Shown here: positions 1-64,000 of the stretch, one piece after another
Layout of the letters: each line of letters opens with the position of its first letter
How positions within the stretch are numbered: the stretch's first letter is position 1
Source of the DNA: Flavobacterium stagni
GTDB taxonomy: Bacteria; Bacteroidota; Bacteroidia; Flavobacteriales; Flavobacteriaceae
NCBI RefSeq assembly: GCF_004122105.1
Contig: NZ_SBKN01000002.1
Span: 62,001-126,000, forward strand
Reading direction: 5' to 3'
Length of the DNA: 64,000 bases
Translations under genes and position numbers: made by a program
Notes under the pieces: model-generated
The model's input: the letters and a program-made list of their open reading frames with translations, nothing else
Told to the model about the DNA's origin: nothing
Databases searched by the model: none

Positions 1-1098
1 CGAGTTGTAGTTGGACGACATCGAGAAACAATACGCTCCAGCATTCTTAAAACACAACACATCGCCTTCGTTTATTTCGGCGATTCGACGGTTGTTGGCA
101 AACGTATCCGTTTCACAAATGTAACCTACCACAGTATAAAATCGTTCCTTGCCTTTGGGATTGGAAATATTTTCAATCGTGTGGGACGACCCGTAAAACA
201 TGGGTCGAATCAAATGGTTAAATCCGGTATCGATACCCGCAAATACAGTCGAAGTGGTTTGTTTGACAACATTGACTTTGGCCAAGAAATACCCCGCTTC
301 ACTCACTAAGAATTTTCCCGGTTCAAAAGCCAAGGTCAACGGTTTTCCGTATTCTTTTTCGAAGGCCAAAAAGCGTTTGGTTAATTTTTTTCCTAATTCT
401 TCAATGTTGGTTTCAATGTCGCCTTTTTTGTAGGGAACTTTAAAGCCCGAACCGAAATCCAGGAATTCTAAGTTGTTGAATTGTTTGGCGGTATCAAAAA
501 GGATCTCAGCGGCATACAAAAACACTTCGATATCCAGAATATCCGATCCGGTATGCATGTGGATGCCGTTGATGGTCATGCCCGTATTTTCAACAATGCG
601 CAAAATATGCGGCACTTGATAAATCGAAATTCCGAATTTACTATCGATATGACCCACGGAAATATTTTCGTTTCCTCCTGCCATGACATGCGGATTAATG
701 CGAATACACACCGGCGTTTTGGGATGCTTGGTACCAAAATGTTCCAAGACCGATAAATTGTCAATATTGATTTGTACACCCAAAGCCGCCGCTTGTTCCA
801 GTTCTTCAAACGAAACGCCATTGGGGGTGAAAATAATTTTATCCGGCGTGAAACCCGCATGGAGTCCGAGTTGCACTTCTTGAATCGAAACGGTGTCCAG
901 TCCGGACCCCATCTTTCGGAACAGCTTCAAAATCGAAATGTTGGATAATGCCTTCATTGCATAGTTGATGCGTAACGATTCCACCTTGGAAAAGGCGTTG
1001 GTAAGGCGTTGGTATTGGTGTTCGATTTTGTGGGCATCATACACATACAGCGGACAGCCGTAGGTTTCAGCCAATGCGAGTAACTCAGTAGTTTGCAT
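1..1098 (-). CDS. lysA: Diaminopimelate decarboxylase, C-terminus cut by window edge
   Basis: Cytosolic PLP enzyme that decarboxylates meso-diaminopimelate to L-lysine, the last step of the DAP lysine pathway. Only the first 366 residues are inside the window; the family is usually about 400-415, so a short C-terminal piece is missing. The PLP-binding lysine lies in YAMKA (K49) and an HMHTGSD motif lies near residue 180. Further on come EPGKFLVSEAG and, at the very edge, the CFSMSSNYN stretch near the C-terminal substrate site. The ATG at 1098 is chosen because the family starts just before the ETYGCPLYVYD strand, and a clean promoter lies 37 bases upstream. It is divergent from sucC. Identification is very secure; only the end is unknown. 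Confidence 0.95.
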   Translation of the reverse strand, partial: MQTTELLALAETYGCPLYVYDAHKIEHQYQRLTNAFSKVESLRINYAMKALSNISILKLFRKMGSGLDTVSIQEVQLGLHAGFTPDKIIFTPNGVSFEELEQAAALGVQINIDNLSVLEHFGTKHPKTPVCIRINPHVMAGGNENISVGHIDSKFGISIYQVPHILRIVENTGMTINGIHMHTGSDILDIEVFLYAAEILFDTAKQFNNLEFLDFGSGFKVPYKKGDIETNIEELGKKLTKRFLAFEKEYGKPLTLAFEPGKFLVSEAGYFLAKVNVVKQTTSTVFAGIDTGFNHLIRPMFYGSSHTIENISNPKGKERFYTVVGYICETDTFANNRRIAEINEGDVLCFKNAGAYCFSMSSNYNS

Positions 1099-1134
1099 GC
1101 TGTTCAAAAAAATTAAATTTAAAATTATACGCTG

Positions 1135-1165
1135 CAAAGATACCGCATAGCGTGCAGGGAGTCAA
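1135..1165 (-). promoter_or_regulatory. lysA promoter (TTG / TATCTTTG)
   Basis: Read on the minus strand there is a TTG at 1165-1163, a 20-base spacer, then TATCTTTG at 1142-1135. This fits the Bacteroidota consensus of TTG, 17-23 bases, TAnnTTTG exactly. Transcription would start near 1130, giving a leader of roughly 30 bases before the lysA ATG at 1098. Confidence 0.75.
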
Positions 1166-1230
1166 CCGTGTAGCCGATTTATAGGAATATTTTAACAAAG
1201 CAGGGGCGGGATTGGGAATACGGAATTTTT

Positions 1231-1326
1231 TTAGCCCCGATAGAGCCGATATCCTATTTTTTTGGCCTATTCGTCGGTTTTAAAGGGCCAAAAAAATAGA
1301 TAAAGGCGAAAGCGGGAAATAGCTCC
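1231..1326 (-). repeat. Two-armed intergenic repeat element, copy 1
   Basis: This fills most of the 339-base gap between lysA and sucC. Its core is a perfect 14-bp inverted repeat, 1254-1267 with 1286-1299 (CTATTTTTTTGGCC and complement), with an 18-base loop. Outside it are arms that, on the minus strand, read CTTTCGCCTTTATC (left) and GGATATCGGCTCTATC (right). Related arms occur at 2740-2842, 10051-10135 and 25067-25158. No open reading frame is convincing here. The element sits upstream of the sucC promoter without overlapping it. It could be an inert mobile repeat, a small structured RNA or a terminator-like insulator; the sequence does not decide. Confidence 0.6.
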
Positions 1327-1359
1327 AAAAAACTTACTAAATTGATATACATTTCTTTT

Positions 1360-1386
1360 TTGTTTTGGTCGATTTACTTACATTTG
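1360..1386 (+). promoter_or_regulatory. sucC promoter (TACATTTG)
   Basis: TACATTTG at 1379-1386 is an exact match to the Bacteroidota -7 box TAnnTTTG. A TTG lies at 1360-1362, 16 bases upstream, slightly shorter than the usual spacer. Transcription would start near 1391, giving a leader of about 47 bases before the sucC ATG. Confidence 0.65.
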
Positions 1387-1437
1387 TGGCACTTAATATC
1401 GGACCCGTTCCGAATACAACTAAACTTATTCTTTATT

Positions 1438-2631
1438 ATGAACATACACGAATATCAAGGAAAAGAGATTCTCGCAAAATATGGCGTTCGCGTACAACGT
1501 GGTATTGTTGCCAATAATCCAGTGGAAGCGGTAGCAGCTGCCAAACAATTAACAGCCGATACCGGAACTTCTTGGTATGTGGTGAAAGCACAAATTCACG
1601 CTGGAGGCCGCGGAAAAGGCGGAGGTGTGAAATTGGCTAAAAACCTCGATCAAGTTACTGAGATTTCAGAACAAATCATCGGTATGATGTTGGTGACGCC
1701 ACAAACACCACCAGAAGGAAAGAAAGTACACAAAGTATTGATTGCTGAAGATGTATACTATCCTGGGGAAAGCGAAGTTTCTGAATTCTACATGTCGGTA
1801 TTGTTAAACCGCGCCAAAGGAAGAAACATGATTATGTATTCAACTGAAGGTGGGATGGATATTGAAGAAGTAGCTGAAAAAACACCGCATTTGATTTTCA
1901 CCGAAGAAATCGATCCAAACATTGGATTGCAAGGTTTCCAAGCGCGTCGTATCGCCTTCAACTTAGGGTTGTCAGGGAACGCGTTCAAAGAAATGGTGAA
2001 ATTCGTAGATTCATTATATACGGCTTACATCAACAGTGATGCGTCGTTGTTTGAAATTAATCCAGTTTTAAAAACATCCGATAACAAAATTTTAGCGGTT
2101 GACGCTAAAGTAAACATCGACGATAACGCGTTGTACCGTCAAGCAGCGATTGCTGAAATGCGTGACATCCGTGAGGAAAATCCGATCGAAGTGGAAGCGA
2201 AAGAAGCGGGATTAAACTACGTGGATTTGGACGGAACTGTAGGTTGTATGGTAAACGGTGCTGGATTGGCGATGGCTACTATGGACTTGATTAAGTACGC
2301 AGGTTTTGAGCCGGCTAACTTCTTGGACGTGGGGGGAACTGCCGATGCTAAACGTGTGGAGACGGCCTTCCGTATCATCTTGAAAGATCCAAACGTGAAA
2401 GCGATTTTAATCAATATTTTTGGGGGTATCGTACGTTGTGACCGTGTGGCGCAAGGTGTAGTTGATGCCTACAAAAATATGGGTGACGATATCAAAGTGC
2501 CAATCATTGTTCGTTTACAAGGAACCAATGCTGAGGTGGCTAAAGAATTAATCGACAACTCTGGAATGCCTATTTTATCGGCAGTACAATTCCAAGAAGC
2601 AGCAGATCAAGTTAAAGCGGCTTTGTCGTAA
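1438..2631 (+). CDS. sucC: Succinyl-CoA synthetase beta subunit
   Basis: Beta (nucleotide-binding) subunit of succinyl-CoA ligase of the TCA cycle, converting succinyl-CoA to succinate with formation of ATP or GTP. 397 aa, close to the 388 of E. coli SucC. The N-terminal ATP-grasp domain shows MNIHEYQGKEILAKYGV and AQIHAGGRGKGGGV. The C-terminal CoA-ligase domain shows GGTADAKRVETAF and INIFGGIVRCDRVA. The reading frame is open from 1342, but MNIHEYQGK is the family N-terminus, so the ATG at 1438 is used. The partner sucD is not next to it; a terminator follows, so it is probably monocistronic. Confidence 0.97.
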   Translation: MNIHEYQGKEILAKYGVRVQRGIVANNPVEAVAAAKQLTADTGTSWYVVKAQIHAGGRGKGGGVKLAKNLDQVTEISEQIIGMMLVTPQTPPEGKKVHKVLIAEDVYYPGESEVSEFYMSVLLNRAKGRNMIMYSTEGGMDIEEVAEKTPHLIFTEEIDPNIGLQGFQARRIAFNLGLSGNAFKEMVKFVDSLYTAYINSDASLFEINPVLKTSDNKILAVDAKVNIDDNALYRQAAIAEMRDIREENPIEVEAKEAGLNYVDLDGTVGCMVNGAGLAMATMDLIKYAGFEPANFLDVGGTADAKRVETAFRIILKDPNVKAILINIFGGIVRCDRVAQGVVDAYKNMGDDIKVPIIVRLQGTNAEVAKELIDNSGMPILSAVQFQEAADQVKAALS

Positions 2632-2659
2632 CGATAAATTAACGAAAGTGACGAAAGTT

Positions 2660-2690
2660 CCGATGACGCAAGTTGTCGGGATTTTTTTTG
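2660..2690 (+). terminator. Rho-independent terminator of sucC
   Basis: An 8-bp stem (2660-2667 with 2672-2679, including G.U pairs) closes a GCAA tetraloop and is followed by a run of eight T. It lies 29 bases after the sucC stop codon. Confidence 0.7.
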
Positions 2691-2696
2691 GCATAA

Positions 2697-2727
2697 AAAA
2701 ACGCCCAGCTTCAAACTGGGCGTTTTG
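2697..2727. terminator. Bidirectional terminator
   Basis: A 12-bp perfect stem with core ACGCCCAG/CTGGGCGT and a 7-base loop is flanked by A-rich and T-rich ends. It can stop transcription in both directions: a second stop after sucC, and the terminator of the minus-strand lipoprotein gene at 2844-3818, whose transcript would include repeat copy 2. Confidence 0.8.
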
Positions 2728-2739
2728 TGTTTTATAGTT

Positions 2740-2842
2740 TGGGCGCTCCCCGAAGGGTCAGGCTATCCGTTGCAAGTCCGTTGCCTTCGTTCCTCCGGCA
2801 TCCGGGCTTTCCACTGCTATCCTTAGCGCAATTAGTGCTGCT
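2740..2842 (+). repeat. Two-armed intergenic repeat element, copy 2
   Basis: G+C-rich non-coding block between the sucC terminators and the end of the lipoprotein gene. It has the arms CTATCCGTTGCAAGTC (left) and CTTTCCACTGCTATCC (right), the latter followed by TTAGCGC. The arms resemble those of the copies at 1231, 10051 and 25067, and the middle holds a short imperfect C/G-rich repeat. The block sits inside the 3' untranslated region of the minus-strand gene. It is more degenerate than copies 1 and 4. Confidence 0.5.
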
Positions 2843-2843
2843 A

Positions 2844-3818
2844 TTATAGTTTTGCTAACCAAAGGGAAGCATTCATGTGCAAACGCGAATGGGATACCAA
2901 TTCGGTCCAACCCGGATACAATGTATCGCCCGGTGTTCCAGTGCCGTCATCCGCGGGCGAACTGTCGCAAATCGCAAATACACGTCCCGTACCAAATGTT
3001 GCGCTAGCACACATCACATTCGTTGTGCCTTGTGTTGAAGTCGAACGCCAGATTAATCCTTTCACTGTGGTGTTTGCCGTGGTGTTCAAACTTAGGGTCG
3101 AACCCGCAGAGAATTTTAAATTGGAAACCACACCTTGTGAACCATTCAAAATAGGATCGGTAGTCGCACTTAAGCGATTGGTTGTCGTTTCAGAAATGTT
3201 AACCGCATTAAATGTAAATCCGAACGGATTGGTTTTTACCGTATTGGTACTCATTAAATCGTTCCAAACTTTTACCGCATCGTAGCCATCGTTATTACGG
3301 TCGGCACCGTTATGGTTACCTATGATAAACAAACCGCCACCGTTTTGTACAAATCGTAAAATGGCCGTTTTTTCTGCAGCTGTAAATCGGATATTAGGCT
3401 CAGTAACCACATAAACATCATAATTTTTTAAATCTTGAACACCGGTTCCTCCATAAGTAATCGCTGTTCCCGAAGGTAAGGTTTCTACAGTATGCCCCAA
3501 TTTTGCTAAGGCAACGCCCCATGAAGACAATCCGCCACGCCAATAACTTTCAGGCGTTGTCGCAGTAATGCCCGATTGTGCCGGAGTTGGAATACGTTGT
3601 GGATTAGTGGAATCAGCATCCAAAATCCAATCCGCATTACCCGCCGTTTCGGCTTTGGTCGCGTCAAATAAGAATTTTTTGGGTGTAGTAGCCAATGTCG
3701 TTGTTGAACCTGTGGTCACTTTTGCCGAAGTTGCGGCAGGTGTTGTTTCAGCCTCTTGCGTACAAGCTACATTAAGTAACCCGACTATGGCTAAGAAGGA
3801 TAATGTGATTTTTCTCAT
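2844..3818 (-). CDS. Lipoprotein with ThuA/GATase1-like fold, function unknown
   Basis: 324 aa. The N-terminus is a lipoprotein signal ending in the lipobox LNVAC (Cys at about 19), so the product should be a cell-envelope lipoprotein. After a Thr/Ala-rich linker (to about 45) the rest reads like a class I glutamine amidotransferase-like domain of the ThuA/DUF4350 kind. Visible parts are LKNYDVYVVTEPN, then EKTAILRFVQNGGGLFIIGNHNG (the usual LxxFVxxGGG turn), and near the end GTGRVFAICDSSPADDG. No catalytic Cys-His-Glu triad can be recognised, so enzymatic activity is doubtful. It is isolated from other genes of related function; the terminator at 2697-2727 lies downstream. The fold is inferred from motif style only. 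Confidence 0.75.
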   Translation of the reverse strand: MRKITLSFLAIVGLLNVACTQEAETTPAATSAKVTTGSTTTLATTPKKFLFDATKAETAGNADWILDADSTNPQRIPTPAQSGITATTPESYWRGGLSSWGVALAKLGHTVETLPSGTAITYGGTGVQDLKNYDVYVVTEPNIRFTAAEKTAILRFVQNGGGLFIIGNHNGADRNNDGYDAVKVWNDLMSTNTVKTNPFGFTFNAVNISETTTNRLSATTDPILNGSQGVVSNLKFSAGSTLSLNTTANTTVKGLIWRSTSTQGTTNVMCASATFGTGRVFAICDSSPADDGTGTPGDTLYPGWTELVSHSRLHMNASLWLAKL

Positions 3819-3849
3819 TGTAATGAACTGTTTAGAGTGCTGTAAACAT

Positions 3850-3881
3850 AAAAAAAAATCAGCATAAACCGCTGATTTTTA
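3850..3881 (-). terminator. Terminator of the DUF2892 gene
   Basis: On the minus strand the stem ATCAGC/GCTGAT, extended by A-T pairs, has a 7-base loop and is followed by nine T. It lies 32 bases after the stop of the 67-aa membrane protein gene. Confidence 0.7.
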
Positions 3882-3913
3882 AATCCTATTCTGTGAAAAT
3901 TATTCACAAATTG

Positions 3914-4117
3914 TTAATTTTTTTTGGATGTATTTAATCCGAGTAAAGTATAGAGCGGACAAAAACTCACCAAAGAAGTCAATGTAAATACACCCGCAAA
4001 CACGAGGCCTATAGTTCCTAAAGTACCCGAAATTACTTCTCTACTGTAAAGTAAAACCAACGCAGCTGCAATGATTAGTCGAATCGCACGGTCTGCAAAA
4101 CCCATATTTTTTTTCAT
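3914..4117 (-). CDS. DUF2892 small inner-membrane protein (YgaP-like)
   Basis: 67 aa with two predicted membrane helices, about residues 10-27 and 31-50. It matches the DUF2892 family, the membrane part also found at the C-terminus of YgaP rhodaneses: MGFADRAIRLIIAAALVLLY, a GTLG turn, then SFCPLYTLLGLNT with the typical CPLY motif. The family's function is not known; members often sit near sulfur or redox genes, which are absent here. The gene is monocistronic, with its own terminator at 3850 and a promoter region carrying a 16-bp Crp/Fnr-like inverted repeat. Confidence 0.9.
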   Translation of the reverse strand: MKKNMGFADRAIRLIIAAALVLLYSREVISGTLGTIGLVFAGVFTLTSLVSFCPLYTLLGLNTSKKN

Positions 4118-4144
4118 CGTTTTTGTTTTTTTAAATTGTCATAG

Positions 4145-4152
4145 TAAAGGTA
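4145..4152 (-). promoter_or_regulatory. -7 box of the DUF2892 gene
   Basis: TACCTTTA on the minus strand matches seven of eight positions of TAnnTTTG. No good TTG lies at the -33 position, which fits an activator-dependent promoter. Transcription would start near 4140. Confidence 0.4.
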
Positions 4153-4173
4153 ACCGTATAAAAAACAGGAAAA

Positions 4174-4189
4174 CGTGACCTAGGTTACA
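4174..4189. promoter_or_regulatory. Possible Crp/Fnr-family operator
   Basis: An imperfect 16-base palindrome reads TGTAACCTAGGTCACG on the minus strand, with half sites TGTAA and TCACG around CCTAGG. This is the layout of a Crp/Fnr-type site (TGTGA-N6-TCACA). Its centre (4181.5) lies about 41 bases upstream of the predicted start of the DUF2892 transcript, the classic position of an activator site. No regulator gene is nearby. Confidence 0.4.
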
Positions 4190-4209
4190 AACCGTTGGGA
4201 AAGAAAGTG

Positions 4210-4614
4210 TTACTTTTCTTTCTTCTTGCCGTTTTTGTAGTTGACTTTCTCCACAATAACCGGTTTGGCATTGAATTTCTTGGCTGGTTTTTTGCCAAAC
4301 GATTTGGGAGCAGTTCCTTTTGGCTTTTCGCTGACTTCTTTCTTGGGCGGTGTCTTTTTATGTGTGGCAATCACCTCCAGTGGATTCTTAGGCGCGTCTT
4401 TGGGTCCGCGCAAATGGATAATCAATCCGTTTAAGAAATTGCGTAGAATTTGGTCGCCACAATCCATATACTTCGGATGTTCCGTATCCCGGAAAAAGTT
4501 ACCCAATTCGCCTTTTGAAATGCGGAAATCCACCAATTCCAAAATTTCTACAATTTGGTCATCGCGCAACTGTAAGGCTACTCGGAGTTTTTTAAAGATA
4601 TCGTTGTTGTTCAT
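4210..4614 (-). CDS. DUF1456 (YehS-like) protein
   Basis: 134 aa. The first 80 or so residues match DUF1456: MNNNDIFKKLRVALQLRDD, IVEILELVDFRISKGELGNFFR and a final helix ending FLNGLIIHLRG. These are the two related helical halves seen in E. coli YehS. Residues 85-134 form a Lys/Pro-rich, probably disordered basic tail with many K, P and A, suggesting nucleic-acid contact; that is inference. The function of the family is not established. A heptanucleotide repeat array begins only a few bases upstream of its ATG. Confidence 0.85.
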   Translation of the reverse strand: MNNNDIFKKLRVALQLRDDQIVEILELVDFRISKGELGNFFRDTEHPKYMDCGDQILRNFLNGLIIHLRGPKDAPKNPLEVIATHKKTPPKKEVSEKPKGTAPKSFGKKPAKKFNAKPVIVEKVNYKNGKKKEK

Positions 4615-4619
4615 CTTTT

Positions 4620-4719
4620 CAGTAATCAGTTTACAGTAATCAGTATTCAGTGTTCAGTATTCAGTGTTCAGTATTCAGTGTTCAGTATTCAGTATTCAGT
4701 GTTCAGTATTCAGTGTTCA
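4620..4719. repeat. Heptanucleotide repeat array (ATTCAGT / GTTCAGT)
   Basis: About a dozen near-perfect 7-base units, mostly alternating ATTCAGT and GTTCAGT, with AATCAGT near the edge. They lie between the start of the DUF1456 gene and the end of the esterase gene. No spacers separate the units, so this is not a CRISPR array. The same units in opposite orientation occur at 37495-37548. Confidence 0.85.
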
Positions 4720-4744
4720 CTCATCAGTATACGAACGCTAGTCA

Positions 4745-4776
4745 CTAAAATCTAAAATCTAAATTCTAAATTCAAA
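4745..4776. repeat. Short A/T-rich heptamer repeat
   Basis: Four to five degenerate copies of ATCTAAA / TTCTAAA run up to the end of the esterase gene, just beyond the array at 4620-4719. Confidence 0.5.
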
Positions 4777-5572
4777 ACAGCCAAAGGTACGCTTTTTCAA
4801 ACTGTTCACTCCACATTTTCTCGTTATGTTGGCCGCCTTTGATAATCACGCTTTTGTTCATTTTTTTACACGAACAGCGTTGGGTATTGATCCAATATTC
4901 GGTGGCTTGCATATCCTTGACCATATCGTCATCGCCTTCTTGATCGCCGCACAACAAATAAATTCTCGCTTTGTACTCTTTTGTTGCTGTAAGGAGTTGG
5001 TTTAAGGGTTCGCGATTGATCCAAAAGGCAGGGGAGAAGCAACCCACTTTTCCAAAAACATCAGGATACTTTATCGAAGCGTAAAACGCCATTAATCCGC
5101 CCAGCGAACTTCCAAAAATCGCGGTGTTTTTGGCGTTGGTTTTTGTGCGGTAATGGCTATCGATATACGGTTTTAAGGTTTGTACCAAAAAGGCCAAATA
5201 CGCATCGCCTTTGCCACCGCCGTATTTTGCATTGGGAAAGGGCGTCAATTCTTCCAGACGTTTTTCTCCGCCGTGTTCGATACCTACTACAATCACTTGG
5301 GCGTTCAAACGGTCCAATGTTTCGTCAATCTTCCATTCGCCAACATACGAAGTTTTGGCATCAAATAAATTTTGACCATCGGGCATGTAAATCACAGGAT
5401 AGTATTGCTTCGATTGGACGTAATCTTTGGGAAGGTATAACCAAATTTTCTTGGTAGTTTGCAATTGTGGCGCTTCGAGGGTAAAGGTTTGAACTTGCGG
5501 AGAAGCCGTACTTTCTTGCCCAAAATGAGGGAGGGAAAAAACAAGGAGTAGGAAAACGACTATTTTTTGCAC
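4772..5572 (-). CDS. Secreted esterase, enterochelin-esterase (IroE/Fes-like) family
   Basis: 266 aa alpha/beta hydrolase of the putative esterase family (PF00756, COG2819). A signal peptide covers about residues 1-18 (MQKIVVFLLLVFSLPHFG), so it acts outside the inner membrane. The nucleophile elbow is GSSLGG near residue 155, after the oxyanion strand IYMPDGQN. CFSPAFWIN follows, then an acidic stretch CGDQEGDDD and the likely catalytic His in GGQHNEKMWSEQF near the end. Family members hydrolyse ester bonds of siderophores or acylated sugars; the substrate here cannot be told. The first codon is GTG (5572); no ATG precedes the signal peptide. It ends inside an A/T-rich repeat. Confidence 0.88.
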   Translation of the reverse strand: MQKIVVFLLLVFSLPHFGQESTASPQVQTFTLEAPQLQTTKKIWLYLPKDYVQSKQYYPVIYMPDGQNLFDAKTSYVGEWKIDETLDRLNAQVIVVGIEHGGEKRLEELTPFPNAKYGGGKGDAYLAFLVQTLKPYIDSHYRTKTNAKNTAIFGSSLGGLMAFYASIKYPDVFGKVGCFSPAFWINREPLNQLLTATKEYKARIYLLCGDQEGDDDMVKDMQATEYWINTQRCSCKKMNKSVIIKGGQHNEKMWSEQFEKAYLWLF

Positions 5573-5622
5573 AGAATTCGAATTTAAGATTTTTTTATAT
5601 TTTAGCTAAAAATACGGAAATC

Positions 5623-6024
5623 ATGAACACCCAAGCCGAAAAAATCAGTTTATTGTCCGATATGATTGCCTTTGCCATTGTCGATGGTGAATTGCATGAA
5701 CGCGAATATGCTTTTTTGACGATTATCGCCACGGAATTGGGGATTTCCAAAGAGGAACTGCGCCAACTTTTTCACGAAGAACACCGCAGTGAAATTATCA
5801 AATCCGAGTTTGAACGCGTGCAACAATTTTACCGTTTGGCCTTACTGATGCATTGCGACGGAATCTTACACGAACGCGAACAAATTAAAATTCGGGAAAT
5901 CGGGATTAACATGGGACTCAATCCCCATGCGATTAAACGCGTATTGAAAGCCATGGAAGATTCGCCCACGCGCATGATTGATCCCAATTTCTTACTCGAA
6001 GTCTTTCAAGAGCAACACAACTGA
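5623..6024 (+). CDS. TerB-like helical protein
   Basis: 133 aa, all-helical, with two copies of the TerB-type signature: AFAIVDGELHEREYAFLTIIA (about 16-36) and ALLMHCDGILHEREQIKIREI (about 70-92). Both place an acidic Asp-Gly pair in the loop, the expected metal-binding position of TerB folds. TerB proteins are linked to tellurite resistance and phage or stress responses in other bacteria, but no ter cluster is present, so the role is open. Similar flavobacterial proteins are sometimes mislabelled as UvrB; there is no helicase motif. It precedes hsp20 in the same direction, separated by a likely terminator. Confidence 0.75.
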   Translation: MNTQAEKISLLSDMIAFAIVDGELHEREYAFLTIIATELGISKEELRQLFHEEHRSEIIKSEFERVQQFYRLALLMHCDGILHEREQIKIREIGINMGLNPHAIKRVLKAMEDSPTRMIDPNFLLEVFQEQHN

Positions 6025-6078
6025 AAATTAGTCAGTTAACATTTTCTTAAATCGGTCAAAATTTCTTTTTTTTCGTAT

Positions 6079-6105
6079 CAAAAAATGTCAAAATGACTTT
6101 TTTTG
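6079..6105 (+). terminator. Weak terminator after the TerB-like gene
   Basis: TGTCA/TGAC close a three-base loop inside a run of A on the left and T on the right. It lies 55 bases after the stop. The stem is short, so confidence is low. Confidence 0.35.
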
Positions 6106-6173
6106 GGTAGTGGTCTATTCTTTGTCTAGAGTGAATTATACTTTTAAAAATGTTTAATTAAAAAAGAAAAGAT

Positions 6174-6605
6174 ATGACACTTGTAAAAAGAAATGCCGTG
6201 AGTTTTCCATCCGTTTTTGATGAGTTTTTCAAACCCGATTGGATGGGAGGAATGCAAAATTTTGGGGCAAACGTTCCTGCCGTAAACATTAAAGAAACCG
6301 AAACTGCTTTTGGGATCGAATTGGCCGCTCCTGGAAAAAACAAATCCGATTTTAACATTGAAATTGATTTGAATGTATTGACGATTTCCTCAGAAACAAA
6401 AGCACAACGGGAAGAAAATCAAAATGAAGGACGCTACACCCGCAGAGAGTTTAGTTATTCCTCTTTTAAGCGTTCCTTCACCTTGCCGGATAGCGTGAAT
6501 ACCGAGGCCATTCAGGCTAATTATGAAAATGGGGTGTTGCACATTACCTTGCCCAAACGCGAGGAAGCTTTACCCAAACCCAAACGATTGATTGAGATCG
6601 GTTAA
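6174..6605 (+). CDS. Small heat-shock protein, Hsp20 family
   Basis: 143 aa, the normal length of class A small heat-shock proteins. These are ATP-independent chaperones that hold unfolding proteins in the cytosol as large oligomers. The alpha-crystallin domain spans about 35-140, with VPAVNIKETETAFGIELAAPG, the strand ending SFTLPDSV, and the signature ANYENGVLHITLPKRE near the C-terminus. The closing KPKRLIEIG contains the I-x-I oligomerisation motif. The TATTCTTTG at 6116-6124 resembles a -7 box with one extra base; no CIRCE element is seen. A strong terminator follows. Confidence 0.95.
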   Translation: MTLVKRNAVSFPSVFDEFFKPDWMGGMQNFGANVPAVNIKETETAFGIELAAPGKNKSDFNIEIDLNVLTISSETKAQREENQNEGRYTRREFSYSSFKRSFTLPDSVNTEAIQANYENGVLHITLPKREEALPKPKRLIEIG

Positions 6606-6626
6606 TTATAGCGATACTAGCAATTA

Positions 6627-6651
6627 AGCATCCTTCGGGGTGCTTTTTTTT
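6627..6651 (+). terminator. Terminator of hsp20
   Basis: AGCATCC and GGGTGCT close a TTCG tetraloop, followed by seven or more T. It overlaps the last bases of the convergent thioesterase gene. Confidence 0.85.
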
Positions 6652-7087
6652 ATTGATAGCCCAAACTTTCATCCAACGCCAAGCCACTTTTCATAAAATT
6701 ACCCGTGCCACGCGCTACTTCACGTCCTTTGCTATCGTATAAAATAGCATCGCCAATAAATAAATTGCGCGATACAAATTGCACCGTCCCAATGGCTGTA
6801 ATTATGCCGGTTTTCACCGGGCGTAAAATTTGGATATGAAATGAAGTTGTGTACACAAAACTATCGGTGATCTGGGAATTGACAGCAAAATAGGCGGCAT
6901 CGTCTAGCATTTTAAAGTAGACCGAACCGTGGAGCGATTGGCCCGCATGAAAATAATCGGGTTGTACCGTAAGGGAAATTTCTGCCCGACCTTCGGATAC
7001 CGTGAGTTGCACATCGGGATAAATTTTTTGATTGATGGGGCCCGAATGGTACATGTTTTCTAATTTGCGGTAATGGGTTTCGTTCAT
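6650..7087 (-). CDS. PaaI-like hotdog-fold acyl-CoA thioesterase
   Basis: 145 aa, hotdog fold. The hallmark helix is HAGQSLHGSVYFKMLDDAA (about 47-65), with the HGG-like turn and the catalytic Asp of the PaaI/4HBT group. FHIQILRPVKTGIITAIGTV forms the central sheet and VARGTGNFMKS the last strand. Such enzymes hydrolyse acyl- or aryl-CoA thioesters in the cytosol; the substrate is not apparent. The gene begins only three bases after the stop codon of the upstream 271-aa gene, so the two are probably cotranscribed. Confidence 0.85.
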   Translation of the reverse strand: MNETHYRKLENMYHSGPINQKIYPDVQLTVSEGRAEISLTVQPDYFHAGQSLHGSVYFKMLDDAAYFAVNSQITDSFVYTTSFHIQILRPVKTGIITAIGTVQFVSRNLFIGDAILYDSKGREVARGTGNFMKSGLALDESLGYQ

Positions 7088-7090
7088 CTA

Positions 7091-7906
7091 TTAGTCCGTT
7101 AATTCAACGCCTAAATTTAAGGAACGAGTGGGATATAATTTCCATTTTTCATCATAAAAACACCAAGAATCTTTAATGTCGGTTTCCTCTGAAAAATACA
7201 GTCCGGGTTCATAGAAAAAAGAAAGTGATGTGGCATTTTTATCTTGCGAGTACTTTTTATTGTCTTCAATTAATAAATGTTGTAGTCCCACATAAATACC
7301 TTCTTTAGGAAGTTCAATCGCATAGTCTACAAGATCTACCCGCGTTTCTTTTGTCCCTTTTTTTAAATTACAAACAATCGTTTCGGTGTTTAAAAGTTCG
7401 CCCGGTTCCCCTTTTTCATTTACGCTGTAAAAGATCAGCGCAATTTTACGGTTGTTCGAACTCGTTTGTGTATAAAAGGCAATCGATTTTAAAAATTTTT
7501 GTGTGGATTCCCCTTTAATAAATTTCACAACACTAACCGATCTTGCATCGTATTGAACAAATAAGGCTTGACCTTTTCGACTCGATTTCGATACAACCGT
7601 TGGATTCGTATTTTTAGGTTTACGAATAACAACTTCATCGAGAAGATACGGAATAGGTTGAAGTAGAATAGGATTTTGATTGGTTCGAAATACTTTTTCT
7701 TGATATCCAATAGCCGTAATTTTTAATGGTTTTTTGTCGGCAATGGACGCTTCAAAATTCCCCAAAGAGTCAGAATTTCGAATAATTTGTTTCTCATTCC
7801 AAATGTTGGCATAGCTTACCGGTTGACGGGTAATGGAATCTAAAATTTGGAATTTAGTTTGACCAAAACTAGAAAAGGCGAGTAGAAGGATACATAGATT
7901 TTTCAT
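7091..7906 (-). CDS. Exported protein with carboxypeptidase-regulatory-like domain
   Basis: 271 aa. A short signal peptide (MKNLCILLLAFSSFG, 1-15) is followed by a CarboxypepD_reg-like beta-sandwich (about 18-85): FQILDSITRQPVSYANIWN, SDSLGNFEA, LKITAIGYQEKVF. This is the same domain that opens SusC-type receptors, but no TonB-receptor barrel follows. After LLDEVVIRKPK the remaining 180 residues are an uncharacterised region. Such proteins are common in Flavobacteria and are presumed periplasmic or surface-associated. The thioesterase gene lies three bases downstream; uvrB lies 29 bases away on the same strand. Confidence 0.7.
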   Translation of the reverse strand: MKNLCILLLAFSSFGQTKFQILDSITRQPVSYANIWNEKQIIRNSDSLGNFEASIADKKPLKITAIGYQEKVFRTNQNPILLQPIPYLLDEVVIRKPKNTNPTVVSKSSRKGQALFVQYDARSVSVVKFIKGESTQKFLKSIAFYTQTSSNNRKIALIFYSVNEKGEPGELLNTETIVCNLKKGTKETRVDLVDYAIELPKEGIYVGLQHLLIEDNKKYSQDKNATSLSFFYEPGLYFSEETDIKDSWCFYDEKWKLYPTRSLNLGVELTD

Positions 7907-7935
7907 GAAACAAAAACGTTTCGATTTGAAAAATA

Positions 7936-9936
7936 TTATACTTTGGCCAATTGGGTTTCTAACACTTTAATCGCATCCCGTAATTTCGCTGCTTGCATAA
8001 AATCCAATTCTTTAGCTGCTTTTTCCATTTCTTTTCGGGTGTCGCGAATGCGTTTTTCGATTTCCGATTTGGATAAATATTCCGTTTTGGGTTCGGCTGC
8101 TTTTTGAATGACTTCCTCGTAATTGTAAGTGCCGCCCAATTGATTTTTGGTCAACGGATTGCTTAGTTTTTTATTGAGTGCTTGTGGCGTGATGTTGTGT
8201 TTACTATTGTAATTCATTTGTTTTTCCCGACGGTAGTTGGTTTCATCGATGGTTTTTTGCATCGAATCGGTAATCTTGTCGGCATACATAATGGCTTTAC
8301 CATTTACGTTACGTGCAGCCCGACCTACCGTTTGTGTAAGTGAACGGTGACTGCGCAAGAAGCCTTCTTTGTCGGCATCCAAGATGGCTACTAAGGAAAC
8401 TTCGGGCAAGTCCAATCCCTCACGGAGTAAGTTCACCCCAATCAACACATCAAACAATCCTTTGCGCAAATCTTGCATAATTTCTACGCGTTCCAAAGTG
8501 TCGACATCACTGTGAATATAACGGCAACGAATGGATACTTTCGTCAAGTATTTCGTTAATTCTTCAGCCATGCGTTTGGTCAACGTAGTAACCAAGGTGC
8601 GTTCATCCAATTCGCATCGTTGTTGGATTTCTTCGATCAAGTCGTCAATTTGGTTGAGACTGGGACGAATTTCGATAATGGGATCCAGCAAACCTGTTGG
8701 GCGGATAATTTGCTCCACATAGACGCCTTCCGATTTTTGCAATTCATAATCGGCGGGTGTTGCCGACACATAAATGACTTGGTTTTGCAAGGATTCGAAT
8801 TCCTCAAATTTCAGCGGACGGTTGTCCATGGCTGCGGGGAGACGAAAACCGTATTCGACCAAGTTTTCTTTACGGCTGCGGTCGCCACCGTACATGGCGT
8901 GGACTTGCGAAATGGTCACGTGACTTTCGTCGACGACCATTAAAAAGTCTTCTGGAAAATAATCGAGCAAACAGAACGGACGCGTTCCGGGTTGGCGGCG
9001 GTCCAGATAGCGCGAATAATTTTCAATACCGGAACAATAGCCGAGTTCGCGTATCATTTCCAAATCGAAATTGGTGCGTTCTTCCAAGCGTTTGGCTTCG
9101 AGGTGTTTCCCAATTTCTTTAAAATAATCGACCTGTTTGACCAAGTCTTGTTGGATATCCCAAATCGCGGATTGCAACACATCAGGAGAGGTCACAAACA
9201 TATTCGCGGGATAGATATTCAGTTTGTCGTAGCGTTCAATGACTTTCGAACTTTGGACATCAAAACATTCAATTTCTTCGATCTCGTCTCCAAAGAAGTG
9301 GATGCGAAAGGGATCGTCGGCGTAGCTGGGGAAAATTTCTACCGTATCGCCTTTGATGCGGAAGGTTCCTGGCGTAAAGTCGGCTTCCGTGCGGGCATAC
9401 AAACTTTGCACGAGGCGGTGCAGTAATTTGGTACGCGATATCGTTTGGTCGCGGTGAATGGAAATCACATTTTTTTGAAATTCGACCGGATTTCCGATAC
9501 CGTATAAGCAAGAAACCGAGGCGACTACCAACACATCGCGCCGACCAGAAAGTAAGGCAGATGTTGTGCTCAAGCGCAGTTTCTCCAGTTCTTCGTTGAT
9601 GGATAAATCCTTTTCAATATAAGTTCCTGTTACGGGAATATAGGCTTCGGGTTGGTAGTAGTCGTAATAGGAAACGAAATACTGCACCGAATTATTGGGG
9701 AAAAATTGCTTGAATTCCGAGTACAATTGCGCGGCCAAGGTTTTGTTGTGTGCTAAAACCAAAGTTGGACGCTGCACTTCTTGCACCACATTAGCGATGG
9801 TGAATGTTTTTCCCGAACCCGTCACTCCGAGTAAGGTTTGGTACTTTTCCTCGGCTTCAATACCGGCGGCTAATTTTTTAATTGCCTGGGGTTGGTCGCC
9901 TGTGGGTTGGTATTCGGAAATAACTTGGAATCTCAT
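7936..9936 (-). CDS. uvrB: Excinuclease ABC subunit B
   Basis: DNA-damage-recognition helicase of nucleotide excision repair; with UvrA it loads on lesions and then hands over to UvrC. 666 aa from the ATG at 9936. Visible are the Walker A LLGVTGSGKTFT (about 36-47), the damage-binding beta-hairpin YYDYYQPEAYIP near 90, the DESH box with QVHAMYGGDRSRK, the helicase C motifs GVNLLREGLDLPE and QTVGRAARN, and a C-terminal UVR motif (MEKAAKELDFMQAAKLRD) that binds UvrC. A GTG four codons upstream (9948) is a possible alternative start, but family proteins begin MxFxxxSxYxPxGDQP. uvrA and uvrC are not in the window. Confidence 0.97.
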   Translation of the reverse strand: MRFQVISEYQPTGDQPQAIKKLAAGIEAEEKYQTLLGVTGSGKTFTIANVVQEVQRPTLVLAHNKTLAAQLYSEFKQFFPNNSVQYFVSYYDYYQPEAYIPVTGTYIEKDLSINEELEKLRLSTTSALLSGRRDVLVVASVSCLYGIGNPVEFQKNVISIHRDQTISRTKLLHRLVQSLYARTEADFTPGTFRIKGDTVEIFPSYADDPFRIHFFGDEIEEIECFDVQSSKVIERYDKLNIYPANMFVTSPDVLQSAIWDIQQDLVKQVDYFKEIGKHLEAKRLEERTNFDLEMIRELGYCSGIENYSRYLDRRQPGTRPFCLLDYFPEDFLMVVDESHVTISQVHAMYGGDRSRKENLVEYGFRLPAAMDNRPLKFEEFESLQNQVIYVSATPADYELQKSEGVYVEQIIRPTGLLDPIIEIRPSLNQIDDLIEEIQQRCELDERTLVTTLTKRMAEELTKYLTKVSIRCRYIHSDVDTLERVEIMQDLRKGLFDVLIGVNLLREGLDLPEVSLVAILDADKEGFLRSHRSLTQTVGRAARNVNGKAIMYADKITDSMQKTIDETNYRREKQMNYNSKHNITPQALNKKLSNPLTKNQLGGTYNYEEVIQKAAEPKTEYLSKSEIEKRIRDTRKEMEKAAKELDFMQAAKLRDAIKVLETQLAKV

Positions 9937-9971
9937 AGCCGTAGTCACTTAATTTTGATGGAAAGGAAGAA

Positions 9972-9979
9972 CAAAAATA
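9972..9979 (-). promoter_or_regulatory. -7 box of uvrB
   Basis: TATTTTTG on the minus strand is an exact TAnnTTTG match, placing the transcription start near 9967 and a leader of about 30 bases before the uvrB ATG. Confidence 0.5.
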
Positions 9980-10050
9980 ACGAATAATTCGCGTGAAAAT
10001 GGGGGAATCAAGAAACGATTTTTGAAAAAGGTACTTGATTTTTAGCCTCG

Positions 10051-10135
10051 ACTTGCCTACCGGCAGGCAGGTGGAAGCGGTATCCCCGTAACGCAGTGAA
10101 GGGATTTAGCGGACTGCGGGAAGGCAGGTGAAAAG
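10051..10135 (-). repeat. Two-armed intergenic repeat element, copy 3
   Basis: G+C-rich non-coding block between uvrB and the thiamine pyrophosphokinase gene. On the minus strand it shows the arms CAGTCCGCTAAATC and GGATACCGCTTCCACC around an imperfect hairpin (ATCCC / GGGAT), like the copies at 1231 and 25067. It is bounded by a 9-bp direct repeat AGGCAGGTG at 10065-10073 and 10122-10130. A G/C palindrome (GCCTACCGGCAGGC) lies at its edge, 10055-10068. No reading frame is convincing here. Confidence 0.5.
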
Positions 10136-10180
10136 GAATCGAAAGGGCTACTCCTTATTCAAAAAAGGACTTTTCGCCCG

Positions 10181-10843
10181 TTAGTCCATGGACTCCACTA
10201 ACAGTAAATCGCCCGTTTCGTGGATAATGGTCACGATGCCGTCTTCGGCGACATGGTTGCTGCTTCCTGTGCGGTAACCCAACTGCAGGTTTTCCCGCTT
10301 TAAAGGATAAAATAAATTGGTAGTGCTAATGTTTTCAACAGTTCCAATGGGTAGTAATGACAGTATCGTGTTTTTTGGATACCATTTTTGGTAATTATGC
10401 GGAATGATGAAAGCTTTGGAATGATCATCCAAAACCACAATTTTGAGTCGGTCACGGTAATGAGCCAAAATCGTCAAATTGTGCAAGGTATGATCGATGC
10501 GGCGTCCCGTAGCCCAAATGACATTGACAGCTTTATGGCCGCGTGCAATCAAATAATCGAAGGCTTTTTCCAAATCCGTTTTGTCTTGATCGGGCACATG
10601 GATAATTTCTAGCGGGTATTGTTTTTTTTTGTACGAATTGGGGTCAAAGTCGCGGTCGAAGTCGCCCAACAACACATCGACTTTAATTCCGAGTTCGACC
10701 ACGCGCTCCATCGCCGAATCGAGTACGATCACCAGCGGTTGCCATTCCAGCAATTGATTCATGAGTTCGATAGAACAAGCCGCACCGTTGGCGATGATTA
10801 AGGCTGGTTCTTGGTCGTCACGAACGATGTGGTGGGAAGACAT
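10181..10843 (-). CDS. Thiamine pyrophosphokinase
   Basis: 220 aa. Transfers pyrophosphate from ATP to thiamine, giving the cofactor thiamine diphosphate, which is used by 2-oxoacid dehydrogenases such as the complex whose E2 is encoded at 40750. Seen in the N-terminal catalytic domain: ALIIANGAA, VLLGDFDRD (the GDxDS-type metal site), DQDKTDLEKAF (D-K-T-D motif) and ATGRRIDHTLHNL. The C-terminal B1-binding domain has GYRTGSSNHV. No TPP riboswitch is seen upstream, as expected for a salvage kinase. An A/T-rich heptamer repeat precedes its start. Confidence 0.92.
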   Translation of the reverse strand: MSSHHIVRDDQEPALIIANGAACSIELMNQLLEWQPLVIVLDSAMERVVELGIKVDVLLGDFDRDFDPNSYKKKQYPLEIIHVPDQDKTDLEKAFDYLIARGHKAVNVIWATGRRIDHTLHNLTILAHYRDRLKIVVLDDHSKAFIIPHNYQKWYPKNTILSLLPIGTVENISTTNLFYPLKRENLQLGYRTGSSNHVAEDGIVTIIHETGDLLLVESMD

Positions 10844-10850
10844 GGAGGAA

Positions 10851-10899
10851 AATTATGAGTTATAAATTATGAATTATGAATTTGAGATTTGAGATTTGG
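10851..10899. repeat. Degenerate heptanucleotide repeat (ATTATGA / ATTTGAG)
   Basis: About six 7-base units, changing from ATTATGA to ATTTGAG, directly upstream of the thiamine pyrophosphokinase ATG. The first unit type equals, in reverse complement, the unit of the array at 25001-25060. Confidence 0.6.
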
Positions 10900-10949
10900 A
10901 ATTCGCTCAAAATTAAAAATTAAATTCAAATAACTTCTCAATATCTTGG

Positions 10950-11768
10950 TTATTCCACGGTGTAATCCACTTCATCAATTTCAGACAAATGGAAATAGCC
11001 TAGGGGATAATTGTTTTCGTCGGTTTGGTTGATGATGTTGCCGCGTAGAGTAGCGGGGGGTGTAGAAAACGGACTCCCGCCTTGGTTTCCGGCAATATTC
11101 AACAGTTTGTTCATGTAATTGTAATACCGTTCTGTGATGCCCATGAGTTTGAAATGTAGTTGCACATTGGCTTCCAGGTTTTCGTTGGTGTAGAATCCGA
11201 ACATTTGGTTGCCTTGGAAAAACTCGTCGGAGATCACGCCGTATTCGGGAATGGCAAGCAATGAATTTTTGGCGCCAACCAAATAGAAATTGTCTTCGGC
11301 ACCGTTGTCCTGGTAAAAGAATTTCACCTGAATTTCGTCTCCACCAAAACCTTGTACGGTGGTTTGTTGTACGTTGTCAATCGTAGGTGTTGCCAATAAC
11401 GGCGCAGTGGCGCGATAGGTCATGCCGTTGTATTGCACAGTTAAGGTGTAATTTTCATTGATAACAGGTACGAAAGTCGAACATTTGTATTCACCTGAAT
11501 TGGGTACTGTTTCCACAAACGGGAAAACGGTATTCGTTGAATTGGTGATGTAAACGGTAGCGCCTGACACTTTTGGGGTTTCGGAAGAGTAATAACCTGT
11601 TGTGGTGGAGAGTTTGATGGTTTGTTCGTTCCCAACTGTGCCTTTGTTCCAAAGAATATTGGCATCAATTACCAATTTAGGGGCAGCCGTTTCTAAGTCG
11701 ACGTTGACCACATCTTCACAACTAATGAATATTAAAGCTAAAACGAAAAGTGAGATATATTTTTTCAT
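10950..11768 (-). CDS. DUF4249 lipoprotein, partner of the TonB receptor
   Basis: 272 aa. Lipoprotein signal with lipobox FISC (Cys at about 17), then the DUF4249 start EDVVNVDLETAAPKLVIDA. The body is beta-rich with VSGATVYITN, NYTLTVQYNGMTYRA and VKFFYQDNGAEDNFYLV. DUF4249 genes in Bacteroidota almost always follow a TonB-dependent receptor, as here, only four bases downstream of it, and are thought to act as its surface lipoprotein partner in the manner of SusD. The substrate is not known. Length and composition are normal. Confidence 0.88.
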   Translation of the reverse strand: MKKYISLFVLALIFISCEDVVNVDLETAAPKLVIDANILWNKGTVGNEQTIKLSTTTGYYSSETPKVSGATVYITNSTNTVFPFVETVPNSGEYKCSTFVPVINENYTLTVQYNGMTYRATAPLLATPTIDNVQQTTVQGFGGDEIQVKFFYQDNGAEDNFYLVGAKNSLLAIPEYGVISDEFFQGNQMFGFYTNENLEANVQLHFKLMGITERYYNYMNKLLNIAGNQGGSPFSTPPATLRGNIINQTDENNYPLGYFHLSEIDEVDYTVE

Positions 11769-11772
11769 GGAA

Positions 11773-14142
11773 TTAAAATTTAAAGTTATAGGTTACCGAA
11801 GGCACAAGTCCGAAAATGGATAAGCGAACGGCTTCATTTTGTCCGCTATCTTGATTTTGACGGAAACTGATGCTGGCTGCATTTTTACGTCCGTACAAAT
11901 TATAAATACTAAATACCCATTCACCCGACCATTTTTTACTGGTTTGTTTTGGTGTTAACGTGGCAGAAACGTCCAAGTGGTGGTACAATGGCAACGTGTT
12001 TTCATTGCGGGTTCCGTAGCTTGGAACGGTGATACCCAAATAGGTATATTGCCCGTTGGGATAGGTTACAGGCTGTCCTGTTTGCAGGACAAAGTTGGCA
12101 CCAAAGCTCCATTTTTTGGAATATTTATAGGTAGAAGTAAGGGCTAGATTGTGACGTTTGTCATAGCCTGAGCGGTACCATTGACCGTTGTTGATGCCGG
12201 TTTCACCTTGTGCTCTTCCGGGAGTGCGTTGTTCAGATTTGGATAAAGTGTAAGCGATCCATCCGGTCCAGTTTCCGGTGTTTTTTCGGAAAAGCACTTC
12301 AAGACCGTACGAGCGCATTTCTCCATTGAGAATCACTTGTTCAATTGCTTCGTTCGCGATCAAGTCGGCACCATCAATATAATCCATGCGGTTTTTGACT
12401 TTTTTATAGAAGGTTTCCACTTCGAGGGAGTAGTTGTCGTCGTTTAAATTAGAAAAATAGCCCAAAGCAATTTGGTCGGCGATTTGGGGTTTGATGTATT
12501 GATCGCTGGGCGTCCAAACGTCTAGAGGTGTGGGCGATGCAGTATTGGAAACCAATTGCAGGTATTGAACCATACGGTTGTAACCAAGTTTGATCGAACT
12601 CTTCGATGTCAATTCATAGGACAAAGCCAAACGCGGTTCGAGGTTGTTATAGTCGGCCATGATTTTATTGGAGCCGTAATATTTAGTACCAATAGGTGTG
12701 GCTTTTTCATAAATTTTTAACTCGTTGTCAAAGGTCACCGGATTGTTGTTGGCATAAAGATTTAGTGTTGAGCTTCCCAAACGGTAGAACCAACTGTAAC
12801 GGAAACCGTATTCAATATTCAAACGGTCGCCAATCTTTTGTTCGGCACTTAAATACAGGGCAGGTTCAAATGCAAATTTCTTTTCCAACTGGCGGTAATT
12901 GATTCCTGAATCACTGCGTGAGGGTTCGATAGTCCCCGGATTAAAGTCGTAATACATCCCATTCACCCCATAAAACAATTTGATTTTGTCGGTGAGGTAA
13001 TGACGGAAATCGTATTTGAGGTTATAATTTTTAATTCCCGAGTCCCAATTGAATCCGACGAAATCCAAGTTTAACCCGTAGTAATAATCGCTATAGATAA
13101 GGGATAAATTGGAAAATAATTTATCGGAATACAAGTGGTTCCATCGCAAATTAAGGGTAGCATTTCCGTAGGTATTGGTAAAACTCTGGTTAATGTCAAA
13201 TACATCGCGGCCAAAATAGCCCGATACAAAAACCGTATTGTTTTTATTGAATTTGTAATTGATTTTGGTGTTTAAATCATAGAAGTAGGCCGAATTGTCG
13301 TTGTTGGATAATTTTAAAAACAAATGGGCGTACGAACCGCGACCGGCCACCACAAATGAACCTTTTCCTTTTTGAATCGGACCCTCTGCCATCAAGCGGG
13401 AAGAGATGAGTCCGATTCCCCCATTCATGTGAAACCCTTTACTGTTTCCTTCTTTTTGGTAGATGTCTAAAACGGAGGAAACGCGACCTCCAAAGCGGGA
13501 GGGAATTCCGCCTTTGTACAATTTCAAATCTTTAATGGCATCGGGATTAAATACAGAGAAAAAGCCAAAAAGGTGAGAGGAATTGTAGATGGTAGCTTCA
13601 TCGAGGAGAATTAAATTTTGGTCGGCGCCACCACCGCGCACGTTGAATCCTGATTGCCCTTCACCCGCATTGGTTACACCAGGTAGGAATAAAAGCGATT
13701 TAATGATGTCGACTTCACCCAAAACAACAGGCATTTGTTTGATGGTTGCGGTTGTGAGTTTGTTGACACTAATTTCGGGTTTGCGAATATTGCTTTTAGT
13801 GTCATTGGAAGTGACTACTACTTCTTCTAACAGTTCGCCCTTTTCTTTTAATTGAATATTCAATTTTTGATTTTGCGTCAAATCAATCTTTTGCACTTGT
13901 GTTTCATAGCCGAGGTAACTGAATTCGATGTCATAAGTTGCCGCTGGAAGTGTGAGCGAATAAAATCCGTATTCGTTGGTTACGGCAAATGATTTGGTTC
14001 CTTTGACAAGGATATTGACACCAATTAAAGTTTCATTGTTTTTCTCATCGGTAAGGGTTCCGCTCAAAGTAAATTTTTCTTGCGCATGGATTCCATAGGT
14101 GAAAAGGCAAAAAATGAAGGCGAATCGTAAATATTTAGGCAT
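11773..14142 (-). CDS. TonB-dependent receptor with N-terminal CarboxypepD_reg-like domain
   Basis: 789 aa outer-membrane receptor that would import a substrate using the TonB-ExbBD energy link. Domains in order: signal peptide (1-20), carboxypeptidase-like sandwich (about 24-105, GTLTDEKNNETLIGVNILVKG), plug domain (about 120-225, with GEGQSGFNVRGGGADQNLIL and LFGFFSVFNPDAIKDLKLYKG), then a 22-strand barrel ending VPSVTYNFKF with the C-terminal aromatic. It is followed after four bases by the DUF4249 lipoprotein, so the two form an uptake pair. No SusD, glycanase or iron-regulated box is nearby, so the substrate cannot be named. Confidence 0.93.
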   Translation of the reverse strand: MPKYLRFAFIFCLFTYGIHAQEKFTLSGTLTDEKNNETLIGVNILVKGTKSFAVTNEYGFYSLTLPAATYDIEFSYLGYETQVQKIDLTQNQKLNIQLKEKGELLEEVVVTSNDTKSNIRKPEISVNKLTTATIKQMPVVLGEVDIIKSLLFLPGVTNAGEGQSGFNVRGGGADQNLILLDEATIYNSSHLFGFFSVFNPDAIKDLKLYKGGIPSRFGGRVSSVLDIYQKEGNSKGFHMNGGIGLISSRLMAEGPIQKGKGSFVVAGRGSYAHLFLKLSNNDNSAYFYDLNTKINYKFNKNNTVFVSGYFGRDVFDINQSFTNTYGNATLNLRWNHLYSDKLFSNLSLIYSDYYYGLNLDFVGFNWDSGIKNYNLKYDFRHYLTDKIKLFYGVNGMYYDFNPGTIEPSRSDSGINYRQLEKKFAFEPALYLSAEQKIGDRLNIEYGFRYSWFYRLGSSTLNLYANNNPVTFDNELKIYEKATPIGTKYYGSNKIMADYNNLEPRLALSYELTSKSSIKLGYNRMVQYLQLVSNTASPTPLDVWTPSDQYIKPQIADQIALGYFSNLNDDNYSLEVETFYKKVKNRMDYIDGADLIANEAIEQVILNGEMRSYGLEVLFRKNTGNWTGWIAYTLSKSEQRTPGRAQGETGINNGQWYRSGYDKRHNLALTSTYKYSKKWSFGANFVLQTGQPVTYPNGQYTYLGITVPSYGTRNENTLPLYHHLDVSATLTPKQTSKKWSGEWVFSIYNLYGRKNAASISFRQNQDSGQNEAVRLSIFGLVPSVTYNFKF

Positions 14143-14268
14143 GGTCTTTGTGAAATTTTTTGCAAATTTGACGAATCTAGTGACAGGTTGTTACAAGACG
14201 AATGTTAACATAGGGTTAAACTCGTAAGGTGCAACTGATTTACTTCTAAATTTACTCAAAATTCTCGC

Positions 14269-14979
14269 ATGAAAAGCCGCTTATTGCTTATTGCATTTCT
14301 AATCACTTTTTCCGGATGGTCCCAGTTGGAATCCCGTCGGAAGAAGATTCAGATTAAAGCGGTTCCCGATAAATTAGCCAAAAAGAAAGCTGACGTGGCT
14401 ACCACGCCAACGGTTGTACCAGCTTTTAAATTGAATACTCCCAAAGCGAAGACTTCGGATGATATTATCTTTCAAAGTATGCCACAGATTCCAAAAATTG
14501 GTGACATACCCGATAAACAATACGAAGCACCTCGAAATCCGTCTGAGCTCTATACAGACCGTTTTAACAATCAATTAAAAGAAGAAGGGGTTAGCCCGGA
14601 ACTATTCAACCGCGACATGGATTTGGGAAAAGCGATTGTGTTTACCAAAACGATTGAATTAGCGAACCGCGATTATGGTTTGATTGATGGCGATAATATT
14701 CGGGTGTGGTTGAATGGAATTTTAGTGAATCCATCCATCATTCTTAGAGATGATTTTCAAAAATTCACCGTGGAATTGAATCCAGGGATGAATATTATTG
14801 AAATTGAGGCGTTGAATTATGGCGAACTCTCCCCGAATACGGGTCAGTATAATTTCTATGATGCTAATGGAACCTTATTTTCAATGAAATATTGGAACTT
14901 AGGAATCGGGTATAAGGCTCGATTGCAAGTTGAATATGTAGAAAAAATGGATCAGTCGAATGCTACTCCAAAAAAATAA
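14269..14979 (+). CDS. Secreted protein of unknown function
   Basis: 236 aa. A signal peptide covers about residues 1-19 (MKSRLLLIAFLITFSGWSQ). A basic stretch rich in Lys (21-60) follows, then a linker and a beta-rich domain (about 115-225) containing DYGLIDGDNIRVWLNGILVN, LNPGMNIIEIEALNYGE and NGTLFSMKYWN. This has the look of a carbohydrate-binding-like sandwich, but I do not recognise the family. It is divergent from the TonB receptor gene and convergent with icd, sharing a terminator with it. The reading frame and codon use are normal for the region, so the gene is real. Confidence 0.75.
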   Translation: MKSRLLLIAFLITFSGWSQLESRRKKIQIKAVPDKLAKKKADVATTPTVVPAFKLNTPKAKTSDDIIFQSMPQIPKIGDIPDKQYEAPRNPSELYTDRFNNQLKEEGVSPELFNRDMDLGKAIVFTKTIELANRDYGLIDGDNIRVWLNGILVNPSIILRDDFQKFTVELNPGMNIIEIEALNYGELSPNTGQYNFYDANGTLFSMKYWNLGIGYKARLQVEYVEKMDQSNATPKK

Positions 14980-15010
14980 AAAGGCAGTTAACTACTAACT
15001 GCCTTTTTTT
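14978..15010. terminator. Bidirectional terminator between the secreted protein gene and icd
   Basis: AAAGGCAGTTA and TAACTGCCTTT form an 11-bp perfect stem with a 5-base loop and A/T tails on both sides, so it serves both convergent genes. Confidence 0.85.
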
Positions 15011-15029
15011 ATGAAATTTAAAATGAAAT

Positions 15030-16253
15030 TTAAGCTAGTTTAGCATCCAAGTTCACTTTCAACGTTTGCAAGAAATCTTCAGTTGTTAAGTAATCCGCAT
15101 CCGTAAGCCCTTCAGGTTTTACCAACATCGCCAAGTCTTTTGTCATTTTACCGCTTTCAACCGTTTCGATACATACGGCTTCCAAAGCATGACAGAAGTT
15201 GATTAATTCTTGGTTGTTGTCTAATTTACCACGGTGCTCCAAACCACGTGTCCATGCAAAAATCGATGCGATAGGGTTGGTCGAAGTTTTTCTGCCTTGT
15301 TGGTGTTGTCTGTAGTGACGTGTAACTGTTCCGTGAGCCGCTTCTGCTTCTACAGTTTTTCCGTCAGGAGTAACCAAAACCGAAGTCATCAATCCTAACG
15401 AACCGAATCCTTGTGCAACCGTATCCGATTGAACGTCGCCGTCGTAGTTTTTACAAGCCCAAACGAAGCCTCCGTTCCATTTCATTGCTGAAGCCACCAT
15501 GTCATCAATTAAGCGGTGTTCGTAAACAATACCTAATGCTTCAAATTGTGCTTTGTAATGTTGTTGGTAAACTTCTTCGAAAATATCTTTGAAACGTCCA
15601 TCATACGCTTTCAAAATGGTGTTTTTAGTAGAAAGGTATAGTGGCCATTTTTTAGTCAACGCCATTTGGAAAGAAGAGTGGGCAAAACCGTAGATCGATT
15701 CATCGGTATTGTACATACACATCGCCACTCCGTCATTTTTAAAGTTGAAAACTTCCCAAGAAGTTGTTTCACCGTTTTCATCTGTAAAGGACATGGTTAA
15801 TTTCCCTTTTCCTTTGATAACTTTATCGGTAGCTTTGTATTGATCCCCAAAGGCGTGACGTCCAATTACAATAGGTTGGGTCCAACCTTGAACATAACGC
15901 GGTACGTTACTCATGATAATTGGTTCGCGGAAAACTGTTCCTCCCACGATATTACGAATCGTACCGTTGGGTGATTTCCACATTTCTTTTAACTTGAATT
16001 CTTCCACACGTGCTTCATCTGGAGTGATGGTTGCACATTTAATACCAACATTGTATTGTTTGATGGCTTCTGCCGCATCAATAGTTACTTGGTCATTGGT
16101 CGCATCTCGGTGTTCGATGCCTAAATCATAATATTTGATGTCAAGATCAAGGTAAGGTAAAATCAGTTGTTCTTTAATAAAACTCCAGATAATTCGTGTC
16201 ATTTCATCGCCATCCAATTCGACAACTGGATTAGCCACTTTAATTTTTGCCAT
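15030..16253 (-). CDS. icd: NADP-dependent isocitrate dehydrogenase, eukaryote-like type
   Basis: TCA-cycle enzyme: oxidative decarboxylation of isocitrate to 2-oxoglutarate with NADP. 407 aa from the ATG at 16253 ([20 protein letters not shown]). An open frame continues upstream to 16322, but that part contains the promoter and is not coding. The sequence follows the IDH1/IDH2-like class rather than the E. coli type: [34 protein letters not shown], the substrate loop [21 protein letters not shown], and [15 protein letters not shown] at the NADP site. Isocitrate lyase at 50.7 kb competes for the same substrate. Confidence 0.97.
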
Positions 16254-16291
16254 ATTAAAAGTTTTAGTTTGCGTAATTAAACAAAATCCCA

Positions 16292-16299
16292 CAAATATA
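16292..16299 (-). promoter_or_regulatory. -7 box of icd
   Basis: TATATTTG on the minus strand matches TAnnTTTG exactly. The start near 16287 gives a leader of about 34 bases, and it rules out the open frame upstream of 16253 as coding. Confidence 0.6.
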
Positions 16300-16414
16300 A
16301 GAAGATACGCCCGAAGGAGCATGAATTTTGCTAGCGAAATCGATTGAATTACGAATTTGTGATTTAAAGGTTTGAAAAATAGAAAATTGATAATTTGAGG
16401 GGTAATTTTTTTTC

Positions 16415-16446
16415 AAAAAAAAAGTCCCGATGAAAAAATCGGGACC
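16415..16446 (-). terminator. Terminator of rplS
   Basis: On the minus strand GTCCCGAT/ATCGGGAC forms an 8-bp stem with a 6-base loop, followed by nine T. It lies 24 bases after the rplS stop. Confidence 0.9.
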
Positions 16447-16469
16447 CTTTTATAGCTTCAGAATGAAGA

Positions 16470-16820
16470 TTATCTTCTTCTTTCTTTGATTTTAGCTTTT
16501 TTACCTGTAAGCTCACGGAAGTAGAAGATACGTGCTCTACGAACTTTACCTCTTTGGTTTACTTCAATTTTTTGTAAAGCAGGCATGTTTAAAGGGAAGA
16601 TACGCTCAACACCTACAGCACCTGACATTTTACGGATAGTAAAAGTTTCAGTAACACCAGCACCTTTGCGTTGGATTACTACACCTTTAAAGAACTGTGT
16701 TCTTGTTTTTTCACCCTCTTTAATTTCGTAGTACACAGTGATGGTATCACCTGCTCCGAACTCAGGGAAATCTTTTTTTGCAACGAATTCGTCTTGAACG
16801 AATTTTAATAAATCTGCCAT
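16470..16820 (-). CDS. rplS: Ribosomal protein bL19
   Basis: 116 aa, the usual length of L19, a large-subunit protein at the interface with the 30S subunit. Recognised by FGAGDTITVYYEIKEGEKTR, QFFKGVVIQRKG, ETFTIRKMSGAVGVERIFPLN and the C-terminal VRRARIFYFRELTGKKAKIKE. It lies downstream of trmD on the same strand (159 bases), the same neighbourhood as in many bacteria, but has its own promoter and a long leader that may be regulatory. A strong terminator follows. Confidence 0.98.
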   Translation of the reverse strand: MADLLKFVQDEFVAKKDFPEFGAGDTITVYYEIKEGEKTRTQFFKGVVIQRKGAGVTETFTIRKMSGAVGVERIFPLNMPALQKIEVNQRGKVRRARIFYFRELTGKKAKIKERRR

Positions 16821-16887
16821 TGTAAAAACGTTTTATGGTTTAGTCAGAGCAACATTCACGATTCTCGTCAGAGGTTGGTCCAATGCG
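16821..16887 (-). ncRNA. Candidate L19 autoregulatory leader in the rplS mRNA
   Basis: The predicted rplS transcript has an untranslated leader of about 67 bases. It contains a TTGG/CCAA mini-hairpin and two direct copies of CTCTGAC about 24 bases apart. Ribosomal protein genes often carry such leaders bound by their own product, and L19 leaders are known in other phyla and, I believe, in Flavobacteria. I did not match a specific covariance model, so the call rests on leader length, composition and context. Confidence 0.35.
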
Positions 16888-16891
16888 GGTG

Positions 16892-16899
16892 CAAATGTA
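16892..16899 (-). promoter_or_regulatory. -7 box of rplS
   Basis: TACATTTG on the minus strand, an exact TAnnTTTG match, sits between the trmD end and the rplS leader. Confidence 0.65.
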
Positions 16900-16979
16900 A
16901 TTAATTATTTTAAATTAAAAACGGGGGATTATAATTTTTTTGGGTACTTGTGTATTTTTTTGTTCCAAGTGCTAATTAC

Positions 16980-17657
16980 TTAGCGATCAAGTAAATCGGG
17001 TCGGCGGTTTTTGGTATGTTCGAACGCTTTTTCCTCCCGCCATTCATCAATTTTTGCCGCATGGCCACTTAATAAAACCTCTGGAACTTTCCAGCCGTTG
17101 TAGTCGGCAGGTCTTGTATAAATGGGAGGGGAGAGTAAATTGTCTTGAAAACTGTCGGTCAATGCAGAAGTTTCATCACTCAAAACGCCAGGAATTAAAC
17201 GAATCAAAGCATCCGAGAGAATGATGGCTCCCAATTCGCCCCCCGACAACACATAATCGCCAATGGAAATTTCTTTGGTGATAAAATGGTCGCGTACCCT
17301 TTGATCGACTCCTTTATAATGCCCACAAAGAATGATGATGTTCTCATACAACGACATTGCATTGGCCATGCCTTGGTTTAACGTTTCACCGTCGGGCGTC
17401 ATGTAAATGATTTCGTCGTAGTTGCGCTCACTTTTTAATTGACTAATGCATTTGTCGATGGGTTCGATCATCATCACCATTCCGGCCCCGCCTCCATACG
17501 GATAATCGTCCACACTTTTGTATTTATTGGTGGTATAATCGCGAAGGTTGTGAAAATGTACTTCAACTAAACCTTTGTCAATAGCGCGTTTCATGATAGA
17601 CGCTTCAAACGGACTGCGAAGTAATTCGGGTAAAACGGTAACGATATCAATGCGCAT
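16980..17657 (-). CDS. trmD: tRNA (guanine37-N1)-methyltransferase
   Basis: 225 aa. Methylates G37 next to the anticodon of tRNAs reading CNN codons, using S-adenosylmethionine, which prevents frameshifting. Visible SPOUT-fold parts are [47 protein letters not shown] and the knot loop [20 protein letters not shown], which binds SAM. The C-terminal helices end [20 protein letters not shown]. Located upstream of rplS on the same strand, as is common. Confidence 0.97.
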
Positions 17658-17712
17658 AACTCAATTTTGGGACAAAGGTACACAACCTGAACGTGACGAA
17701 GCAATGTTTTTT

Positions 17713-18162
17713 TTACACGCCAAATTGTTCCAAATGGTGATTCAAATGTTTCCACATCAACATATCCCATTCGTCGATAGTAAGTGGGCCCCAAAAAGGG
17801 TGATTGTGGAGTTGGATGCAGGTCGGACCCTCATTTGCAAATCGTTGAATTCTCGAAATCAATGCCGCTTGGGCTTCTTGGAAATCGGTGTGGTCTGTGA
17901 TGACAAATTCTTTGGCTGTCGGACTGTTTTTGGATAATTCCCCTTTCACGATGACTTTGTTTTTTAAAAGTCGTCCCAACAGTTTGAATATGAAATTCAC
18001 CTTTAAAGGGATCGTATTAAAGGCCACATCAATGGCTTTGGAACAATGTACAAACATTTGGTCCACACTCATTTTTCCCCAAAGGGCTTTCGATTCAGGG
18101 GTGAGTTGTTGAATACGCGCAACCATTTGTTGGTTGTCATCTGGATTAAAAATAGAAGGCAT
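17713..18162 (-). CDS. DUF1569 (DinB-superfamily) protein
   Basis: 149 aa four-helix protein of DUF1569, related to DinB/YfiT-like putative metal-dependent transferases. Three histidines at the expected places could bind a metal: one in MSVDQMFVHCSKAID (about residue 38), and two in LHNHPFWGPLTIDEWDMLMWKHLNHHLEQF near the C-terminus, where the last helix carries HLNHH. Family function is unknown, though related bacillithiol-S-transferases exist and a bacillithiol gene (bshC) occurs at 57.1 kb. It lies 55 bases upstream of trmD in the same direction. Confidence 0.82.
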   Translation of the reverse strand: MPSIFNPDDNQQMVARIQQLTPESKALWGKMSVDQMFVHCSKAIDVAFNTIPLKVNFIFKLLGRLLKNKVIVKGELSKNSPTAKEFVITDHTDFQEAQAALISRIQRFANEGPTCIQLHNHPFWGPLTIDEWDMLMWKHLNHHLEQFGV

Positions 18163-18202
18163 GGTGTTTTGGTTTGGTGTTTCAAAGTTAAAAGAATAAG
18201 TT

Positions 18203-18210
18203 TACCTTTG
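18203..18210 (+). promoter_or_regulatory. -7 box of the peptidyl-prolyl isomerase gene
   Basis: TACCTTTG is an exact TAnnTTTG match 26 bases upstream of the ATG at 18236, so the leader would be only about 20 bases. Confidence 0.55.
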
Positions 18211-18235
18211 CCCCGCAATTCAAATAAAAAACACA

Positions 18236-19168
18236 ATGGAAAACGGAATATACGCTAAATTCAACACCTCTCGCGGTGCTATTTTAGTAAAATTAACCCA
18301 CGATTTAACGCCCGGTACGGTGGGGAACTTCGTAGGTTTAGCAGAAGGTCAATTGGAAAATGACGCACGTCCGATGGGCAAGCCGTATTATGATGGATTA
18401 AAATTTCACCGAGTGATTCCTGACTTTATGGTACAAGGAGGTTGTCCACAAGGAATTGGTTCGGGCGGACCGGGATATAAATTTGATGATGAGTTTCATC
18501 CCGATTTAGTGCACAGCGGTCCGGGTGTATTGTCTATGGCGAATGCAGGACCTGGAACCAATGGCTCCCAATTTTTTATCACACACGTTGCAACACCATG
18601 GTTGGACGGTAAACATACCGTTTTCGGGCATGTGGTAGAAGGACAGGATGTGGTTGATGCGATTCAACAAAACGATTTGATTGAGAGTATCGAAATCATT
18701 CGCGAAGGCGAGGAAGCCCAAAAATGGAATGCGATTGAAGCCTTTCGTGTGTTTGAAGGTTCGCGTGTGAAGCGTTTGGAAGAAGCCAAACAAAAAGCGG
18801 AAGCGGCTATTGAAAAATTAGCGGCTGGTTTCCAAAAAACAGAAAGCGGTTTACGTTACCAAATTATCCAAAAAGGAAATGGCAAACAAGCTGAAAAAGG
18901 AAGAACAGTTTCGGTTCATTATACAGGAGCTTTGGATAATGGTAAAGTATTCGATAGTTCGTACGGACGTAAAAAACCCATCGAATTTCCATTAGGAAAA
19001 GGTTATGTAATTGAAGGTTGGGATGAAGGCATTGCTTTATTGCAAGTAGGGGATAAAGCCCGTTTTGTGATTCCACCACATATTGGATACGGTTCAGCTG
19101 GTGCTGGAGGGGTAATTCCACCGGATGCCATCTTGGTTTTTGATGTCGAATTAATGGATGTTAAATAA
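18236..19168 (+). CDS. Dual-family peptidyl-prolyl isomerase: cyclophilin fused to FKBP
   Basis: 310 aa with two different proline isomerase domains. Residues about 5-165 are a cyclophilin: [45 protein letters not shown] charged helical linker (about 165-200, rich in Lys, Glu and Ala) leads to an FKBP domain, about 200-310: [40 protein letters not shown] and PPHIGYG. No signal peptide is seen, so it should be a cytosolic folding helper. Such cyclophilin-then-FKBP proteins (dual-family immunophilins) have been described from Flavobacterium and a few other lineages. Both active sites look intact. A terminator follows directly. Confidence 0.95.
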
Positions 19169-19172
19169 TTTG

Positions 19173-19199
19173 AAAAGCGGTCTTCGGACTGCTTTTTTT
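19173..19199 (+). terminator. Terminator of the isomerase gene
   Basis: AAAGCGGTC/GACTGCTTT with a TTCG tetraloop, followed by T residues, five bases after the stop. Confidence 0.85.
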
Positions 19200-19229
19200 G
19201 TGTAGTTTTACTTACCAAAACTAATAAAT

Positions 19230-19526
19230 ATGAAAACAAAAGTACTTGCTTTGGCTGTAGTTGCAGGTTTTGTCTTTGCCTGCGGTTCGAGCAAATCAGC
19301 GCCAGAAGCAGCAAAGCCCGCTCCTAAAAAAGAATTAACGCCAGAATTGGCTGAAGGCAAAAGTTTATACGAAGGCAGTTGTGCCCGTTGCCACCAATTG
19401 TACAAACCGACGGATTACAATGCTGAAGCATGGAAACCGATTGTGACTCGAATGCAAAAGAAAGCCCGTTTAAGTGATGAACAAGGGATGAAAATATACA
19501 ATTACCTGACCTCAGGAGCTGAATAA
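19230..19526 (+). CDS. Small c-type cytochrome lipoprotein
   Basis: 98 aa. Lipoprotein signal with lipobox FVFAC (Cys at 18), a Lys/Pro/Ala-rich linker, then a single haem-attachment motif CARCH (about 51-55) and a distal methionine candidate in TRMQKKARLSDEQGMKIYNYL. It is therefore a monohaem cytochrome c tethered to the envelope, probably in the periplasm as an electron carrier; the redox partner is not evident. It follows the isomerase gene after a terminator and has no close functional neighbour. Confidence 0.88.
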   Translation: MKTKVLALAVVAGFVFACGSSKSAPEAAKPAPKKELTPELAEGKSLYEGSCARCHQLYKPTDYNAEAWKPIVTRMQKKARLSDEQGMKIYNYLTSGAE

Positions 19527-19539
19527 TAAGTAGCATAAA

Positions 19540-19574
19540 AAAAAATCCGAAAGCCATTACTTTCGGATTTTTTG
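19540..19574. terminator. Bidirectional terminator
   Basis: TCCGAAAG/CTTTCGGA stem with a 6-base loop and A- and T-tracts on both sides, shared by the cytochrome gene and the convergent DUF3276 gene. Confidence 0.85.
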
Positions 19575-19577
19575 TTT

Positions 19578-19946
19578 TTAAATATCGTCGAAGTCTATAT
19601 CGGTAAAACTTCTTTCGTTGTTTCCTGACTCTTCTGCAGGATATTCTTTCTTAAAGTCTTTTTGGTGACGTTCAGAGATTACTTCTTCTCCTTTGGATGA
19701 CAAAACGAAATGGGTCATTTCTTCTAAAATTTCATGGAAGGCAGCAAAATCCTCTTTGTACAAATAGATTTTGTGTTTTTTGAAATGAAACGATCCATCT
19801 TCTTCGGTAAATTTTTTACTTTCTGTAATCGTGATATAGTAGTCGTCTGCTTTTGTCGAACGAACATCAAAAAAATAAGTTCTTCTACCGGCTCTTAAAA
19901 CTTTGGAAAAGATTTCGTCTTTTTCCAACATATCATTTTCTCTCAT
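19578..19946 (-). CDS. DUF3276 PUR-domain nucleic-acid-binding protein
   Basis: 122 aa. Matches DUF3276, bacterial PUR-alpha-like proteins widespread in Bacteroidota: EIFSKVLRAGRRTYFFDVR, DYYITITESKKF, KHKIYLYKEDFAAFHEIL (the beta-beta-beta-beta-alpha PUR repeat). An acidic tail ends FTDIDFDDI. PUR folds bind single-stranded DNA or RNA; the cellular target in bacteria is not established. The ATG at 19946 is followed by another at residue 6, either of which is possible. Probably monocistronic. Confidence 0.88.
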   Translation of the reverse strand: MRENDMLEKDEIFSKVLRAGRRTYFFDVRSTKADDYYITITESKKFTEEDGSFHFKKHKIYLYKEDFAAFHEILEEMTHFVLSSKGEEVISERHQKDFKKEYPAEESGNNERSFTDIDFDDI

Positions 19947-20013
19947 AATTCATTCAGTCAATTACTAATTTTCTATCTACGAAAATGAAAAAAAAATGAA
20001 TATAATGCAAGTA

Positions 20014-21777
20014 TTATTGTACTTCTTTTTCAGAAAGTTGTTTCTCATAAAGTTCCTTATAATAGCCGTCTTGGTTTACTAATTGATTATGAGAACCTTG
20101 TTGAATAATCCTTCCTTCTTCCAAAATAATAATTTGATCCGCATTTTTGGCTGATGATACCCGATGGCTTACAATGATGGTGGTTTTGTCCGCCGAAATT
20201 CGATTCAAATGGCCTAAAATCTTCTCTTCGGTTTCTGTGTCGACAGCCGATAGACAGTCATCCAATAATAGTATTTTAGGGTCTTTAATAATGGCGCGAG
20301 CAATGGAAACCCGCTGCTTTTGGCCACCCGATAACGTAATTCCTCGTTCGCCCAAAATAGTTTCATATTGCTGATTGAATTGGATGATGTTATCGTGAAC
20401 AACTGCTAGTTTTGCTGCACTTTCCACTTCTTCTTGGGAAGCGTTTTCTTTTCCAAATTTGATGTTGTTACTAATCGTGTCCGAGAATAAAAAGGCATCT
20501 TGCGGAACAATCCCAATGGCGTCGCGTAAACTAACTAAGTTTACTTGATCAATCGGCTGTGCATCGATTAAAATCGCTCCTTGTTCGATGTCGTGTAAAC
20601 GGGTTAGTAGTGTTAAAATGCTCGATTTTCCAGCGCCTGTTTTTCCGAGAATGGCTAATGTTTGTCCTTTTTCAACGGTAAAAGAAACGTTTTTCAAAGC
20701 TTCAATTTGGGTGTCCTCATACGTGTAGCTCACATTCTTGAATTCAATCCGTCCTTGAATAGGCGTGATTTCAGTTGCCTTGTTTTGAATCTCAGGCTGG
20801 GTTTTTAAAAACTCATTGATGCGTTTTTGAGATGCTGCTGCTTCTTGAACTAACGAGGAAACCCAACCAATAGAAGCCACTGGCCAAGTGAGCATATTGA
20901 CATACAAAATAAATTCTGCAATGACACCGATACTCTGTATATGCGGGTCGCCATTGATGTACATCATTCCTCCAAAATAAATAACCGCCAAGTTACTAAT
21001 CCCAATCAGGGTGATCATCAACGGACCAAATAAGGATTGTACTCCCGCCAATTGCAAACTCTTGGCTTTGCTTTCCTCAGCGAGAGCCGCCATTTCTTCT
21101 TGGTTTTTATTTTCTAAAGCATAGGCTTTAATAACCCGTACGCCGGAAAACACTTCCTGACTGTAACTGGAAACTTTGGATAAAAATTGTTGGAATAAGG
21201 TACTTCGCTTGTTGATTTCCACACTCAATTTAAAAATAACATAGGAAAGCAAAGGCAAAGGAAGTAGCGTATACAGCGTCAATCGTGGTGAAACATTATA
21301 CATATAAATAATAACCACGCCAAATCGTATCAAGGTGTTGATGGTGTACATTACGGCTGGGCCAACGTACATGCGCACTTTAGCCACATCTTCGGTGATG
21401 CGATTCATTAAGTCGCCCGTACGGTTGCGTTTGTAAAAGCCTTGATCCAATTGTTCGTAATGACGAAAGACTTCGTTTTTTAAATCAAATTCGACATGCC
21501 GCGACATTACGATTAAGGTTTGGCGCATTAAAAAGGTGAGAAACCCTGCAATCAATGAAGTTCCAATGGCTAAGGAGATGTTTTTAATAAGCAATTTCAA
21601 GACCTCCGACTTTTGTAAACCATTTTGTGGATAATTTTCAATGATTTTAAAAGAAGCGCTAATCAATTTTGGAGTGTAAGAAAAGAAGATTTGGGCAATG
21701 ATAGTAATGAAAATACCCGCTAAAAAGTGGTATTTGTATTTTATAAAATATTTATTTAAATATTGAAGTTCTTTCAT
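20014..21777 (-). CDS. ABC exporter, MsbA-like half transporter
   Basis: 587 aa, a permease fused to an ATPase that works as a homodimer or heterodimer in the inner membrane. The transmembrane domain (about 1-320) has six helices and the coupling-region sequence RTGDLMNRITEDVAKVRMY. The ATPase domain (about 340-580) has Walker A LGKTGAGKSS, signature LSGGQKQRVSIARA, Walker B ILLLDDCLSAVD and the H-loop VSHR. Walker B reads DD where DE is usual, a substitution seen in degenerate sites of heterodimeric exporters. Substrate could be lipid or drug. No second half-transporter gene is adjacent. Confidence 0.9.
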   Translation of the reverse strand: MKELQYLNKYFIKYKYHFLAGIFITIIAQIFFSYTPKLISASFKIIENYPQNGLQKSEVLKLLIKNISLAIGTSLIAGFLTFLMRQTLIVMSRHVEFDLKNEVFRHYEQLDQGFYKRNRTGDLMNRITEDVAKVRMYVGPAVMYTINTLIRFGVVIIYMYNVSPRLTLYTLLPLPLLSYVIFKLSVEINKRSTLFQQFLSKVSSYSQEVFSGVRVIKAYALENKNQEEMAALAEESKAKSLQLAGVQSLFGPLMITLIGISNLAVIYFGGMMYINGDPHIQSIGVIAEFILYVNMLTWPVASIGWVSSLVQEAAASQKRINEFLKTQPEIQNKATEITPIQGRIEFKNVSYTYEDTQIEALKNVSFTVEKGQTLAILGKTGAGKSSILTLLTRLHDIEQGAILIDAQPIDQVNLVSLRDAIGIVPQDAFLFSDTISNNIKFGKENASQEEVESAAKLAVVHDNIIQFNQQYETILGERGITLSGGQKQRVSIARAIIKDPKILLLDDCLSAVDTETEEKILGHLNRISADKTTIIVSHRVSSAKNADQIIILEEGRIIQQGSHNQLVNQDGYYKELYEKQLSEKEVQ

Positions 21778-21922
21778 GAGTTATAGACGACTCGTTGTTA
21801 TTTTTTAGAAATTATGTTAAAAAACGTGTTATAATGTAATTTAAAAATATTCAGCGATTCCTGTTTTTATTAACAATATGCTAATTAAACCATAATTCGA
21901 TGAAATATCTTGAATAAAACGT

Positions 21923-21952
21923 TAAATTTGTCTCGACTTATTGATAAAGTCG
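21923..21952 (+). promoter_or_regulatory. Promoter and leader hairpin of leucine dehydrogenase gene
   Basis: TAAATTTG at 21923-21930 is an exact TAnnTTTG match. Immediately downstream, CGACTT (21934-21939) and AAGTCG (21947-21952) form a 6-bp hairpin that would stand at the very 5' end of the mRNA, 18 bases before the ATG. Confidence 0.55.
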
Positions 21953-21970
21953 CAACACAAAATTAATTTT

Positions 21971-23074
21971 ATGACTGCAGAAATCACTACAGCACAGGAG
22001 CTTCAGAAAATGGACCCTGTATTTGGCCAACTTTCGTTTGACAACCACGAACAAATCGTTTTTTGTCACGACAAAGATACAGGTTTAAAAGCAATAATCG
22101 GAATTCACAATACCGTTTTGGGTCCGGCTTTGGGCGGTACGCGTATGTGGAAATACAATAATGAGTGGGAAGCCTTGAATGACGTTTTGCGTTTGTCGCG
22201 TGGAATGACATACAAGTCAGCCATTTCTGGATTGAATTTGGGTGGGGGTAAAGCCGTAATAATCGGAGATGCTAAAACCGACAAGAATCCGGAGTTGATG
22301 CGCAAGTTTGGTGAATTCGTAAATTCCCTTTCAGGAAAATACATCACTGCAGAAGACGTAGGAATGGTTACCGCTGACATGGACACCGTGCGCGATGTGA
22401 CGCCTTACGTAACAGGTATTTCAGAAGCCCGTGGAGGATCAGGTAATCCTTCTCCTGTAACCGCGTATGGGGTGTACATGGGGATGAAAGCCGCTGCCAA
22501 ATACCAATTTGGTTCGGACAATTTAGCCGGAAAAAAAGTATTGGTTCAAGGTATCGGTCACGTGGGTGAAACCTTAGTAAGTCACTTGTGTAACGAAGGT
22601 GCTTTGGTTCAAATCGTGGATTTGAGTGAGCAACGTTTGGAAGAAGTAAGTAAAAAATACGGCGCTTCTATCTTTACAGGTGAGGATTTATACAGCGCTG
22701 ATGTAGATATCTATGCACCATGTGCTTTGGGAGCAACCATCAATGATGATACCGTTTACCGAATTAAAGCGAAAGTAATCGCAGGTGCGGCCAACAACCA
22801 ATTGGCTAACGAAAATGTACACGGACCTATCTTGCAAGAGCGTGGAATCGTGTATGCGCCTGACTTCTTAATCAATGCAGGTGGCATCATCAATGTATAT
22901 GGTGAAATTGCCAACTACGGCAAAGAAGAAGCGATGCGTCGTACCGAAAATATCTACAATACAACCTTAGAAATTTTCGACTATGCAGTGAAAAACAACT
23001 TGACCACGCAAAAAGCAGCGATGGCCATTGCAGAAAACCGTATCGAACAACGAAGAAAAGAAAACGCGAAATAA
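21971..23074 (+). CDS. Leucine/valine dehydrogenase (Glu/Leu/Phe/Val dehydrogenase family)
   Basis: 367 aa from the ATG at 21971 (MTAEITTAQELQKMDPVFG); an open frame upstream overlaps the promoter. Oxidative deamination of branched-chain amino acids to 2-oxoacids with NAD. Catalytic Lys is in the GGGKAVI segment (about 90), LGPALGGTRMW forms the substrate pocket, the Rossmann motif GQGIGHVG is near 190, and GAANNQLA near 270. The length and the family layout fit leucine dehydrogenase (about 364 aa) better than glutamate dehydrogenase (about 450). It would feed the 2-oxoacids into branched-chain ketoacid dehydrogenase. Confidence 0.92.
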   Translation: MTAEITTAQELQKMDPVFGQLSFDNHEQIVFCHDKDTGLKAIIGIHNTVLGPALGGTRMWKYNNEWEALNDVLRLSRGMTYKSAISGLNLGGGKAVIIGDAKTDKNPELMRKFGEFVNSLSGKYITAEDVGMVTADMDTVRDVTPYVTGISEARGGSGNPSPVTAYGVYMGMKAAAKYQFGSDNLAGKKVLVQGIGHVGETLVSHLCNEGALVQIVDLSEQRLEEVSKKYGASIFTGEDLYSADVDIYAPCALGATINDDTVYRIKAKVIAGAANNQLANENVHGPILQERGIVYAPDFLINAGGIINVYGEIANYGKEEAMRRTENIYNTTLEIFDYAVKNNLTTQKAAMAIAENRIEQRRKENAK

Positions 23075-23097
23075 ACGCGTTTCCCAAAAAATAATTT

Positions 23098-23105
23098 TAT
23101 TTTTG
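23098..23105 (+). promoter_or_regulatory. -7 box of nusB, abutting the upstream terminator
   Basis: TATTTTTG, an exact TAnnTTTG match, ends where the stem of the terminator at 23106 begins. A transcript from it would start inside that stem and so could not form it. Confidence 0.5.
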
Positions 23106-23141
23106 CAAAGCGAAAGAGCACTTCTTTCGCTTTGTTATTTT
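23106..23141 (+). terminator. Terminator of leucine dehydrogenase gene
   Basis: CAAAGCGAAAG and CTTTCGCTTTG form a perfect 11-bp stem with a 7-base loop, followed by TTATTTTT. Confidence 0.85.
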
Positions 23142-23162
23142 TAACCCAAAAGTTCTTATTCC

Positions 23163-24098
23163 GTGTTAAACAGAAGACATATCCGAATTAAAGTGATGCA
23201 AACCATTTACGCTATGCATCAAAGTGGAAGCGATGACCTCACCAAACAAGAGAAATTTCTCAAAGCCAGTTTGGACAACATCCTCGACCTTTATCTCATC
23301 CTCTTGTCTTCGTTGGTCGAACTCCGTAAAAAGGAGGCAACCTACATCGAATTGGCCAAGAACAAACACTTAGCCACCCCAGAAGAACGCAATCCCAATA
23401 CTCGTTTTATCAATAATACCGTGTTGCTCGCTTTGGAAAATAATCCGTCCTTGCAACAAGCTTTGGAATACAACCACATCAACAACTGGCAGAATAACGA
23501 TGATACTATTATCTATATGTTGCAAGATGTGAAGAACAGTGCGTTGTATCAAAAGTACATGGCCAAGCCCACGGTGACTTTTGAAGAAGAACGTTTCTTT
23601 GTAATGGATTTATTCACTGAAATCATTGCGCCCAATGAAAAGTTGTATGCCTATTTAGAAGACTTTAAACTGACGTGGGTGGATGATATTCCTGTGGTGA
23701 ACACTTTGATTCAAAAGCAATTGCGTCATTTCACAAGCGAAGAGTTTCGCGTACCGAAAATCTTTAAAGATGCGGAAGATGCCGACTTTGCTGTCGATCT
23801 ATTGCGCAAGACCTTATTAAACGAAAAAGAATTCGGGAAAGAATTTGAAAACAAAACCCCCAATTGGGACTTGGAACGGATCGCTGAATTGGATACCATT
23901 ATTTTAAAAATGGCCATTTGCGAATTCATAAAGTTCCCGTCCATTCCAGCCAAAGTAACCATCAACGAGTACTTGGAATTGGCCAAAGAATATTCAACCC
24001 CGAAGAGTAGTCTCTTCATCAACGGAATCTTGGACAACTTGGTCAAAGAATTCCAAGCTAATGGAAAAATGAAAAAAGCCGGTCGCGGTTTATTATAA
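23163..24098 (+). CDS. nusB: Transcription antitermination factor NusB, long form
   Basis: 311 aa, over twice the 139 of E. coli NusB, as usual in Bacteroidota. NusB binds boxA RNA with S10 and promotes antitermination of rRNA operons. The N-terminal MLNRRHIRIKVMQTIYAM matches the first helix of NusB, then comes an inserted helical region (about 20-190), and the canonical core returns at about 215-300: NWDLERIAELDTIILKMAICE, FPSIPAKVTINEYLELAKEY and KSSLFINGILDNL. The start is GTG at 23163; no ATG exists before the first NusB helix. yajC follows 18 bases downstream, so they share an mRNA. Confidence 0.93.
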   Translation: MLNRRHIRIKVMQTIYAMHQSGSDDLTKQEKFLKASLDNILDLYLILLSSLVELRKKEATYIELAKNKHLATPEERNPNTRFINNTVLLALENNPSLQQALEYNHINNWQNNDDTIIYMLQDVKNSALYQKYMAKPTVTFEEERFFVMDLFTEIIAPNEKLYAYLEDFKLTWVDDIPVVNTLIQKQLRHFTSEEFRVPKIFKDAEDADFAVDLLRKTLLNEKEFGKEFENKTPNWDLERIAELDTIILKMAICEFIKFPSIPAKVTINEYLELAKEYSTPKSSLFINGILDNLVKEFQANGKMKKAGRGLL

Positions 24099-24116
24099 CA
24101 AACAAATTATTCAATT

Positions 24117-24392
24117 ATGGGTCAATTAACACAAATGTTGCCGTTTTTATTGATGTTCGTAGTCATCTATTTCTTTATGATTCGTCCACAACAAAACCGC
24201 ATGAAAAAAGAAAAAGAATTTGAAAGCGCCTTGAAAGTCGGGGACCGCATTATTACCAAAAGTGGGATTCACGGTAAAATTGTCGAGCTGGCTGAAACCA
24301 CAGTAATCATCGAAACCATGTCCGGGAAATTAAAAATGGAACGTACCGCCATTTCGATGGAATTGAGTGCTGCCTTGAACAAAAAAGCATAA
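24117..24392 (+). CDS. yajC: Preprotein translocase accessory subunit YajC
   Basis: 91 aa. Single membrane helix (about 8-24, LLMFVVIYFFMIRPQQ) followed by the typical PQQNRMKKEKEFESALKVGD and a small cytosolic domain GDRIITKSGIHGKIVELAE. YajC associates with SecDF at the SecYEG translocon and helps protein export. It lies 18 bases after nusB, a pairing common in Bacteroidota. A terminator follows. Confidence 0.96.
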   Translation: MGQLTQMLPFLLMFVVIYFFMIRPQQNRMKKEKEFESALKVGDRIITKSGIHGKIVELAETTVIIETMSGKLKMERTAISMELSAALNKKA

Positions 24393-24395
24393 TTA

Positions 24396-24424
24396 AAAAT
24401 CCCGATTTCTTCGGGATTTTTTTA
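24396..24424 (+). terminator. Terminator of nusB-yajC
   Basis: ATCCCGA/TCGGGAT stem with a 5-base loop and eight T. It ends at the stop codon of the convergent YdeI-like gene. Confidence 0.85.
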
Positions 24425-25000
24425 TTTTCGGTACCGATCGTTCAAACCGCGTCCTTCCAGGATGAGTGGTTTTATTTTTTCCATCCGACTCACTTGCGTT
24501 TTTTCCTGTTTCGCTGTGGCGATGTATTCCAAAAATTCATTTTGCTTCGAAAGCGTAAACCCCTCAAAAGCCGTGCGTAAGGCAGCATCCTTAGCGAGTT
24601 CGGCATCGAGAAAAGCACATTCGATGCGTACTTTCTTCTCGGGTTTGATTGCAAGTCCGGCGCGTTCATTGGCGATAGCTTCATTCACGTAATGCAACAC
24701 GTTTTTTTCGTTAACATCCTCCCAACGGGTAAACCGCCATTGCCGGAGACCTTTCGTGACTCCTTCATTGGCATTCACCAGCACACCCAATTCGTCCTTC
24801 AAAAAAACACCGTTAAAAAACCAAATGGTAAAGTAATTTTTGAACCCGCCCAAGCCCAGCACATTCTTCCCGTTGAGCGTATATACAATTCCGCCCCATT
24901 TGGTCGTTTCCACCAACTCAGTCGTTGCAAGAATAGCCTTTAAGCCCTCAAGTTCCTGTTGCCAAAAGGCGTTGCGATTCCACGTTTTTTGTTCACTCAT
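24422..25000 (-). CDS. YdeI/OmpD-associated family protein (DUF1801 plus OmdA-like)
   Basis: 192 aa. The first part (about 12-115) matches DUF1801, a YdhG-like SCP fold: TTKWGGIVYTLNGKNVLGLGG, FTIWFFNGVFLKD and LRQWRFTRWEDV. The C-terminal part (about 130-190) matches the bacteriocin-protection YdeI/OmdA region: AFEGFTLSKQNEFLEYIATAKQEKTQVSRMEKIKPLI. The biochemical role is not known. Its ATG directly abuts an array of ATGAATT/ATGAGTT heptamers whose unit resembles the first bases of the gene itself (ATGAGTG). Confidence 0.82.
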   Translation of the reverse strand: MSEQKTWNRNAFWQQELEGLKAILATTELVETTKWGGIVYTLNGKNVLGLGGFKNYFTIWFFNGVFLKDELGVLVNANEGVTKGLRQWRFTRWEDVNEKNVLHYVNEAIANERAGLAIKPEKKVRIECAFLDAELAKDAALRTAFEGFTLSKQNEFLEYIATAKQEKTQVSRMEKIKPLILEGRGLNDRYRK

Positions 25001-25060
25001 AACTCATAATTCATAACTCATAATTCATAACTCATAATTCATAACTCATAATTCATAATT
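25001..25060. repeat. Heptanucleotide repeat array (AATTCAT / AACTCAT)
   Basis: Eight or more 7-base units with alternating AACTCAT and AATTCAT, directly joined to the start codon of the YdeI-like gene. On that gene's strand the units read ATGAGTT and ATGAATT, each with its own ATG and in a pattern continuing into the true start ATGAGTG. With repeat copy 4 it fills the left part of the 345-base gap up to 25345. Confidence 0.85.
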
Positions 25061-25066
25061 TCTTTT

Positions 25067-25158
25067 GGCCCCCGGCAAGCCGCCGCGCTTTCCGCTGTAT
25101 CTTTGCCTTCGCTAACGCTCCAGCAAAGGATGCCGCTGCAATCGCTGGTACGGGTTAC
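25067..25158 (+). repeat. Two-armed intergenic repeat element, copy 4
   Basis: G+C-rich non-coding block, the least degenerate copy. Left arm CTTTCCGCTGTATC, right arm GGATGCCGCTGCAATC, and between them the inverted repeat CTTTGC/GCAAAG enclosing CTTCGCTAACGCTCC. Copies at 1231, 2740 and 10051 share arms. The two arms are themselves similar and in the same direction, so direct repeats flank an inverted repeat. The rest of the gap, 25159-25282, shows nothing I can name. Confidence 0.65.
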
Positions 25159-25282
25159 TGCTAAAATACAGGTTTTTATTAAAGGTTTCCATTTCGGTGA
25201 TAAAAAGCAAATAGATCGTTAACCAAAGTATAAACGGTTTTTTGCTTAGGTTGATTCACCGCAATGTGATTTAGCTTGTATA

Positions 25283-25316
25283 TAAAAAAACGCAACGAGT
25301 TGAATCGTTGCGTTGT
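25283..25316 (-). terminator. Terminator of the outer-membrane protein gene
   Basis: AACGCAACGA/TCGTTGCGTT, a perfect 10-bp stem with a 6-base loop, followed on the minus strand by seven T. Confidence 0.9.
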
Positions 25317-25345
25317 ATGATAGTTTTCTATTTAGGTTTTTGTAA

Positions 25346-26161
25346 TTACCCTTTTTTTCTCAACCACCCTTTCTTCGGACTCACATTTAAACTCAATCCA
25401 TAAAAGTTATTGCGAATGATGAAATCTCCCGTTTTGCTTGGGCTGTTCTGTAAATTATTGATATGATATTCTCCTTCTACATAGTCTGGAAATAAACTAT
25501 TATTAATGAAAAAGGAGAGGTCAATTAAAGCCCATTTGCTTTTGTGTTGAATTCCCATAGCTAGTTCATATGAAAAGTTGATTGCTTGATGACCATTGGA
25601 ATAAGCATCATAAATCAAAACTTCTTGACCTTGTTGATTGTCAATGTTAATCAAGGTGATGACTTCATCATTTGCTCCAGTGATTAAATTTAAGTTTAAT
25701 CCAGCACCAAACGTTAGATTGAATTTTTGATTCAATTTTAAATAGTAATCGGTTTTTATTGGAATGGAGATAATAAATTGATTGTAGGGATCGAACTGAG
25801 TCAGTAAATAATCCACATTACCCAATTCAGCATTGTCGATATTCAAATCAAACTTGGGTATGAATTCTTTGGCGATCACTCCGGTTTTAAAATTAAAATT
25901 ACCCGATTGCGCAAAATTGTAGTAAAACCCAAACTGGTACGAAAAGTCATTGGTGAATTGCATGCTGGGGTAGGTCGATCCGTCACGATTCCAAGCATCA
26001 CTTTTTTTAAGGATGGATGGTTGAAACACAAAACTAAGTTTGGAGTACTGTTTGTGAAAAAGGTTCTCGGCCTCTTGGGCGTAACCTAAATTGGCCAGAA
26101 ATACAAAGTAAAGAATCCAGAAACAGTTAGGAACAAGGCGAATAAATTTTAACATCATCAT
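25346..26161 (-). CDS. Predicted outer-membrane beta-barrel protein
   Basis: 271 aa from the first of three consecutive ATG codons at 26161. The open frame continues to a TTG at 26188, but a -7-like box overlaps there. A signal peptide ends near ILYFVFLANLGYAQ. The mature part alternates hydrophobic and polar residues like a small barrel: FQFGFYYNFAQSGNFNFKTG-type strands, LTFGAGLNLNLITG, FSYELAMGIQHKSKWALIDL and a final FYGLSLNVSP. It resembles the PorT/OmpA-barrel group loosely, but I cannot assign a family or role. It is monocistronic. Confidence 0.7.
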   Translation of the reverse strand: MMMLKFIRLVPNCFWILYFVFLANLGYAQEAENLFHKQYSKLSFVFQPSILKKSDAWNRDGSTYPSMQFTNDFSYQFGFYYNFAQSGNFNFKTGVIAKEFIPKFDLNIDNAELGNVDYLLTQFDPYNQFIISIPIKTDYYLKLNQKFNLTFGAGLNLNLITGANDEVITLINIDNQQGQEVLIYDAYSNGHQAINFSYELAMGIQHKSKWALIDLSFFINNSLFPDYVEGEYHINNLQNSPSKTGDFIIRNNFYGLSLNVSPKKGWLRKKG

Positions 26162-26312
26162 TTGGTTTTGGTACGACCCTAATCGCAAAGATGTAATTGT
26201 ATTAGGGCTGTATGGTGGTTACTAATTGATTACAAGAATACAAATTTTTTTTCTGGTTGAAAGAAGATGAATGGCGAATCTTTTCACTGACAAAGACAAT
26301 AGCATTGTTCTG

Positions 26313-26879
26313 TTAAGAGTCTAAATGCTTTTTATTTCTCCTTTCGAAACTTGATAAAACAGCCAACACCACCAGCGTAATAAACACCATATAAAAGCCC
26401 CACTTCAATTGCTGCAATTCCTCCAACGTTTTGTCATAAACCCATAGCCCAACGGCGGTTACAAGCAAGGCAATGTTGATCAACGAAATCCTGAAAACAC
26501 TTGCAAAACGTTGCCGAACAGCATGATAACATAGCAATACGGTAAACAATACTACGCCCGTAAAACAAAGAAACGGATAGGTGCCCCGTTCCTTTAAATC
26601 GGCTACAGTATCTATTTGAAAGCTTTTCAAAGCAATTTCATACGTCGTAAAAGTCCATTCGGCTCGTGCCGCATCCCAGCCAACTTGTGTAGCATTCCCC
26701 TTTTCTTTCCATAAATGGGTAGGTTTGATTTGTTCTGTTTTGGAGGGAGCTGCAGGTTCCAACTGGCGTGTTTCCTGATGCCTCCTTTTCAATAACGAAG
26801 CATCCGAACACATTTGAAAACAGGGAAAAGTAAAGCTTATAAATAAAGAAAACGAAAGGAGTGGGATGGCTTTTTTCAT
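26313..26879 (-). CDS. Membrane protein of unknown function
   Basis: 188 aa. A signal peptide or first helix covers about residues 1-20. A soluble loop (about 21-100) follows, with HLWKEKGNATQVGWDAARAEW. Then come three membrane helices near 103-120 (FLCFTGVVLFTVLLCYHAV), 128-146 (VFRISLINIALLVTAVGLWV) and 158-176 (WGFYMVFITLVVLAVLS). It ends in a basic tail. I do not recognise the family. There is no obvious partner; the pepT gene lies downstream on the same strand after a gap of about 180 bases with a terminator for pepT on its far side. Confidence 0.65.
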   Translation of the reverse strand: MKKAIPLLSFSLFISFTFPCFQMCSDASLLKRRHQETRQLEPAAPSKTEQIKPTHLWKEKGNATQVGWDAARAEWTFTTYEIALKSFQIDTVADLKERGTYPFLCFTGVVLFTVLLCYHAVRQRFASVFRISLINIALLVTAVGLWVYDKTLEELQQLKWGFYMVFITLVVLAVLSSFERRNKKHLDS

Positions 26880-27006
26880 GGCGAGTTGATTTAATTTTTA
26901 TTTGAGGATTAGTCTTTTCTTTTCCAATTATGATGCCAACGCTTTTTCAATTTTCGACATAGTGGACATTTCTAGTCGGAGTAAATACTTTTTTAAAATA
27001 GTTCCA

Positions 27007-27037
27007 CAAAAAAACGGCGCACTACCGTACGCCGTTA
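27007..27037 (-). terminator. Terminator of pepT
   Basis: On the minus strand AACGGCG/CGCCGTT form a 7-bp stem with a 10-base loop and seven T, 22 bases after the pepT stop. Confidence 0.85.
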
Positions 27038-27058
27038 CTTTTATTTATGTTGATAGAT

Positions 27059-28306
27059 TTACTCAAATTTCGTCGTTGCCGTTAACTCCGCAATCTTCAC
27101 AATCACGTCCACCGCTTTTTGCATGCTTTCTACGGGTACGTATTCGTATTTGCCGTGGAAATTGTGGCCGCCTGCAAAGATGTTCGGGCAGGGGAGTCCC
27201 ATGTACGACAAACGCGATCCGTCCGTGCCGCCACGAATGGGTTTAATCAAGGGTTCGATTCCCAACTCGCGCATCGCCTGCTCCGCCAAATCCACAATAA
27301 AGTACATCGGTTCGACTTTTTCCCGCATGTTGTAGTACTGGTCTTTCACCTCGGCAATACAAATATCTTCGCCAAACTGTGCCGCAAAACGCGCGTTGAT
27401 GTCGGCCGCAATTTGTAGTACCATGGCCTTGCGCGCTTCAAACTTCGCCCGGTCATGGTCGCGGATAATCAGCTCCAAATGGGTTTCTTCCAAACTACCG
27501 GTCAAGCCCGTCACGTGGAAAAAGCCTTCGTAACCTTCCGTTTCTTGTGGGATTTCGTGTTTCGGTAAGGCATTAATAAAATCGTTGGCAATCAACATGG
27601 AGTTGATCATCTTGCCTTTGGCATAACCCGGGTGCACGCTTTTTCCTTTGAAGGTAATTTTCGCACCCGCCGCGTTGAAGTTCTCATACTCCAATTCGCC
27701 CAACTGACTCCCGTCCATCGTATAGGCCCATTGCGCGCCAAATTGCTCCACGTCAAAAAAGTCGGCACCACGGCCAATTTCCTCATCCGGCGTAAAACCG
27801 ACGCGAATTTTCCCGTGTTTGATTTCAGGGTGTTGCACCAAGTATTCCATCGCGGTTACAATCTCTGTAAGTCCGGCTTTGTCGTCGGCACCCAACAAGG
27901 TGAGTCCGTTGGTGGTAATCAAGGTTTGTCCTTTGTACAACAACAAATCTTCAAAATAAGAGGGCGAAAGCACGATATTCTTTTCGGCATTCAACACGAT
28001 GTCACCACCGTCGTAATTGTGTACAATTTGTGGCGTTACGCCTTTACCTGTAAAATCGGGCGAAGTATCGTAATGTGACACAAAGCCGATGGTCGGTACC
28101 TCATGGTCCACATTCGAAGGAAGGGTACCCATCACATAGCCTTTTTCATCGATGGTGACTTCGGTGAGTCCGATGTTTTGTAATTCTTGCACCAGTAAGT
28201 TGGCCAAGTCAAATTGTTTGGCGGTACTGGGTGTCGTCGGTGAGTTGGCATCCGACTCGGTATCGATCGTGACGTAGCTGATAAAGCGGTCAATGATATG
28301 TTGCAT
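27059..28306 (-). CDS. pepT: Peptidase T (tripeptide aminopeptidase)
   Basis: 415 aa from the ATG at 28306 ([19 protein letters not shown]); the open frame extends upstream through the promoter. Cytosolic M20 zinc aminopeptidase that removes the N-terminal residue of tripeptides. Metal ligands and catalytic residues are visible in [12 protein letters not shown] (His and Asp), [14 protein letters not shown] (bridging Asp), [15 protein letters not shown] (catalytic Glu pair) and, near the end, [20 protein letters not shown] and [19 protein letters not shown]. Length equals the family norm of about 410. Flanked by terminators on both sides, so monocistronic. Confidence 0.96.
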
Positions 28307-28325
28307 AGTTGGAAATTTTGTGTCA

Positions 28326-28333
28326 CAAATATA
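28326..28333 (-). promoter_or_regulatory. -7 box of pepT
   Basis: TATATTTG on the minus strand, exact TAnnTTTG match; start near 28321, leader of about 15 bases. Confidence 0.6.
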
Positions 28334-28368
28334 ACAAATCGGGGAGGAGCTGCGGTGGATTTTGGGCA

Positions 28369-28402
28369 AAAAAAATCCCCGCATCGGTGGATACGGGGAA
28401 GA
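28369..28402 (-). terminator. Terminator of secA
   Basis: On the minus strand TCCCCG/CGGGGA with neighbouring T-A pairs and a loop of about 12 bases, followed by eight T, 20 bases after the secA stop. Confidence 0.85.
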
Positions 28403-28421
28403 TTTTTCGAGTGGTAATGTA

Positions 28422-31400
28422 TTATTCGTTTACGATAACCCATTCGCCTGTAGCAATCATCGATTCGGCTTTTTTGTACTTCATCGATTCGGTTTTGCCA
28501 CTTAAAATATGTTTGATGGTAACGGTATCGTTACGGTTAATTTTTGGCATTTCGCGCACTACCGTTTCCGTGCGTTGCGGTTGGGTTTCTTGCTGCGCTT
28601 GAGCATTGTTTTCCGCTACTTCATTTTCGTTACGCGATTCGGTGTACTGCTCGCGTGGACGGTCCTCGATGCGCGCTTCGTGAATTTCTTGCGACACTTG
28701 TTGTTGGGGTAAATCGCCTTTGAACAAGAACGAAATCACTTCTTTATTCACAGCATTCAACATTGTACGGAACAAGTTGAAGGCTTCCAATTTATAAATC
28801 AACAACGGGTCTTTTTGTTCGTGAACCGCCAACTGCACCGACGTTTTCAATTCGTCCATTTTGCGCAAGTGTTTTTTCCAGGCTTCGTCCACAATAGCTA
28901 AGGTGATGTTCTTTTCAAAATCAGCCACCAATTGTGCACCTTGCGTTTCGTAGGCCTTTTTCAAGTCGGTCACCACATTCAAGGATTTGATACCATCGGT
29001 AAACGGTACCACGATACGCTCAAATTGGTTCCCCGGATTCTCGTATACATTCGCGATAATCGGGAAGGCTTCACGGGCAGAACGTTCGCATTTCTCTGTA
29101 TAATATTGGTACGCCGCTTTGTAGAGACGACCTGTAATTTCCATTTCGTTTAATTTCTCAAATTCACTTTGCGTAATCGGCGAAGTGATGGAGAAGTAGC
29201 GAATAATTTCAAATTCAAAGTTTTTAAAATCGTTCACCCCTTTGTTGTCGGCTACAATCACTTCACAGGTATCGTACAACATGTTCACGATATCCAGTTT
29301 CAAACGTTCCCCGTGTAAGGCGTGACGACGGCGTTTGTACACCACTTCACGTTGCGCATTCATCACGTCATCGTATTCCAACAAACGTTTACGAACTCCA
29401 AAGTTGTTTTCTTCTACTTTTTTCTGGGCACGTTCGATCGACTTCGTCATCATCGAGTGTTGGATCACTTCCCCTTCTTTCAAGCCCATACGGTCCATGA
29501 TTTTGGCCACACGCTCCGAACCGAAAAGACGCATCAAGTTATCTTCTAACGATACATAGAATTGCGAACTTCCTGGATCCCCTTGACGACCAGAACGACC
29601 GCGTAACTGACGGTCTACACGACGCGAATCGTGACGCTCTGTACCGATGATGGCCAAACCACCTGCAGCTTTTACTTCAGGCGTCAACTTAATGTCGGTT
29701 CCACGTCCAGCCATGTTGGTGGCAATGGTTACGACCCCTGGTTTACCTGCTTCGGCAACGATATCGGCTTCTTTTTTGTGCAATTTCGCATTCAAGACGT
29801 TGTGCGCAATGTTGCGAATTTTCAACATACGACTCAACAATTCCGAGATTTCAACCGAAGTGGTACCGATCAAAACAGGGCGACCTTCTTGCGAAATTTT
29901 CACCACATCTTCAATGATGGCATTGTATTTTTCACGCACAGAACGGTAGATCAAATCGTCTTTATCGATACGTGAAATTCCACGGTTCGTCGGAATCTCA
30001 ACAACGTCTAATTTGTAGATTTCCCAGAACTCGCCGGCTTCCGTTACAGCGGTACCGGTCATCCCTGCCAACTTGTTGTACATACGGAAGTAGTTCTGTA
30101 ACGTAATCGTAGCAAAGGTTTGCGTAGCCGCTTCAATGGTCACATTTTCTTTCGCTTCAATCGCTTGGTGTAAACCATCGGAGTAGCGACGACCGTCCAT
30201 GATACGACCCGTTTGTTCGTCAACGATTAAAATTTTATTGTCCATGATCACGTATTCCACGTCTTTTTCAAACAAGGTGTACGCTTTCAATAATTGGGTT
30301 AAGGTGTGAATACGCTCACTTTTTACCCCGAAATCTTGGAACAAACGCTCGCGGGCTTCCGCTTCTTGGTCCTTGTCCAAATTCATTTTTTCGATGTTGG
30401 CGATTTCAGTTCCGATATCCGGTAATACGAAGAAATCGTCAGAGGTATCTTGGGATAGGAATTTGATACCGTTATCGGTCAATTCCACTTGGTTATTTTT
30501 TTCTTCAATCACGAAATACAACGCTTCATCCACTTTGTGCATTTCGCGGTTGTTGTCTTGCATGTATTGGTTTTCCGTTTTTTGCAACAATTGTTTTACA
30601 CCTTCTTCACTCAAGAATTTGATCAACGCTTTGTTTTTTGGAAGCGCACGGTAAGCACGCAACAATTGGAAACCGCCGTCTTTGGCATTGCCTTCTTTGA
30701 TTAATTTTTTAGCTTCCGCTAAGAAACCATTTGCCAATTGACGTTGCAGGTTGTATAAGTTTTCGATTTTTGGTTTTAATTCGTTGAACTCGTGACGATC
30801 GCCATCAGGAACCGGTCCTGAGATGATCAACGGTGTACGTGCGTCGTCGATTAATACGGAGTCCACCTCGTCGACAATCGCATAATTGTGTTTGCGTTGA
30901 ACCAAATCTTCGGGCGAGTGCGCCATGTTATCACGAAGGTAGTCGAAACCAAACTCGTTGTTAGTTCCATAAGTGATGTCGGCATTATACGCTTTACGAC
31001 GGGCAGCGGTGTTGGGCGAGTGGTTATCGATACAATCAACAGTCAATCCGTGGAATTCGAATAAAGGCGCTTTCCAAGTGCTGTCACGTTTAGCAAGGTA
31101 GTCGTTCACGGTCACTAAGTGTACGCCATTTCCAGTCAAGGCATTCAAGTACAACGGAAGGGTAGCTACTAAGGTTTTTCCTTCCCCGGTTTGCATCTCT
31201 GAAATTTTTCCTTGGTGCAATACGATACCCCCGATCAACTGTACATCGTAGTGGATCATGTCCCAAGTAATTTCTTTTCCAGCCGCATTCCACGAGTTAG
31301 CCCAAACGGCTTGATCACCTTCTAGGGTAACATAGGCCTTGGAACCCGAAAATTCGCGGTCCATAGGCGAAGCGGTTACGGTAATGGATGTGTTTTCTTT

Positions 31401-31769
31401 GAAACGTTTTGCCGTTTCTTTCACCACAGCAAAAGCTTCGGGTAAAATATCGTTAAGTGTTTTTTCTGAAGCTTCGTAGGCTTCTTTTTCTAACGCATCG
31501 ATTTTGTTGTATAGGTCTTCACGAGCATCGATATCCTGTGTAGCTTCGGCGTCGGCTTTAAGTTTGCTGATTTCTTCATCAAATTTAGCGCGAGCGTCTT
31601 TGATTTTGGCTTTGAATTCAGCGGTTTTCGCACGCAATTGATCGTGGGAGAGTCCGGTCAACGAACCTTCCATCGCTTTGATTTTCGCTACAATAGGTTG
31701 GATTGCTTTAATATCTTTTTCGGATTTATCTCCGACAAACATTTTAAGTATGCTGTTAATGATACTCAT
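28422..31769 (-). CDS. secA: Preprotein translocase ATPase SecA, long flavobacterial form
   Basis: 1115 aa, compared with 901 in E. coli. Motor that drives unfolded proteins through SecYEG. Seen: the Walker A region [19 protein letters not shown] (about 192-210), [10 protein letters not shown], Walker B with [19 protein letters not shown], an insertion after it (about 325-470) that lengthens the protein, then [26 protein letters not shown], and [18 protein letters not shown]. The usual C-terminal CxCxSGxx(C/H)C zinc tail is missing. Instead there is a Gln/Glu-rich linker and an end segment [15 protein letters not shown] ... GEWVIVNE, as in other Flavobacteria. A promoter with a 5' hairpin lies upstream. 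Confidence 0.98.
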
Positions 31770-31790
31770 GGTATAATAATTTAGTTTTTG

Positions 31791-31802
31791 CCCCTTTCGG
31801 GG
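31791..31802 (-). promoter_or_regulatory. GNRA hairpin at the 5' end of the secA mRNA
   Basis: On the minus strand CCCC-GAAA-GGGG forms a perfect stem with a GNRA tetraloop. Given the -7 box at 31814-31807, it would sit at or within a base or two of the 5' end of the transcript, 22 bases before the ATG. Confidence 0.55.
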
Positions 31803-31806
31803 TGTG

Positions 31807-31814
31807 CAAATTTA
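31807..31814 (-). promoter_or_regulatory. -7 box of secA
   Basis: TAAATTTG on the minus strand, exact TAnnTTTG match; predicted start near 31802. Confidence 0.65.
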
Positions 31815-31817
31815 AAC

Positions 31818-31841
31818 AAAAAAAAAGCCCCAAATGAGACT
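31818..31841 (-). terminator. Terminator of the DUF2795 gene
   Basis: On the minus strand GTCTC/GGGGC (with two G.U pairs) and an ATTT loop, followed by nine T. It separates the DUF2795 gene from the secA promoter. Confidence 0.6.
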
Positions 31842-31869
31842 TTTTTTCAGTTGTGAATGTTTTTATTTC

Positions 31870-32091
31870 TTAGTATTCGTCCTCGTTCCACAGATAATCT
31901 TCATCCGTAGGGTAATCTGGCCAAATTTCTTCCATAGACTCGTAAATTTCGCCTTCGTCTTCGATGGATTGAAGGTTTTCAACCACCTCAAGAGGCGCTC
32001 CGGTTCTGATGGCAAAATCGATTAATTCATCTTTAGTAGCAGGCCACGGTGCATCACTTAAATACGATGCTAATTCTAATGTCCAATACAT
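31870..32091 (-). CDS. DUF2795 small acidic protein
   Basis: 73 aa. Matches DUF2795: MYWTLELASYLSDAPWPATKDELIDFAIRTGAPLEVVENLQ, a small helical domain, followed by an acidic tail, IEDEGEIYESMEEIWPDYPTDEDYLWNEDEY. Highly acidic overall and cytosolic. Function is not known; in Bacteroidota a copy is regularly found upstream of secA or near cobalamin adenosyltransferase, as here. It has its own terminator. Confidence 0.85.
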   Translation of the reverse strand: MYWTLELASYLSDAPWPATKDELIDFAIRTGAPLEVVENLQSIEDEGEIYESMEEIWPDYPTDEDYLWNEDEY

Positions 32092-32245
32092 CTTCTTTCG
32101 ATTTTTAGATTTACTGCAAAAATAAATTTTTAACTGAAAAAGTCAAGTAAAAATTGATTTATTTTAATTTAAAAGTTAAGAACGTAAAAAAGTGGGTTTT
32201 CACGGGACTTGCGACTTGATTTTTATTCAAAACAAAGGTTGAAAA

Positions 32246-32815
32246 CTACTTTCTCGGTATCCAAGGTGTTTCCTCGGCGTTCAAGTCAAGGGACAACTTC
32301 CGTGCCAACACAAAAAGGTAGTCAGAAAGTCGGTTCAAGTACTTAATTACAAGCGAATCTGTCGGTTCGATGTCATTCAAATGCACCGCTAAACGCTCGG
32401 CTCTACGGCATACACAGCGCGCTACATGACAATATGACACCGTGGTATGCCCACCCGGTAACACAAAGTGTGTCATGGGCGGTAATTCGGCATCCATTTT
32501 ATCCATTTCCATCTCCAAATAGTCGATATCCGCTTCGGTGATACCTAAGTTTTGCAAACGTTTTTCTCCGTTTTTCAACACTTCTTTCGCGGGTGGTGTG
32601 GCCAAAATCGCCCCAACCGTAAACAAACGGTCTTGCACTTCGACCAAAACGGCTTTGTACAAGGGATTCATTTCTTGATCGCGCACGAGTCCGATGTAAC
32701 TATTGAGTTCGTCCACCGTACCATAACTTTCAATACGAATATGGTGTTTGGGAACGCGGTCTCCACCAAATAGGGAAGTAGTTCCAGCATCCCCAGTTTT
32801 TGTATATACTTTCAT
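32246..32815 (-). CDS. Cob(I)alamin adenosyltransferase, PduO type
   Basis: 189 aa from the ATG at 32815; a TTG seven codons upstream is in frame but lies before the conserved start MKVYTKTGDAGTTSLFGGDRV, which binds ATP. Transfers adenosyl from ATP to cob(I)alamin, making coenzyme B12. The rest of the active site is GTVDELNSYIGL near 40, then LPGGHTTVSYCHVARCVCRRAER (family motif with Arg and Glu) and IKYLNRLSDYLFVLARK. It would supply B12 to enzymes such as methylmalonyl-CoA mutase; no cobalamin riboswitch is seen upstream. Confidence 0.93.
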   Translation of the reverse strand: MKVYTKTGDAGTTSLFGGDRVPKHHIRIESYGTVDELNSYIGLVRDQEMNPLYKAVLVEVQDRLFTVGAILATPPAKEVLKNGEKRLQNLGITEADIDYLEMEMDKMDAELPPMTHFVLPGGHTTVSYCHVARCVCRRAERLAVHLNDIEPTDSLVIKYLNRLSDYLFVLARKLSLDLNAEETPWIPRK

Positions 32816-32873
32816 AGCTGCTTTCGCTTTTTTCAATCGTTTTCAAAAGTAACAAAAAGGCCCGACTAATAAT

Positions 32874-32905
32874 TAAAAAAGCTGTCTTTTTAGGGACAGC
32901 TTTAT
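32874..32905 (-). terminator. Terminator of the M16 peptidase gene
   Basis: On the minus strand AAAGCTGTC/GACAGCTTT with an 8-base loop and T tract, 19 bases after the peptidase stop. Confidence 0.85.
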
Positions 32906-32923
32906 GATTAGGAAGGTTCGGAA

Positions 32924-35854
32924 TTAATACCCAAACAATTCTTCTAAAGTGATTTTTTTCACTTCACCCAGTTTTTTCAAATCTTCCAAGTTGATTCGTA
33001 TTTCTGAACCAACAATGGCATAAGTATACGCTTTATTGGCCAAATGACTTTGATGATACGCTTTCACGTCTTTCATTTGGATGCTGTCCACCTGATTGTA
33101 CATTTGTTGGCGTGCGTCAGCAGTCAATCCCAATTGTTTGGCATTTAAATAATTGAAAATGATACCGTCTTGTGTAATGCGTTCGGTTTGAATGTCTTTT
33201 TTGATTTGTGTTTTTGCCAATTCCAGATTTGCTGGTAATTCAGGCATCACGTTCAATAACTCATTCATGGCCACAGTCGCTTCGTTGAATTTGTCGGCCT
33301 GACTTCCCACATAGGCTAAGATTTGGAAGTGATCTTCAGCTTTTTGTGGTTCCATGATGTATCCGTATGTGCTGTAGGCTAAGGCTTTACTTTCGCGAAT
33401 GGTTTGGAAAACCAGCGAACCCATTCCGCCGCCAAAATAATTGTTGAATACATTCACAATTGTTTTTTGATTGGGATCGAACGCTTCTAAATTGCGAACC
33501 CAACGTGTTTCCGCTTGCACCATATCGTAGTCGGTAAACAAGACTTGGTTGGAATTTTGCGTGGTTAACGTAAACTCTTTTGCCGGAGCAGGTTTTGAAA
33601 ATTGAGTCGGTACTTTGTGTAAACCTTTTAATTTTTCTGTTAAAGAGGTTAAAGAAGCGGGTCCGTAATAAATTACCGTTTGTTCGTAGTTGTTTAGATT
33701 TTTAATACGATCGACCAATTCTTGCGCCGTAAGGGCTTCCAATTCGGTATTGCTGAACGTATTGTTGAATTTGTTCACCGGACCGTAGGTGGCATAACTC
33801 GTTAATCCTTGTAAGATGGCGCCTTTGTTGGCTTTGGCATCTTTTCTCGATTTGTTAATGCGCGCTTTTAAGGCTTTTAAAGCAGTTTCATCGGCTTGAA
33901 TGTTAGCGATAACCTCTTCATATAATTTTACGGCCGCTTCAAAATTATCCTGCAACCCTTCAATGGTCACTGTGGTATAATTTTCATTGGCATTAATGTT
34001 GAAACTACACGCGATTTTGTAAAACTCTTTCGTGATTTGTTCGGCAGATTTTTTATCTGTACCCAAGAATTGTACAAATTGAGTAGCAATACTTTGTTTG
34101 TTATCGTTCAACGTTCCGATGTTGTAACGGTAACGCAAACGGAAAATCGAATTGTCTTTGTTCGGGACATACAGCACTTCCGCATTTCCTAATTTTGCTT
34201 TTTGAATGGCGGTGTTGTAATCTAAAAATACGGGCGTAGCGGCAGTGGCTGGTAGATCATCCACCATTTTCACAAAAGCCGATTGTTTGTCGGCATTGGT
34301 TTCCACTGGCGTAATTTGTGGTTTTTCAATTTTTTGCGATTGGGGTGCATCCCCTTTGCGTTTGAAAATACACACATAATTAGTACCTAAATATTTATTC
34401 GCGAAAGCGACAATATCTTCTTTTTTAATTTTAGAAAGATTGTTCACATACGCCACTTGATCTTTCCAATCCAATTCCGAAGTAAAAGCATCCATCAAAA
34501 CACTAGCGCGTTCGCCATAACTCTCGGATTCGGTAATTTTATTTTTCTTGATGTTATTGATAATCGAAGCAATCAAATCATTGTCGAAGTTTCCTTTTTT
34601 CAAATTGTCGATTTCGCCCAATACCAAGGCTTTCACGTCTTCCAAAGATTGTCCGTTGGTTGGAGAAGCTGAAAAATACAAAACACCATAGTCAATCAAA
34701 CTGTAGGTGAAGGCGTTGGCGCGGAGCAGTTTTTGTTTTTTGACCAAATTCAAATCCAATAAACCGGCTTTTCCGTTGGTTAAAATTTGTCCTACCAAAT
34801 CAGCCAATAAGGCATCTTTGTCTTTATTTCCGGGTAGGCGATACCCGAGGGTCAAACTTTCAGCATCGGGACCTACGATTTCTTTTTGAATCGGAGCGGT
34901 GATGGGCGCTTCGGGTTCGAATTTATATTTGTCAAACGGTTTGGCTTGCATGTACCCAAACATTTTGTCAATGGTGGCAATTACTTTATCCGCATCAAAG
35001 TCACCGGATAAAATGATACCCATATTGTTAGGAACATAATATTTGTTGAAATATTTTCGGATTTCTACTAACGACGGGTTTTTCAAATGTTCAACCGTTC
35101 CAATCGTTGTCTGTAAGCCGTAATTGTGTTTTAAGAATAAATTGGAAAATAAGGTTTCAAACACCTTGCGTCCGTCGTTGTCCAGCGAACGGTTTTTTTC
35201 TTCATAAACCGCCTCTAATTCAGTATGGAAAATACGCAAAATAGGGTTACGAAAACGCTCGGCTTGCACCGTTAAATATTTGTCGATGGCACTCGCAGGA
35301 ACATCATCCGTATACACCGTTTGCTCAAATGAAGTGAAGGCATTTGTGCCTTGCGCTCCCATCGAAGTCATCATTTTGTCGTATTCATTTGCAATCGCAT
35401 ATTTACTAGCCACTCCCGAAATGGAGTCGATTTGGTGGTAAATGGCTTTGCGTTGCGCTGCATCGGTCGATTTGTTGTATTTCTCGTAAAGGGCATCGAT
35501 TTTGTCCAATTCCACTTTTTCTTTGGCCCAATCCAAACTTCCGTATTTGTCGGTTCCTTTGAACAACATGTGCTCAAGATAATGCGCCAATCCGGTATTG
35601 GTAGCCGGGTCGGTTTTACTTCCTGCTTTCACTGCCACATAAGCTTGGATACGCGGATCTTTGTTGGTCGGACTCAAAATTACCGTCAAGCCATTTTTTA
35701 AGGTGTAAAAACGGGCTTTCATCGGATCGTTGGTCACGTATTTGTACTTGTAGCCACCCGATTCAGCTTCTTTCCATTGGAAGCCCGTTTGCTGGCCAAA
35801 TACTACTGCCGAAACGGCTAGGAAAAATAAGGTAAGGTTTAGTTTGTTTTTCAT
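32924..35854 (-). CDS. M16 family zinc metallopeptidase, exported
   Basis: 976 aa with a signal peptide (1-21, LTLFFLAVSAVVFGQ). It is a two-half insulinase-like peptidase of the periplasm. The inverted zinc motif HYLEH is at 91-95 (GLAHYLEHMLFKGT), with the third ligand in FHTELEAVYEEKNRSLDN (about 210-220). FNKYYVPNNMGIILSGDFD follows in the first half. The second half (about 520-976) lacks an HxxEH and serves as the closing domain, with RESKALAYSTYGYI at the substrate-binding end. It degrades peptides inside the closed chamber; the specific substrate is unknown. A LolD/MacB-type ATPase gene lies 46 bases upstream. Confidence 0.93.
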   Translation of the reverse strand: MKNKLNLTLFFLAVSAVVFGQQTGFQWKEAESGGYKYKYVTNDPMKARFYTLKNGLTVILSPTNKDPRIQAYVAVKAGSKTDPATNTGLAHYLEHMLFKGTDKYGSLDWAKEKVELDKIDALYEKYNKSTDAAQRKAIYHQIDSISGVASKYAIANEYDKMMTSMGAQGTNAFTSFEQTVYTDDVPASAIDKYLTVQAERFRNPILRIFHTELEAVYEEKNRSLDNDGRKVFETLFSNLFLKHNYGLQTTIGTVEHLKNPSLVEIRKYFNKYYVPNNMGIILSGDFDADKVIATIDKMFGYMQAKPFDKYKFEPEAPITAPIQKEIVGPDAESLTLGYRLPGNKDKDALLADLVGQILTNGKAGLLDLNLVKKQKLLRANAFTYSLIDYGVLYFSASPTNGQSLEDVKALVLGEIDNLKKGNFDNDLIASIINNIKKNKITESESYGERASVLMDAFTSELDWKDQVAYVNNLSKIKKEDIVAFANKYLGTNYVCIFKRKGDAPQSQKIEKPQITPVETNADKQSAFVKMVDDLPATAATPVFLDYNTAIQKAKLGNAEVLYVPNKDNSIFRLRYRYNIGTLNDNKQSIATQFVQFLGTDKKSAEQITKEFYKIACSFNINANENYTTVTIEGLQDNFEAAVKLYEEVIANIQADETALKALKARINKSRKDAKANKGAILQGLTSYATYGPVNKFNNTFSNTELEALTAQELVDRIKNLNNYEQTVIYYGPASLTSLTEKLKGLHKVPTQFSKPAPAKEFTLTTQNSNQVLFTDYDMVQAETRWVRNLEAFDPNQKTIVNVFNNYFGGGMGSLVFQTIRESKALAYSTYGYIMEPQKAEDHFQILAYVGSQADKFNEATVAMNELLNVMPELPANLELAKTQIKKDIQTERITQDGIIFNYLNAKQLGLTADARQQMYNQVDSIQMKDVKAYHQSHLANKAYTYAIVGSEIRINLEDLKKLGEVKKITLEELFGY

Positions 35855-35900
35855 AAAAATAGAATTGGTGTGTAATTAACTAAAAAAAGGAAACCCCAAC

Positions 35901-36590
35901 TTATCGGTTTGGGGTGTCGCTTTCAATGATTCCGTCTCTTAAACGGATAATACGGTGGGCATATTGTGCAATGTCTTCTTCGTGAGTAACCAAAATTACG
36001 GTGTTCCCATTGGCATGAATATCGTCAAACAACTTCATAATCTCAACGGAAGTTTTACTGTCTAAGTTTCCTGTGGGTTCGTCGGCCAAAATAATAGAAG
36101 GCTTGTTGACCAATGCTCGGGCAACGGCTACCCGTTGACGTTGTCCTCCCGAAAGTTGGTTGGGTTGGTGATCCATACGGTCAGCCAATCCCACTTGGGC
36201 CAACACTTCTTTGGCGCGTTCGTGACGATCGGATTTGGAATAACCGGCATAGACCATTGGTAACGCCACATTATCCAAAGCGGTGGTACGCGGTAACAAA
36301 TTAAAGGTTTGAAAAACGAAACCAATTTCTTTGTTGCGCACTTCGGCTAAATCGTCATCGTGCATTTTGGAAACATCTTTACCATTAAGAATATAGGTTC
36401 CAGACGTTGGCGTATCCAAACATCCCAAAAGATTCATCAGGGTGGATTTTCCCGAACCCGAAGGTCCCATCAAGGCTACATATTCTCCTTTGTTGATGTT
36501 TAAATCAATTCCTTTGAGTACATTAATGGTTTCACTTCCCAGTTGGAAATCCCTTTTGATATCGGTTATTCTAATTAATGATTCGGCCAT
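35901..36590 (-). CDS. ABC transporter ATPase, LolD/MacB type
   Basis: 229 aa, the usual size for this group. Walker [17 protein letters not shown] (about 41-56), Q-loop [13 protein letters not shown], signature [15 protein letters not shown], Walker [14 protein letters not shown] and H-loop VTHE. The GNLDS/T form and [11 protein letters not shown] are typical of the MacB/LolD/FtsE class, which power lipoprotein sorting, efflux of macrolide-like compounds or mechanotransmission. The permease partner is not next to it, so the exact role is open. A GGGG/CCCC stem just after its stop may be a terminator. Confidence 0.9.
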
Positions 36591-36676
36591 GAGTATGAGT
36601 ATTCTTTGAAATGCCTAATTGCAAGTCGAAAGATAAGTAATCGTTGCCCGGATTTTGTTACAAGAAACCTAAAATT

Positions 36677-37462
36677 TTAGGTACGTAGGATAAAATGTTC
36701 TTTGGCTAATTGTTGTTCGTGGCGAAAGAAAACCAATCCCCATTGAAAGGTGTCGATGGTTACAGTTACCGCGGGATGGTTTTTAATGGTTTCCCAAGCT
36801 TCTTCCATGTCGGATGACCAATGAATATCATCAAAAATCCACACGGAATCGTTGGTGGCTGTGGGCAATAACTGTTCGAAATACGCTAAGGTGGCGGCTT
36901 TTGAATGGTTACCGTCAAAGTAAATACAGTCAAATTGTGTAGTGGCTTCCAAGGCATTCAAGTAAGCCGAAAATTCGATGGTGATCCACGCAATGGAATG
37001 GGAAGAGGGAAACAACTTTTGGAATTCAGATTGAGCGATACGTTGCGTATTTGGGCAACCTTCGAGGGTAATCAATTGGGCGTTGGACTTCCCCAAATGC
37101 AGGGCTGCAGTTGCTAGTCCGAGGGAAGTGCCAATTTCCAATACCGATTCCGGTTGAAAATACTGTGCGAGTCGGAATAACAATTGTGCTCTTTTGGGCG
37201 AAATTCCTGCGTTTTTCGCAATGGCATTTATCGCTCGCGTATTGGTTTTGAACACCCGCGAGCCCGCACCGAAGTCGGTTACTTCAATGGTGTTGGAGTT
37301 TTTTAAAAGTTGGTTTCGGTAGCTAGCGAGTTTTTCATACGCGGGGTATTTTTTTTTATCATAAAAACATTGGGTCACCAAATCAAATACAAACGGCGAA
37401 TGGACTCCATGTTCGTTTTTGGAGTGCCATAAGAATTGGATGTATGCTAAAATTTGGTTCAT
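36677..37462 (-). CDS. SAM-dependent methyltransferase (class I, O-methyltransferase-like)
   Basis: 261 aa. SAM-binding motif I is VLEIGTSLGLATAAL (about 112-126), followed by the acidic end of strand 2 in ITLEGCPNTQRIA, and FDCIYFDGNHSKAATLAYFEQLLP (about 175-200), which matches the catalytic strand of O-methyltransferases and catechol-type enzymes. The region before motif I (EHGVHSPFVFDLVTQCFYD) is typical of a Flavobacteria-specific subgroup. Substrate unknown. Heptamer repeats lie between its start and the end of the ABC-F gene. Confidence 0.8.
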   Translation of the reverse strand: MNQILAYIQFLWHSKNEHGVHSPFVFDLVTQCFYDKKKYPAYEKLASYRNQLLKNSNTIEVTDFGAGSRVFKTNTRAINAIAKNAGISPKRAQLLFRLAQYFQPESVLEIGTSLGLATAALHLGKSNAQLITLEGCPNTQRIAQSEFQKLFPSSHSIAWITIEFSAYLNALEATTQFDCIYFDGNHSKAATLAYFEQLLPTATNDSVWIFDDIHWSSDMEEAWETIKNHPAVTVTIDTFQWGLVFFRHEQQLAKEHFILRT

Positions 37463-37494
37463 AGTTTTACGACTGTTTTCTTCAATTACTGCAC

Positions 37495-37548
37495 ACTGAA
37501 TACTGATTACTGATTACTGATTACTGATTACTGTATACTGCCAACTGC
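37495..37548. repeat. Heptanucleotide repeat array (ACTGATT)
   Basis: Seven or eight units of ACTGAATT/ACTGATT type between the methyltransferase start and the ABC-F stop. In reverse complement the units are AATCAGT and ATTCAGT, the same family as the array at 4620-4719, in opposite orientation. Confidence 0.8.
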
Positions 37549-39414
37549 TCACGATTCCATCTTCGCAGAAAGTTCAAACCAGCGTTCTTCTTTCTCTTCC
37601 AAGGATTTGATAATTTTTTGCAATTCCAATGCTTTGGATTCAATCGCGTCAGGGGCGAGCGAACCTTCAGTGAATTGCTGTTCGATTTGTTTTTTGGTGT
37701 ATTCTAAATCTTTGATTTCGCGTTCAATTTTCTGGAATTCCTTTTGTTCGTTAAAGGTCAAGCCTTGTTTTACTTGCTTTTCTTTCCAATTTTTGGCCGT
37801 GTTGCCGTCTGTTTTCTCCTCTTTCTCAGGAGCAGCACTGTCTTCATAAGCCCGAAAATCGGAGTAGTTGCCCGGAAAATCTTCAATTTCACCTTGTCCT
37901 CGGAAGACAAATAAATGGTCGACAATTTTATCCATGAAATAGCGGTCATGGGAAACGACCAATAGACAGCCGGGATAATCCAACAAGAAATTTTCCAACA
38001 CATTCAAGGTCACAATGTCCAAGTCGTTGGTGGGTTCGTCCAGAATCAAAAAGTTAGGGTTCTGAATCAACACGGTACATAAATACAAGCGTTTGAGTTC
38101 GCCCCCACTTAATTTCTCTACATAATCGTGTTGCTTTTTACGGTCAAATAAAAAGCGTTCGAGTAAGCCTCCAGCAGAGATGGTCCGACCTTTGGTCAGC
38201 GGAATGTATTCGCCGTATTCTTTAATGATATCGATGACTTTTTGTTCCGGTTTGGGGTTGATACCACTTTGGGTGTAATAGCCAATTTTAATGGTGTCAC
38301 CAATCACCACTTTTCCGCCATCGGGTTGCAGTGTTTGGGTTAAAATATTTAAAAAGGTCGACTTGCCGGTTCCATTTTTTCCAATAATTCCGATGCGTTC
38401 GCCGCGATTAAACGTGTAATCGAAACCGTCCATGATGATTTTATCTTGGAACTTTTTGGACACTTTGTGTAATTCGACCACTTTGCTGCCCATGCGTTCC
38501 ATGTTGATTTCCAGTTCCATCACGTGTTCCTTCCGACGGGAATGTGCTTTTTCTTTAATCACATAAAAGTCGTCGATACGCGATTTGGACTTGGTCGTAC
38601 GGGCTTTGGGTTGACGGCGCATCCAATCCAATTCTTTGACAAAAAGGTTTTTTGCTTTTTCAACCGAAGCATTTTCACTGGCGATGCGTTCTTCTTTTTT
38701 CTGTAAATAATAGGAGTAATTCCCTTTGTATTGGTAGAGTTTGCCGTTGTCTAGTTCGATGATTTCATTGCACACCCGTTCCAAGAAGAAACGGTCGTGC
38801 GTCACCATGAACAGCGTCATATTTTCTTTAGCAAAATAATTTTCCAACCATTCGATCATTTCCAAATCCAAGTGGTTGGTGGGTTCGTCCAAAATCAATA
38901 AATCGGGACGGTTAATCAAAATGATGGCGAGTGCCAAGCGTTTCTTTTGTCCCCCCGATAGATTTTTGACTTTCAATTTCAAATCGTCGAGTTTGAGTTT
39001 GAACAAAATCTGTTTGTATTGTGTTTCAAAGTCCCACGCATTATGCCGCTCCATGTTTTCAAAAGCCTTTTGGTAGGCTTCTTCGTCTTCCGGGTTTTCG
39101 AGCGCTTTTTCGTACTGTTCGATGATTTTTAGCGTATCGTTATCGCTAGCGAAAATACTTTCCTCGATGGTGAGTTCGGGTTGCAAATTGGGTTCTTGCG
39201 ACAAAAACGCCATTTTGATGTCTTTGCGCATCACGATTTGGCCTGCATCTGGAGTGTCTTCACCGGTGATCATTTTGAGTAAAGACGTTTTCCCTGTTCC
39301 GTTTTTGGCCACAAAAGCAATCTTTTGGTCTTTGTTGATCCCAAAGGATAAGTTTTCAAAAAGGGTGCGTTCACCGTAGGATTTGGCAATATTTTCTACC
39401 GATAAGTAATTCAA
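37549..39414 (-). CDS. ABC-F family ATPase, Uup/Ettu-like
   Basis: 621 aa with two ATP-binding cassettes and no membrane segment. First Walker A VAKNGTGKTSLLKMI (about 35-49), signature LSGGQKKRLALA, Walker B LLILDEPTNHLDLE. Second Walker A IGKNGTGKSTFL (about 345), signature LSGGELKRLYL, Walker B FLILDEPTNDLD. Between them lies the P-site tRNA-interaction motif region RRQPKARTTKSKSRIDDFY (about 270-290). The C-terminal part (about 540-621) is a coiled coil, as in Uup. Such proteins act on the ribosome or on DNA-like substrates. The start codon is TTG (39414), before NYLSVENIAKSYGERTLF. Confidence 0.92.
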   Translation of the reverse strand: MNYLSVENIAKSYGERTLFENLSFGINKDQKIAFVAKNGTGKTSLLKMITGEDTPDAGQIVMRKDIKMAFLSQEPNLQPELTIEESIFASDNDTLKIIEQYEKALENPEDEEAYQKAFENMERHNAWDFETQYKQILFKLKLDDLKLKVKNLSGGQKKRLALAIILINRPDLLILDEPTNHLDLEMIEWLENYFAKENMTLFMVTHDRFFLERVCNEIIELDNGKLYQYKGNYSYYLQKKEERIASENASVEKAKNLFVKELDWMRRQPKARTTKSKSRIDDFYVIKEKAHSRRKEHVMELEINMERMGSKVVELHKVSKKFQDKIIMDGFDYTFNRGERIGIIGKNGTGKSTFLNILTQTLQPDGGKVVIGDTIKIGYYTQSGINPKPEQKVIDIIKEYGEYIPLTKGRTISAGGLLERFLFDRKKQHDYVEKLSGGELKRLYLCTVLIQNPNFLILDEPTNDLDIVTLNVLENFLLDYPGCLLVVSHDRYFMDKIVDHLFVFRGQGEIEDFPGNYSDFRAYEDSAAPEKEEKTDGNTAKNWKEKQVKQGLTFNEQKEFQKIEREIKDLEYTKKQIEQQFTEGSLAPDAIESKALELQKIIKSLEEKEERWFELSAKMES

Positions 39415-39492
39415 AATTCGAGGATTTTAGTTGGCAATTTTGCGGTACAAAAGTAACGGATTGATGGGCAATCACCAATTTTATTTCAGCGG

Positions 39493-39521
39493 TTGATTAT
39501 TACGGGCAATCTGTATCTTTG
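39493..39521 (+). promoter_or_regulatory. Promoter of the glycosyltransferase gene, near leaderless
   Basis: TTG at 39493-39495, an 18-base spacer and TATCTTTG at 39514-39521 fit the Bacteroidota consensus exactly. The predicted start lies within a few bases of the ATG at 39526, so the mRNA would have almost no leader. Confidence 0.75.
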
Positions 39522-39525
39522 TGGC

Positions 39526-40665
39526 ATGCAACTCTCCGTCGTCATTTTAAACTACAAGGTGCGGTACTTTTTGGAACAATGTTTATACAGTGTTCAAAAA
39601 GCTACGGCGGGATTGGAAGCAGAAATCATTGTAGTCGATAATGCATCGTCCGATGACAGTTGTGCGATGGTTCGGGAACGTTTTCCGGAGGTCAAGTTAA
39701 TCGCCAATTTAGAGAATTACGGTTTTCCAAAAGGCAATAATATAGGTGTGGCCGAAGCCAAAGGAAAGTACCTGTGCATTTTGAATCCCGATACCGTGGT
39801 GGCCGAAGATACCTTTACCAAGATTTTTTCGCATTTGGCATCCCATCCCGATTTGGAAGCAAATTTAGGGATTTTAGGATGCAAGTTGATTGATGGAACG
39901 GGACATTTTTTACCCGAATCCAAACGCGGTGTGCCCACACCTTGGGTGGCTTTTACGAAGATTTTTGGGTTGTATAAATCATTTCCAAAAATCCCCGTAT
40001 TTACGAAATATTACGCCGAACATCTTACCGAAAATGAATCGGGACCTGTGGATATATTGGTAGGCGCTTTTATGGTAATGCCTCGCGAAGTGTATTTGGA
40101 GTTGGGCGGATTTGATGAAAATTGCTTTATGTACTCAGACGACATTGACTTGAGTTATCTGAGTTTGAAGTCGGGTCGCACCAATTATTACTTCCACGAT
40201 ACTACGGTGGTTCATTATAAAGGAGAGAGTACCGTTCGCGATGGTCAATACATGAAGCGTTTCCGTGAAGCGATGCAGTTTTTTTACCAGAAGCATTTTC
40301 GCCGATCTTTCCTTTTTGATGTTATGATGAAAGTTGGAGCGTTTTTGTTTTCGCTTTTCAAAACAAAACAACAGAAGAATCGTTCGGTGGCTCCTGATTC
40401 GGTGCTTGTTTTTACAAAAGATAAACTTGAAATAAAAAGTGCTGTTCCGGTTCGCTATGAAACCCATTTAGAAGTAGGAATCCCCGAAAATAAAGGAACT
40501 ATCCGGGTTATTTTTGATACCCGTTATTATACGTATCAATCCATTTTGGCCTTTATGCAAAAGCACAAAAATGAAGGCGTGCAGTATCGCAATTACCTTG
40601 CACCCTTTGATGGAATCATCGGGAGCGATAACGCAAACGATGTAGGAGGTGTCGAATTTTTATGA
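39526..40665 (+). CDS. Family 2 glycosyltransferase
   Basis: 379 aa from the ATG at 39526 (MQLSVVILNYKVRYFLEQCL); the upstream open frame is promoter. Rhamnosyltransferase-like GT-A enzyme: VVDNASSDD at the nucleotide-sugar site, the metal-binding DxD-like region in LCILNPDTVVAED, then DILVGAFMVMPREVYLELGG and ENCFMYSDDIDLSYLSLKSG, which carries the catalytic acidic residues. The C-terminal 100 residues include a short hydrophobic stretch (MMKVGAFLFSLF, about 263-274) that may anchor it to the membrane. It probably transfers a sugar in cell-surface polysaccharide synthesis. No neighbouring glycan genes are present. Confidence 0.9.
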   Translation: MQLSVVILNYKVRYFLEQCLYSVQKATAGLEAEIIVVDNASSDDSCAMVRERFPEVKLIANLENYGFPKGNNIGVAEAKGKYLCILNPDTVVAEDTFTKIFSHLASHPDLEANLGILGCKLIDGTGHFLPESKRGVPTPWVAFTKIFGLYKSFPKIPVFTKYYAEHLTENESGPVDILVGAFMVMPREVYLELGGFDENCFMYSDDIDLSYLSLKSGRTNYYFHDTTVVHYKGESTVRDGQYMKRFREAMQFFYQKHFRRSFLFDVMMKVGAFLFSLFKTKQQKNRSVAPDSVLVFTKDKLEIKSAVPVRYETHLEVGIPENKGTIRVIFDTRYYTYQSILAFMQKHKNEGVQYRNYLAPFDGIIGSDNANDVGGVEFL

Positions 40666-40704
40666 AAAATTACGAAATTCATTATATAGGCTCGGAAGAA
40701 TTAG

Positions 40705-40712
40705 TATTTTTG
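40705..40712 (+). promoter_or_regulatory. -7 box of the E2 gene
   Basis: TATTTTTG, exact TAnnTTTG match, 38 bases upstream of the ATG at 40750; start near 40717, leader about 33 bases. Confidence 0.55.
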
Positions 40713-40749
40713 CAATCCAAATTATAGAACACAACGTCACACTAATAAT

Positions 40750-42054
40750 ATGGCAAAGTTTGAATTGAAATTACCCAAAATGGGGGAAAGTGTTGCGGAA
40801 GCAACTATTACCAATTGGTTGAAAAATGTGGGCGATACCATTGCTGCGGATGAAGCGGTTTTGGAAATCGCTACGGATAAAGTAGACAGCGAGGTGCCGA
40901 GTGAAGTTTCGGGAACGTTGACTGAAATCCTTTTTCAAGTAAACGATGTGGTAAAAGTAGGTCAGACGATCGCTATTATTGAAACCGAAGGTGGCTCACC
41001 TGCTGCTGAAGCACCTAAAGCGGAAACGGCTCCTGTGGTTGCTGCTGTTGCTGCTACCGTTGAAGTGGCCAAAGAAGTGGCTGCACCTGCCGATTTTTCA
41101 GGTTCGGATAAATTTTATTCTCCTTTGGTAAAAAACATTGCCAAAGAAGAGGGAATTTCAGTAGCTGAGTTGGATACCATCTCGGGTTCGGGGAAAGAAG
41201 GACGTGTGACCAAAGAGGATATTTTAAATTATATTAAAAATAAAGGAAATCAACCCGTTGCTGCAGTGGCAGCTCCAGCTCCAGCGGTGGCAGCTCCAGT
41301 AACACCAGCTCCAGCGGCACAAGCTGTTCCTGTTTCGGTTAACGGTGGGGATGAGATTGTGGAAATGGACCGCATGCGCAAGTTGATTTCGAAATATATG
41401 GTAGAATCCGTGCAAACTTCGGCACATGTGCAGTCGTTTATTGAAGTGGATGTAACCAACATCGTGAAATGGCGCGACAAAGTGAAAAATGCATTTGAAA
41501 AGCGTGAAGGCGAGAAATTGACCTTTACACCAATTTTCATGGAAGCCGTAGCCAAAGCGTTGAAAGATTTCCCGATGATGAATATTTCCGTAGAAGGGGA
41601 GTATATCGTGAAAAAGAAGAATATCAATTTGGGAATGGCCGCTGCTTTACCGAATGGGAACTTAATCGTACCCGTAATTAAAAATGCCGATCAATTGAAC
41701 TTGGTAGGTATGGCCAAAGCGGTAAATGATTTAGGAAACCGTGCAAAAGCCGGTAAATTAAAACCAGACGATACCCAAGGAGGTACCTATACAGTTACAA
41801 ATGTGGGAACTTTCGGTTCCGTTTTTGGTACACCTATTATTAATCAGCCACAAGTGGGAATTTTGGCACTAGGTGCGATTCGTAAAGTGCCTGCGGTTAT
41901 TGAAACACCAGAAGGAGACTTTATCGGAATCCGTCAAAAGATGTTTTTATCCCACAGTTATGACCACCGTGTAGTCGATGGTGCATTGGGTGGAAGCTTT
42001 GTAAAACGTGTTGCGGATTATTTAGAAGCTTGGGATCTTAATAGAGAAATTTAG
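40750..42054 (+). CDS. 2-oxoacid dehydrogenase E2, dihydrolipoamide acyltransferase
   Basis: 434 aa, core of a 2-oxoacid dehydrogenase complex. Lipoyl domain 1-80 with lipoylated Lys44 in ATDKVDSEVP. An Ala/Pro-rich hinge follows, then the E1/E3-binding domain (about 115-155: YSPLVKNIAKEEGISVAELDTISGSG). A second Ala/Pro hinge leads to the catalytic domain (about 200-434) ending in the active-site motif SHSYDHRVVDGALGG. It has one lipoyl domain. The sequence could belong to the branched-chain, pyruvate or 2-oxoglutarate complex; family features lean to the branched-chain type, which would fit the leucine dehydrogenase at 22 kb. The E1 genes are not adjacent. A terminator follows. Confidence 0.9.
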   Translation: MAKFELKLPKMGESVAEATITNWLKNVGDTIAADEAVLEIATDKVDSEVPSEVSGTLTEILFQVNDVVKVGQTIAIIETEGGSPAAEAPKAETAPVVAAVAATVEVAKEVAAPADFSGSDKFYSPLVKNIAKEEGISVAELDTISGSGKEGRVTKEDILNYIKNKGNQPVAAVAAPAPAVAAPVTPAPAAQAVPVSVNGGDEIVEMDRMRKLISKYMVESVQTSAHVQSFIEVDVTNIVKWRDKVKNAFEKREGEKLTFTPIFMEAVAKALKDFPMMNISVEGEYIVKKKNINLGMAAALPNGNLIVPVIKNADQLNLVGMAKAVNDLGNRAKAGKLKPDDTQGGTYTVTNVGTFGSVFGTPIINQPQVGILALGAIRKVPAVIETPEGDFIGIRQKMFLSHSYDHRVVDGALGGSFVKRVADYLEAWDLNREI

Positions 42055-42070
42055 TACAACTTCATAATCA

Positions 42071-42103
42071 ACCCTTTCCACTTTTAGGAAAGGGTTTTTT
42101 TAT
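42071..42103 (+). terminator. Terminator of the E2 gene
   Basis: ACCCTTTCC/GGAAAGGGT stem with a 7-base loop and a run of seven T, 16 bases after the stop. Confidence 0.85.
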
Positions 42104-42154
42104 AGGAAATGTTTAAAAAAATAAAGGTATCGATGAACGGTACATGCAATGCCT

Positions 42155-42162
42155 TATATTTG
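42155..42162 (+). promoter_or_regulatory. -7 box of the exonuclease gene
   Basis: TATATTTG, exact TAnnTTTG match, 20 bases upstream of the ATG at 42182; leader about 15 bases. Confidence 0.6.
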
Positions 42163-42181
42163 TCCGCTTGAATACTAGAGA

Positions 42182-42955
42182 ATGGAATTAAAATTAAACC
42201 GTCCGATTTGTTTTTTCGATTTAGAAACAACGGGAATCGATGTGGCTAGAGACCGCATAGTAGAAATATCCATCGTAAAAGTATATCCTAACGGGAACAA
42301 AGAAAGTCGGACCTGGTTGGTAAACCCTACCATTCCGATTCCTGCACAAGCTACAGCCGTGCATGGAATTTCCAATGAGAAAGTTGCCCACGAACCCACT
42401 TTTAAAGAACTCGCACCCCAAATTCATGCTATGATTAAAGATGCCGATTTGGCGGGATTCAATTCCGATCGTTTTGATATTCCCTTATTGGCTGAAGAAC
42501 TATTGCGTGCGGAGGTTGATTTTGACATGAAGAATCGGGTGTCGGTGGATGTGCAGACTATTTTTCATAAAAAAGAAGAGCGAACGTTGAGTGCGGCCTA
42601 CAAGTTTTATTGCAATCAAACGTTGGAGAATGCTCACAGTGCCGAGGCAGATACCTTGGCAACTTATGAAATCTTGAAGGCGCAACTGGAGCGTTATCCG
42701 GATTTACCCAATGATATGAAGGCGTTATCGGAATTTACAACTCGTAAAAAAGCGGTTGACTTCGCTGGTTTTATCGCTTTGGATGATCAGGGTAGAGAAA
42801 TTTTCACGTTTGGAAAACACAAGGGCGCTTTAGTAGAAGAAGTTTTTGACAAAGAACCCGGCTATTTTGGTTGGATTCAAGGGGCAGAATTTCCATTGTA
42901 CACGAAGAAAGTACTGACAGGAATCAAGTTACGCAAGTTAAATACCAAATTATAA
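42182..42955 (+). CDS. DnaQ-like 3'-5' exonuclease (DEDDh)
   Basis: 257 aa exonuclease of the DNA polymerase III epsilon type. The four DEDDh motifs are visible: FFDLETTGID (Asp, Glu, about 12-21), HGISNEKV, FNSDRFDIPLL (about 95), and the final HSAEADTLATYEIL (about 140-153), whose His-x4-Asp marks the DEDDh class. The C-terminal half contains a small extra domain ending FTFGKHKGALVEEV and YFGWIQGAEFP, found in other Bacteroidota members. It may be a proofreading or repair nuclease rather than the polymerase subunit itself. First gene of a run with FAH, Hpt and cinA genes. Confidence 0.9.
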   Translation: MELKLNRPICFFDLETTGIDVARDRIVEISIVKVYPNGNKESRTWLVNPTIPIPAQATAVHGISNEKVAHEPTFKELAPQIHAMIKDADLAGFNSDRFDIPLLAEELLRAEVDFDMKNRVSVDVQTIFHKKEERTLSAAYKFYCNQTLENAHSAEADTLATYEILKAQLERYPDLPNDMKALSEFTTRKKAVDFAGFIALDDQGREIFTFGKHKGALVEEVFDKEPGYFGWIQGAEFPLYTKKVLTGIKLRKLNTKL

Positions 42956-43017
42956 ATCGAAATTAAGGAAGTCTTAAGTGAATTTTGACTTAGGGAATTT
43001 ATTTTAGAACTGTTATT

Positions 43018-43629
43018 ATGAAAATCATTTGTATCGGTAGAAATTATACCCAACACATTGCGGAGCTGCATAACGAGCGTCCGGATGCGCCTGTGGTTTT
43101 TTTAAAACCCGATTCATCGATATTGTTAAAACAACATCCTTTTGTGATTCCTGAATTCACCAACGATGTACATCACGAAGTTGAGGTGTTGGTGAAGATC
43201 AATAAAGTAGGGAAATACATCGATCAAAAATTTGCATCGAGTTATTATGACGAAATAGGATTGGGAATCGATTTTACGGCACGTGATGTGCAAGACGAAC
43301 TCAAAAAAAAGGGTTTACCTTGGGAAAAAGCGAAAGCATTTGACGGTTCAGCGGTTATTGGTGAATTTTATCCGAAATCTGATTTTCAATCTATGGAAAA
43401 CATTAACTTTGAGTTGCAACGCAATGGGGAAGTGGTTCAAAAGGGAAATACCTCACATATGTTATGGACCATAGACGCATTAATTTCGTATGTATCACAA
43501 TATTTCACTTTGAAAAAAGGGGATGTAATATTTACGGGAACACCGGCTGGCGTAGCCAAAGTCCAACCCAATGATATTTTGGAGGGCTATTTAGAAGGTA
43601 AAAAAACATTTAGAATACAAGTAAAATAA
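43018..43629 (+). CDS. Fumarylacetoacetate hydrolase (FAH) family protein
   Basis: 203 aa, a short single-domain FAH fold. MKIICIGRNYTQHIAELHNE opens the fold. HHEVEVLVKINKVGKYI carries the metal-ligand Glu pair of the E-x-E type, TARDVQDELKKKGLPWEKAKAFDGSAVIG is the family signature with the Asp ligand, and FTGTPAGVAKVQPND closes the active site. Relatives cleave C-C bonds of acylpyruvates or decarboxylate oxaloacetate; which reaction is used here cannot be told. It lies 29 bases upstream of the Hpt-domain gene in one likely operon. Confidence 0.9.
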   Translation: MKIICIGRNYTQHIAELHNERPDAPVVFLKPDSSILLKQHPFVIPEFTNDVHHEVEVLVKINKVGKYIDQKFASSYYDEIGLGIDFTARDVQDELKKKGLPWEKAKAFDGSAVIGEFYPKSDFQSMENINFELQRNGEVVQKGNTSHMLWTIDALISYVSQYFTLKKGDVIFTGTPAGVAKVQPNDILEGYLEGKKTFRIQVK

Positions 43630-43658
43630 AAAGGCAATAAATACGAATACTACGAATA

Positions 43659-44003
43659 ATGGCAATTAATTATAACCTCGCAAAAGTTTACGCATTATCG
43701 GACAATGATCCTGAATTTGTAATGCAAATTATCACGTTGTTTGTGACTGAAGTTCCCCAAGATCTTCAACAAATTGATTTAGGGATTAAAGCAAAAGATC
43801 ACAAATTAGCCTACTCTTTCGCACATAAAATAAAACCTACGTTAGATTTATTAGGCATGTCTATGGCGCATGAAGAAATTCTTCAGGTAGAAGCGTGGAC
43901 CAAAGTTGAAGGGAAGCGCAAAGAGATTGAAGCTACTTTTGAAAGCATCAAAGACCAAGTAGAAAAAGCGGTTAAAGAAATCAAGAAAGATTTCGATTTA
44001 TAA
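43659..44003 (+). CDS. Single-domain Hpt histidine-phosphotransfer protein
   Basis: 114 aa, four-helix bundle. The phospho-accepting His is H56 in YSFAHKIKPTLDLLGM, with the downstream Lys and the Gly after LDLL of the Hpt consensus. PEFVMQIITLFVTEVPQDL forms the first long helix. Stand-alone Hpt proteins relay phosphate between hybrid kinases and response regulators. No kinase or regulator is encoded near it, so its partners lie elsewhere. It sits 18 bases before cinA and 29 after the FAH gene. Confidence 0.88.
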   Translation: MAINYNLAKVYALSDNDPEFVMQIITLFVTEVPQDLQQIDLGIKAKDHKLAYSFAHKIKPTLDLLGMSMAHEEILQVEAWTKVEGKRKEIEATFESIKDQVEKAVKEIKKDFDL

Positions 44004-44021
44004 TTCACTTACTATTTAATT

Positions 44022-45272
44022 ATGAAAGCTGCCATTGTTACCATTGGAGATGAGATTCTAATTGGTCAAATTATTGATACCAATTCAGCTTACATTGCCA
44101 AGTCACTGGATCGTATTGGCGTGCAAACGTATGAAATGCGTTCAATTAGTGATCAACGCGAGCATATACTGCAGACTTTTCAGGAATTACAAAATCAATT
44201 TGACATTGTCATTCTCACGGGAGGTTTGGGTCCGACAAAAGACGATATCACCAAAAAAACCTTGTGTGATTATTTTGAAGATACCTTTGTTCGCAATGCC
44301 GAAGTTGAAGCCCATGTGGTGGCTTTGATTGAAAATGTACTTAAGCGACCCGCTTCACAAATAAACAAAGATCAAGCTTTAGTGCCCTCCAAAGCCGAAG
44401 TACTCTTTAATCAAGTGGGTACCGCTCCCGGCATGTGGATTCAAAAAGAAAATACCGTTTTTATTTCCATGCCCGGTGTTCCTTATGAGATGAAATACAT
44501 CATGGAACATGGAGTACTGCCAAAAATTGTATCAACCTATCAACGCCCCTATATTCTCCATAAAACATTATTGACTTACGGACAAGGCGAAAGTGTGGTG
44601 GCCGAGCGTATTGAAGCTTGGGAAAATGCCTTGCCTGATTTTATCAAGTTGGCCTATTTACCAGCGCCCGGGCGCGTTCGTTTGCGTTTAACAGCACGTG
44701 GTACCGATCAGCAACAACTTGAAAGCGAAATTCAGCGCCAAGTGGAATTGGTTTCAGCGATTATAAGCGATATTATTGTGGGCTATGATGAAGACGAAAC
44801 TTTGGAAGTAGTTGTTGGTGGTTTGTTGAAGCAAAAGGGTAAAACGGTGGCAACGGCTGAGAGTTGTACCGGCGGTAAAATAGCGCAAACAATTACTTCG
44901 GTGGCAGGATCTTCGGCCTATTTTAAAGGAAGTGTTGTGAGTTATGCTACTGAAGCCAAAGTGGATCTTTTAGGTGTCGATCCGCAACTAATTGCAACCC
45001 ACAGTGTGGTGAGTGCAGAAGTAGCAATGGCTATGGCAAAAGGAGCACAGCGTCAATTAAAATCGGACTATGTTTTGGCGACTACGGGCAATGCCGGACC
45101 TGCAAAAGGCGATTCGGATGCAGAAGTGGGTACGGTGTTCATTGCATTGGCAACGCCGGAAAATGTTGTGGTTGAGGGGTTTAATTTTGGGCAGCCTCGA
45201 GAAAAAGTAATCGATCGAACCGTGAATAAAGCCCTGGAAATACTGCAAAAAGAAATTTTAAAAAATCTATAA
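44022..45272 (+). CDS. cinA: CinA-like competence/damage protein
   Basis: 416 aa with two domains. The N-terminal MoaB-like COG1058 part (about 1-170) has [38 protein letters not shown] and [20 protein letters not shown] and is an ADP-ribose-type pyrophosphatase in characterised members. The C-terminal CinA domain (about 260-410) has [36 protein letters not shown] and [21 protein letters not shown] and is a nicotinamide mononucleotide deamidase. It takes part in pyridine nucleotide salvage. Last gene of the dnaQ-like run; a promoter for rpmB follows. Confidence 0.94.
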
Positions 45273-45279
45273 TATTTTT

Positions 45280-45310
45280 TTGTGTATAAGGTTTCTTTTT
45301 TGTTTCTTTG
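45280..45310 (+). promoter_or_regulatory. Promoter of the rpmB-rpmG operon
   Basis: TTG at 45280-45282, a 20-base spacer and TTTCTTTG at 45303-45310, one mismatch to TAnnTTTG. The start near 45315 leaves a 32-base leader before rpmB. Confidence 0.55.
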
Positions 45311-45346
45311 CACCCTGATTTTGAATAACGATAAAAGAAAAGCATA

Positions 45347-45580
45347 ATGTCAAGAGTTTGTGACCTTACAGGTAAGAGAGCGATGGTAGGAAACAATGTT
45401 TCTCACGCGATGAACAAAACGAAGAGAAAGTTTTCTGTGAACTTGGTTAAAAAACGTTTCTACCTTGCTGAAGAAGACAGATGGGTTACTTTGAGAGTAG
45501 CTGCATCTACGATTAAAACAATCAATAAAAAAGGAATTGCTGCTGTATTGAAAGATGCTAAAGCAAACGGATTTATTTAA
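45347..45580 (+). CDS. rpmB: Ribosomal protein bL28
   Basis: 77 aa, normal for L28, a large-subunit protein. [33 protein letters not shown] matches the N-terminus and [13 protein letters not shown] is the family signature. It lacks the CxxC zinc pairs; only one Cys is present. The next gene, rpmG, starts 26 bases later, so they share an mRNA. Confidence 0.97.
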
Positions 45581-45606
45581 TCTGTAACCTATAAAAATAA
45601 AGAACA

Positions 45607-45789
45607 ATGGCAAAGAAAGGTAATAGAATCCAAGTAATCTTAGAATGTACTGAGCACAAAGAGTCTGGTATGCCAGGTACTTCACGTTATATCACTAAGA
45701 AAAATAAGAAAAATACTCCAGATCGTATGGAATTGAAAAAATTCAATCCGATTTTGAAGAGAATGACTGTTCACAAAGAAATTAAATAA
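45607..45789 (+). CDS. rpmG: Ribosomal protein bL33
   Basis: 60 aa. [43 protein letters not shown] is the L33 body; it is the zinc-free form, with a single Cys. Located between rpmB and the DUF4295 gene in a conserved Bacteroidota order. Confidence 0.97.
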
Positions 45790-45836
45790 TACGAGATTTT
45801 TATTGTTTTAAAAATTTCAAAATACCCTTTTGAATC

Positions 45837-45989
45837 ATGGCAAAGAAAACCGTAGCAACGTTACAAACCGCTTCAAAGAGATTGACAAAAGCCATTAAAA
45901 TGGTAAAATCTCCAAAAACAGGTGCTTATACTTTTGTAGAGTCTATTATGACTCCAGAAGAAGTTGATGAGTATTTGAAAAAGAAATAA
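45837..45989 (+). CDS. DUF4295 small basic protein
   Basis: 50 aa, below the usual size cut-off for gene calling. The translation starts MAKKTVATLQTASKRLTKAI, then MVKSPKTGAYTFVESIM and ends in a Lys-rich tail, matching the DUF4295 family found right after rpmG in Bacteroidota. Basic and compact, it is likely a ribosome-associated protein, a suggestion made by its place between rpmG and ftsY; its function is not known. It starts 47 bases after the rpmG stop and has its own terminator. Confidence 0.9.
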   Translation: MAKKTVATLQTASKRLTKAIKMVKSPKTGAYTFVESIMTPEEVDEYLKKK

Positions 45990-46013
45990 TTGTAAGTGCA
46001 CAACAAACATATC

Positions 46014-46044
46014 AAAGCTACTTTCTCTTGAAAGTAGCTTTTTT
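46014..46044 (+). terminator. Terminator of the rpmB-rpmG-DUF4295 operon
   Basis: AGCTACTTTC/GAAAGTAGCT, a perfect 10-bp stem with a TCTT loop, followed by six T. Confidence 0.9.
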
Positions 46045-46047
46045 ATT

Positions 46048-46055
46048 TATATTTG
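46048..46055 (+). promoter_or_regulatory. -7 box of ftsY
   Basis: TATATTTG, exact TAnnTTTG match, directly after the terminator and 34 bases before the ATG at 46090. Confidence 0.6.
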
Positions 46056-46089
46056 TATCCAACAAAACAGCATACTTTAGTAGAAACAG

Positions 46090-47043
46090 ATGAGTTTTTT
46101 CAAACGATTATTTTCCTCTGAAAAAAAGGAAACCTTAGATAAAGGACTAGAGAAGTCAAAAACATCATTTTTATCCAAATTAACCAAAGCCATCGCAGGT
46201 AAATCCAAAGTGGATGATGAGGTTTTGGATAATTTAGAAGAGATTTTGGTATCTTCCGATGTAGGAGTAAATACCACCTTGAAAATTATTGAACGCATTG
46301 AAGTCCGTGTTTCTGAAGATAAATACATGGGAACTGATGAGTTAAATCAGATTCTACGTGAAGAAATTGCAGGTTTACTTTCAGAAACCAAGTCGGGTGA
46401 AGAAACCGAATTTACGATTCCTAGTAACACAAAACCTTATGTGATTATGGTCGTTGGTGTGAATGGAGTGGGTAAAACAACAACGATTGGAAAATTAGCC
46501 TACCAATTTAAGAAGGCTGGATATAAAGTTGTTCTGGGTGCCGCGGATACGTTTAGAGCCGCTGCCATTGATCAATTACAAATTTGGGCGGATCGAGTAG
46601 GGGTTCCAATTGTAAAACAGCAAATGGGTTCTGATCCGGCTTCGGTAGCATTTGACACCCTGCAATCAGCAGTGGCTCAAAATGCCGATGTTGTGATTAT
46701 CGATACAGCAGGTCGTTTGCACAACAAAGTGGGTTTGATGAACGAATTGTCTAAAGTGAAAAAAGTAATGCAGAAAGTGGTAGGCGATGCGCCTCACGAT
46801 GTGTTATTAGTTTTGGATGGATCGACTGGACAGAATGCTTTCGAACAAGCCAAACAATTTACTGCTGCTACTGAAGTAAGTTGTTTAGCCGTTACCAAAC
46901 TAGACGGTACGGCCAAAGGAGGTGTTGTAATTGGTATTTCGGATCAATTCCAAATTCCTGTAAAATACATCGGAGTTGGTGAGGGAATTGAGGATTTACA
47001 AGTCTTTAATAAATACGAATTTGTGGATAGTTTTTTTAAATAA
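46090..47043 (+). CDS. ftsY: Signal recognition particle receptor FtsY
   Basis: 317 aa, a short FtsY without the long acidic N-terminal domain of E. coli. N domain about 20-100 (four helices), then the GTPase G domain: VVGVNGVGKTTTIGKLAYQ (about 118-136), LGAADTFRAAAIDQLQIWADR, VIIDTAGRLHNKVGLMNEL, AVTKLDGTAKGGVVIGI and the end YIGVGEGIEDLQVFNKYEFV. It docks ribosome-nascent chain complexes at the membrane together with Ffh. A basic N-terminal helix (MSFFKRLFSSEKKE) probably binds lipid. Confidence 0.97.
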   Translation: MSFFKRLFSSEKKETLDKGLEKSKTSFLSKLTKAIAGKSKVDDEVLDNLEEILVSSDVGVNTTLKIIERIEVRVSEDKYMGTDELNQILREEIAGLLSETKSGEETEFTIPSNTKPYVIMVVGVNGVGKTTTIGKLAYQFKKAGYKVVLGAADTFRAAAIDQLQIWADRVGVPIVKQQMGSDPASVAFDTLQSAVAQNADVVIIDTAGRLHNKVGLMNELSKVKKVMQKVVGDAPHDVLLVLDGSTGQNAFEQAKQFTAATEVSCLAVTKLDGTAKGGVVIGISDQFQIPVKYIGVGEGIEDLQVFNKYEFVDSFFK

Positions 47044-47105
47044 AATAACAATCAGTTTTCCTTTTTTTGCCTAATTTTTTAGCCTAATTAATATTTATTT
47101 ATATC

Positions 47106-48380
47106 ATGAGAAAGTTATTAGCCTTAGTTTTATTGTATACTGTGCATTTAAACGCACAAAAATTTGCCCCTGGTTATTATATAGATAATTCGGGGATTAA
47201 GCACGAAGGTTTTATTGAAGATTCCAATAACTTCAATAGTCCGGAGAAAATATTTTTTAAATCAAATGAATCCGATCCCATTCAAATCATTACTATAGAG
47301 AAGGTACAAGCCTTTAGAATAAATGCCAATTATAAATTTGAGCGCCATAATGTAGAATTTGATGCTGATCAAACTCAAATAAAGGACGAGACAAAAATAT
47401 TGGGAGCAAATCCATCAATAAATCGTAAGCAAGCTTTATTGAAAGTCTTGGTTGAGGGTAATTTAGTGCTTTATAAAGGTGTATTTGATGAAGTGACTTT
47501 TTATTACGCCAAAAGAAATACTGAGGAAACTCCTCAATTATTACTTTACCGACGCTATTTTACGGATGAGGGTGTACGTTCAGTAAATAGTTATCAATTA
47601 CAATTGTTTCGTTTGCTAAGTACAGATGTAGCTGAATTGCCTAAGTTTAAAGACTTAGCGTATGATGAAGATGATTTAGTTAAATTGATTACGAAATATA
47701 ATATTGCAGATAATTCTTTATCGCAATCAAAGGTTGATAAAAAAAAATATTCAGGAATTTTTTCAAAGCGCATTTTTGCAGGTACAGCGATAGCTATTGG
47801 AGATTTTGAAAGAGCTAATTTTTCACCATCACAAGATAAATCATCACTAGGTAATTTATTAATCGGTGGAGAAATTGCTTATCGAAGTGGTTACGATTTT
47901 AAGCGATATGAAATATATAGTAAACTTTACTATAATTCCATACAGTTGGAAGGAAGCTATAGCCGACCAGTTACTTTAAGTACCTATGGTTATGATGGTG
48001 TTTTTAAAGGTAAAATCAACATGGTAAATTTGTCAGTTGGTGCTCGTTATGCCCTTTTTAATACTGAAAAGCATCGTTTAAATTTAGGTATAGGCGCTAC
48101 ATTTTCAAAAACAGTGAGTGGAGATTTTACAGTCAAAGAACAAAGAAAAGGCTATATAACTGTTGATCCACCTACTTATCAAATAGTTGAAACTAATTCG
48201 GTGATAGATCTAAAGTCTAGTGCAATATTTTTTAATACTGGTTTGCAGTATATGTTTAATAATCGATACGGAATAGAATTCGAATTCCAACTTCCAAGAA
48301 ATTATGTAGAAAATGGAAATCAGCCCAATTTTAAAGTAGATGTAACTTCATTTTACTTATCATTTATTTATGGATTTTAA
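47106..48380 (+). CDS. Outer-membrane-associated protein of unknown function
   Basis: 424 aa with a signal peptide (1-17, LALVLLYTVHLNAQ). The N-terminal half (about 20-200) is beta-rich: APGYYIDNSGIKHEGFIEDSNNF, QIITIEKVQAFRI and GNLVLYKGVFDEVTFYYAKRN. The C-terminal half (about 225-424) looks like an outer-membrane barrel: LGNLLIGGEIAYRSGYDFKRYE, FNTGLQYMFNNRYGIEFEF and the end VTSFYLSFIYGF with a C-terminal Phe. So it is probably anchored in the outer membrane with an N-terminal domain on one side. I cannot name a family. Only the neighbouring ftsY and a small membrane protein are near, neither giving a hint. Confidence 0.65.
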   Translation: MRKLLALVLLYTVHLNAQKFAPGYYIDNSGIKHEGFIEDSNNFNSPEKIFFKSNESDPIQIITIEKVQAFRINANYKFERHNVEFDADQTQIKDETKILGANPSINRKQALLKVLVEGNLVLYKGVFDEVTFYYAKRNTEETPQLLLYRRYFTDEGVRSVNSYQLQLFRLLSTDVAELPKFKDLAYDEDDLVKLITKYNIADNSLSQSKVDKKKYSGIFSKRIFAGTAIAIGDFERANFSPSQDKSSLGNLLIGGEIAYRSGYDFKRYEIYSKLYYNSIQLEGSYSRPVTLSTYGYDGVFKGKINMVNLSVGARYALFNTEKHRLNLGIGATFSKTVSGDFTVKEQRKGYITVDPPTYQIVETNSVIDLKSSAIFFNTGLQYMFNNRYGIEFEFQLPRNYVENGNQPNFKVDVTSFYLSFIYGF

Positions 48381-48396
48381 TAAAACATAATTTAAT

Positions 48397-48430
48397 AAAA
48401 AAAAGGCAGTCCAAGAGGTTGCCTTTTTTT
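48397..48430 (+). terminator. Terminator of the 424-aa protein gene
   Basis: AAAAGGCA/TGCCTTTT stem, with an inner CC/GG pair and a small loop, followed by seven T. Confidence 0.8.
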
Positions 48431-48480
48431 ATTTCATAATCTTTCAAATAATGTATATTTACATTTCTAAATTTCACATC

Positions 48481-48672
48481 ATGCGCAAAATTTGGGATTT
48501 CTATAAAACTACACCAGCATTTGTATTGATATTGATAAGTTTTGGAATCGGTTTACTTTCAAAATTAGTTGAGATTAAGTTTGAAGATTTAGCGATGGGG
48601 CTTCAACTTATTGCCTTTTTCTTTTTGATTTCAGGCTTGATTCGGTTTTTTGATAAAACTGTTTTTAAATAA
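48481..48672 (+). CDS. Small two-helix membrane protein
   Basis: 63 aa from the ATG at 48481 (MRKIWDFYKTTPAFVLIL); an ATG ten codons upstream (48451) is in frame but lies in A/T-rich sequence that may be promoter. Two membrane helices, about 13-29 (FVLILISFGIGLLSKLV) and 40-56 (LQLIAFFFLISGLIRFF). No family recognised. It is flanked by terminators on both sides and is probably monocistronic. Confidence 0.6.
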   Translation: MRKIWDFYKTTPAFVLILISFGIGLLSKLVEIKFEDLAMGLQLIAFFFLISGLIRFFDKTVFK

Positions 48673-48703
48673 AAAATGCGCTTAAAAAAGCGCATTTATT
48701 TTT
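48672..48703. terminator. Bidirectional terminator
   Basis: AAATGCGCTT/AAGCGCATTT stem with a 4-base loop between convergent genes; A and T tracts on both sides. Confidence 0.85.
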
Positions 48704-49770
48704 CCCCATAATTCATTGTCAAATCCTGACAATGCGAAGGTTGGATTGTTCGGGTCTGAAACTTCCCCCATCCGAATCACAACCATTTTTTTACTCGGAA
48801 TGACATATATTTTTTGGTCATTTTTACCCAAGGCACAAAACATATCTGCAGGGCCATTCGGAATTAAAGTGCCATTAAACTGCAATTGTAAACCTGGCAA
48901 TCGATAGGTTGATTTTCCATTGAGCCACCACAAATAGCCATACGCTTGATTTAGATTTTGAGAAGTTGATGTAGCTTCATTATAATACGCTTCATTAACG
49001 ATTTGCGTACCGTTCCATTTTCCTTTATTTAAAGACAATAATCCAAAACGTGCCATATTGCGGGTTGTACTCCAATATACACTTAAACCACTGCCATCTT
49101 CAATCCAAGCGCCTCCCGTCATTCCAATGCGATCACGTAATTTGGTGTTAAAATAACTAGACCACGTTTGACCACTCGCTGCGGCAACCACATCTTGCAT
49201 TTTTACATAGACATTGTGATAGGCCCAACGGGTTCCGGCATCGGCTACATATTGTAGATTGCCCGGACTCACATCATCGCCAGTAGTATCATCCAATCCA
49301 GAAGTCATCGAAAGTAAATTTTTACAGGTAATTAAATTTTCTTTGGCTAATGGAATACTTGTCCAACCCGTTCCCAAATAATCGGATACTTTATTATTGA
49401 TATTAATTAAGCCTTCTTGTTGAGCAATCCCAGAGGTCATTGCTGTTAATGTTTTGCCCGCACTCGCCCAATACCAGGGAGTAGTAGCTGTATGTCCGTT
49501 CAAATAGTATTCCATTACGATACGACCGTTAACTAAAATCATGAACGATTTGGTGTTTTTTAGAGTCAAATAATCGACTAGCGGTTGAACAGCCGCTTGA
49601 TTCCATCCTAAAGAAGCTATAGATTTTGTTTCCCAAGTATTCGTGCCATCGCTGGGAGGGAAATACATGGTTTCTTCAGGAGTAGAGGGAGTACTGGCGG
49701 AATCGTCTTTAGAACAGCTTGTTAGGGCAATTAGGCCTAGACATGCGAAAAGGTAGGTTTTGAACTGCAT
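48682..49770 (-). CDS. Serine hydrolase lipoprotein (class C beta-lactamase family)
   Basis: 362 aa. Lipoprotein signal with lipobox LTSC (Cys at about 19), then a Ser/Thr/Pro linker. The catalytic SxxK is in WASAGKTLTAM (about 100), the YxN motif is in RWAYHNVYVKM (about 185), and the third motif region lies near LQFNGTLIPNG. The family (PF00144) includes esterases, D-aminopeptidases and penicillin-binding relatives; its substrate cannot be deduced, and beta-lactam resistance should not be inferred. Envelope-anchored, no operon partner. Confidence 0.9.
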   Translation of the reverse strand: MQFKTYLFACLGLIALTSCSKDDSASTPSTPEETMYFPPSDGTNTWETKSIASLGWNQAAVQPLVDYLTLKNTKSFMILVNGRIVMEYYLNGHTATTPWYWASAGKTLTAMTSGIAQQEGLININNKVSDYLGTGWTSIPLAKENLITCKNLLSMTSGLDDTTGDDVSPGNLQYVADAGTRWAYHNVYVKMQDVVAAASGQTWSSYFNTKLRDRIGMTGGAWIEDGSGLSVYWSTTRNMARFGLLSLNKGKWNGTQIVNEAYYNEATSTSQNLNQAYGYLWWLNGKSTYRLPGLQLQFNGTLIPNGPADMFCALGKNDQKIYVIPSKKMVVIRMGEVSDPNNPTFALSGFDNELWGKINALF

Positions 49771-49869
49771 AGGGTTATGTTTTTGGGTAAGACCACCGAT
49801 TTAAAAAAAGGTTTAATCAAATGTAGGTTTTAATCCTGAATTTTCGGTACCTTTAGGTTTTATTTTACT

Positions 49870-50289
49870 ATGAAAAAAGTTTTACTTTCTGTTGTCTTAA
49901 TAGCTTTGTTTTCAGCTTGTAAGCGGGCTATAATCGAGACTGATTTGTCCAAAATGAATGGGTATTGGGAAATTACTAAAGTGGAAATGAAAGAAGGAGA
50001 GGACAAAGATTATAAAGTAAATCCAACCGTCGATTACATTGAAATTAATGGGAAATCAGGATTTCGACAAAAGGTGATGCCGCAATTAGATGGTACTTTT
50101 CGAACAAATAATCTTCAAGAACAAATTACCCTTACTGCAAATGATGGCAGTTGGTTCCTCAATTACAAAACAGCATATGGAACTTGGAAAGAGGAATTGG
50201 TTGAACTAACTGATTCGGTACTTGTGCTTAAAAATCAAGCAGAACTGGAGTACCATTATAAAAAATTTAAACCCTTTTCAAAGAAATAA
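49870..50289 (+). CDS. Lipocalin-like lipoprotein
   Basis: 139 aa. Lipoprotein signal with lipobox LFSAC (Cys at 17). The mature part has the opening MNGYWEITKVEMKEGEDKD and later GTFRTNNLQEQITLTANDGSW and YKTAYGTWKEELVELTDSVLVLKN, typical of small beta-sheet proteins called lipocalin-like in Flavobacteria. It ends one base into the start of the DUF721 gene (TAATG), so the two are translationally coupled. Function unknown. Confidence 0.8.
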   Translation: MKKVLLSVVLIALFSACKRAIIETDLSKMNGYWEITKVEMKEGEDKDYKVNPTVDYIEINGKSGFRQKVMPQLDGTFRTNNLQEQITLTANDGSWFLNYKTAYGTWKEELVELTDSVLVLKNQAELEYHYKKFKPFSKK

Positions 50290-50582
50290 TGAAACGTCAA
50301 AGCAATGAAAACTCCATTTCGGAAGTCTTAAAAGCTTTTATTCAAACGAATAAATTAGAGGCTGGATTGGAGCGTGTGGATGCAGAGAAAGTTTGGCGAA
50401 CAATTTTAGGGAATGGCGTCAATAGCTACACGCGGGAAGTAAAGTTGAAAGGAACTACGCTTTATGTCTCGTTATCTTCTTCCGTTTTGCGTGAAGAATT
50501 GAGTCATGGAAAATCCAAAATTATTGGGATGTTAAACGAAGAATTGGGAAAAGAAGTAATCAAAGAACTCATATTACGTTAA
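50289..50582 (+). CDS. DUF721 (DciA-like) protein
   Basis: 97 aa. Matches DUF721: ISEVLKAFIQTNKLEAGLERV, VWRTILGNGVNSYTREVKLKGTTLYVSLSSSVLREELSHGKSKIIGMLNEELG, the compact alpha/beta KH-like fold. Members of this family include DciA, the ancestral loader of the replicative helicase DnaB, so a role in replication is plausible but not shown. The start codon overlaps the stop of the lipoprotein gene by one base. Confidence 0.88.
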   Translation: MKRQSNENSISEVLKAFIQTNKLEAGLERVDAEKVWRTILGNGVNSYTREVKLKGTTLYVSLSSSVLREELSHGKSKIIGMLNEELGKEVIKELILR

Positions 50583-50640
50583 TTGAACAGCCATTTAAAT
50601 TGAACTTTTTTTCGCCAATTGAAAATGGGCTATTTATAAA

Positions 50641-50668
50641 GAAAAACGCCCCCGGCAAAAGGAGCGTC
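50641..50668 (-). terminator. Terminator of aceA
   Basis: On the minus strand ACGCTCC/GGGGCGT with one G.U pair, a loop of about 8 bases and five T, 25 bases after the aceA stop. Confidence 0.75.
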
Positions 50669-50692
50669 TTTACAAACTAAAACTAAAAAAAC

Positions 50693-52000
50693 TTAGAATT
50701 GTGCAACTTCAGTCGAGTCTTTCATAGCAACTGTTGACGCTAAACCTAAAGTGACAGTATCTTGAACGGCATCAAAGTAAGATGTCCCTACAAAATTTTG
50801 ATGCTTAACGGCTTTAAATCCTTCTTTTTGTAATGCAAATTCGCGTTCTTGTAACTCAGAATACCCTGCCATACCTCTTTTTTTATACGCCAATGCCAAT
50901 TCGAACATTGATGTATTTAAAGCATGGAACCCTGCCAAGGTGATAAACTGGAATTTGTATCCCATTGCTGCTAAATCTTCACGGAAAGTTTCCATTTCTG
51001 ATACGGATAATTTTGCCGCCCAATTAAAAGACGGGGAGCAGTTATAAGCCAGTAATTTTCCTGGAAATTCGGCATGAATTGCTTCAGCAAATTGGCGGGC
51101 TTGATTCAAATCGGGTGTGGATGTTTCTAACCAAATTAAATCCGCATAGGGAGCATACGATAAACCGCGATCAATTCCTTGTGCAATTCCGGCATTGACA
51201 TAGTAAAAACCTTCCGCAGTGCGCTCCCCAGTAACGAATTTTTGGTCACGTTCGTCAATATCGCTAGTTAATAAGTTGGCTGCATCCGCATCAGTGCGAG
51301 CGATAATTAATGTTGGGACGCCCATTGTATCCGCTGCTAGACGCGCTGCGATGAGTTTGTTGATCGCTTCTTGGGTTGGGACTAATACCTTTCCTCCTAA
51401 GTGCCCACATTTTTTGGCCGACGACAATTGATCTTCAAAGTGAACCCCTGAAGCACCAGCTTCAATCATGCTTTTCATCAGTTCAAAAGCATTTAAATTA
51501 CCGCCAAAGCCAGCTTCTGCATCAGCAATTATCGGAACTAAATAGTCTTTCTTTTCGCTAACTTTGTTTACGGACTGTATTTGATCTGCACGTAAAAGTG
51601 CGTTGTTGATTCGTTTTACGACCAACGGAACACTGTTTGCAGGGTAAAGTGATTGATCAGGGTACATTTCACCAGCTACATTGGCATCAGCAGCCACTTG
51701 CCAGCCACTCAAATAGATAGCTTCTAATCCGGCTTCCACTTCTTGTATTGCTTGGTTGCCTGTTAATGCGCCTAAACCAGCTACCCAACTTTGATGGTTT
51801 AATTTATGCCATAATACCTCAGCACCACGGCGGGAAATACTGTATTCAATTTGATAGGAACCTTGAAGTTCTACTACTTTTTCAGCACTGTAGGGTCGTA
51901 CTATCCCATTCCATCTTGGATTTGTTGACCAATCGTGTTGTAATGCTTGAATTCGTTCAGATGTTTTCATACTTTTGAAAAGTTTTTGATAGTGATTCAT
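50693..52000 (-). CDS. aceA: Isocitrate lyase
   Basis: 435 aa. First enzyme of the glyoxylate shunt: isocitrate to glyoxylate and succinate, allowing growth on acetate or fatty acids. Seen: [34 protein letters not shown] (Asp ligands), the catalytic loop [20 protein letters not shown] with Cys in KKCGHL, and [13 protein letters not shown] near 310, plus [14 protein letters not shown]. The ATG at 52000 gives [11 protein letters not shown]; the family usually begins at the following [11 protein letters not shown] (51970), which is an alternative. It follows aceB by 46 bases and shares its regulator. Confidence 0.96.
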
Positions 52001-52020
52001 ATTTATTATTGAAAATGTGT

Positions 52021-52042
52021 ACCGGATGTTGCCGCATCCGGT
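52021..52042. other. Hairpin between aceB and aceA
   Basis: ACCGGATG/CATCCGGT, a perfect 8-bp stem with a 6-base loop. On the plus strand it has a seven-T tail (52042-52048) and would be a terminator, yet both genes are on the minus strand, where the hairpin is preceded by A and followed by no T. In the aceB-aceA mRNA it is thus an intercistronic stem-loop, possibly stabilising the mRNA or setting the relative level of the two enzymes; on the plus strand it could stop antisense transcription. Confidence 0.6.
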
Positions 52043-52046
52043 TTTT

Positions 52047-53630
52047 TTATTCTAAAAATTCGTAAGCTTCTAGGGTTAAGAATTCTGCAAGATCGTCTGC
52101 AGTAATCATTTTGAAAAAGAGTGCTGAAGCCAATTCAAATCGCCCCGACTCATAGCGAGAATCTCCAATACTGATTTTGATTTTTTCGAGTTCTTCTTGC
52201 ACTAATTTTTGGTAATACGATGATGAGCATATTTCATTGTTTTCCAATACGACTTCTTTATTGCGCCAATGCCAGAGTTGAACTCGAGAGATTTCTGCTG
52301 TTGCCGCATCTTCCATCAAATGGTATAAGGCTGCAGCACCTGTGCCCATTAGCCAAGATTCTAAATACAAAATACCGACATGGATGTTTTTGCGAACTCC
52401 ATTCTCGGTGATGGTTCCCTGAGGCAGTTCAACCAACATTCCCTCTGTAATTTGAAGTTCATTTCGTTTGATATGAAGGTGGTTTTTGGTAGGCATATGG
52501 GTATTAAAAACTTTCAACACTGGGGCAACCAAGCCTGGATGTGCGACCCATGTTCCATCATGGCCATTTCGAACTTCCCGTTCCTTATCGGTTATGACTT
52601 TTTGAATGGCAATCGTATTGGCATCTTCATCATTTTTAATTGGAATTTGAGCAGCCATACCACCAATTGCTAGGATATTGCGTTTGTGACAAACTTGTAT
52701 CACTCGCAACGCGTAGGCTTGCATGAACGGACTTGTCATGGTCACTTGATCACGATCGGGGACGAGAAATTGGTCGTGTGTTTTTAATTTTTTGATATAA
52801 GAAAAAATATAATCCCATCTACCACAATTTAATCCAGCAATATGATCCCGTAATTCATAAATAATTTCATCCAGTTGAAAACTTGCTGTTATGGTTTCAA
52901 TCAAAACAGTAGCTTTAAATGTTCCCGTTGGGATTTTTAAATATTGCTGAGCAAATACGAAGACTTCATTCCACCAGCGTGCTTCTAAGTAATGTTCCAA
53001 TTTTGGGATATAAAAAAAAGGACCTTCTTCGTGTTGGTAGGCGTATTGTGCATTGTGAAATACAAATAATCCAAAATCGACCAAAGAAGCCGATAGCCGC
53101 TCATCTCCATAATAAAGATTTTTCTCTTCCAGATGTAAACCTCGGGGTCGAACCAATAATGTAGCAGTTTTAGGACCGAGTTCGTAGGTTTTGGTAGGGG
53201 TTTCTAAGCGTAAAGTTTTACGAAGGGCCGCGTGTAAGTTGAGTTGTCCATCCATGAGGTTTTTCCAAGTAGGCGCACAACTGTCCTCAAAGTCAGCCAT
53301 GAACATGGAGGCACCAGAATTTAACGCATTAATAATCATTTTTGCATCAACAGGTCCTGTAATTTCAACTCTTCGGTCTTGTAATTTTTCGGGAATCGGA
53401 GCTGCTGTCCACGTTCCTGTTCGAATAGCACTTGTTTCTATTGGGAATTTTGGTGTAGCACCTCGATCAAATTCCAATTGCTGTTGCTTTCTTTTTTCTA
53501 ATAGCACTTTACGAGAAGTATTGAATTTTTGGTGGAGTTGTTCAAGAAAAGTAAGTGCCTCGGGGGTCAAAAGGGAAGCGTAGTGCTCGGCATCTTTTCG
53601 AATTGAAATAGTTGTAGTTACAGTTTCCAT
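52047..53630 (-). CDS. aceB: Malate synthase (MSA type)
   Basis: 527 aa, isoform A. Condenses glyoxylate with acetyl-CoA to malate, second step of the glyoxylate shunt. Substrate and Mg contacts: [20 protein letters not shown] (about 105-124), [52 protein letters not shown] (catalytic Arg, Glu and Asp region), [26 protein letters not shown] and the C-terminal [13 protein letters not shown]. Promoter and a palindromic operator lie upstream, shared with the divergent regulator. aceA is next on the same strand. Confidence 0.97.
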
Positions 53631-53653
53631 GGTAGCTGATTTTTAATTTACAG

Positions 53654-53684
53654 CAATATTATAAAATTAAAAAACACAAAACAA
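53654..53684 (-). promoter_or_regulatory. Promoter of aceB-aceA
   Basis: On the minus strand, TTG (53684-53682), 20 bases, then TAATATTG at 53661-53654, one mismatch to TAnnTTTG. The -33 box directly touches the palindrome at 53685-53696. Confidence 0.6.
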
Positions 53685-53696
53685 GCGAACGTTCGC
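53685..53696. promoter_or_regulatory. Palindromic operator between aceB and the regulator gene
   Basis: GCGAACGTTCGC is a perfect 12-bp palindrome in an otherwise A/T-rich 126-base intergenic region. It lies just upstream of the aceB -33 box and overlaps the -33 position of the divergent regulator's promoter. Its half TTCGCAAA resembles the TTTGCAAA-type sites of RamB/ScfR regulators, and a second similar element TTCCGCAAAAA occurs at 53727-53737. Most likely the regulator's binding site, inferred from position and similarity only. Confidence 0.65.
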
Positions 53697-53713
53697 AAAA
53701 ATGTAAAAAAAAT

Positions 53714-53721
53714 TATTTTTG
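53714..53721 (+). promoter_or_regulatory. -7 box of the ScfR-type regulator gene
   Basis: TATTTTTG, exact TAnnTTTG match, 36 bases upstream of the ATG at 53757. Its -33 position falls in the palindrome at 53685-53696, so the regulator probably controls its own gene. Confidence 0.6.
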
Positions 53722-53756
53722 TGATTTTCCGCAAAAAAATTAAATTTGAAAATTAA

Positions 53757-55250
53757 ATGGAATCAGTAAGAATGATAGAAGAAGAATATATTCGTTTGAT
53801 ATTTGGGTTGAAGATGCGACAAATAAGGAATGAGAAAGATTTGTCATTATTTGGATTAGCTAAAAAAACAGGATTGTCAAAATCCTATCTCAATGAAATT
53901 GAAAAAGGGAAAAAGTATCCAAAACGGGATAAAATTCTCTTATTAGCCGAAGCATTGGATACCAATTATGATGATTTAGTATCATTAAAATTGGATAAAA
54001 ACTTAGCTCCCATTGGTGAAATTTTACAATCCAAAATTTTAAAAGAGATTCCCTTGGATATTTTTGGTATCCGTGAAAGCGATTTGATTGATATTATAGC
54101 GGATGCTCCTTTGAAAGTCAATGCTTTCATAACCACTTTGTTTGAGATTGCCAAGAATTACAACCTCACACGTGAAAGTTTCTTTCTAGCCGCACTTCGT
54201 TCCTATCAGGAAGCTCATGATAATTACTTTGAAGTGTATGAACAGCAAGTGGAACAATTTGCAAAAGCCTATTCAATTGATCTAAATCAAAAATTAGAGG
54301 TGAATGATTTGGAAGAAATTTTGATTGAAGAGTATGGTTATACAATCAATAATGAAGAATTGACACAGCATCGGGAATTGGATAAATTGCGTTCTGTATT
54401 TGTACCAAGTTCAAAAACTTTATTGGTTTCTTCCGAGTCGGATACTTCACAGCGTATGTTCATTTATGCCAAAGAAATTGCATACAATTATTTACAAATC
54501 ACGGATCGGCTATATACCTTTTCATGGATACAGTTTGAACGGTTTGATCAAGTGTTCAATAACTTTGTAGCCTCTTATTTTGCTGGGGCTTTATTGATTC
54601 CAAAGAAACGATTAGTACAATCCCTGAAGTCCTTTTTCAATCAACCCCATTTTCAAGCGGATGCATTTGAAGCCTTGGTGGCAAATTTTACGGATTCACC
54701 CGAGACTTTTTATCAACGCCTGACGAATATACTTCCACATGATTTTAATTTAAAAAACCTATTCTTTTTGCGTTTTCGGTATAAACCTGAACGAGGAGCG
54801 ATACAGTTAACCAAAGAATTGCATATTACAAATTCCTTGGATCCCCATGGGAATGAACATAATGAACACTATTGCCGCAGATGGGTTTCTATACGCAATT
54901 TACAAGTATTGCCTGAGTCTGAACTTACCCAATTGTCTGATGCTCAAATTTCATCCTATACCCATACCGAAAATGAATATTTAGTATTGTCAACGGCTAC
55001 AAAAGATCCATTTCGTAGTGGTTATTATCGAAGTATCGCTTTAGGGATAATGGTCTCTCCTTTGGCAGTACAAACCATCAAGTTTTTGAAATCCGAACAC
55101 TTAGTAAGGCGTACAGTAGGAATCACATGTGAATCATGTTCTCTTCAAGCGTGTGAAGAACGGGTAGCACCCGCCTATAAAATTGAGCGTGATGAACGGT
55201 ATGCTCGAACCGGTCAAGTAGTTCAATCTTTGTTTGAAAAGTATAAATAA
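53757..55250 (+). CDS. ScfR/RamB-type transcriptional regulator (XRE + C-terminal PF09856 domain)
   Basis: 497 aa. An XRE helix-turn-helix lies at about 15-70 (FGLAKKTGLSKSYLNEIEKG). The middle, about 230-290, looks like an ImmA/IrrE-type region (IAYNYLQITDRLYTFSW, SYFAGALLIPKK) but lacks the HExxH zinc motif. The C-terminal short-chain fatty acyl regulator domain has Cys377 (HYCRRWVSIR) and the cluster C458-x2-C461-x4-C466 (TCESCSLQACEERVAP). In actinobacteria, relatives (RamB, PrpR) control acetate, glyoxylate and propionate genes and sense acyl-CoA or metal/Fe-S status. Divergent placement beside aceB makes it the likely regulator of the glyoxylate shunt here. An alternative start is the Met at residue 6. 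Confidence 0.9.
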   Translation: MESVRMIEEEYIRLIFGLKMRQIRNEKDLSLFGLAKKTGLSKSYLNEIEKGKKYPKRDKILLLAEALDTNYDDLVSLKLDKNLAPIGEILQSKILKEIPLDIFGIRESDLIDIIADAPLKVNAFITTLFEIAKNYNLTRESFFLAALRSYQEAHDNYFEVYEQQVEQFAKAYSIDLNQKLEVNDLEEILIEEYGYTINNEELTQHRELDKLRSVFVPSSKTLLVSSESDTSQRMFIYAKEIAYNYLQITDRLYTFSWIQFERFDQVFNNFVASYFAGALLIPKKRLVQSLKSFFNQPHFQADAFEALVANFTDSPETFYQRLTNILPHDFNLKNLFFLRFRYKPERGAIQLTKELHITNSLDPHGNEHNEHYCRRWVSIRNLQVLPESELTQLSDAQISSYTHTENEYLVLSTATKDPFRSGYYRSIALGIMVSPLAVQTIKFLKSEHLVRRTVGITCESCSLQACEERVAPAYKIERDERYARTGQVVQSLFEKYK

Positions 55251-55283
55251 AAAAAGCCGGTGCATATGTACCGGCTTTTTTTG
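55249..55283. terminator. Bidirectional terminator
   Basis: AAAAAGCCGGT/ACCGGCTTTTT, a strong stem with an 8-base loop, shared by the regulator gene and the convergent ndk. Confidence 0.9.
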
Positions 55284-55297
55284 ATTGTTTTCTTAGT

Positions 55298-55717
55298 TTA
55301 GAATTGCTCTCTTCCTGCAAAGTGGAAAGCACCTTCAATCGCTGCATTTTCGTCAGAGTCAGAACCGTGAACGGCATTTTCTCCAATAGAAGTTGCATAT
55401 TTTTTACGGATAGTACCTTCCGCTGCATCAGCTGGATTGGTAGCTCCGATTAATGTTCTGAAATCTTCCACTGCATTTTCTTTTTCTAAAATTGCAGCAA
55501 CGATTGGACCGCGAGTCATGAATTCTACCAATTCTCCAAAGAAAGGTCTTTCTTTGTGAATCGCATAAAATTGTTGCGCGTCAGCAACGGTTAATTGTGT
55601 TAATTTCATGGATACGATTCTGAAACCACCTTCAGCAATCATATTTAAAATACCACCGATGTGTCCTTTTTCAACCGCATCCGGTTTAATCATTGTAAAA
55701 GTTCTATTCCCTGACAT
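55298..55717 (-). CDS. ndk: Nucleoside diphosphate kinase
   Basis: 139 aa. Transfers the gamma phosphate of ATP to nucleoside diphosphates via a phosphohistidine. The active His is H117 in [12 protein letters not shown], with [16 protein letters not shown] at the N-terminus and [17 protein letters not shown] before it. Length is normal (about 140). Monocistronic between two terminators. Confidence 0.98.
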
Positions 55718-55790
55718 TGTGTAAAATATTATTTTTTCGGGTGCAAAAGTAGTGTTTTGATTCAGATTAGCGAAATCATTTTAGTATAAA

Positions 55791-55824
55791 ATAAAAAATC
55801 CTCAACATTTTCATATTGAGGACT
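55791..55824 (-). terminator. Terminator of the T9SS type A protein gene
   Basis: On the minus strand TCCTCAA/TTGAGGA with a 10-base loop, followed by TTTTTTATTTTA. Confidence 0.8.
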
Positions 55825-55844
55825 TCATAGGACTAACTCTTGAA

Positions 55845-57002
55845 TTAATTTTTGATCAGCTTGATGGTTTGTATAACTGTTGCCGTGTGGATTCGAGCCA
55901 AGTAGATACCCGGACTCAAATCGTTATTTTGTAAAGTGTATGAAGTACTAATAGGTAAAACCGAATCCAAAATTTTCTCACTTACATCCAATAACTCAAT
56001 TTTTTCCATAGTTGCATTTCCTTCAAATGTCCATGTGGTCGAAGATGGATTTGGGTATGCTGAAAATTTTACTTTTTCGAAAGAAGTTGCATTCAATAAA
56101 TCCGTAAAGGTATAATTGCCTGTCAACGGTTCAAAGGTTACATAATAGGTGCTTGCAGTAGGGATATTAATATCGGGTCCGCCTTGCGTTCCTGTTCCAC
56201 TTGGGAAACTTGTTCCTCCCCAATCAATACCCCAAGCGTTGTTCTTGCGGAATTTAACAGCTCCTGTAGTAAGATTTACTTGTACATTATAATTGAACCC
56301 ATCATTAGTTAGTAAATCAGTGTCGGTTGTCCAACCATTTAAAGCCGAGCCTAAGATTCCAATTTGAGGGTAATCAAAATTGTATACTCCAGTTACACGA
56401 TTGAAGGTTACATACCATTCACCGCCGTTGATTGGAATGGAAGGACCAGAAGCTACAGCTGTTCCCGATGGGAAAGCGGTACTTCCGTAAGTAAGATTGT
56501 TGTTTCCATTTTGACGGAAATAGGCATTCCCAGAAGTAAAAGTAAAATTAGCGAGACTGTAATTCACATCATCACTGGTAGTCATAGATACACCGGGTCC
56601 GCCGTAGCCCAATTGTGCATCGACTGCAGGTCCCCAAAGATCAATGGTTGCTCCCGTAGCCGCACCTGCAAAGGAATAAGCTCCTGACAAACGGTTAAAC
56701 GTTACATTATAGGTCCCAGATATTGTCGGAATATCAGCTCCTCCTTGGGTTCCAGTACCGTTTGGAAAGGTAGTTGAACCCCAGTTGACTGCCCAGTCCA
56801 AATTTTGTCTAAATTTCACAAATCCAGTGGAAACGGCTAAATTTGAAATGGTATACACAATGTTATCAGTTGTAGCCAAGGTAATTTCTGGACCATTGGT
56901 TGGTGGCCAGCCATTAACACCCGTTCCTACAATAGAAATGGTTTGTGCATTTGAAAAATAAAATGTGATTAGGGCAATAATTGTGAGTAGTTTTTTTGTC
57001 AT
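55845..57002 (-). CDS. T9SS cargo protein with three SusE/SusF-like repeats and a type A sorting domain
   Basis: 385 aa. Signal peptide 1-19. Three copies of a roughly 95-residue beta-sandwich, about 20-117, 118-213 and 214-307, each ending in a strand such as TYNVTFNRLSGAYSF or YYVTFEPLTGNYTF and containing the WGxTxFPxGTGTQGGPxI motif. This resembles SusE/SusF starch-binding modules. The C-terminus (about 308-385) is the type A sorting domain (SAYPNPSSTTWTF ... LSPGIYLARIHT ... IKLIKN), so it is exported by the type IX system and probably attached to the cell surface. A carbohydrate-binding role is inferred from the repeats; no catalytic domain is present. Confidence 0.85.
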   Translation of the reverse strand: MTKKLLTIIALITFYFSNAQTISIVGTGVNGWPPTNGPEITLATTDNIVYTISNLAVSTGFVKFRQNLDWAVNWGSTTFPNGTGTQGGADIPTISGTYNVTFNRLSGAYSFAGAATGATIDLWGPAVDAQLGYGGPGVSMTTSDDVNYSLANFTFTSGNAYFRQNGNNNLTYGSTAFPSGTAVASGPSIPINGGEWYVTFNRVTGVYNFDYPQIGILGSALNGWTTDTDLLTNDGFNYNVQVNLTTGAVKFRKNNAWGIDWGGTSFPSGTGTQGGPDINIPTASTYYVTFEPLTGNYTFTDLLNATSFEKVKFSAYPNPSSTTWTFEGNATMEKIELLDVSEKILDSVLPISTSYTLQNNDLSPGIYLARIHTATVIQTIKLIKN

Positions 57003-57097
57003 AGTTTGGTTGATTTCACACTAAAATAATGTAAATGACTGACTTACAAAACTAAAAAAACGATTTGCGACAACTAAAACGTTGTAGTGTTAATAAA

Positions 57098-58693
57098 TTA
57101 ATCGAAAATGAATACCGAAAAACAACTTTCCAACGGATTCAATTCTTGTAGTAATCGTTCCATCCACACGGGGCCAAATTCCATATAGAAAGTGCTAAAA
57201 TTGGCACTTCTTTCTTGTAATCCTTGATTTGGAAATAATTCATTTTGTAAAGCAATGATGCGCTCTAATTGTTCGCTATGAACCCTTTTTTCAGCACGAA
57301 TCATTCTTTTTTGTAAGTTTTCTAATCCTTTAATTTGTTTTTGTTCTTGTGCTTTGACTGCACCCACAAAGGATTTATCGGTTTGTAAAGCCAATTGGTA
57401 TAACGATTCAAATTGGTCTTTTAAAAATTGTTTTTGGGATTCAAAATCGAAGTTCAGCGAACTTAAACGTTGGGTGCTACTGATTTGTAATTGTTCTTGA
57501 GTGTTGAATAATTCTTCATATGAAACGGCTAACTTTTGCCGTTTCTGCTCCTGTTTTTGAGTCACATTGACTACAGAATTGCGTAACATCAATAGCGGGA
57601 ATGTTACTTTAAACTGTGAAAACATTGTTTTCAATTCCAACCAATAGGCAATTTCGCCTCCACCGCCAATGTAAGCTAAATTAGGTAGAATAATTTCTTG
57701 ATACAATGGACGAAGAAGCACATTAGGGCTAATGCACTGCGGATTGTTTTGGATCATCGACTCAAATTCAGCGAGGCTAAATTGCAGTGCTGTATTTAGA
57801 ATGGAAACGTTATTTTTTTCAACAACGATGCGTTCGCGAATTCCTTCTGCGAGATAAAACAAATTCGTTTCGCGCGGATTTACTTGAACCTTGTAGGGAG
57901 CAAATTCTTGAATTGTTTTTTGAACGGCAAGATTGGAAACTTGCTCCCTTATTTCTTGTAAAACAAAAGGAACAAAGGCTTTTTTTAAGGAGTGGGCATC
58001 TCCATCAATGATAACCAAACCGTGTTCATCAAACAAAGAATGAACCAAATGCCGTGTTGCTTCTGCTAATGTTCGACCTTTTTGATACGCTGCATTGAAA
58101 AGTTCGCGTAAAAAATCACCGCGTTCACCCGAAGGAATTTGCGCATAGAATGTTTCCCGAGTGGGTTCAAAAGTATCGTCAATTAGAAAACGACCAACGG
58201 CACCGGTTTGCGGAGTATTCCATGTGATTTTTGTGTTTTGAAAACGAAACGACTGAATCTCTTCAAAATCATGATCTTCCGTAGCCATCCAATATACTGG
58301 GACAAAATCATGTTCGGGATACGTTTTCTTTAATTCGTTACATAAATTGATTACAGAAACAATCTTGTAAATGAAATATACGGGACCTGTGAACAGGTTT
58401 AATTGATGTCCGGTTGTGACGGAGAAAGTCGTTGACGAATGTAAGGAATCAAGATTGACTTTTGTTTTCTCAGAAATTTCAAATCCACGGAACTGGTCTT
58501 TTAATTCAGCAACAAGAACAGATCGAAATTCTGAAGGGTAGTTAGCGGATTTCTCAACCAATTGAGCTTTGAAATTTTCCAAATTAGGATACCGATTATA
58601 CCACGATTGCACCTTCGGATTTTGATCCAGGTAATCTTTAATTAAGGAAGAAAATTGGTGCAAACTGCGGTAATCGATACAGTCGGTGTCCAT
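57098..58693 (-). CDS. bshC: Bacillithiol biosynthesis cysteine-adding enzyme
   Basis: 531 aa from the ATG at 58693 (MDTDCIDYRSLHQFSSLIKD); a TTG six codons upstream is in frame. BshC joins cysteine to glucosaminyl-malate to complete bacillithiol, a glutathione-like thiol. The family is recognised by VTTGHQLNLFTGPVYFIYKI (about 95-115), FVPVYWMATEDHDFEEI and PRETNLFYL, then PNLAYIGGGGEIAYWLELK and the long C-terminal coiled coil (about 380-500, rich in Gln and Lys). bshA and bshB are elsewhere. It follows the T9SS type B gene by 33 bases in the same direction. Confidence 0.95.
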   Translation of the reverse strand: MDTDCIDYRSLHQFSSLIKDYLDQNPKVQSWYNRYPNLENFKAQLVEKSANYPSEFRSVLVAELKDQFRGFEISEKTKVNLDSLHSSTTFSVTTGHQLNLFTGPVYFIYKIVSVINLCNELKKTYPEHDFVPVYWMATEDHDFEEIQSFRFQNTKITWNTPQTGAVGRFLIDDTFEPTRETFYAQIPSGERGDFLRELFNAAYQKGRTLAEATRHLVHSLFDEHGLVIIDGDAHSLKKAFVPFVLQEIREQVSNLAVQKTIQEFAPYKVQVNPRETNLFYLAEGIRERIVVEKNNVSILNTALQFSLAEFESMIQNNPQCISPNVLLRPLYQEIILPNLAYIGGGGEIAYWLELKTMFSQFKVTFPLLMLRNSVVNVTQKQEQKRQKLAVSYEELFNTQEQLQISSTQRLSSLNFDFESQKQFLKDQFESLYQLALQTDKSFVGAVKAQEQKQIKGLENLQKRMIRAEKRVHSEQLERIIALQNELFPNQGLQERSANFSTFYMEFGPVWMERLLQELNPLESCFSVFIFD

Positions 58694-58726
58694 GCTAGAA
58701 ATTTTAAGCAAAAATACAACTTAAAA

Positions 58727-61700
58727 TTATCTTTTCAGGGTAAAATGTCCTTTGTGAATGATTCCGTCGGCCCGTTTCACTACAAACCAATAATCGTCAG
58801 AGGGACAGAGTGCACCATTATAAGTTCCGTCCCATGCATACCCATTTTTCATTTGGCGAATGAGCTTACCTTGACGGTCATAAATTTCTATAATCAATCC
58901 TTCTTCGTAAATGGAATAGTTGATGCTCCATCGGTCATTGTCGCCGTCGCCATTTGGGGTGAAAAATTTAGAATAATGCAACAATAGTGCATTGCCTTTT
59001 ATGGTGCCACACCCTTTTTTATCCCGAATATGGATGGTGTAATACCCGGTTTCTAAATGATCGAATACATTACTATCTTGATAGTTACTACCATCTAAAG
59101 AATATTCATATTCGCCAATGCCATCGACAATAACTGTTATCACATTCTCTTCCAATGTCCAATCAACGGTGTCAATAGATGTAATGGTCGCTTTTTCAGA
59201 TTCGGTTACCGTGAAATTCTTCGTTGAGGTACACACGAGTCCGTTATGATTTTCACCCACCGTTACCCAGTAATTTCCAGGTTGATTCACTAAAATGTAA
59301 TTACCTGTTTGACCGGTTGACCACAAATAGGAATAATAGCCATAACCCGCATGAATAAAAGTCAAGGTGTTTTCACATACCGTATAATCATCTTGCATGG
59401 TAATGTAGGGGGAATCCAAGAAATTAAGGGTGATGGATACAATGGAATAACAAGTATATCCGTCAGTTACCCGAACAAAAACAATGTTGTTTGAATTCGA
59501 CATCTGGTAGGAGGAAGGGTTAGGAATTGCAGGGCCATTGTTTTGGGCAGCAACGAGTGAAGCAAAATAGCTAAAACTATAGTTGGTGGCGTTGGTAATC
59601 AAGTTGGATTGGTATTGCGTCAAATCTATAATTTCACTCCCATCATTCAAATCATCACAATAATCGGTTGCATAATCATGGGCATCTGGATTGGGTATAA
59701 ACATATTGTAAACATAAGCCGTACTTGTCAAACTATAACAAGAAGGTAAGCGCATTACCTTAATTGGATAAGACGTTCCACCATTGACAGGATAGAGTAT
59801 ATTAGATGTTCCCCAAGTCGCTCCTCCGTCAAAACTATACAAATCGCCTGTTGTTTTTATGGTTATAGTACCGTATTTATTACAACCCGGTTCATCGACG
59901 ATATAATCGGGATAATTGGTTTCTAGATTATCGAGATACACATAAACATTTGGAGAGGTACACCCCAATGCATCTTTGATTTTGATAATATAACTATCCG
60001 CCACTAAATTGGTTAACGTATTTGAAGTTTGCCATGTTTGTCCACCATCGAAACTATAAGCTGTGGCTGGAGTTGTAATGGTGATACTTCCTAAATTCCC
60101 ACAATAGGGATCGATTTTATCAAATGTAGGTGGGTCTAAAAATTCGCCATCCAATTCAACCGCATAGTAATTGGAAAAACACCCATTACTATCTTTTGTT
60201 CGGATATTGTATGTCCCAGAAGGTAAACCTGTCGCTGTTGGATTCGTAACCCAAGTTACCCCATCGTCAAAACTATAGAAATCGGCTACTGTGGTAATAG
60301 TAATGGTACCCGTATCGCCACAAAAATCAGGTTGATCCACAGTGAAATTGGGGAATGGGGCTTGAAATTGCGAAATTTGTACCCCTGAATTGTAAGAAGT
60401 ACAACCCGCAACCGTTTGAATTTTTACTTCATAGTAACCCGGCAATAAACCACTAATTGTATTCGAAGTTCCCCATGTCACACCACCATCAAAACTATAA
60501 AGACTCGCAGGAGATGTAACTGTAATACTTCCTGTGGTAGCAGCACATCCCGGTTGAATAATCGTCAAATCGGGTAGTGGTGCCGTTGCAGAATTGGTGA
60601 TGGTCACCATTGCATTGGATATACAACCGTTGGAATCCGTTACTTGAACTGAATACGTTCCAACAGCAGTCACCACAATGGATGAAGTAGTGGCACCTGT
60701 ACTCCAAAGGTAGGATACGCCCGGACTAGCCGTCAAGGTTGTACTGCCGTAACAAACATTGAGAATACCTGATATGTAAGCAAATGGATTGCGAACGGTA
60801 AGTTTTAAGGTCGTTATTTTATAACAGTTGGCGTCTACTGTAACACGAACAAATACAGTGGCCGTATAACTTTCAAAAGCGTTCGGTGTCGCAATCGGAT
60901 TCGTGTTGGCGGTAGCATCAGCGAGGGTGGTGAAAAAAGCAAACGTGACTCCGGGTGCAGAAGTTATTTGATTTTGTACCAATGTTAGATTAAAAAACTC
61001 TTTCCCGTCATCATTTCCATCACAAAGAGATAAATTTCCTGGAGAAACGGGCAATGGGCAGTTCGTACAATTTAAAAACCAAATGTCCCAACCCGCATTG
61101 GCATCATTGTCAGAAACTGAATTAAAACTGGTCCCCGAACAATTGGTTTGTGCCACTCCGAAGCTGATAGTGACCCCCACATTATAAGCCCCTGTGGTTA
61201 TGTTGGGTAGATTGGCAGCCGCTAAACTAAAACAGAATTGTTGATTGGTTATATCTAATGTTGTTGGCGAAGAAGAAGAATACACCGTATTGTTATTTTC
61301 ATCGCGAACTGTTAATTGTATGCTTGCAATTGTCGCTTGAATGCCCCCTGATGAAGGTAGCGAGAACGTTCCACAAACGTTTAACGGTAAGGTGGGACAA
61401 ATCGCATTCAGCGGATTTAAAGTGACCAAACCTTGTAGAGATTCGTTGGAGTGTAAAAGACAAATGTCATCAATATAGGCATAGCCAAAGTGTGCCCCTA
61501 AACCACAGCGTGTAGCAATAAATTGTACGGTAAATGGTGTGTTATTCGGAATTGAAGAGATGTCTAAGAGTCCGGCCTGCCAATTGGGTGTATACAAAAT
61601 CATACTGCCCGATTCCATGTAGGGGGCAATCGTAAAAATACAATTGTTTGGATCGCCAATTAAGCACATTTCACTGACCACTTGCCCTGAATTCAAAACA

Positions 61701-62293
61701 ATTCTAACCTTGAAATAGGGCTGTTCATTGACATGGGCATCACCATCCACACTTTGCAATACCGCTTTATAATTGAATTTAAAAAAATCTTCGTTGTCGG
61801 TTTTAAAACGATGGGCTTCCATTAAGGTCGCCGTAGTGCTGCTCTCACGGTAATTTAATTTGACTGCAAATTGATCAAAAGCTTGAATATCGCCAATATA
61901 GGGGTCAATATAATTGGAAGGCACACTTGTAGCCATCACCGAAAAAGTGTTCGGATTGTAGTCGGCAATGCGCAAATTGGCCGGACTATCAACATTTAAA
62001 CATTGAATGGGATTGATAAGGTCAGATTCTGTGTATTCAAAATTGCGTAAAACCGATGCTCCTCCAACTGTTTCAAACTCTTCAAAGTTTCCATTGGCAC
62101 ATAATTGTACAGCAGGTAAGGCATTCGGACTCACCACAGGAGTACTTTGAACCGATTTTTCTTGTTGGGATTTTCGCTTTAAAAAAGCTAGTTTTTCGGG
62201 ATGAATGTTCTTGTTTTCGGTTTGATCAGAAGATTGCTGAGCAAATACAAAATGAGATACAATAAGGATTGTAAGCGTAATTATCTTTTTCAT
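58727..62293 (-). CDS. Large T9SS cargo protein with SprB-like repeats and a type B sorting domain
   Basis: 1188 aa. Signal peptide 1-18. An N-terminal region (about 20-430) with beta-sandwich features follows, then a Cys-rich segment with NLSLCDGNDDGKEFFNLT and a PKD/Ig-like stretch. Four tandem SprB-like modules (about 590-900) each contain YSFDGGxTWxTSN-type strands followed by YxIKxxxxxGC. The C-terminus is the CHU_C type B sorting domain: FFTPNGDGDNDRWSINYS, IEIYDRQGKLIRQ, WDGTYNG and DDYWFVVKR. Such proteins are secreted by the type IX system and cover or extend from the cell surface; adhesion or gliding roles are inference. Confidence 0.88.
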   Translation of the reverse strand: MKKIITLTILIVSHFVFAQQSSDQTENKNIHPEKLAFLKRKSQQEKSVQSTPVVSPNALPAVQLCANGNFEEFETVGGASVLRNFEYTESDLINPIQCLNVDSPANLRIADYNPNTFSVMATSVPSNYIDPYIGDIQAFDQFAVKLNYRESSTTATLMEAHRFKTDNEDFFKFNYKAVLQSVDGDAHVNEQPYFKVRIVLNSGQVVSEMCLIGDPNNCIFTIAPYMESGSMILYTPNWQAGLLDISSIPNNTPFTVQFIATRCGLGAHFGYAYIDDICLLHSNESLQGLVTLNPLNAICPTLPLNVCGTFSLPSSGGIQATIASIQLTVRDENNNTVYSSSSPTTLDITNQQFCFSLAAANLPNITTGAYNVGVTISFGVAQTNCSGTSFNSVSDNDANAGWDIWFLNCTNCPLPVSPGNLSLCDGNDDGKEFFNLTLVQNQITSAPGVTFAFFTTLADATANTNPIATPNAFESYTATVFVRVTVDANCYKITTLKLTVRNPFAYISGILNVCYGSTTLTASPGVSYLWSTGATTSSIVVTAVGTYSVQVTDSNGCISNAMVTITNSATAPLPDLTIIQPGCAATTGSITVTSPASLYSFDGGVTWGTSNTISGLLPGYYEVKIQTVAGCTSYNSGVQISQFQAPFPNFTVDQPDFCGDTGTITITTVADFYSFDDGVTWVTNPTATGLPSGTYNIRTKDSNGCFSNYYAVELDGEFLDPPTFDKIDPYCGNLGSITITTPATAYSFDGGQTWQTSNTLTNLVADSYIIKIKDALGCTSPNVYVYLDNLETNYPDYIVDEPGCNKYGTITIKTTGDLYSFDGGATWGTSNILYPVNGGTSYPIKVMRLPSCYSLTSTAYVYNMFIPNPDAHDYATDYCDDLNDGSEIIDLTQYQSNLITNATNYSFSYFASLVAAQNNGPAIPNPSSYQMSNSNNIVFVRVTDGYTCYSIVSITLNFLDSPYITMQDDYTVCENTLTFIHAGYGYYSYLWSTGQTGNYILVNQPGNYWVTVGENHNGLVCTSTKNFTVTESEKATITSIDTVDWTLEENVITVIVDGIGEYEYSLDGSNYQDSNVFDHLETGYYTIHIRDKKGCGTIKGNALLLHYSKFFTPNGDGDNDRWSINYSIYEEGLIIEIYDRQGKLIRQMKNGYAWDGTYNGALCPSDDYWFVVKRADGIIHKGHFTLKR

Positions 62294-62309
62294 GGCTTAG
62301 ATTTACGTG

Positions 62310-62317
62310 CAAATCTA
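62310..62317 (-). promoter_or_regulatory. -7 box of the T9SS type B gene
   Basis: TAGATTTG on the minus strand, exact TAnnTTTG match; the start near 62305 leaves a leader of about 12 bases. Confidence 0.55.
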
Positions 62318-62329
62318 TGAAATAAGCCT

Positions 62330-62337
62330 TATTTTTG
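62330..62337 (+). promoter_or_regulatory. -7 box of the radical SAM gene
   Basis: TATTTTTG, exact TAnnTTTG match. It overlaps an in-frame TTG at 62335, showing that this codon is not the translation start and favouring the TTG at 62365. Confidence 0.55.
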
Positions 62338-62364
62338 AAAAAAATAATCGTTAAAAAGCAAGCT

Positions 62365-64000
62365 TTGAAAGATATACTGCTTATCACGCCTCCATTTACT
62401 CAATTAAATACCCCTTATCCCGCCACGGCCTATTTAAAAGGGTTTTTGAATACGCGGAACATAACGAGTTTTCAAATGGATTTAGGACTCGAAGTGATCT
62501 TGGCTTTGTTTTCAAAAAAAGGGTTACAGCAAATGTTTGCAGTTGATGTTTCCCATTCCCTGTCTGAAAATGCTTTTCGCATACAACAGTTGCAAGAAGA
62601 ATATATTCAAACAATCGACGTGGTCATTGCTTTTTTACAAGGCAAACAGCCCAATCTTGCCCGTCAAATTTGTGCAGGTCAGTTCCTGCCTGAAGCTTCT
62701 CGATTCAATCAACTCGATCATTTAGAGGAAGCCTTCGGTGCTATGGGATTGCAAGATAAAGCCAAGCATTTGGCTACATTATATTTAGAGGATATTTCCG
62801 ATTATATCGTTGAATGTGTGGATGAAAATTTCGGATTTTCACGGTATGCAGAGCGATTGGGTCGGAGTGCCAACAGTTTTGACGAACTGCATGCGAGCTT
62901 GCAACAGTTCCCTACGTTTATTGATGATTTCACTTTAGCCCTCTTAGAAAAAAAGCTGCAGGAAATACAACCCAAGTTGGTCTGTTTTTCAGTTCCCTTT
63001 CCTGGAAATTTATACAGTGCTTTTCGTTGTGCACATTGGATTAAATCCAATTATCCCAACGTAAAAACAGCCATGGGAGGTGGGTTTCCCAATACCGAAT
63101 TGCGGGAACTCAAAGACCCCAGAGTGTTTGATTATTTTGATTTTATTACGCTTGATGATGGGGAATTGCCAGTAGAATTGTTGCATACCAATTTAGAAGT
63201 ACCCAAAGAGCAACAGGTTTGGAAACGAACCTACATGAAGGTGGACGGACAAGTGGTTTATAAAAACGATGCAATACAACCCGATTACAAACAAAATCAA
63301 GTTGGAACACCCGATTACTCTGATTTTTTACTGCAAGACTATATTTCGGTCATTGAAATGGCTAACCCCATGCATAGTTTATGGAGCGATGGACGATGGA
63401 ACAAATTGACTATGGCCCACGGCTGTTACTGGGGAAAATGCACTTTTTGTGATATTTCACTCGACTACATCAAGGTGTATGAACCGGTCCACGCCAAAAT
63501 AATTGTCGACCGAATGGAAACGTTAATTACCCAAACGGGTGAAAGCGGTTTTCATTTTGTAGACGAAGCGGCACCACCAGCCTTGATGCGGGAAGTGGCT
63601 TTGGAAATTATCCGAAGAAATTTAGTGGTGACTTGGTGGACGAATATTCGGTTTGAAAAGAGTTTCACATTAGACTTATGTCTCTTACTTAAAGCTTCGG
63701 GGTGTATTGCGGTTTCGGGAGGCTTGGAAGTTGCCTCAGATCGATTGTTGGACTTAATTCAAAAAGGAGTGACGGTGGCACAAGTCGCTCGTGTGACCCG
63801 AAATTTCACAGAAAGTGGCATTATGGTTCATGCGTATTTAATGTATGGGTATCCAACGCAAACGGTTCAAGAGACTGTAGATAGTCTGGAAATGGTGCGG
63901 CAGCTGTTCGAACTCGGTATTTTGCAATCCGGTTTTTGGCACCAATTTGCCATGACCGCCCACAGTCCGGTAGGGTTACATCCCGAAGATTATGGCGTAA
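62365..64000 (+). CDS. B12-binding-type radical SAM protein, cut by the window edge
   Basis: At least 545 residues; the frame is open to the edge. The likely start is TTG at 62365 (KDILLITPPFTQLNTPYPATA), as no ATG precedes this conserved N-terminus. The first 200 or so residues resemble a cobalamin-binding-like Rossmann domain (PKLVCFSVPFPGNLYSAFRC, TAMGGGFPN, YFDFITLDDGE). The radical SAM core follows, with the cluster motif CYWGKCTFC (about residues 357-365), DISLDYI, FVDEAAPPALMREV, GGLEVASDRLL and HAYLMYGYPTQTVQET. The cysteine spacing is C-x4-C-x2-C instead of the usual C-x3-C-x2-C. It belongs to a group seen in Flavobacteria whose substrate I cannot name. Confidence 0.82.
   Translation, partial: MKDILLITPPFTQLNTPYPATAYLKGFLNTRNITSFQMDLGLEVILALFSKKGLQQMFAVDVSHSLSENAFRIQQLQEEYIQTIDVVIAFLQGKQPNLARQICAGQFLPEASRFNQLDHLEEAFGAMGLQDKAKHLATLYLEDISDYIVECVDENFGFSRYAERLGRSANSFDELHASLQQFPTFIDDFTLALLEKKLQEIQPKLVCFSVPFPGNLYSAFRCAHWIKSNYPNVKTAMGGGFPNTELRELKDPRVFDYFDFITLDDGELPVELLHTNLEVPKEQQVWKRTYMKVDGQVVYKNDAIQPDYKQNQVGTPDYSDFLLQDYISVIEMANPMHSLWSDGRWNKLTMAHGCYWGKCTFCDISLDYIKVYEPVHAKIIVDRMETLITQTGESGFHFVDEAAPPALMREVALEIIRRNLVVTWWTNIRFEKSFTLDLCLLLKASGCIAVSGGLEVASDRLLDLIQKGVTVAQVARVTRNFTESGIMVHAYLMYGYPTQTVQETVDSLEMVRQLFELGILQSGFWHQFAMTAHSPVGLHPEDYGV

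Follow-up and report, generated by a model that had tools for sequence, protein, structure and literature searches.

A conserved palindrome between aceB and a divergent ScfR-type regulator gene in Flavobacterium, a candidate operator of the regulator

We found that a perfect 12-bp palindrome, GCGAACGTTCGC, lying between the malate synthase gene aceB and a divergently transcribed regulator gene of Flavobacterium stagni, is very probably bound by the product of that regulator gene. The analysis started from 64,000 nucleotides of contig NZ_SBKN01000002.1, referred to below as the window. Comparison of related genomes shows that the site, the regulator and aceB are inherited together, that the site remains with aceB when regulator and aceB part, and that the regulator family keeps a matching site beside other genes. 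Binding by the regulator is preferred because it fits this pattern of inheritance best. The full reading, in which the divergent regulator uses the palindrome as its operator and would activate aceBA in its liganded form, we consider likely on the basis of these comparisons. Growth on acetate and fatty acids hinges on the glyoxylate shunt, and with the site, the regulator and several natural rearrangements in hand, control of the shunt in Bacteroidota becomes directly testable.

The divergent region and its predicted promoters

The gap between aceB and the regulator gene is 126 bases long, has a G+C content of 21% and holds GCGAACGTTCGC. The features of the region are as follows (window coordinates).

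50693..52000, minus strand: aceA, isocitrate lyase (PRK15063, 737.9 bits, cut-off 562)
52047..53630, minus strand: aceB, malate synthase A (TIGR01344, 722.8 bits, cut-off 594.5)
53654..53661, minus strand: predicted aceB -7 box TAATATTG, starting 23 nt past the palindrome
53676..53700, no strand: extended conserved block around the putative operator, from column frequencies at 147 distinct loci; these were picked by the exact core, so that only the flanks of the block are informative
53682..53684, minus strand: predicted aceB -33 TTG, abutting the palindrome, from the sequence
53685..53696, no strand: putative operator core GCGAACGTTCGC, a perfect 12-bp palindrome, from the sequence and the exact GCGAACGTWCGC at 171/171 divergent loci
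53719..53721, plus strand: predicted regulator -33 TTG, by eye, 19 nt before the -7 box
53727..53737, plus strand: degenerate half-site TTCCGCAAAAA, between the regulator -33 and -7 elements
53741..53748, plus strand: predicted regulator -7 box TAAATTTG, with the start codon 8 nt further on
53757..55250, plus strand: ScfR-type regulator of 497 residues, with an N-terminal HTH, a PrpR-like core and C373, C458, C461 and C466

aceA starts 46 bases downstream of aceB, and the two genes probably form one operon. An earlier sequence-only reading of this DNA had the palindrome touching the -33 box of aceB, and it does abut the TTG at 53682-53684 on the minus strand. The same arrangement, a TTG directly after the palindrome, was found at 121 of the 147 family loci and at 26 of 38 distant loci (manual count). 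The distance from the palindrome to the aceB -7 box was 23 nt at 112 of the 147 distinct loci and 22 nt at 26; the others had 20 nt (5 loci), 19 nt (3 loci) or no box (1 locus). Because the flavobacterial -7 box covers positions -12 to -5, according to excerpts of PMC9723704, a spacing of 22-23 nt (138/147) places the centre of the site at -40.5 or -41.5. In the window, the palindrome occupies positions -47 to -36 relative to the start predicted for aceB and is centred at -41.5, a location that suggests ligand-dependent activation.

On the opposite side, a -7-type box of the regulator gene lies 55-58 nt from the palindrome start at 130 of the 147 loci. The palindrome had also been said to overlap the -33 position of the regulator gene. 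This proved wrong, since the regulator -7 box at 53741-53748 places the centre of the palindrome near -62, about 62 bases before the predicted regulator start, and the palindrome ends 22 bases before the TTG at 53719-53721. The half-site claimed at 53727-53737 was confirmed as TTCCGCAAAAA, inside the regulator promoter, and TTCGCAAAAATG occupies the half-site position in five of the 12 near relatives displayed (L003, L004, L008, L101 and L103).

Two further observations concern these flanking parts. In L006, L105, L107 and L194, TTGCAAAA or TTGCGAAA stands in place of TTCGCAAAAATG between the operator and the regulator -7 box, and both are by eye nearer to the actinobacterial TTTGC(A/G)AA box than TTCGCAAAAATG is. 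Downstream of aceB, two very different forms of isocitrate lyase, about 30% alike, were seen beside a constant operator and aceB: the PRK15063 type (window; L115:2937-4211) and a 531-position PRK06498 type (L108:2566-4194, Polaribacter).

In the reading that we prefer, an oligomer of the regulator would bind AGCGAA-NN-TTCGCT through its N-terminal HTH, and its C-terminal half would carry a [4Fe-4S] cluster and bind CoA or an acyl-CoA. The liganded protein would contact RNA polymerase from about -41.5 of the aceBA promoter, a class II position, so that the glyoxylate shunt would be switched on when substrates yield acetyl-CoA. The same site, at about -62 from the regulator start, would set the levels of the regulator together with the half-site in that promoter.

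We lean towards activation from -41.5 over repression on two grounds: the spacing hardly varies, and two related proteins activate divergent operons. Excerpts of PMC10370305 describe RamB of Paracoccus denitrificans as an activator of the divergent ms-icl genes, required for their activation on acetate, and MtPrpR of Mycobacterium tuberculosis activates its divergent operon and itself (excerpts of PMC6765138). Dual action is possible, since the Paracoccus RamB also seems to act as a repressor on succinate (PMC10370305, in part). That the same operator and regulator form a pure repressor, which would block RNA polymerase by covering the aceB promoter at its upstream end until an acyl-CoA releases it, appears unlikely. 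The abutment of the palindrome on the -33 TTG would also suit such a repressor, and RamB of Corynebacterium glutamicum represses aceA and aceB (excerpts of PMC4448153); moreover, distant aceB promoters contain extra half-sites, and the operators of two distant genomes, G575 and G786, take repressing positions, as described below. However, the near-fixed spacing (138/147 at 22-23 nt, centre at -41.5 or -40.5) speaks against a repressor of this kind, as does the Paracoccus protein, which has the same divergent layout and is needed for acetate activation.

Inheritance of the site with the regulator and aceB

The exact GCGAACGTWCGC was present in the 400 bases preceding the regulator gene at all 171 divergent regulator-aceB loci from the own and sister family. 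These loci (28 from the genus, 80 from named genomes, 23 from a phylum sample and 40 from a family sample) correspond to 153 distinct ones, the source sets sharing genomes; the 23 phylum-sample loci come from the own and sister family, four of them from the latter. The genera among the named genomes include Flavobacterium, Tenacibaculum, Polaribacter, Kordia, Maribacter, Winogradskyella, Algibacter, Ulvibacter, Lutibacter and Oceanihabitans. Outside the 171 stand five entries without a divergent aceB (L018, L219, L223, L320 and L321, the last two being the genes of L219 and L223) and one partial locus (L319). Loss of the palindrome from this locus in relatives had been named beforehand as an outcome that would speak against an operator; the site was kept at 171/171 loci.

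Among 150 genomes of the genus, the regulator (counted as full-length or near full-length copies) and aceB were both present in 56 and both missing from 94. The exact site occurred in 54 of the 56 regulator-bearing genomes, at one place in each, and the remaining two, G019 and G147, carry a site with one mismatch. It also occurred in 5 of the 94 genomes without the regulator, where no aceB, aceA or regulator gene was found in the 3.5-5 kb read around it. A reversed control pattern matched 25 of the 150 genomes (manual count), indicating that these five sites are at chance level. Across 395 genomes of the phylum, the regulator was found in 68 and aceB in 55, with both in 49, the regulator alone in 19 and aceB alone in 6; a genome was scored here as lacking the regulator when a profile built from one genus gave no match at E <= 1e-40. 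Because the genomes are related, neither the co-occurrence counts nor the locus counts represent independent events.

Rearranged loci gave a second view of this linkage. Six same-genus aceB copies, second or unlinked and without an intact adjoining regulator gene, carry GCGAACGTTCGT, with one mismatch, at the corresponding place (L322-L327), and a seventh such copy has an exact site variant (L065). Regulator genes separated from aceB (L068, L069 and L070) retain sites with one or two mismatches. In G019, a decayed regulator copy adjoins aceB (L326:1717-2087) and an intact copy is located elsewhere.

Six phylum genomes matched aceB but not the regulator (G287 and G504 above the TIGR01344 cut-off, G208, G318, G347 and G501 below it), and none of them had GCGAANNTTCGC near aceB. 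This result argues against binding of the palindrome by another transcription factor, the regulator gene adjoining it by mere coincidence. We regard that explanation as very improbable, as site, regulator and aceB occur together in the genus and the site stays with the regulator where its neighbour is not aceB. That the palindrome is a product of chance, or an RNA hairpin instead of a protein site, is scarcely credible: although some perfect 12-bp palindrome appeared in 1402 of 5000 dinucleotide shuffles of the gap, one with at least 8 G+C was obtained in 2 of 5000 only, the site is present at 171/171 loci, and it lies upstream of both predicted transcription starts. The perfect palindrome announced at 53685-53696 is thus present and exceeds chance by the gap shuffles.

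The search of the genome for further copies, which the sequence-only reading had proposed, did not return the expected extra sites. The exact GCGAACGTTCGC is a single copy in the 3.18 Mb genome of the strain itself, and near matches with up to two mismatches in the window showed no excess (3 against 1.92 expected). With at most one mismatch, the genome gave 88 forward matches and the reversed control 80, which indicates no excess of one-mismatch sites. The genome scan therefore gives no support to a wider regulon, with one exact site and one-mismatch matches at the control level. In Flavobacterium, regulator and site look like a local switch with one target.

The regulator protein and its class

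The regulator begins with a helix-turn-helix of the XRE/Cro type (HTH_3, 43.4 bits, cut-off 23), which was recovered at E <= 0.1 in all 42 sequences of alignment A2. This alignment and A3, a core profile of 24 sequences, were drawn from 222 reading frames; A2 does not include L272, which lacks CX2CX4C, or L249, in which no reading frame was called. A structure model built from the 42 sequences has a mean pLDDT of 85.2 and is weak at residues 80-140. In a fold search with the model, the chains of M. tuberculosis PrpR ranked first (Foldseek E 3.6e-12), and a structural alignment to MtPrpR (VIA Z 25.4, rmsd 4.3 Å) covered 301 aligned residues between model residues 141 and 487. Identity to MtPrpR in the structural alignments is 17-18%. 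Profile searches of the PDB with A1 (16 rows) returned HTH matches only, and PrpR was reached weakly with A2 (E 0.0023) and A3 (E 0.0003); since sequence profiles reach PrpR weakly, the likeness rests on the fold search.

The cysteines C373, C458, C461 and C466 are invariant in 42/42 A2 sequences. The CX2CX4C motif is aligned with that of PrpR in the A3 profile match, in a stretch that is not significant alone, and C373 corresponds to Cys363 by spacing. One regulator gene, L272, has no CX2CX4C at its predicted C-terminus. Phe240 of PrpR, which contacts the CoA adenine, aligns with Phe235, and the equivalent of His319 is unaligned. These residues are consistent with a [4Fe-4S] cluster and CoA binding in the regulator, which probably senses acyl-CoA.

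Scores of the window protein were also compared with models of the ScfR family, whose members include RamB, PrpR/MccR and PccR. For Pfam ScfRs (PF09856), the window protein scored 16.3 bits against a cut-off of 24, and 26 of the 42 members matched at E <= 0.1 (best 1.9e-6). For the IrrE-like family (PF06114), it scored 17.1 bits against a cut-off of 22, with 41 of the 42 members at E <= 0.1 (best 6.2e-10). The score with the NCBIfam RamB equivalog NF038139 was 46.5 bits, below the cut-off of 700. The assignment to the RamB/ScfR class made from the sequence is right, as judged by the PrpR fold and the PrpR cysteine pattern, and orthology to RamB does not hold (46.5 bits against 700). Judged from sequence and model together, the regulator is of the ScfR type but no RamB orthologue. 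The idea of a Bacteroidota counterpart of the actinobacterial regulators with its site in view stands as far as the conserved site is concerned; the operator, GCGAACGTTCGC here and GCGAA-N2-TTCGC in relatives, differs from the actinobacterial TTTGC(A/G)AA and AA/GAACTTTGCAAA, and no further sites were found in the genome.

The closest parallels share parts of this system. According to excerpts of PMC10370305, the Paracoccus RamB, a class 2 member of the ScfR family, is likewise encoded divergently beside the genes for malate synthase and isocitrate lyase and controls the glyoxylate cycle; it was modelled on PrpR and found to bind CoA esters. Its motif, however, consists of a pair of nearly identical boxes separated by 18 bp, unlike the one palindrome GCGAA-N2-TTCGC seen here, and its deletion also altered ethylmalonyl-CoA pathway genes, whereas the genus has one exact site per genome (PMC10370305, in part). 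MtPrpR (PDB 6CYJ, 6CYY, 6CZ6 and 6D2S) resembles the regulator in the fold of the ligand half, in CX2CX4C with a fourth Cys and in its divergent layout, and differs in controlling the methylcitrate cycle and in its proposed site, TTTGCAAA-N-TTTGCgAA (excerpts of PMC6765138). The C. glutamicum RamB also acts on aceA and aceB but as a repressor with many targets and the site AA/GAACTTTGCAAA (excerpts of PMC4448153).

Distant Bacteroidota relatives

Outside the own and sister family, the phylum sample yielded 45 distant regulator genes. GCGAA-N2-TTCGC was present within 400 bases upstream of 38 of them (mean 0.05 in 20 shuffles), and an outward element, TTCGC-N5-GCGAA, was found in 17 (shuffle mean 0). 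The N2 site is absent upstream of the other seven (L243, L246, L247, L262, L270, L278 and L288), of which L270 and L278 carry the outward element and L262 has the same half-sites spaced by three bases (by eye). When half-site spacings from 0 to 20 were scanned, inward spacings of 19 (10 loci) and 20 (6 loci) and direct repeats of half-sites also stood out, which we take to be additional half-sites. An additional half-site between -33 and -7 is present in several distant aceB promoters.

The gene opposite the distant regulator is aceB or aceA in some lineages. In L258, it is pckA, encoding PEP carboxykinase, with an exact GCGAACGTTCGC in between; elsewhere it encodes aconitase (L244), an acyl-CoA ligase (L248 and L250) or adenylate kinase (L269). 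The GCGAA-N2-TTCGC site is also kept beside the aconitase and acyl-CoA ligase genes. Lineages with other neighbour genes thus offer rewired targets for comparison. Each of G575 and G786 has one GCGAANNTTCGC in its genome (GCGAACATTCGC), at the same promoter of a pyruvate carboxylase-like gene (L329 and L330), just past the predicted -7 box TACATTTG; the pyruvate carboxylase match was obtained with the N-terminal 490 residues. The number of sites does not exceed chance (2 and 1 for the reversed control), and it is the shared promoter position that favours this target, although G575 and G786 are of one genus. The ACGAACGTTCGC of their own regulator gene falls between its -33 and -7 elements, and repression at these promoters is plausible. 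A search for aceB in both genomes, run without a positive genome alongside, was empty.

These comparisons may describe a phylum-wide Bacteroidota module dependent on Fe-S and acyl-CoA, an interpretation that we hold with guarded confidence, as slightly favoured. It would have its own code, AGCGAA-N2-TTCGCT, joined in some lineages by the outward TTCGC-N5-GCGAA close to the start of the regulator gene, and would have been rewired between genes of the glyoxylate shunt, PEP carboxykinase, pyruvate carboxylase, aconitase and acyl-CoA ligase. In Flavobacteriaceae the protein would activate from -41.5, whereas it would repress where operators overlap the promoter core, and HTH residue 42 may read the two central bases. 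Among titles and abstract starts of the open-access literature, most subscription journals lying outside this scope, no paper on such a regulator in Bacteroidota was found, and the palindrome string led, at the same depth, to CpG oligonucleotide, vaccine and immunology topics. A Flavobacterium pangenome study (PMC10655711) reportedly mentions glyoxylate. Proteins of this class have been described before; what looks new is the operator code and how far it has spread.

A separate observation concerns residue 42 of the HTH, in the SKSY motif. Lys at this position goes with a CG operator centre, and other residues go with other centres. The combination of Lys and CG was counted 127 times and Lys without a pattern match 26 times, and the sole exception was one Pro with CG. 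The link tracks the family tree in these sequences and is only a lead. Six of the 26 unmatched cases were examined: three are regulator genes separated from aceB and three have the GCGAACGTACGC form, which the pattern had missed.
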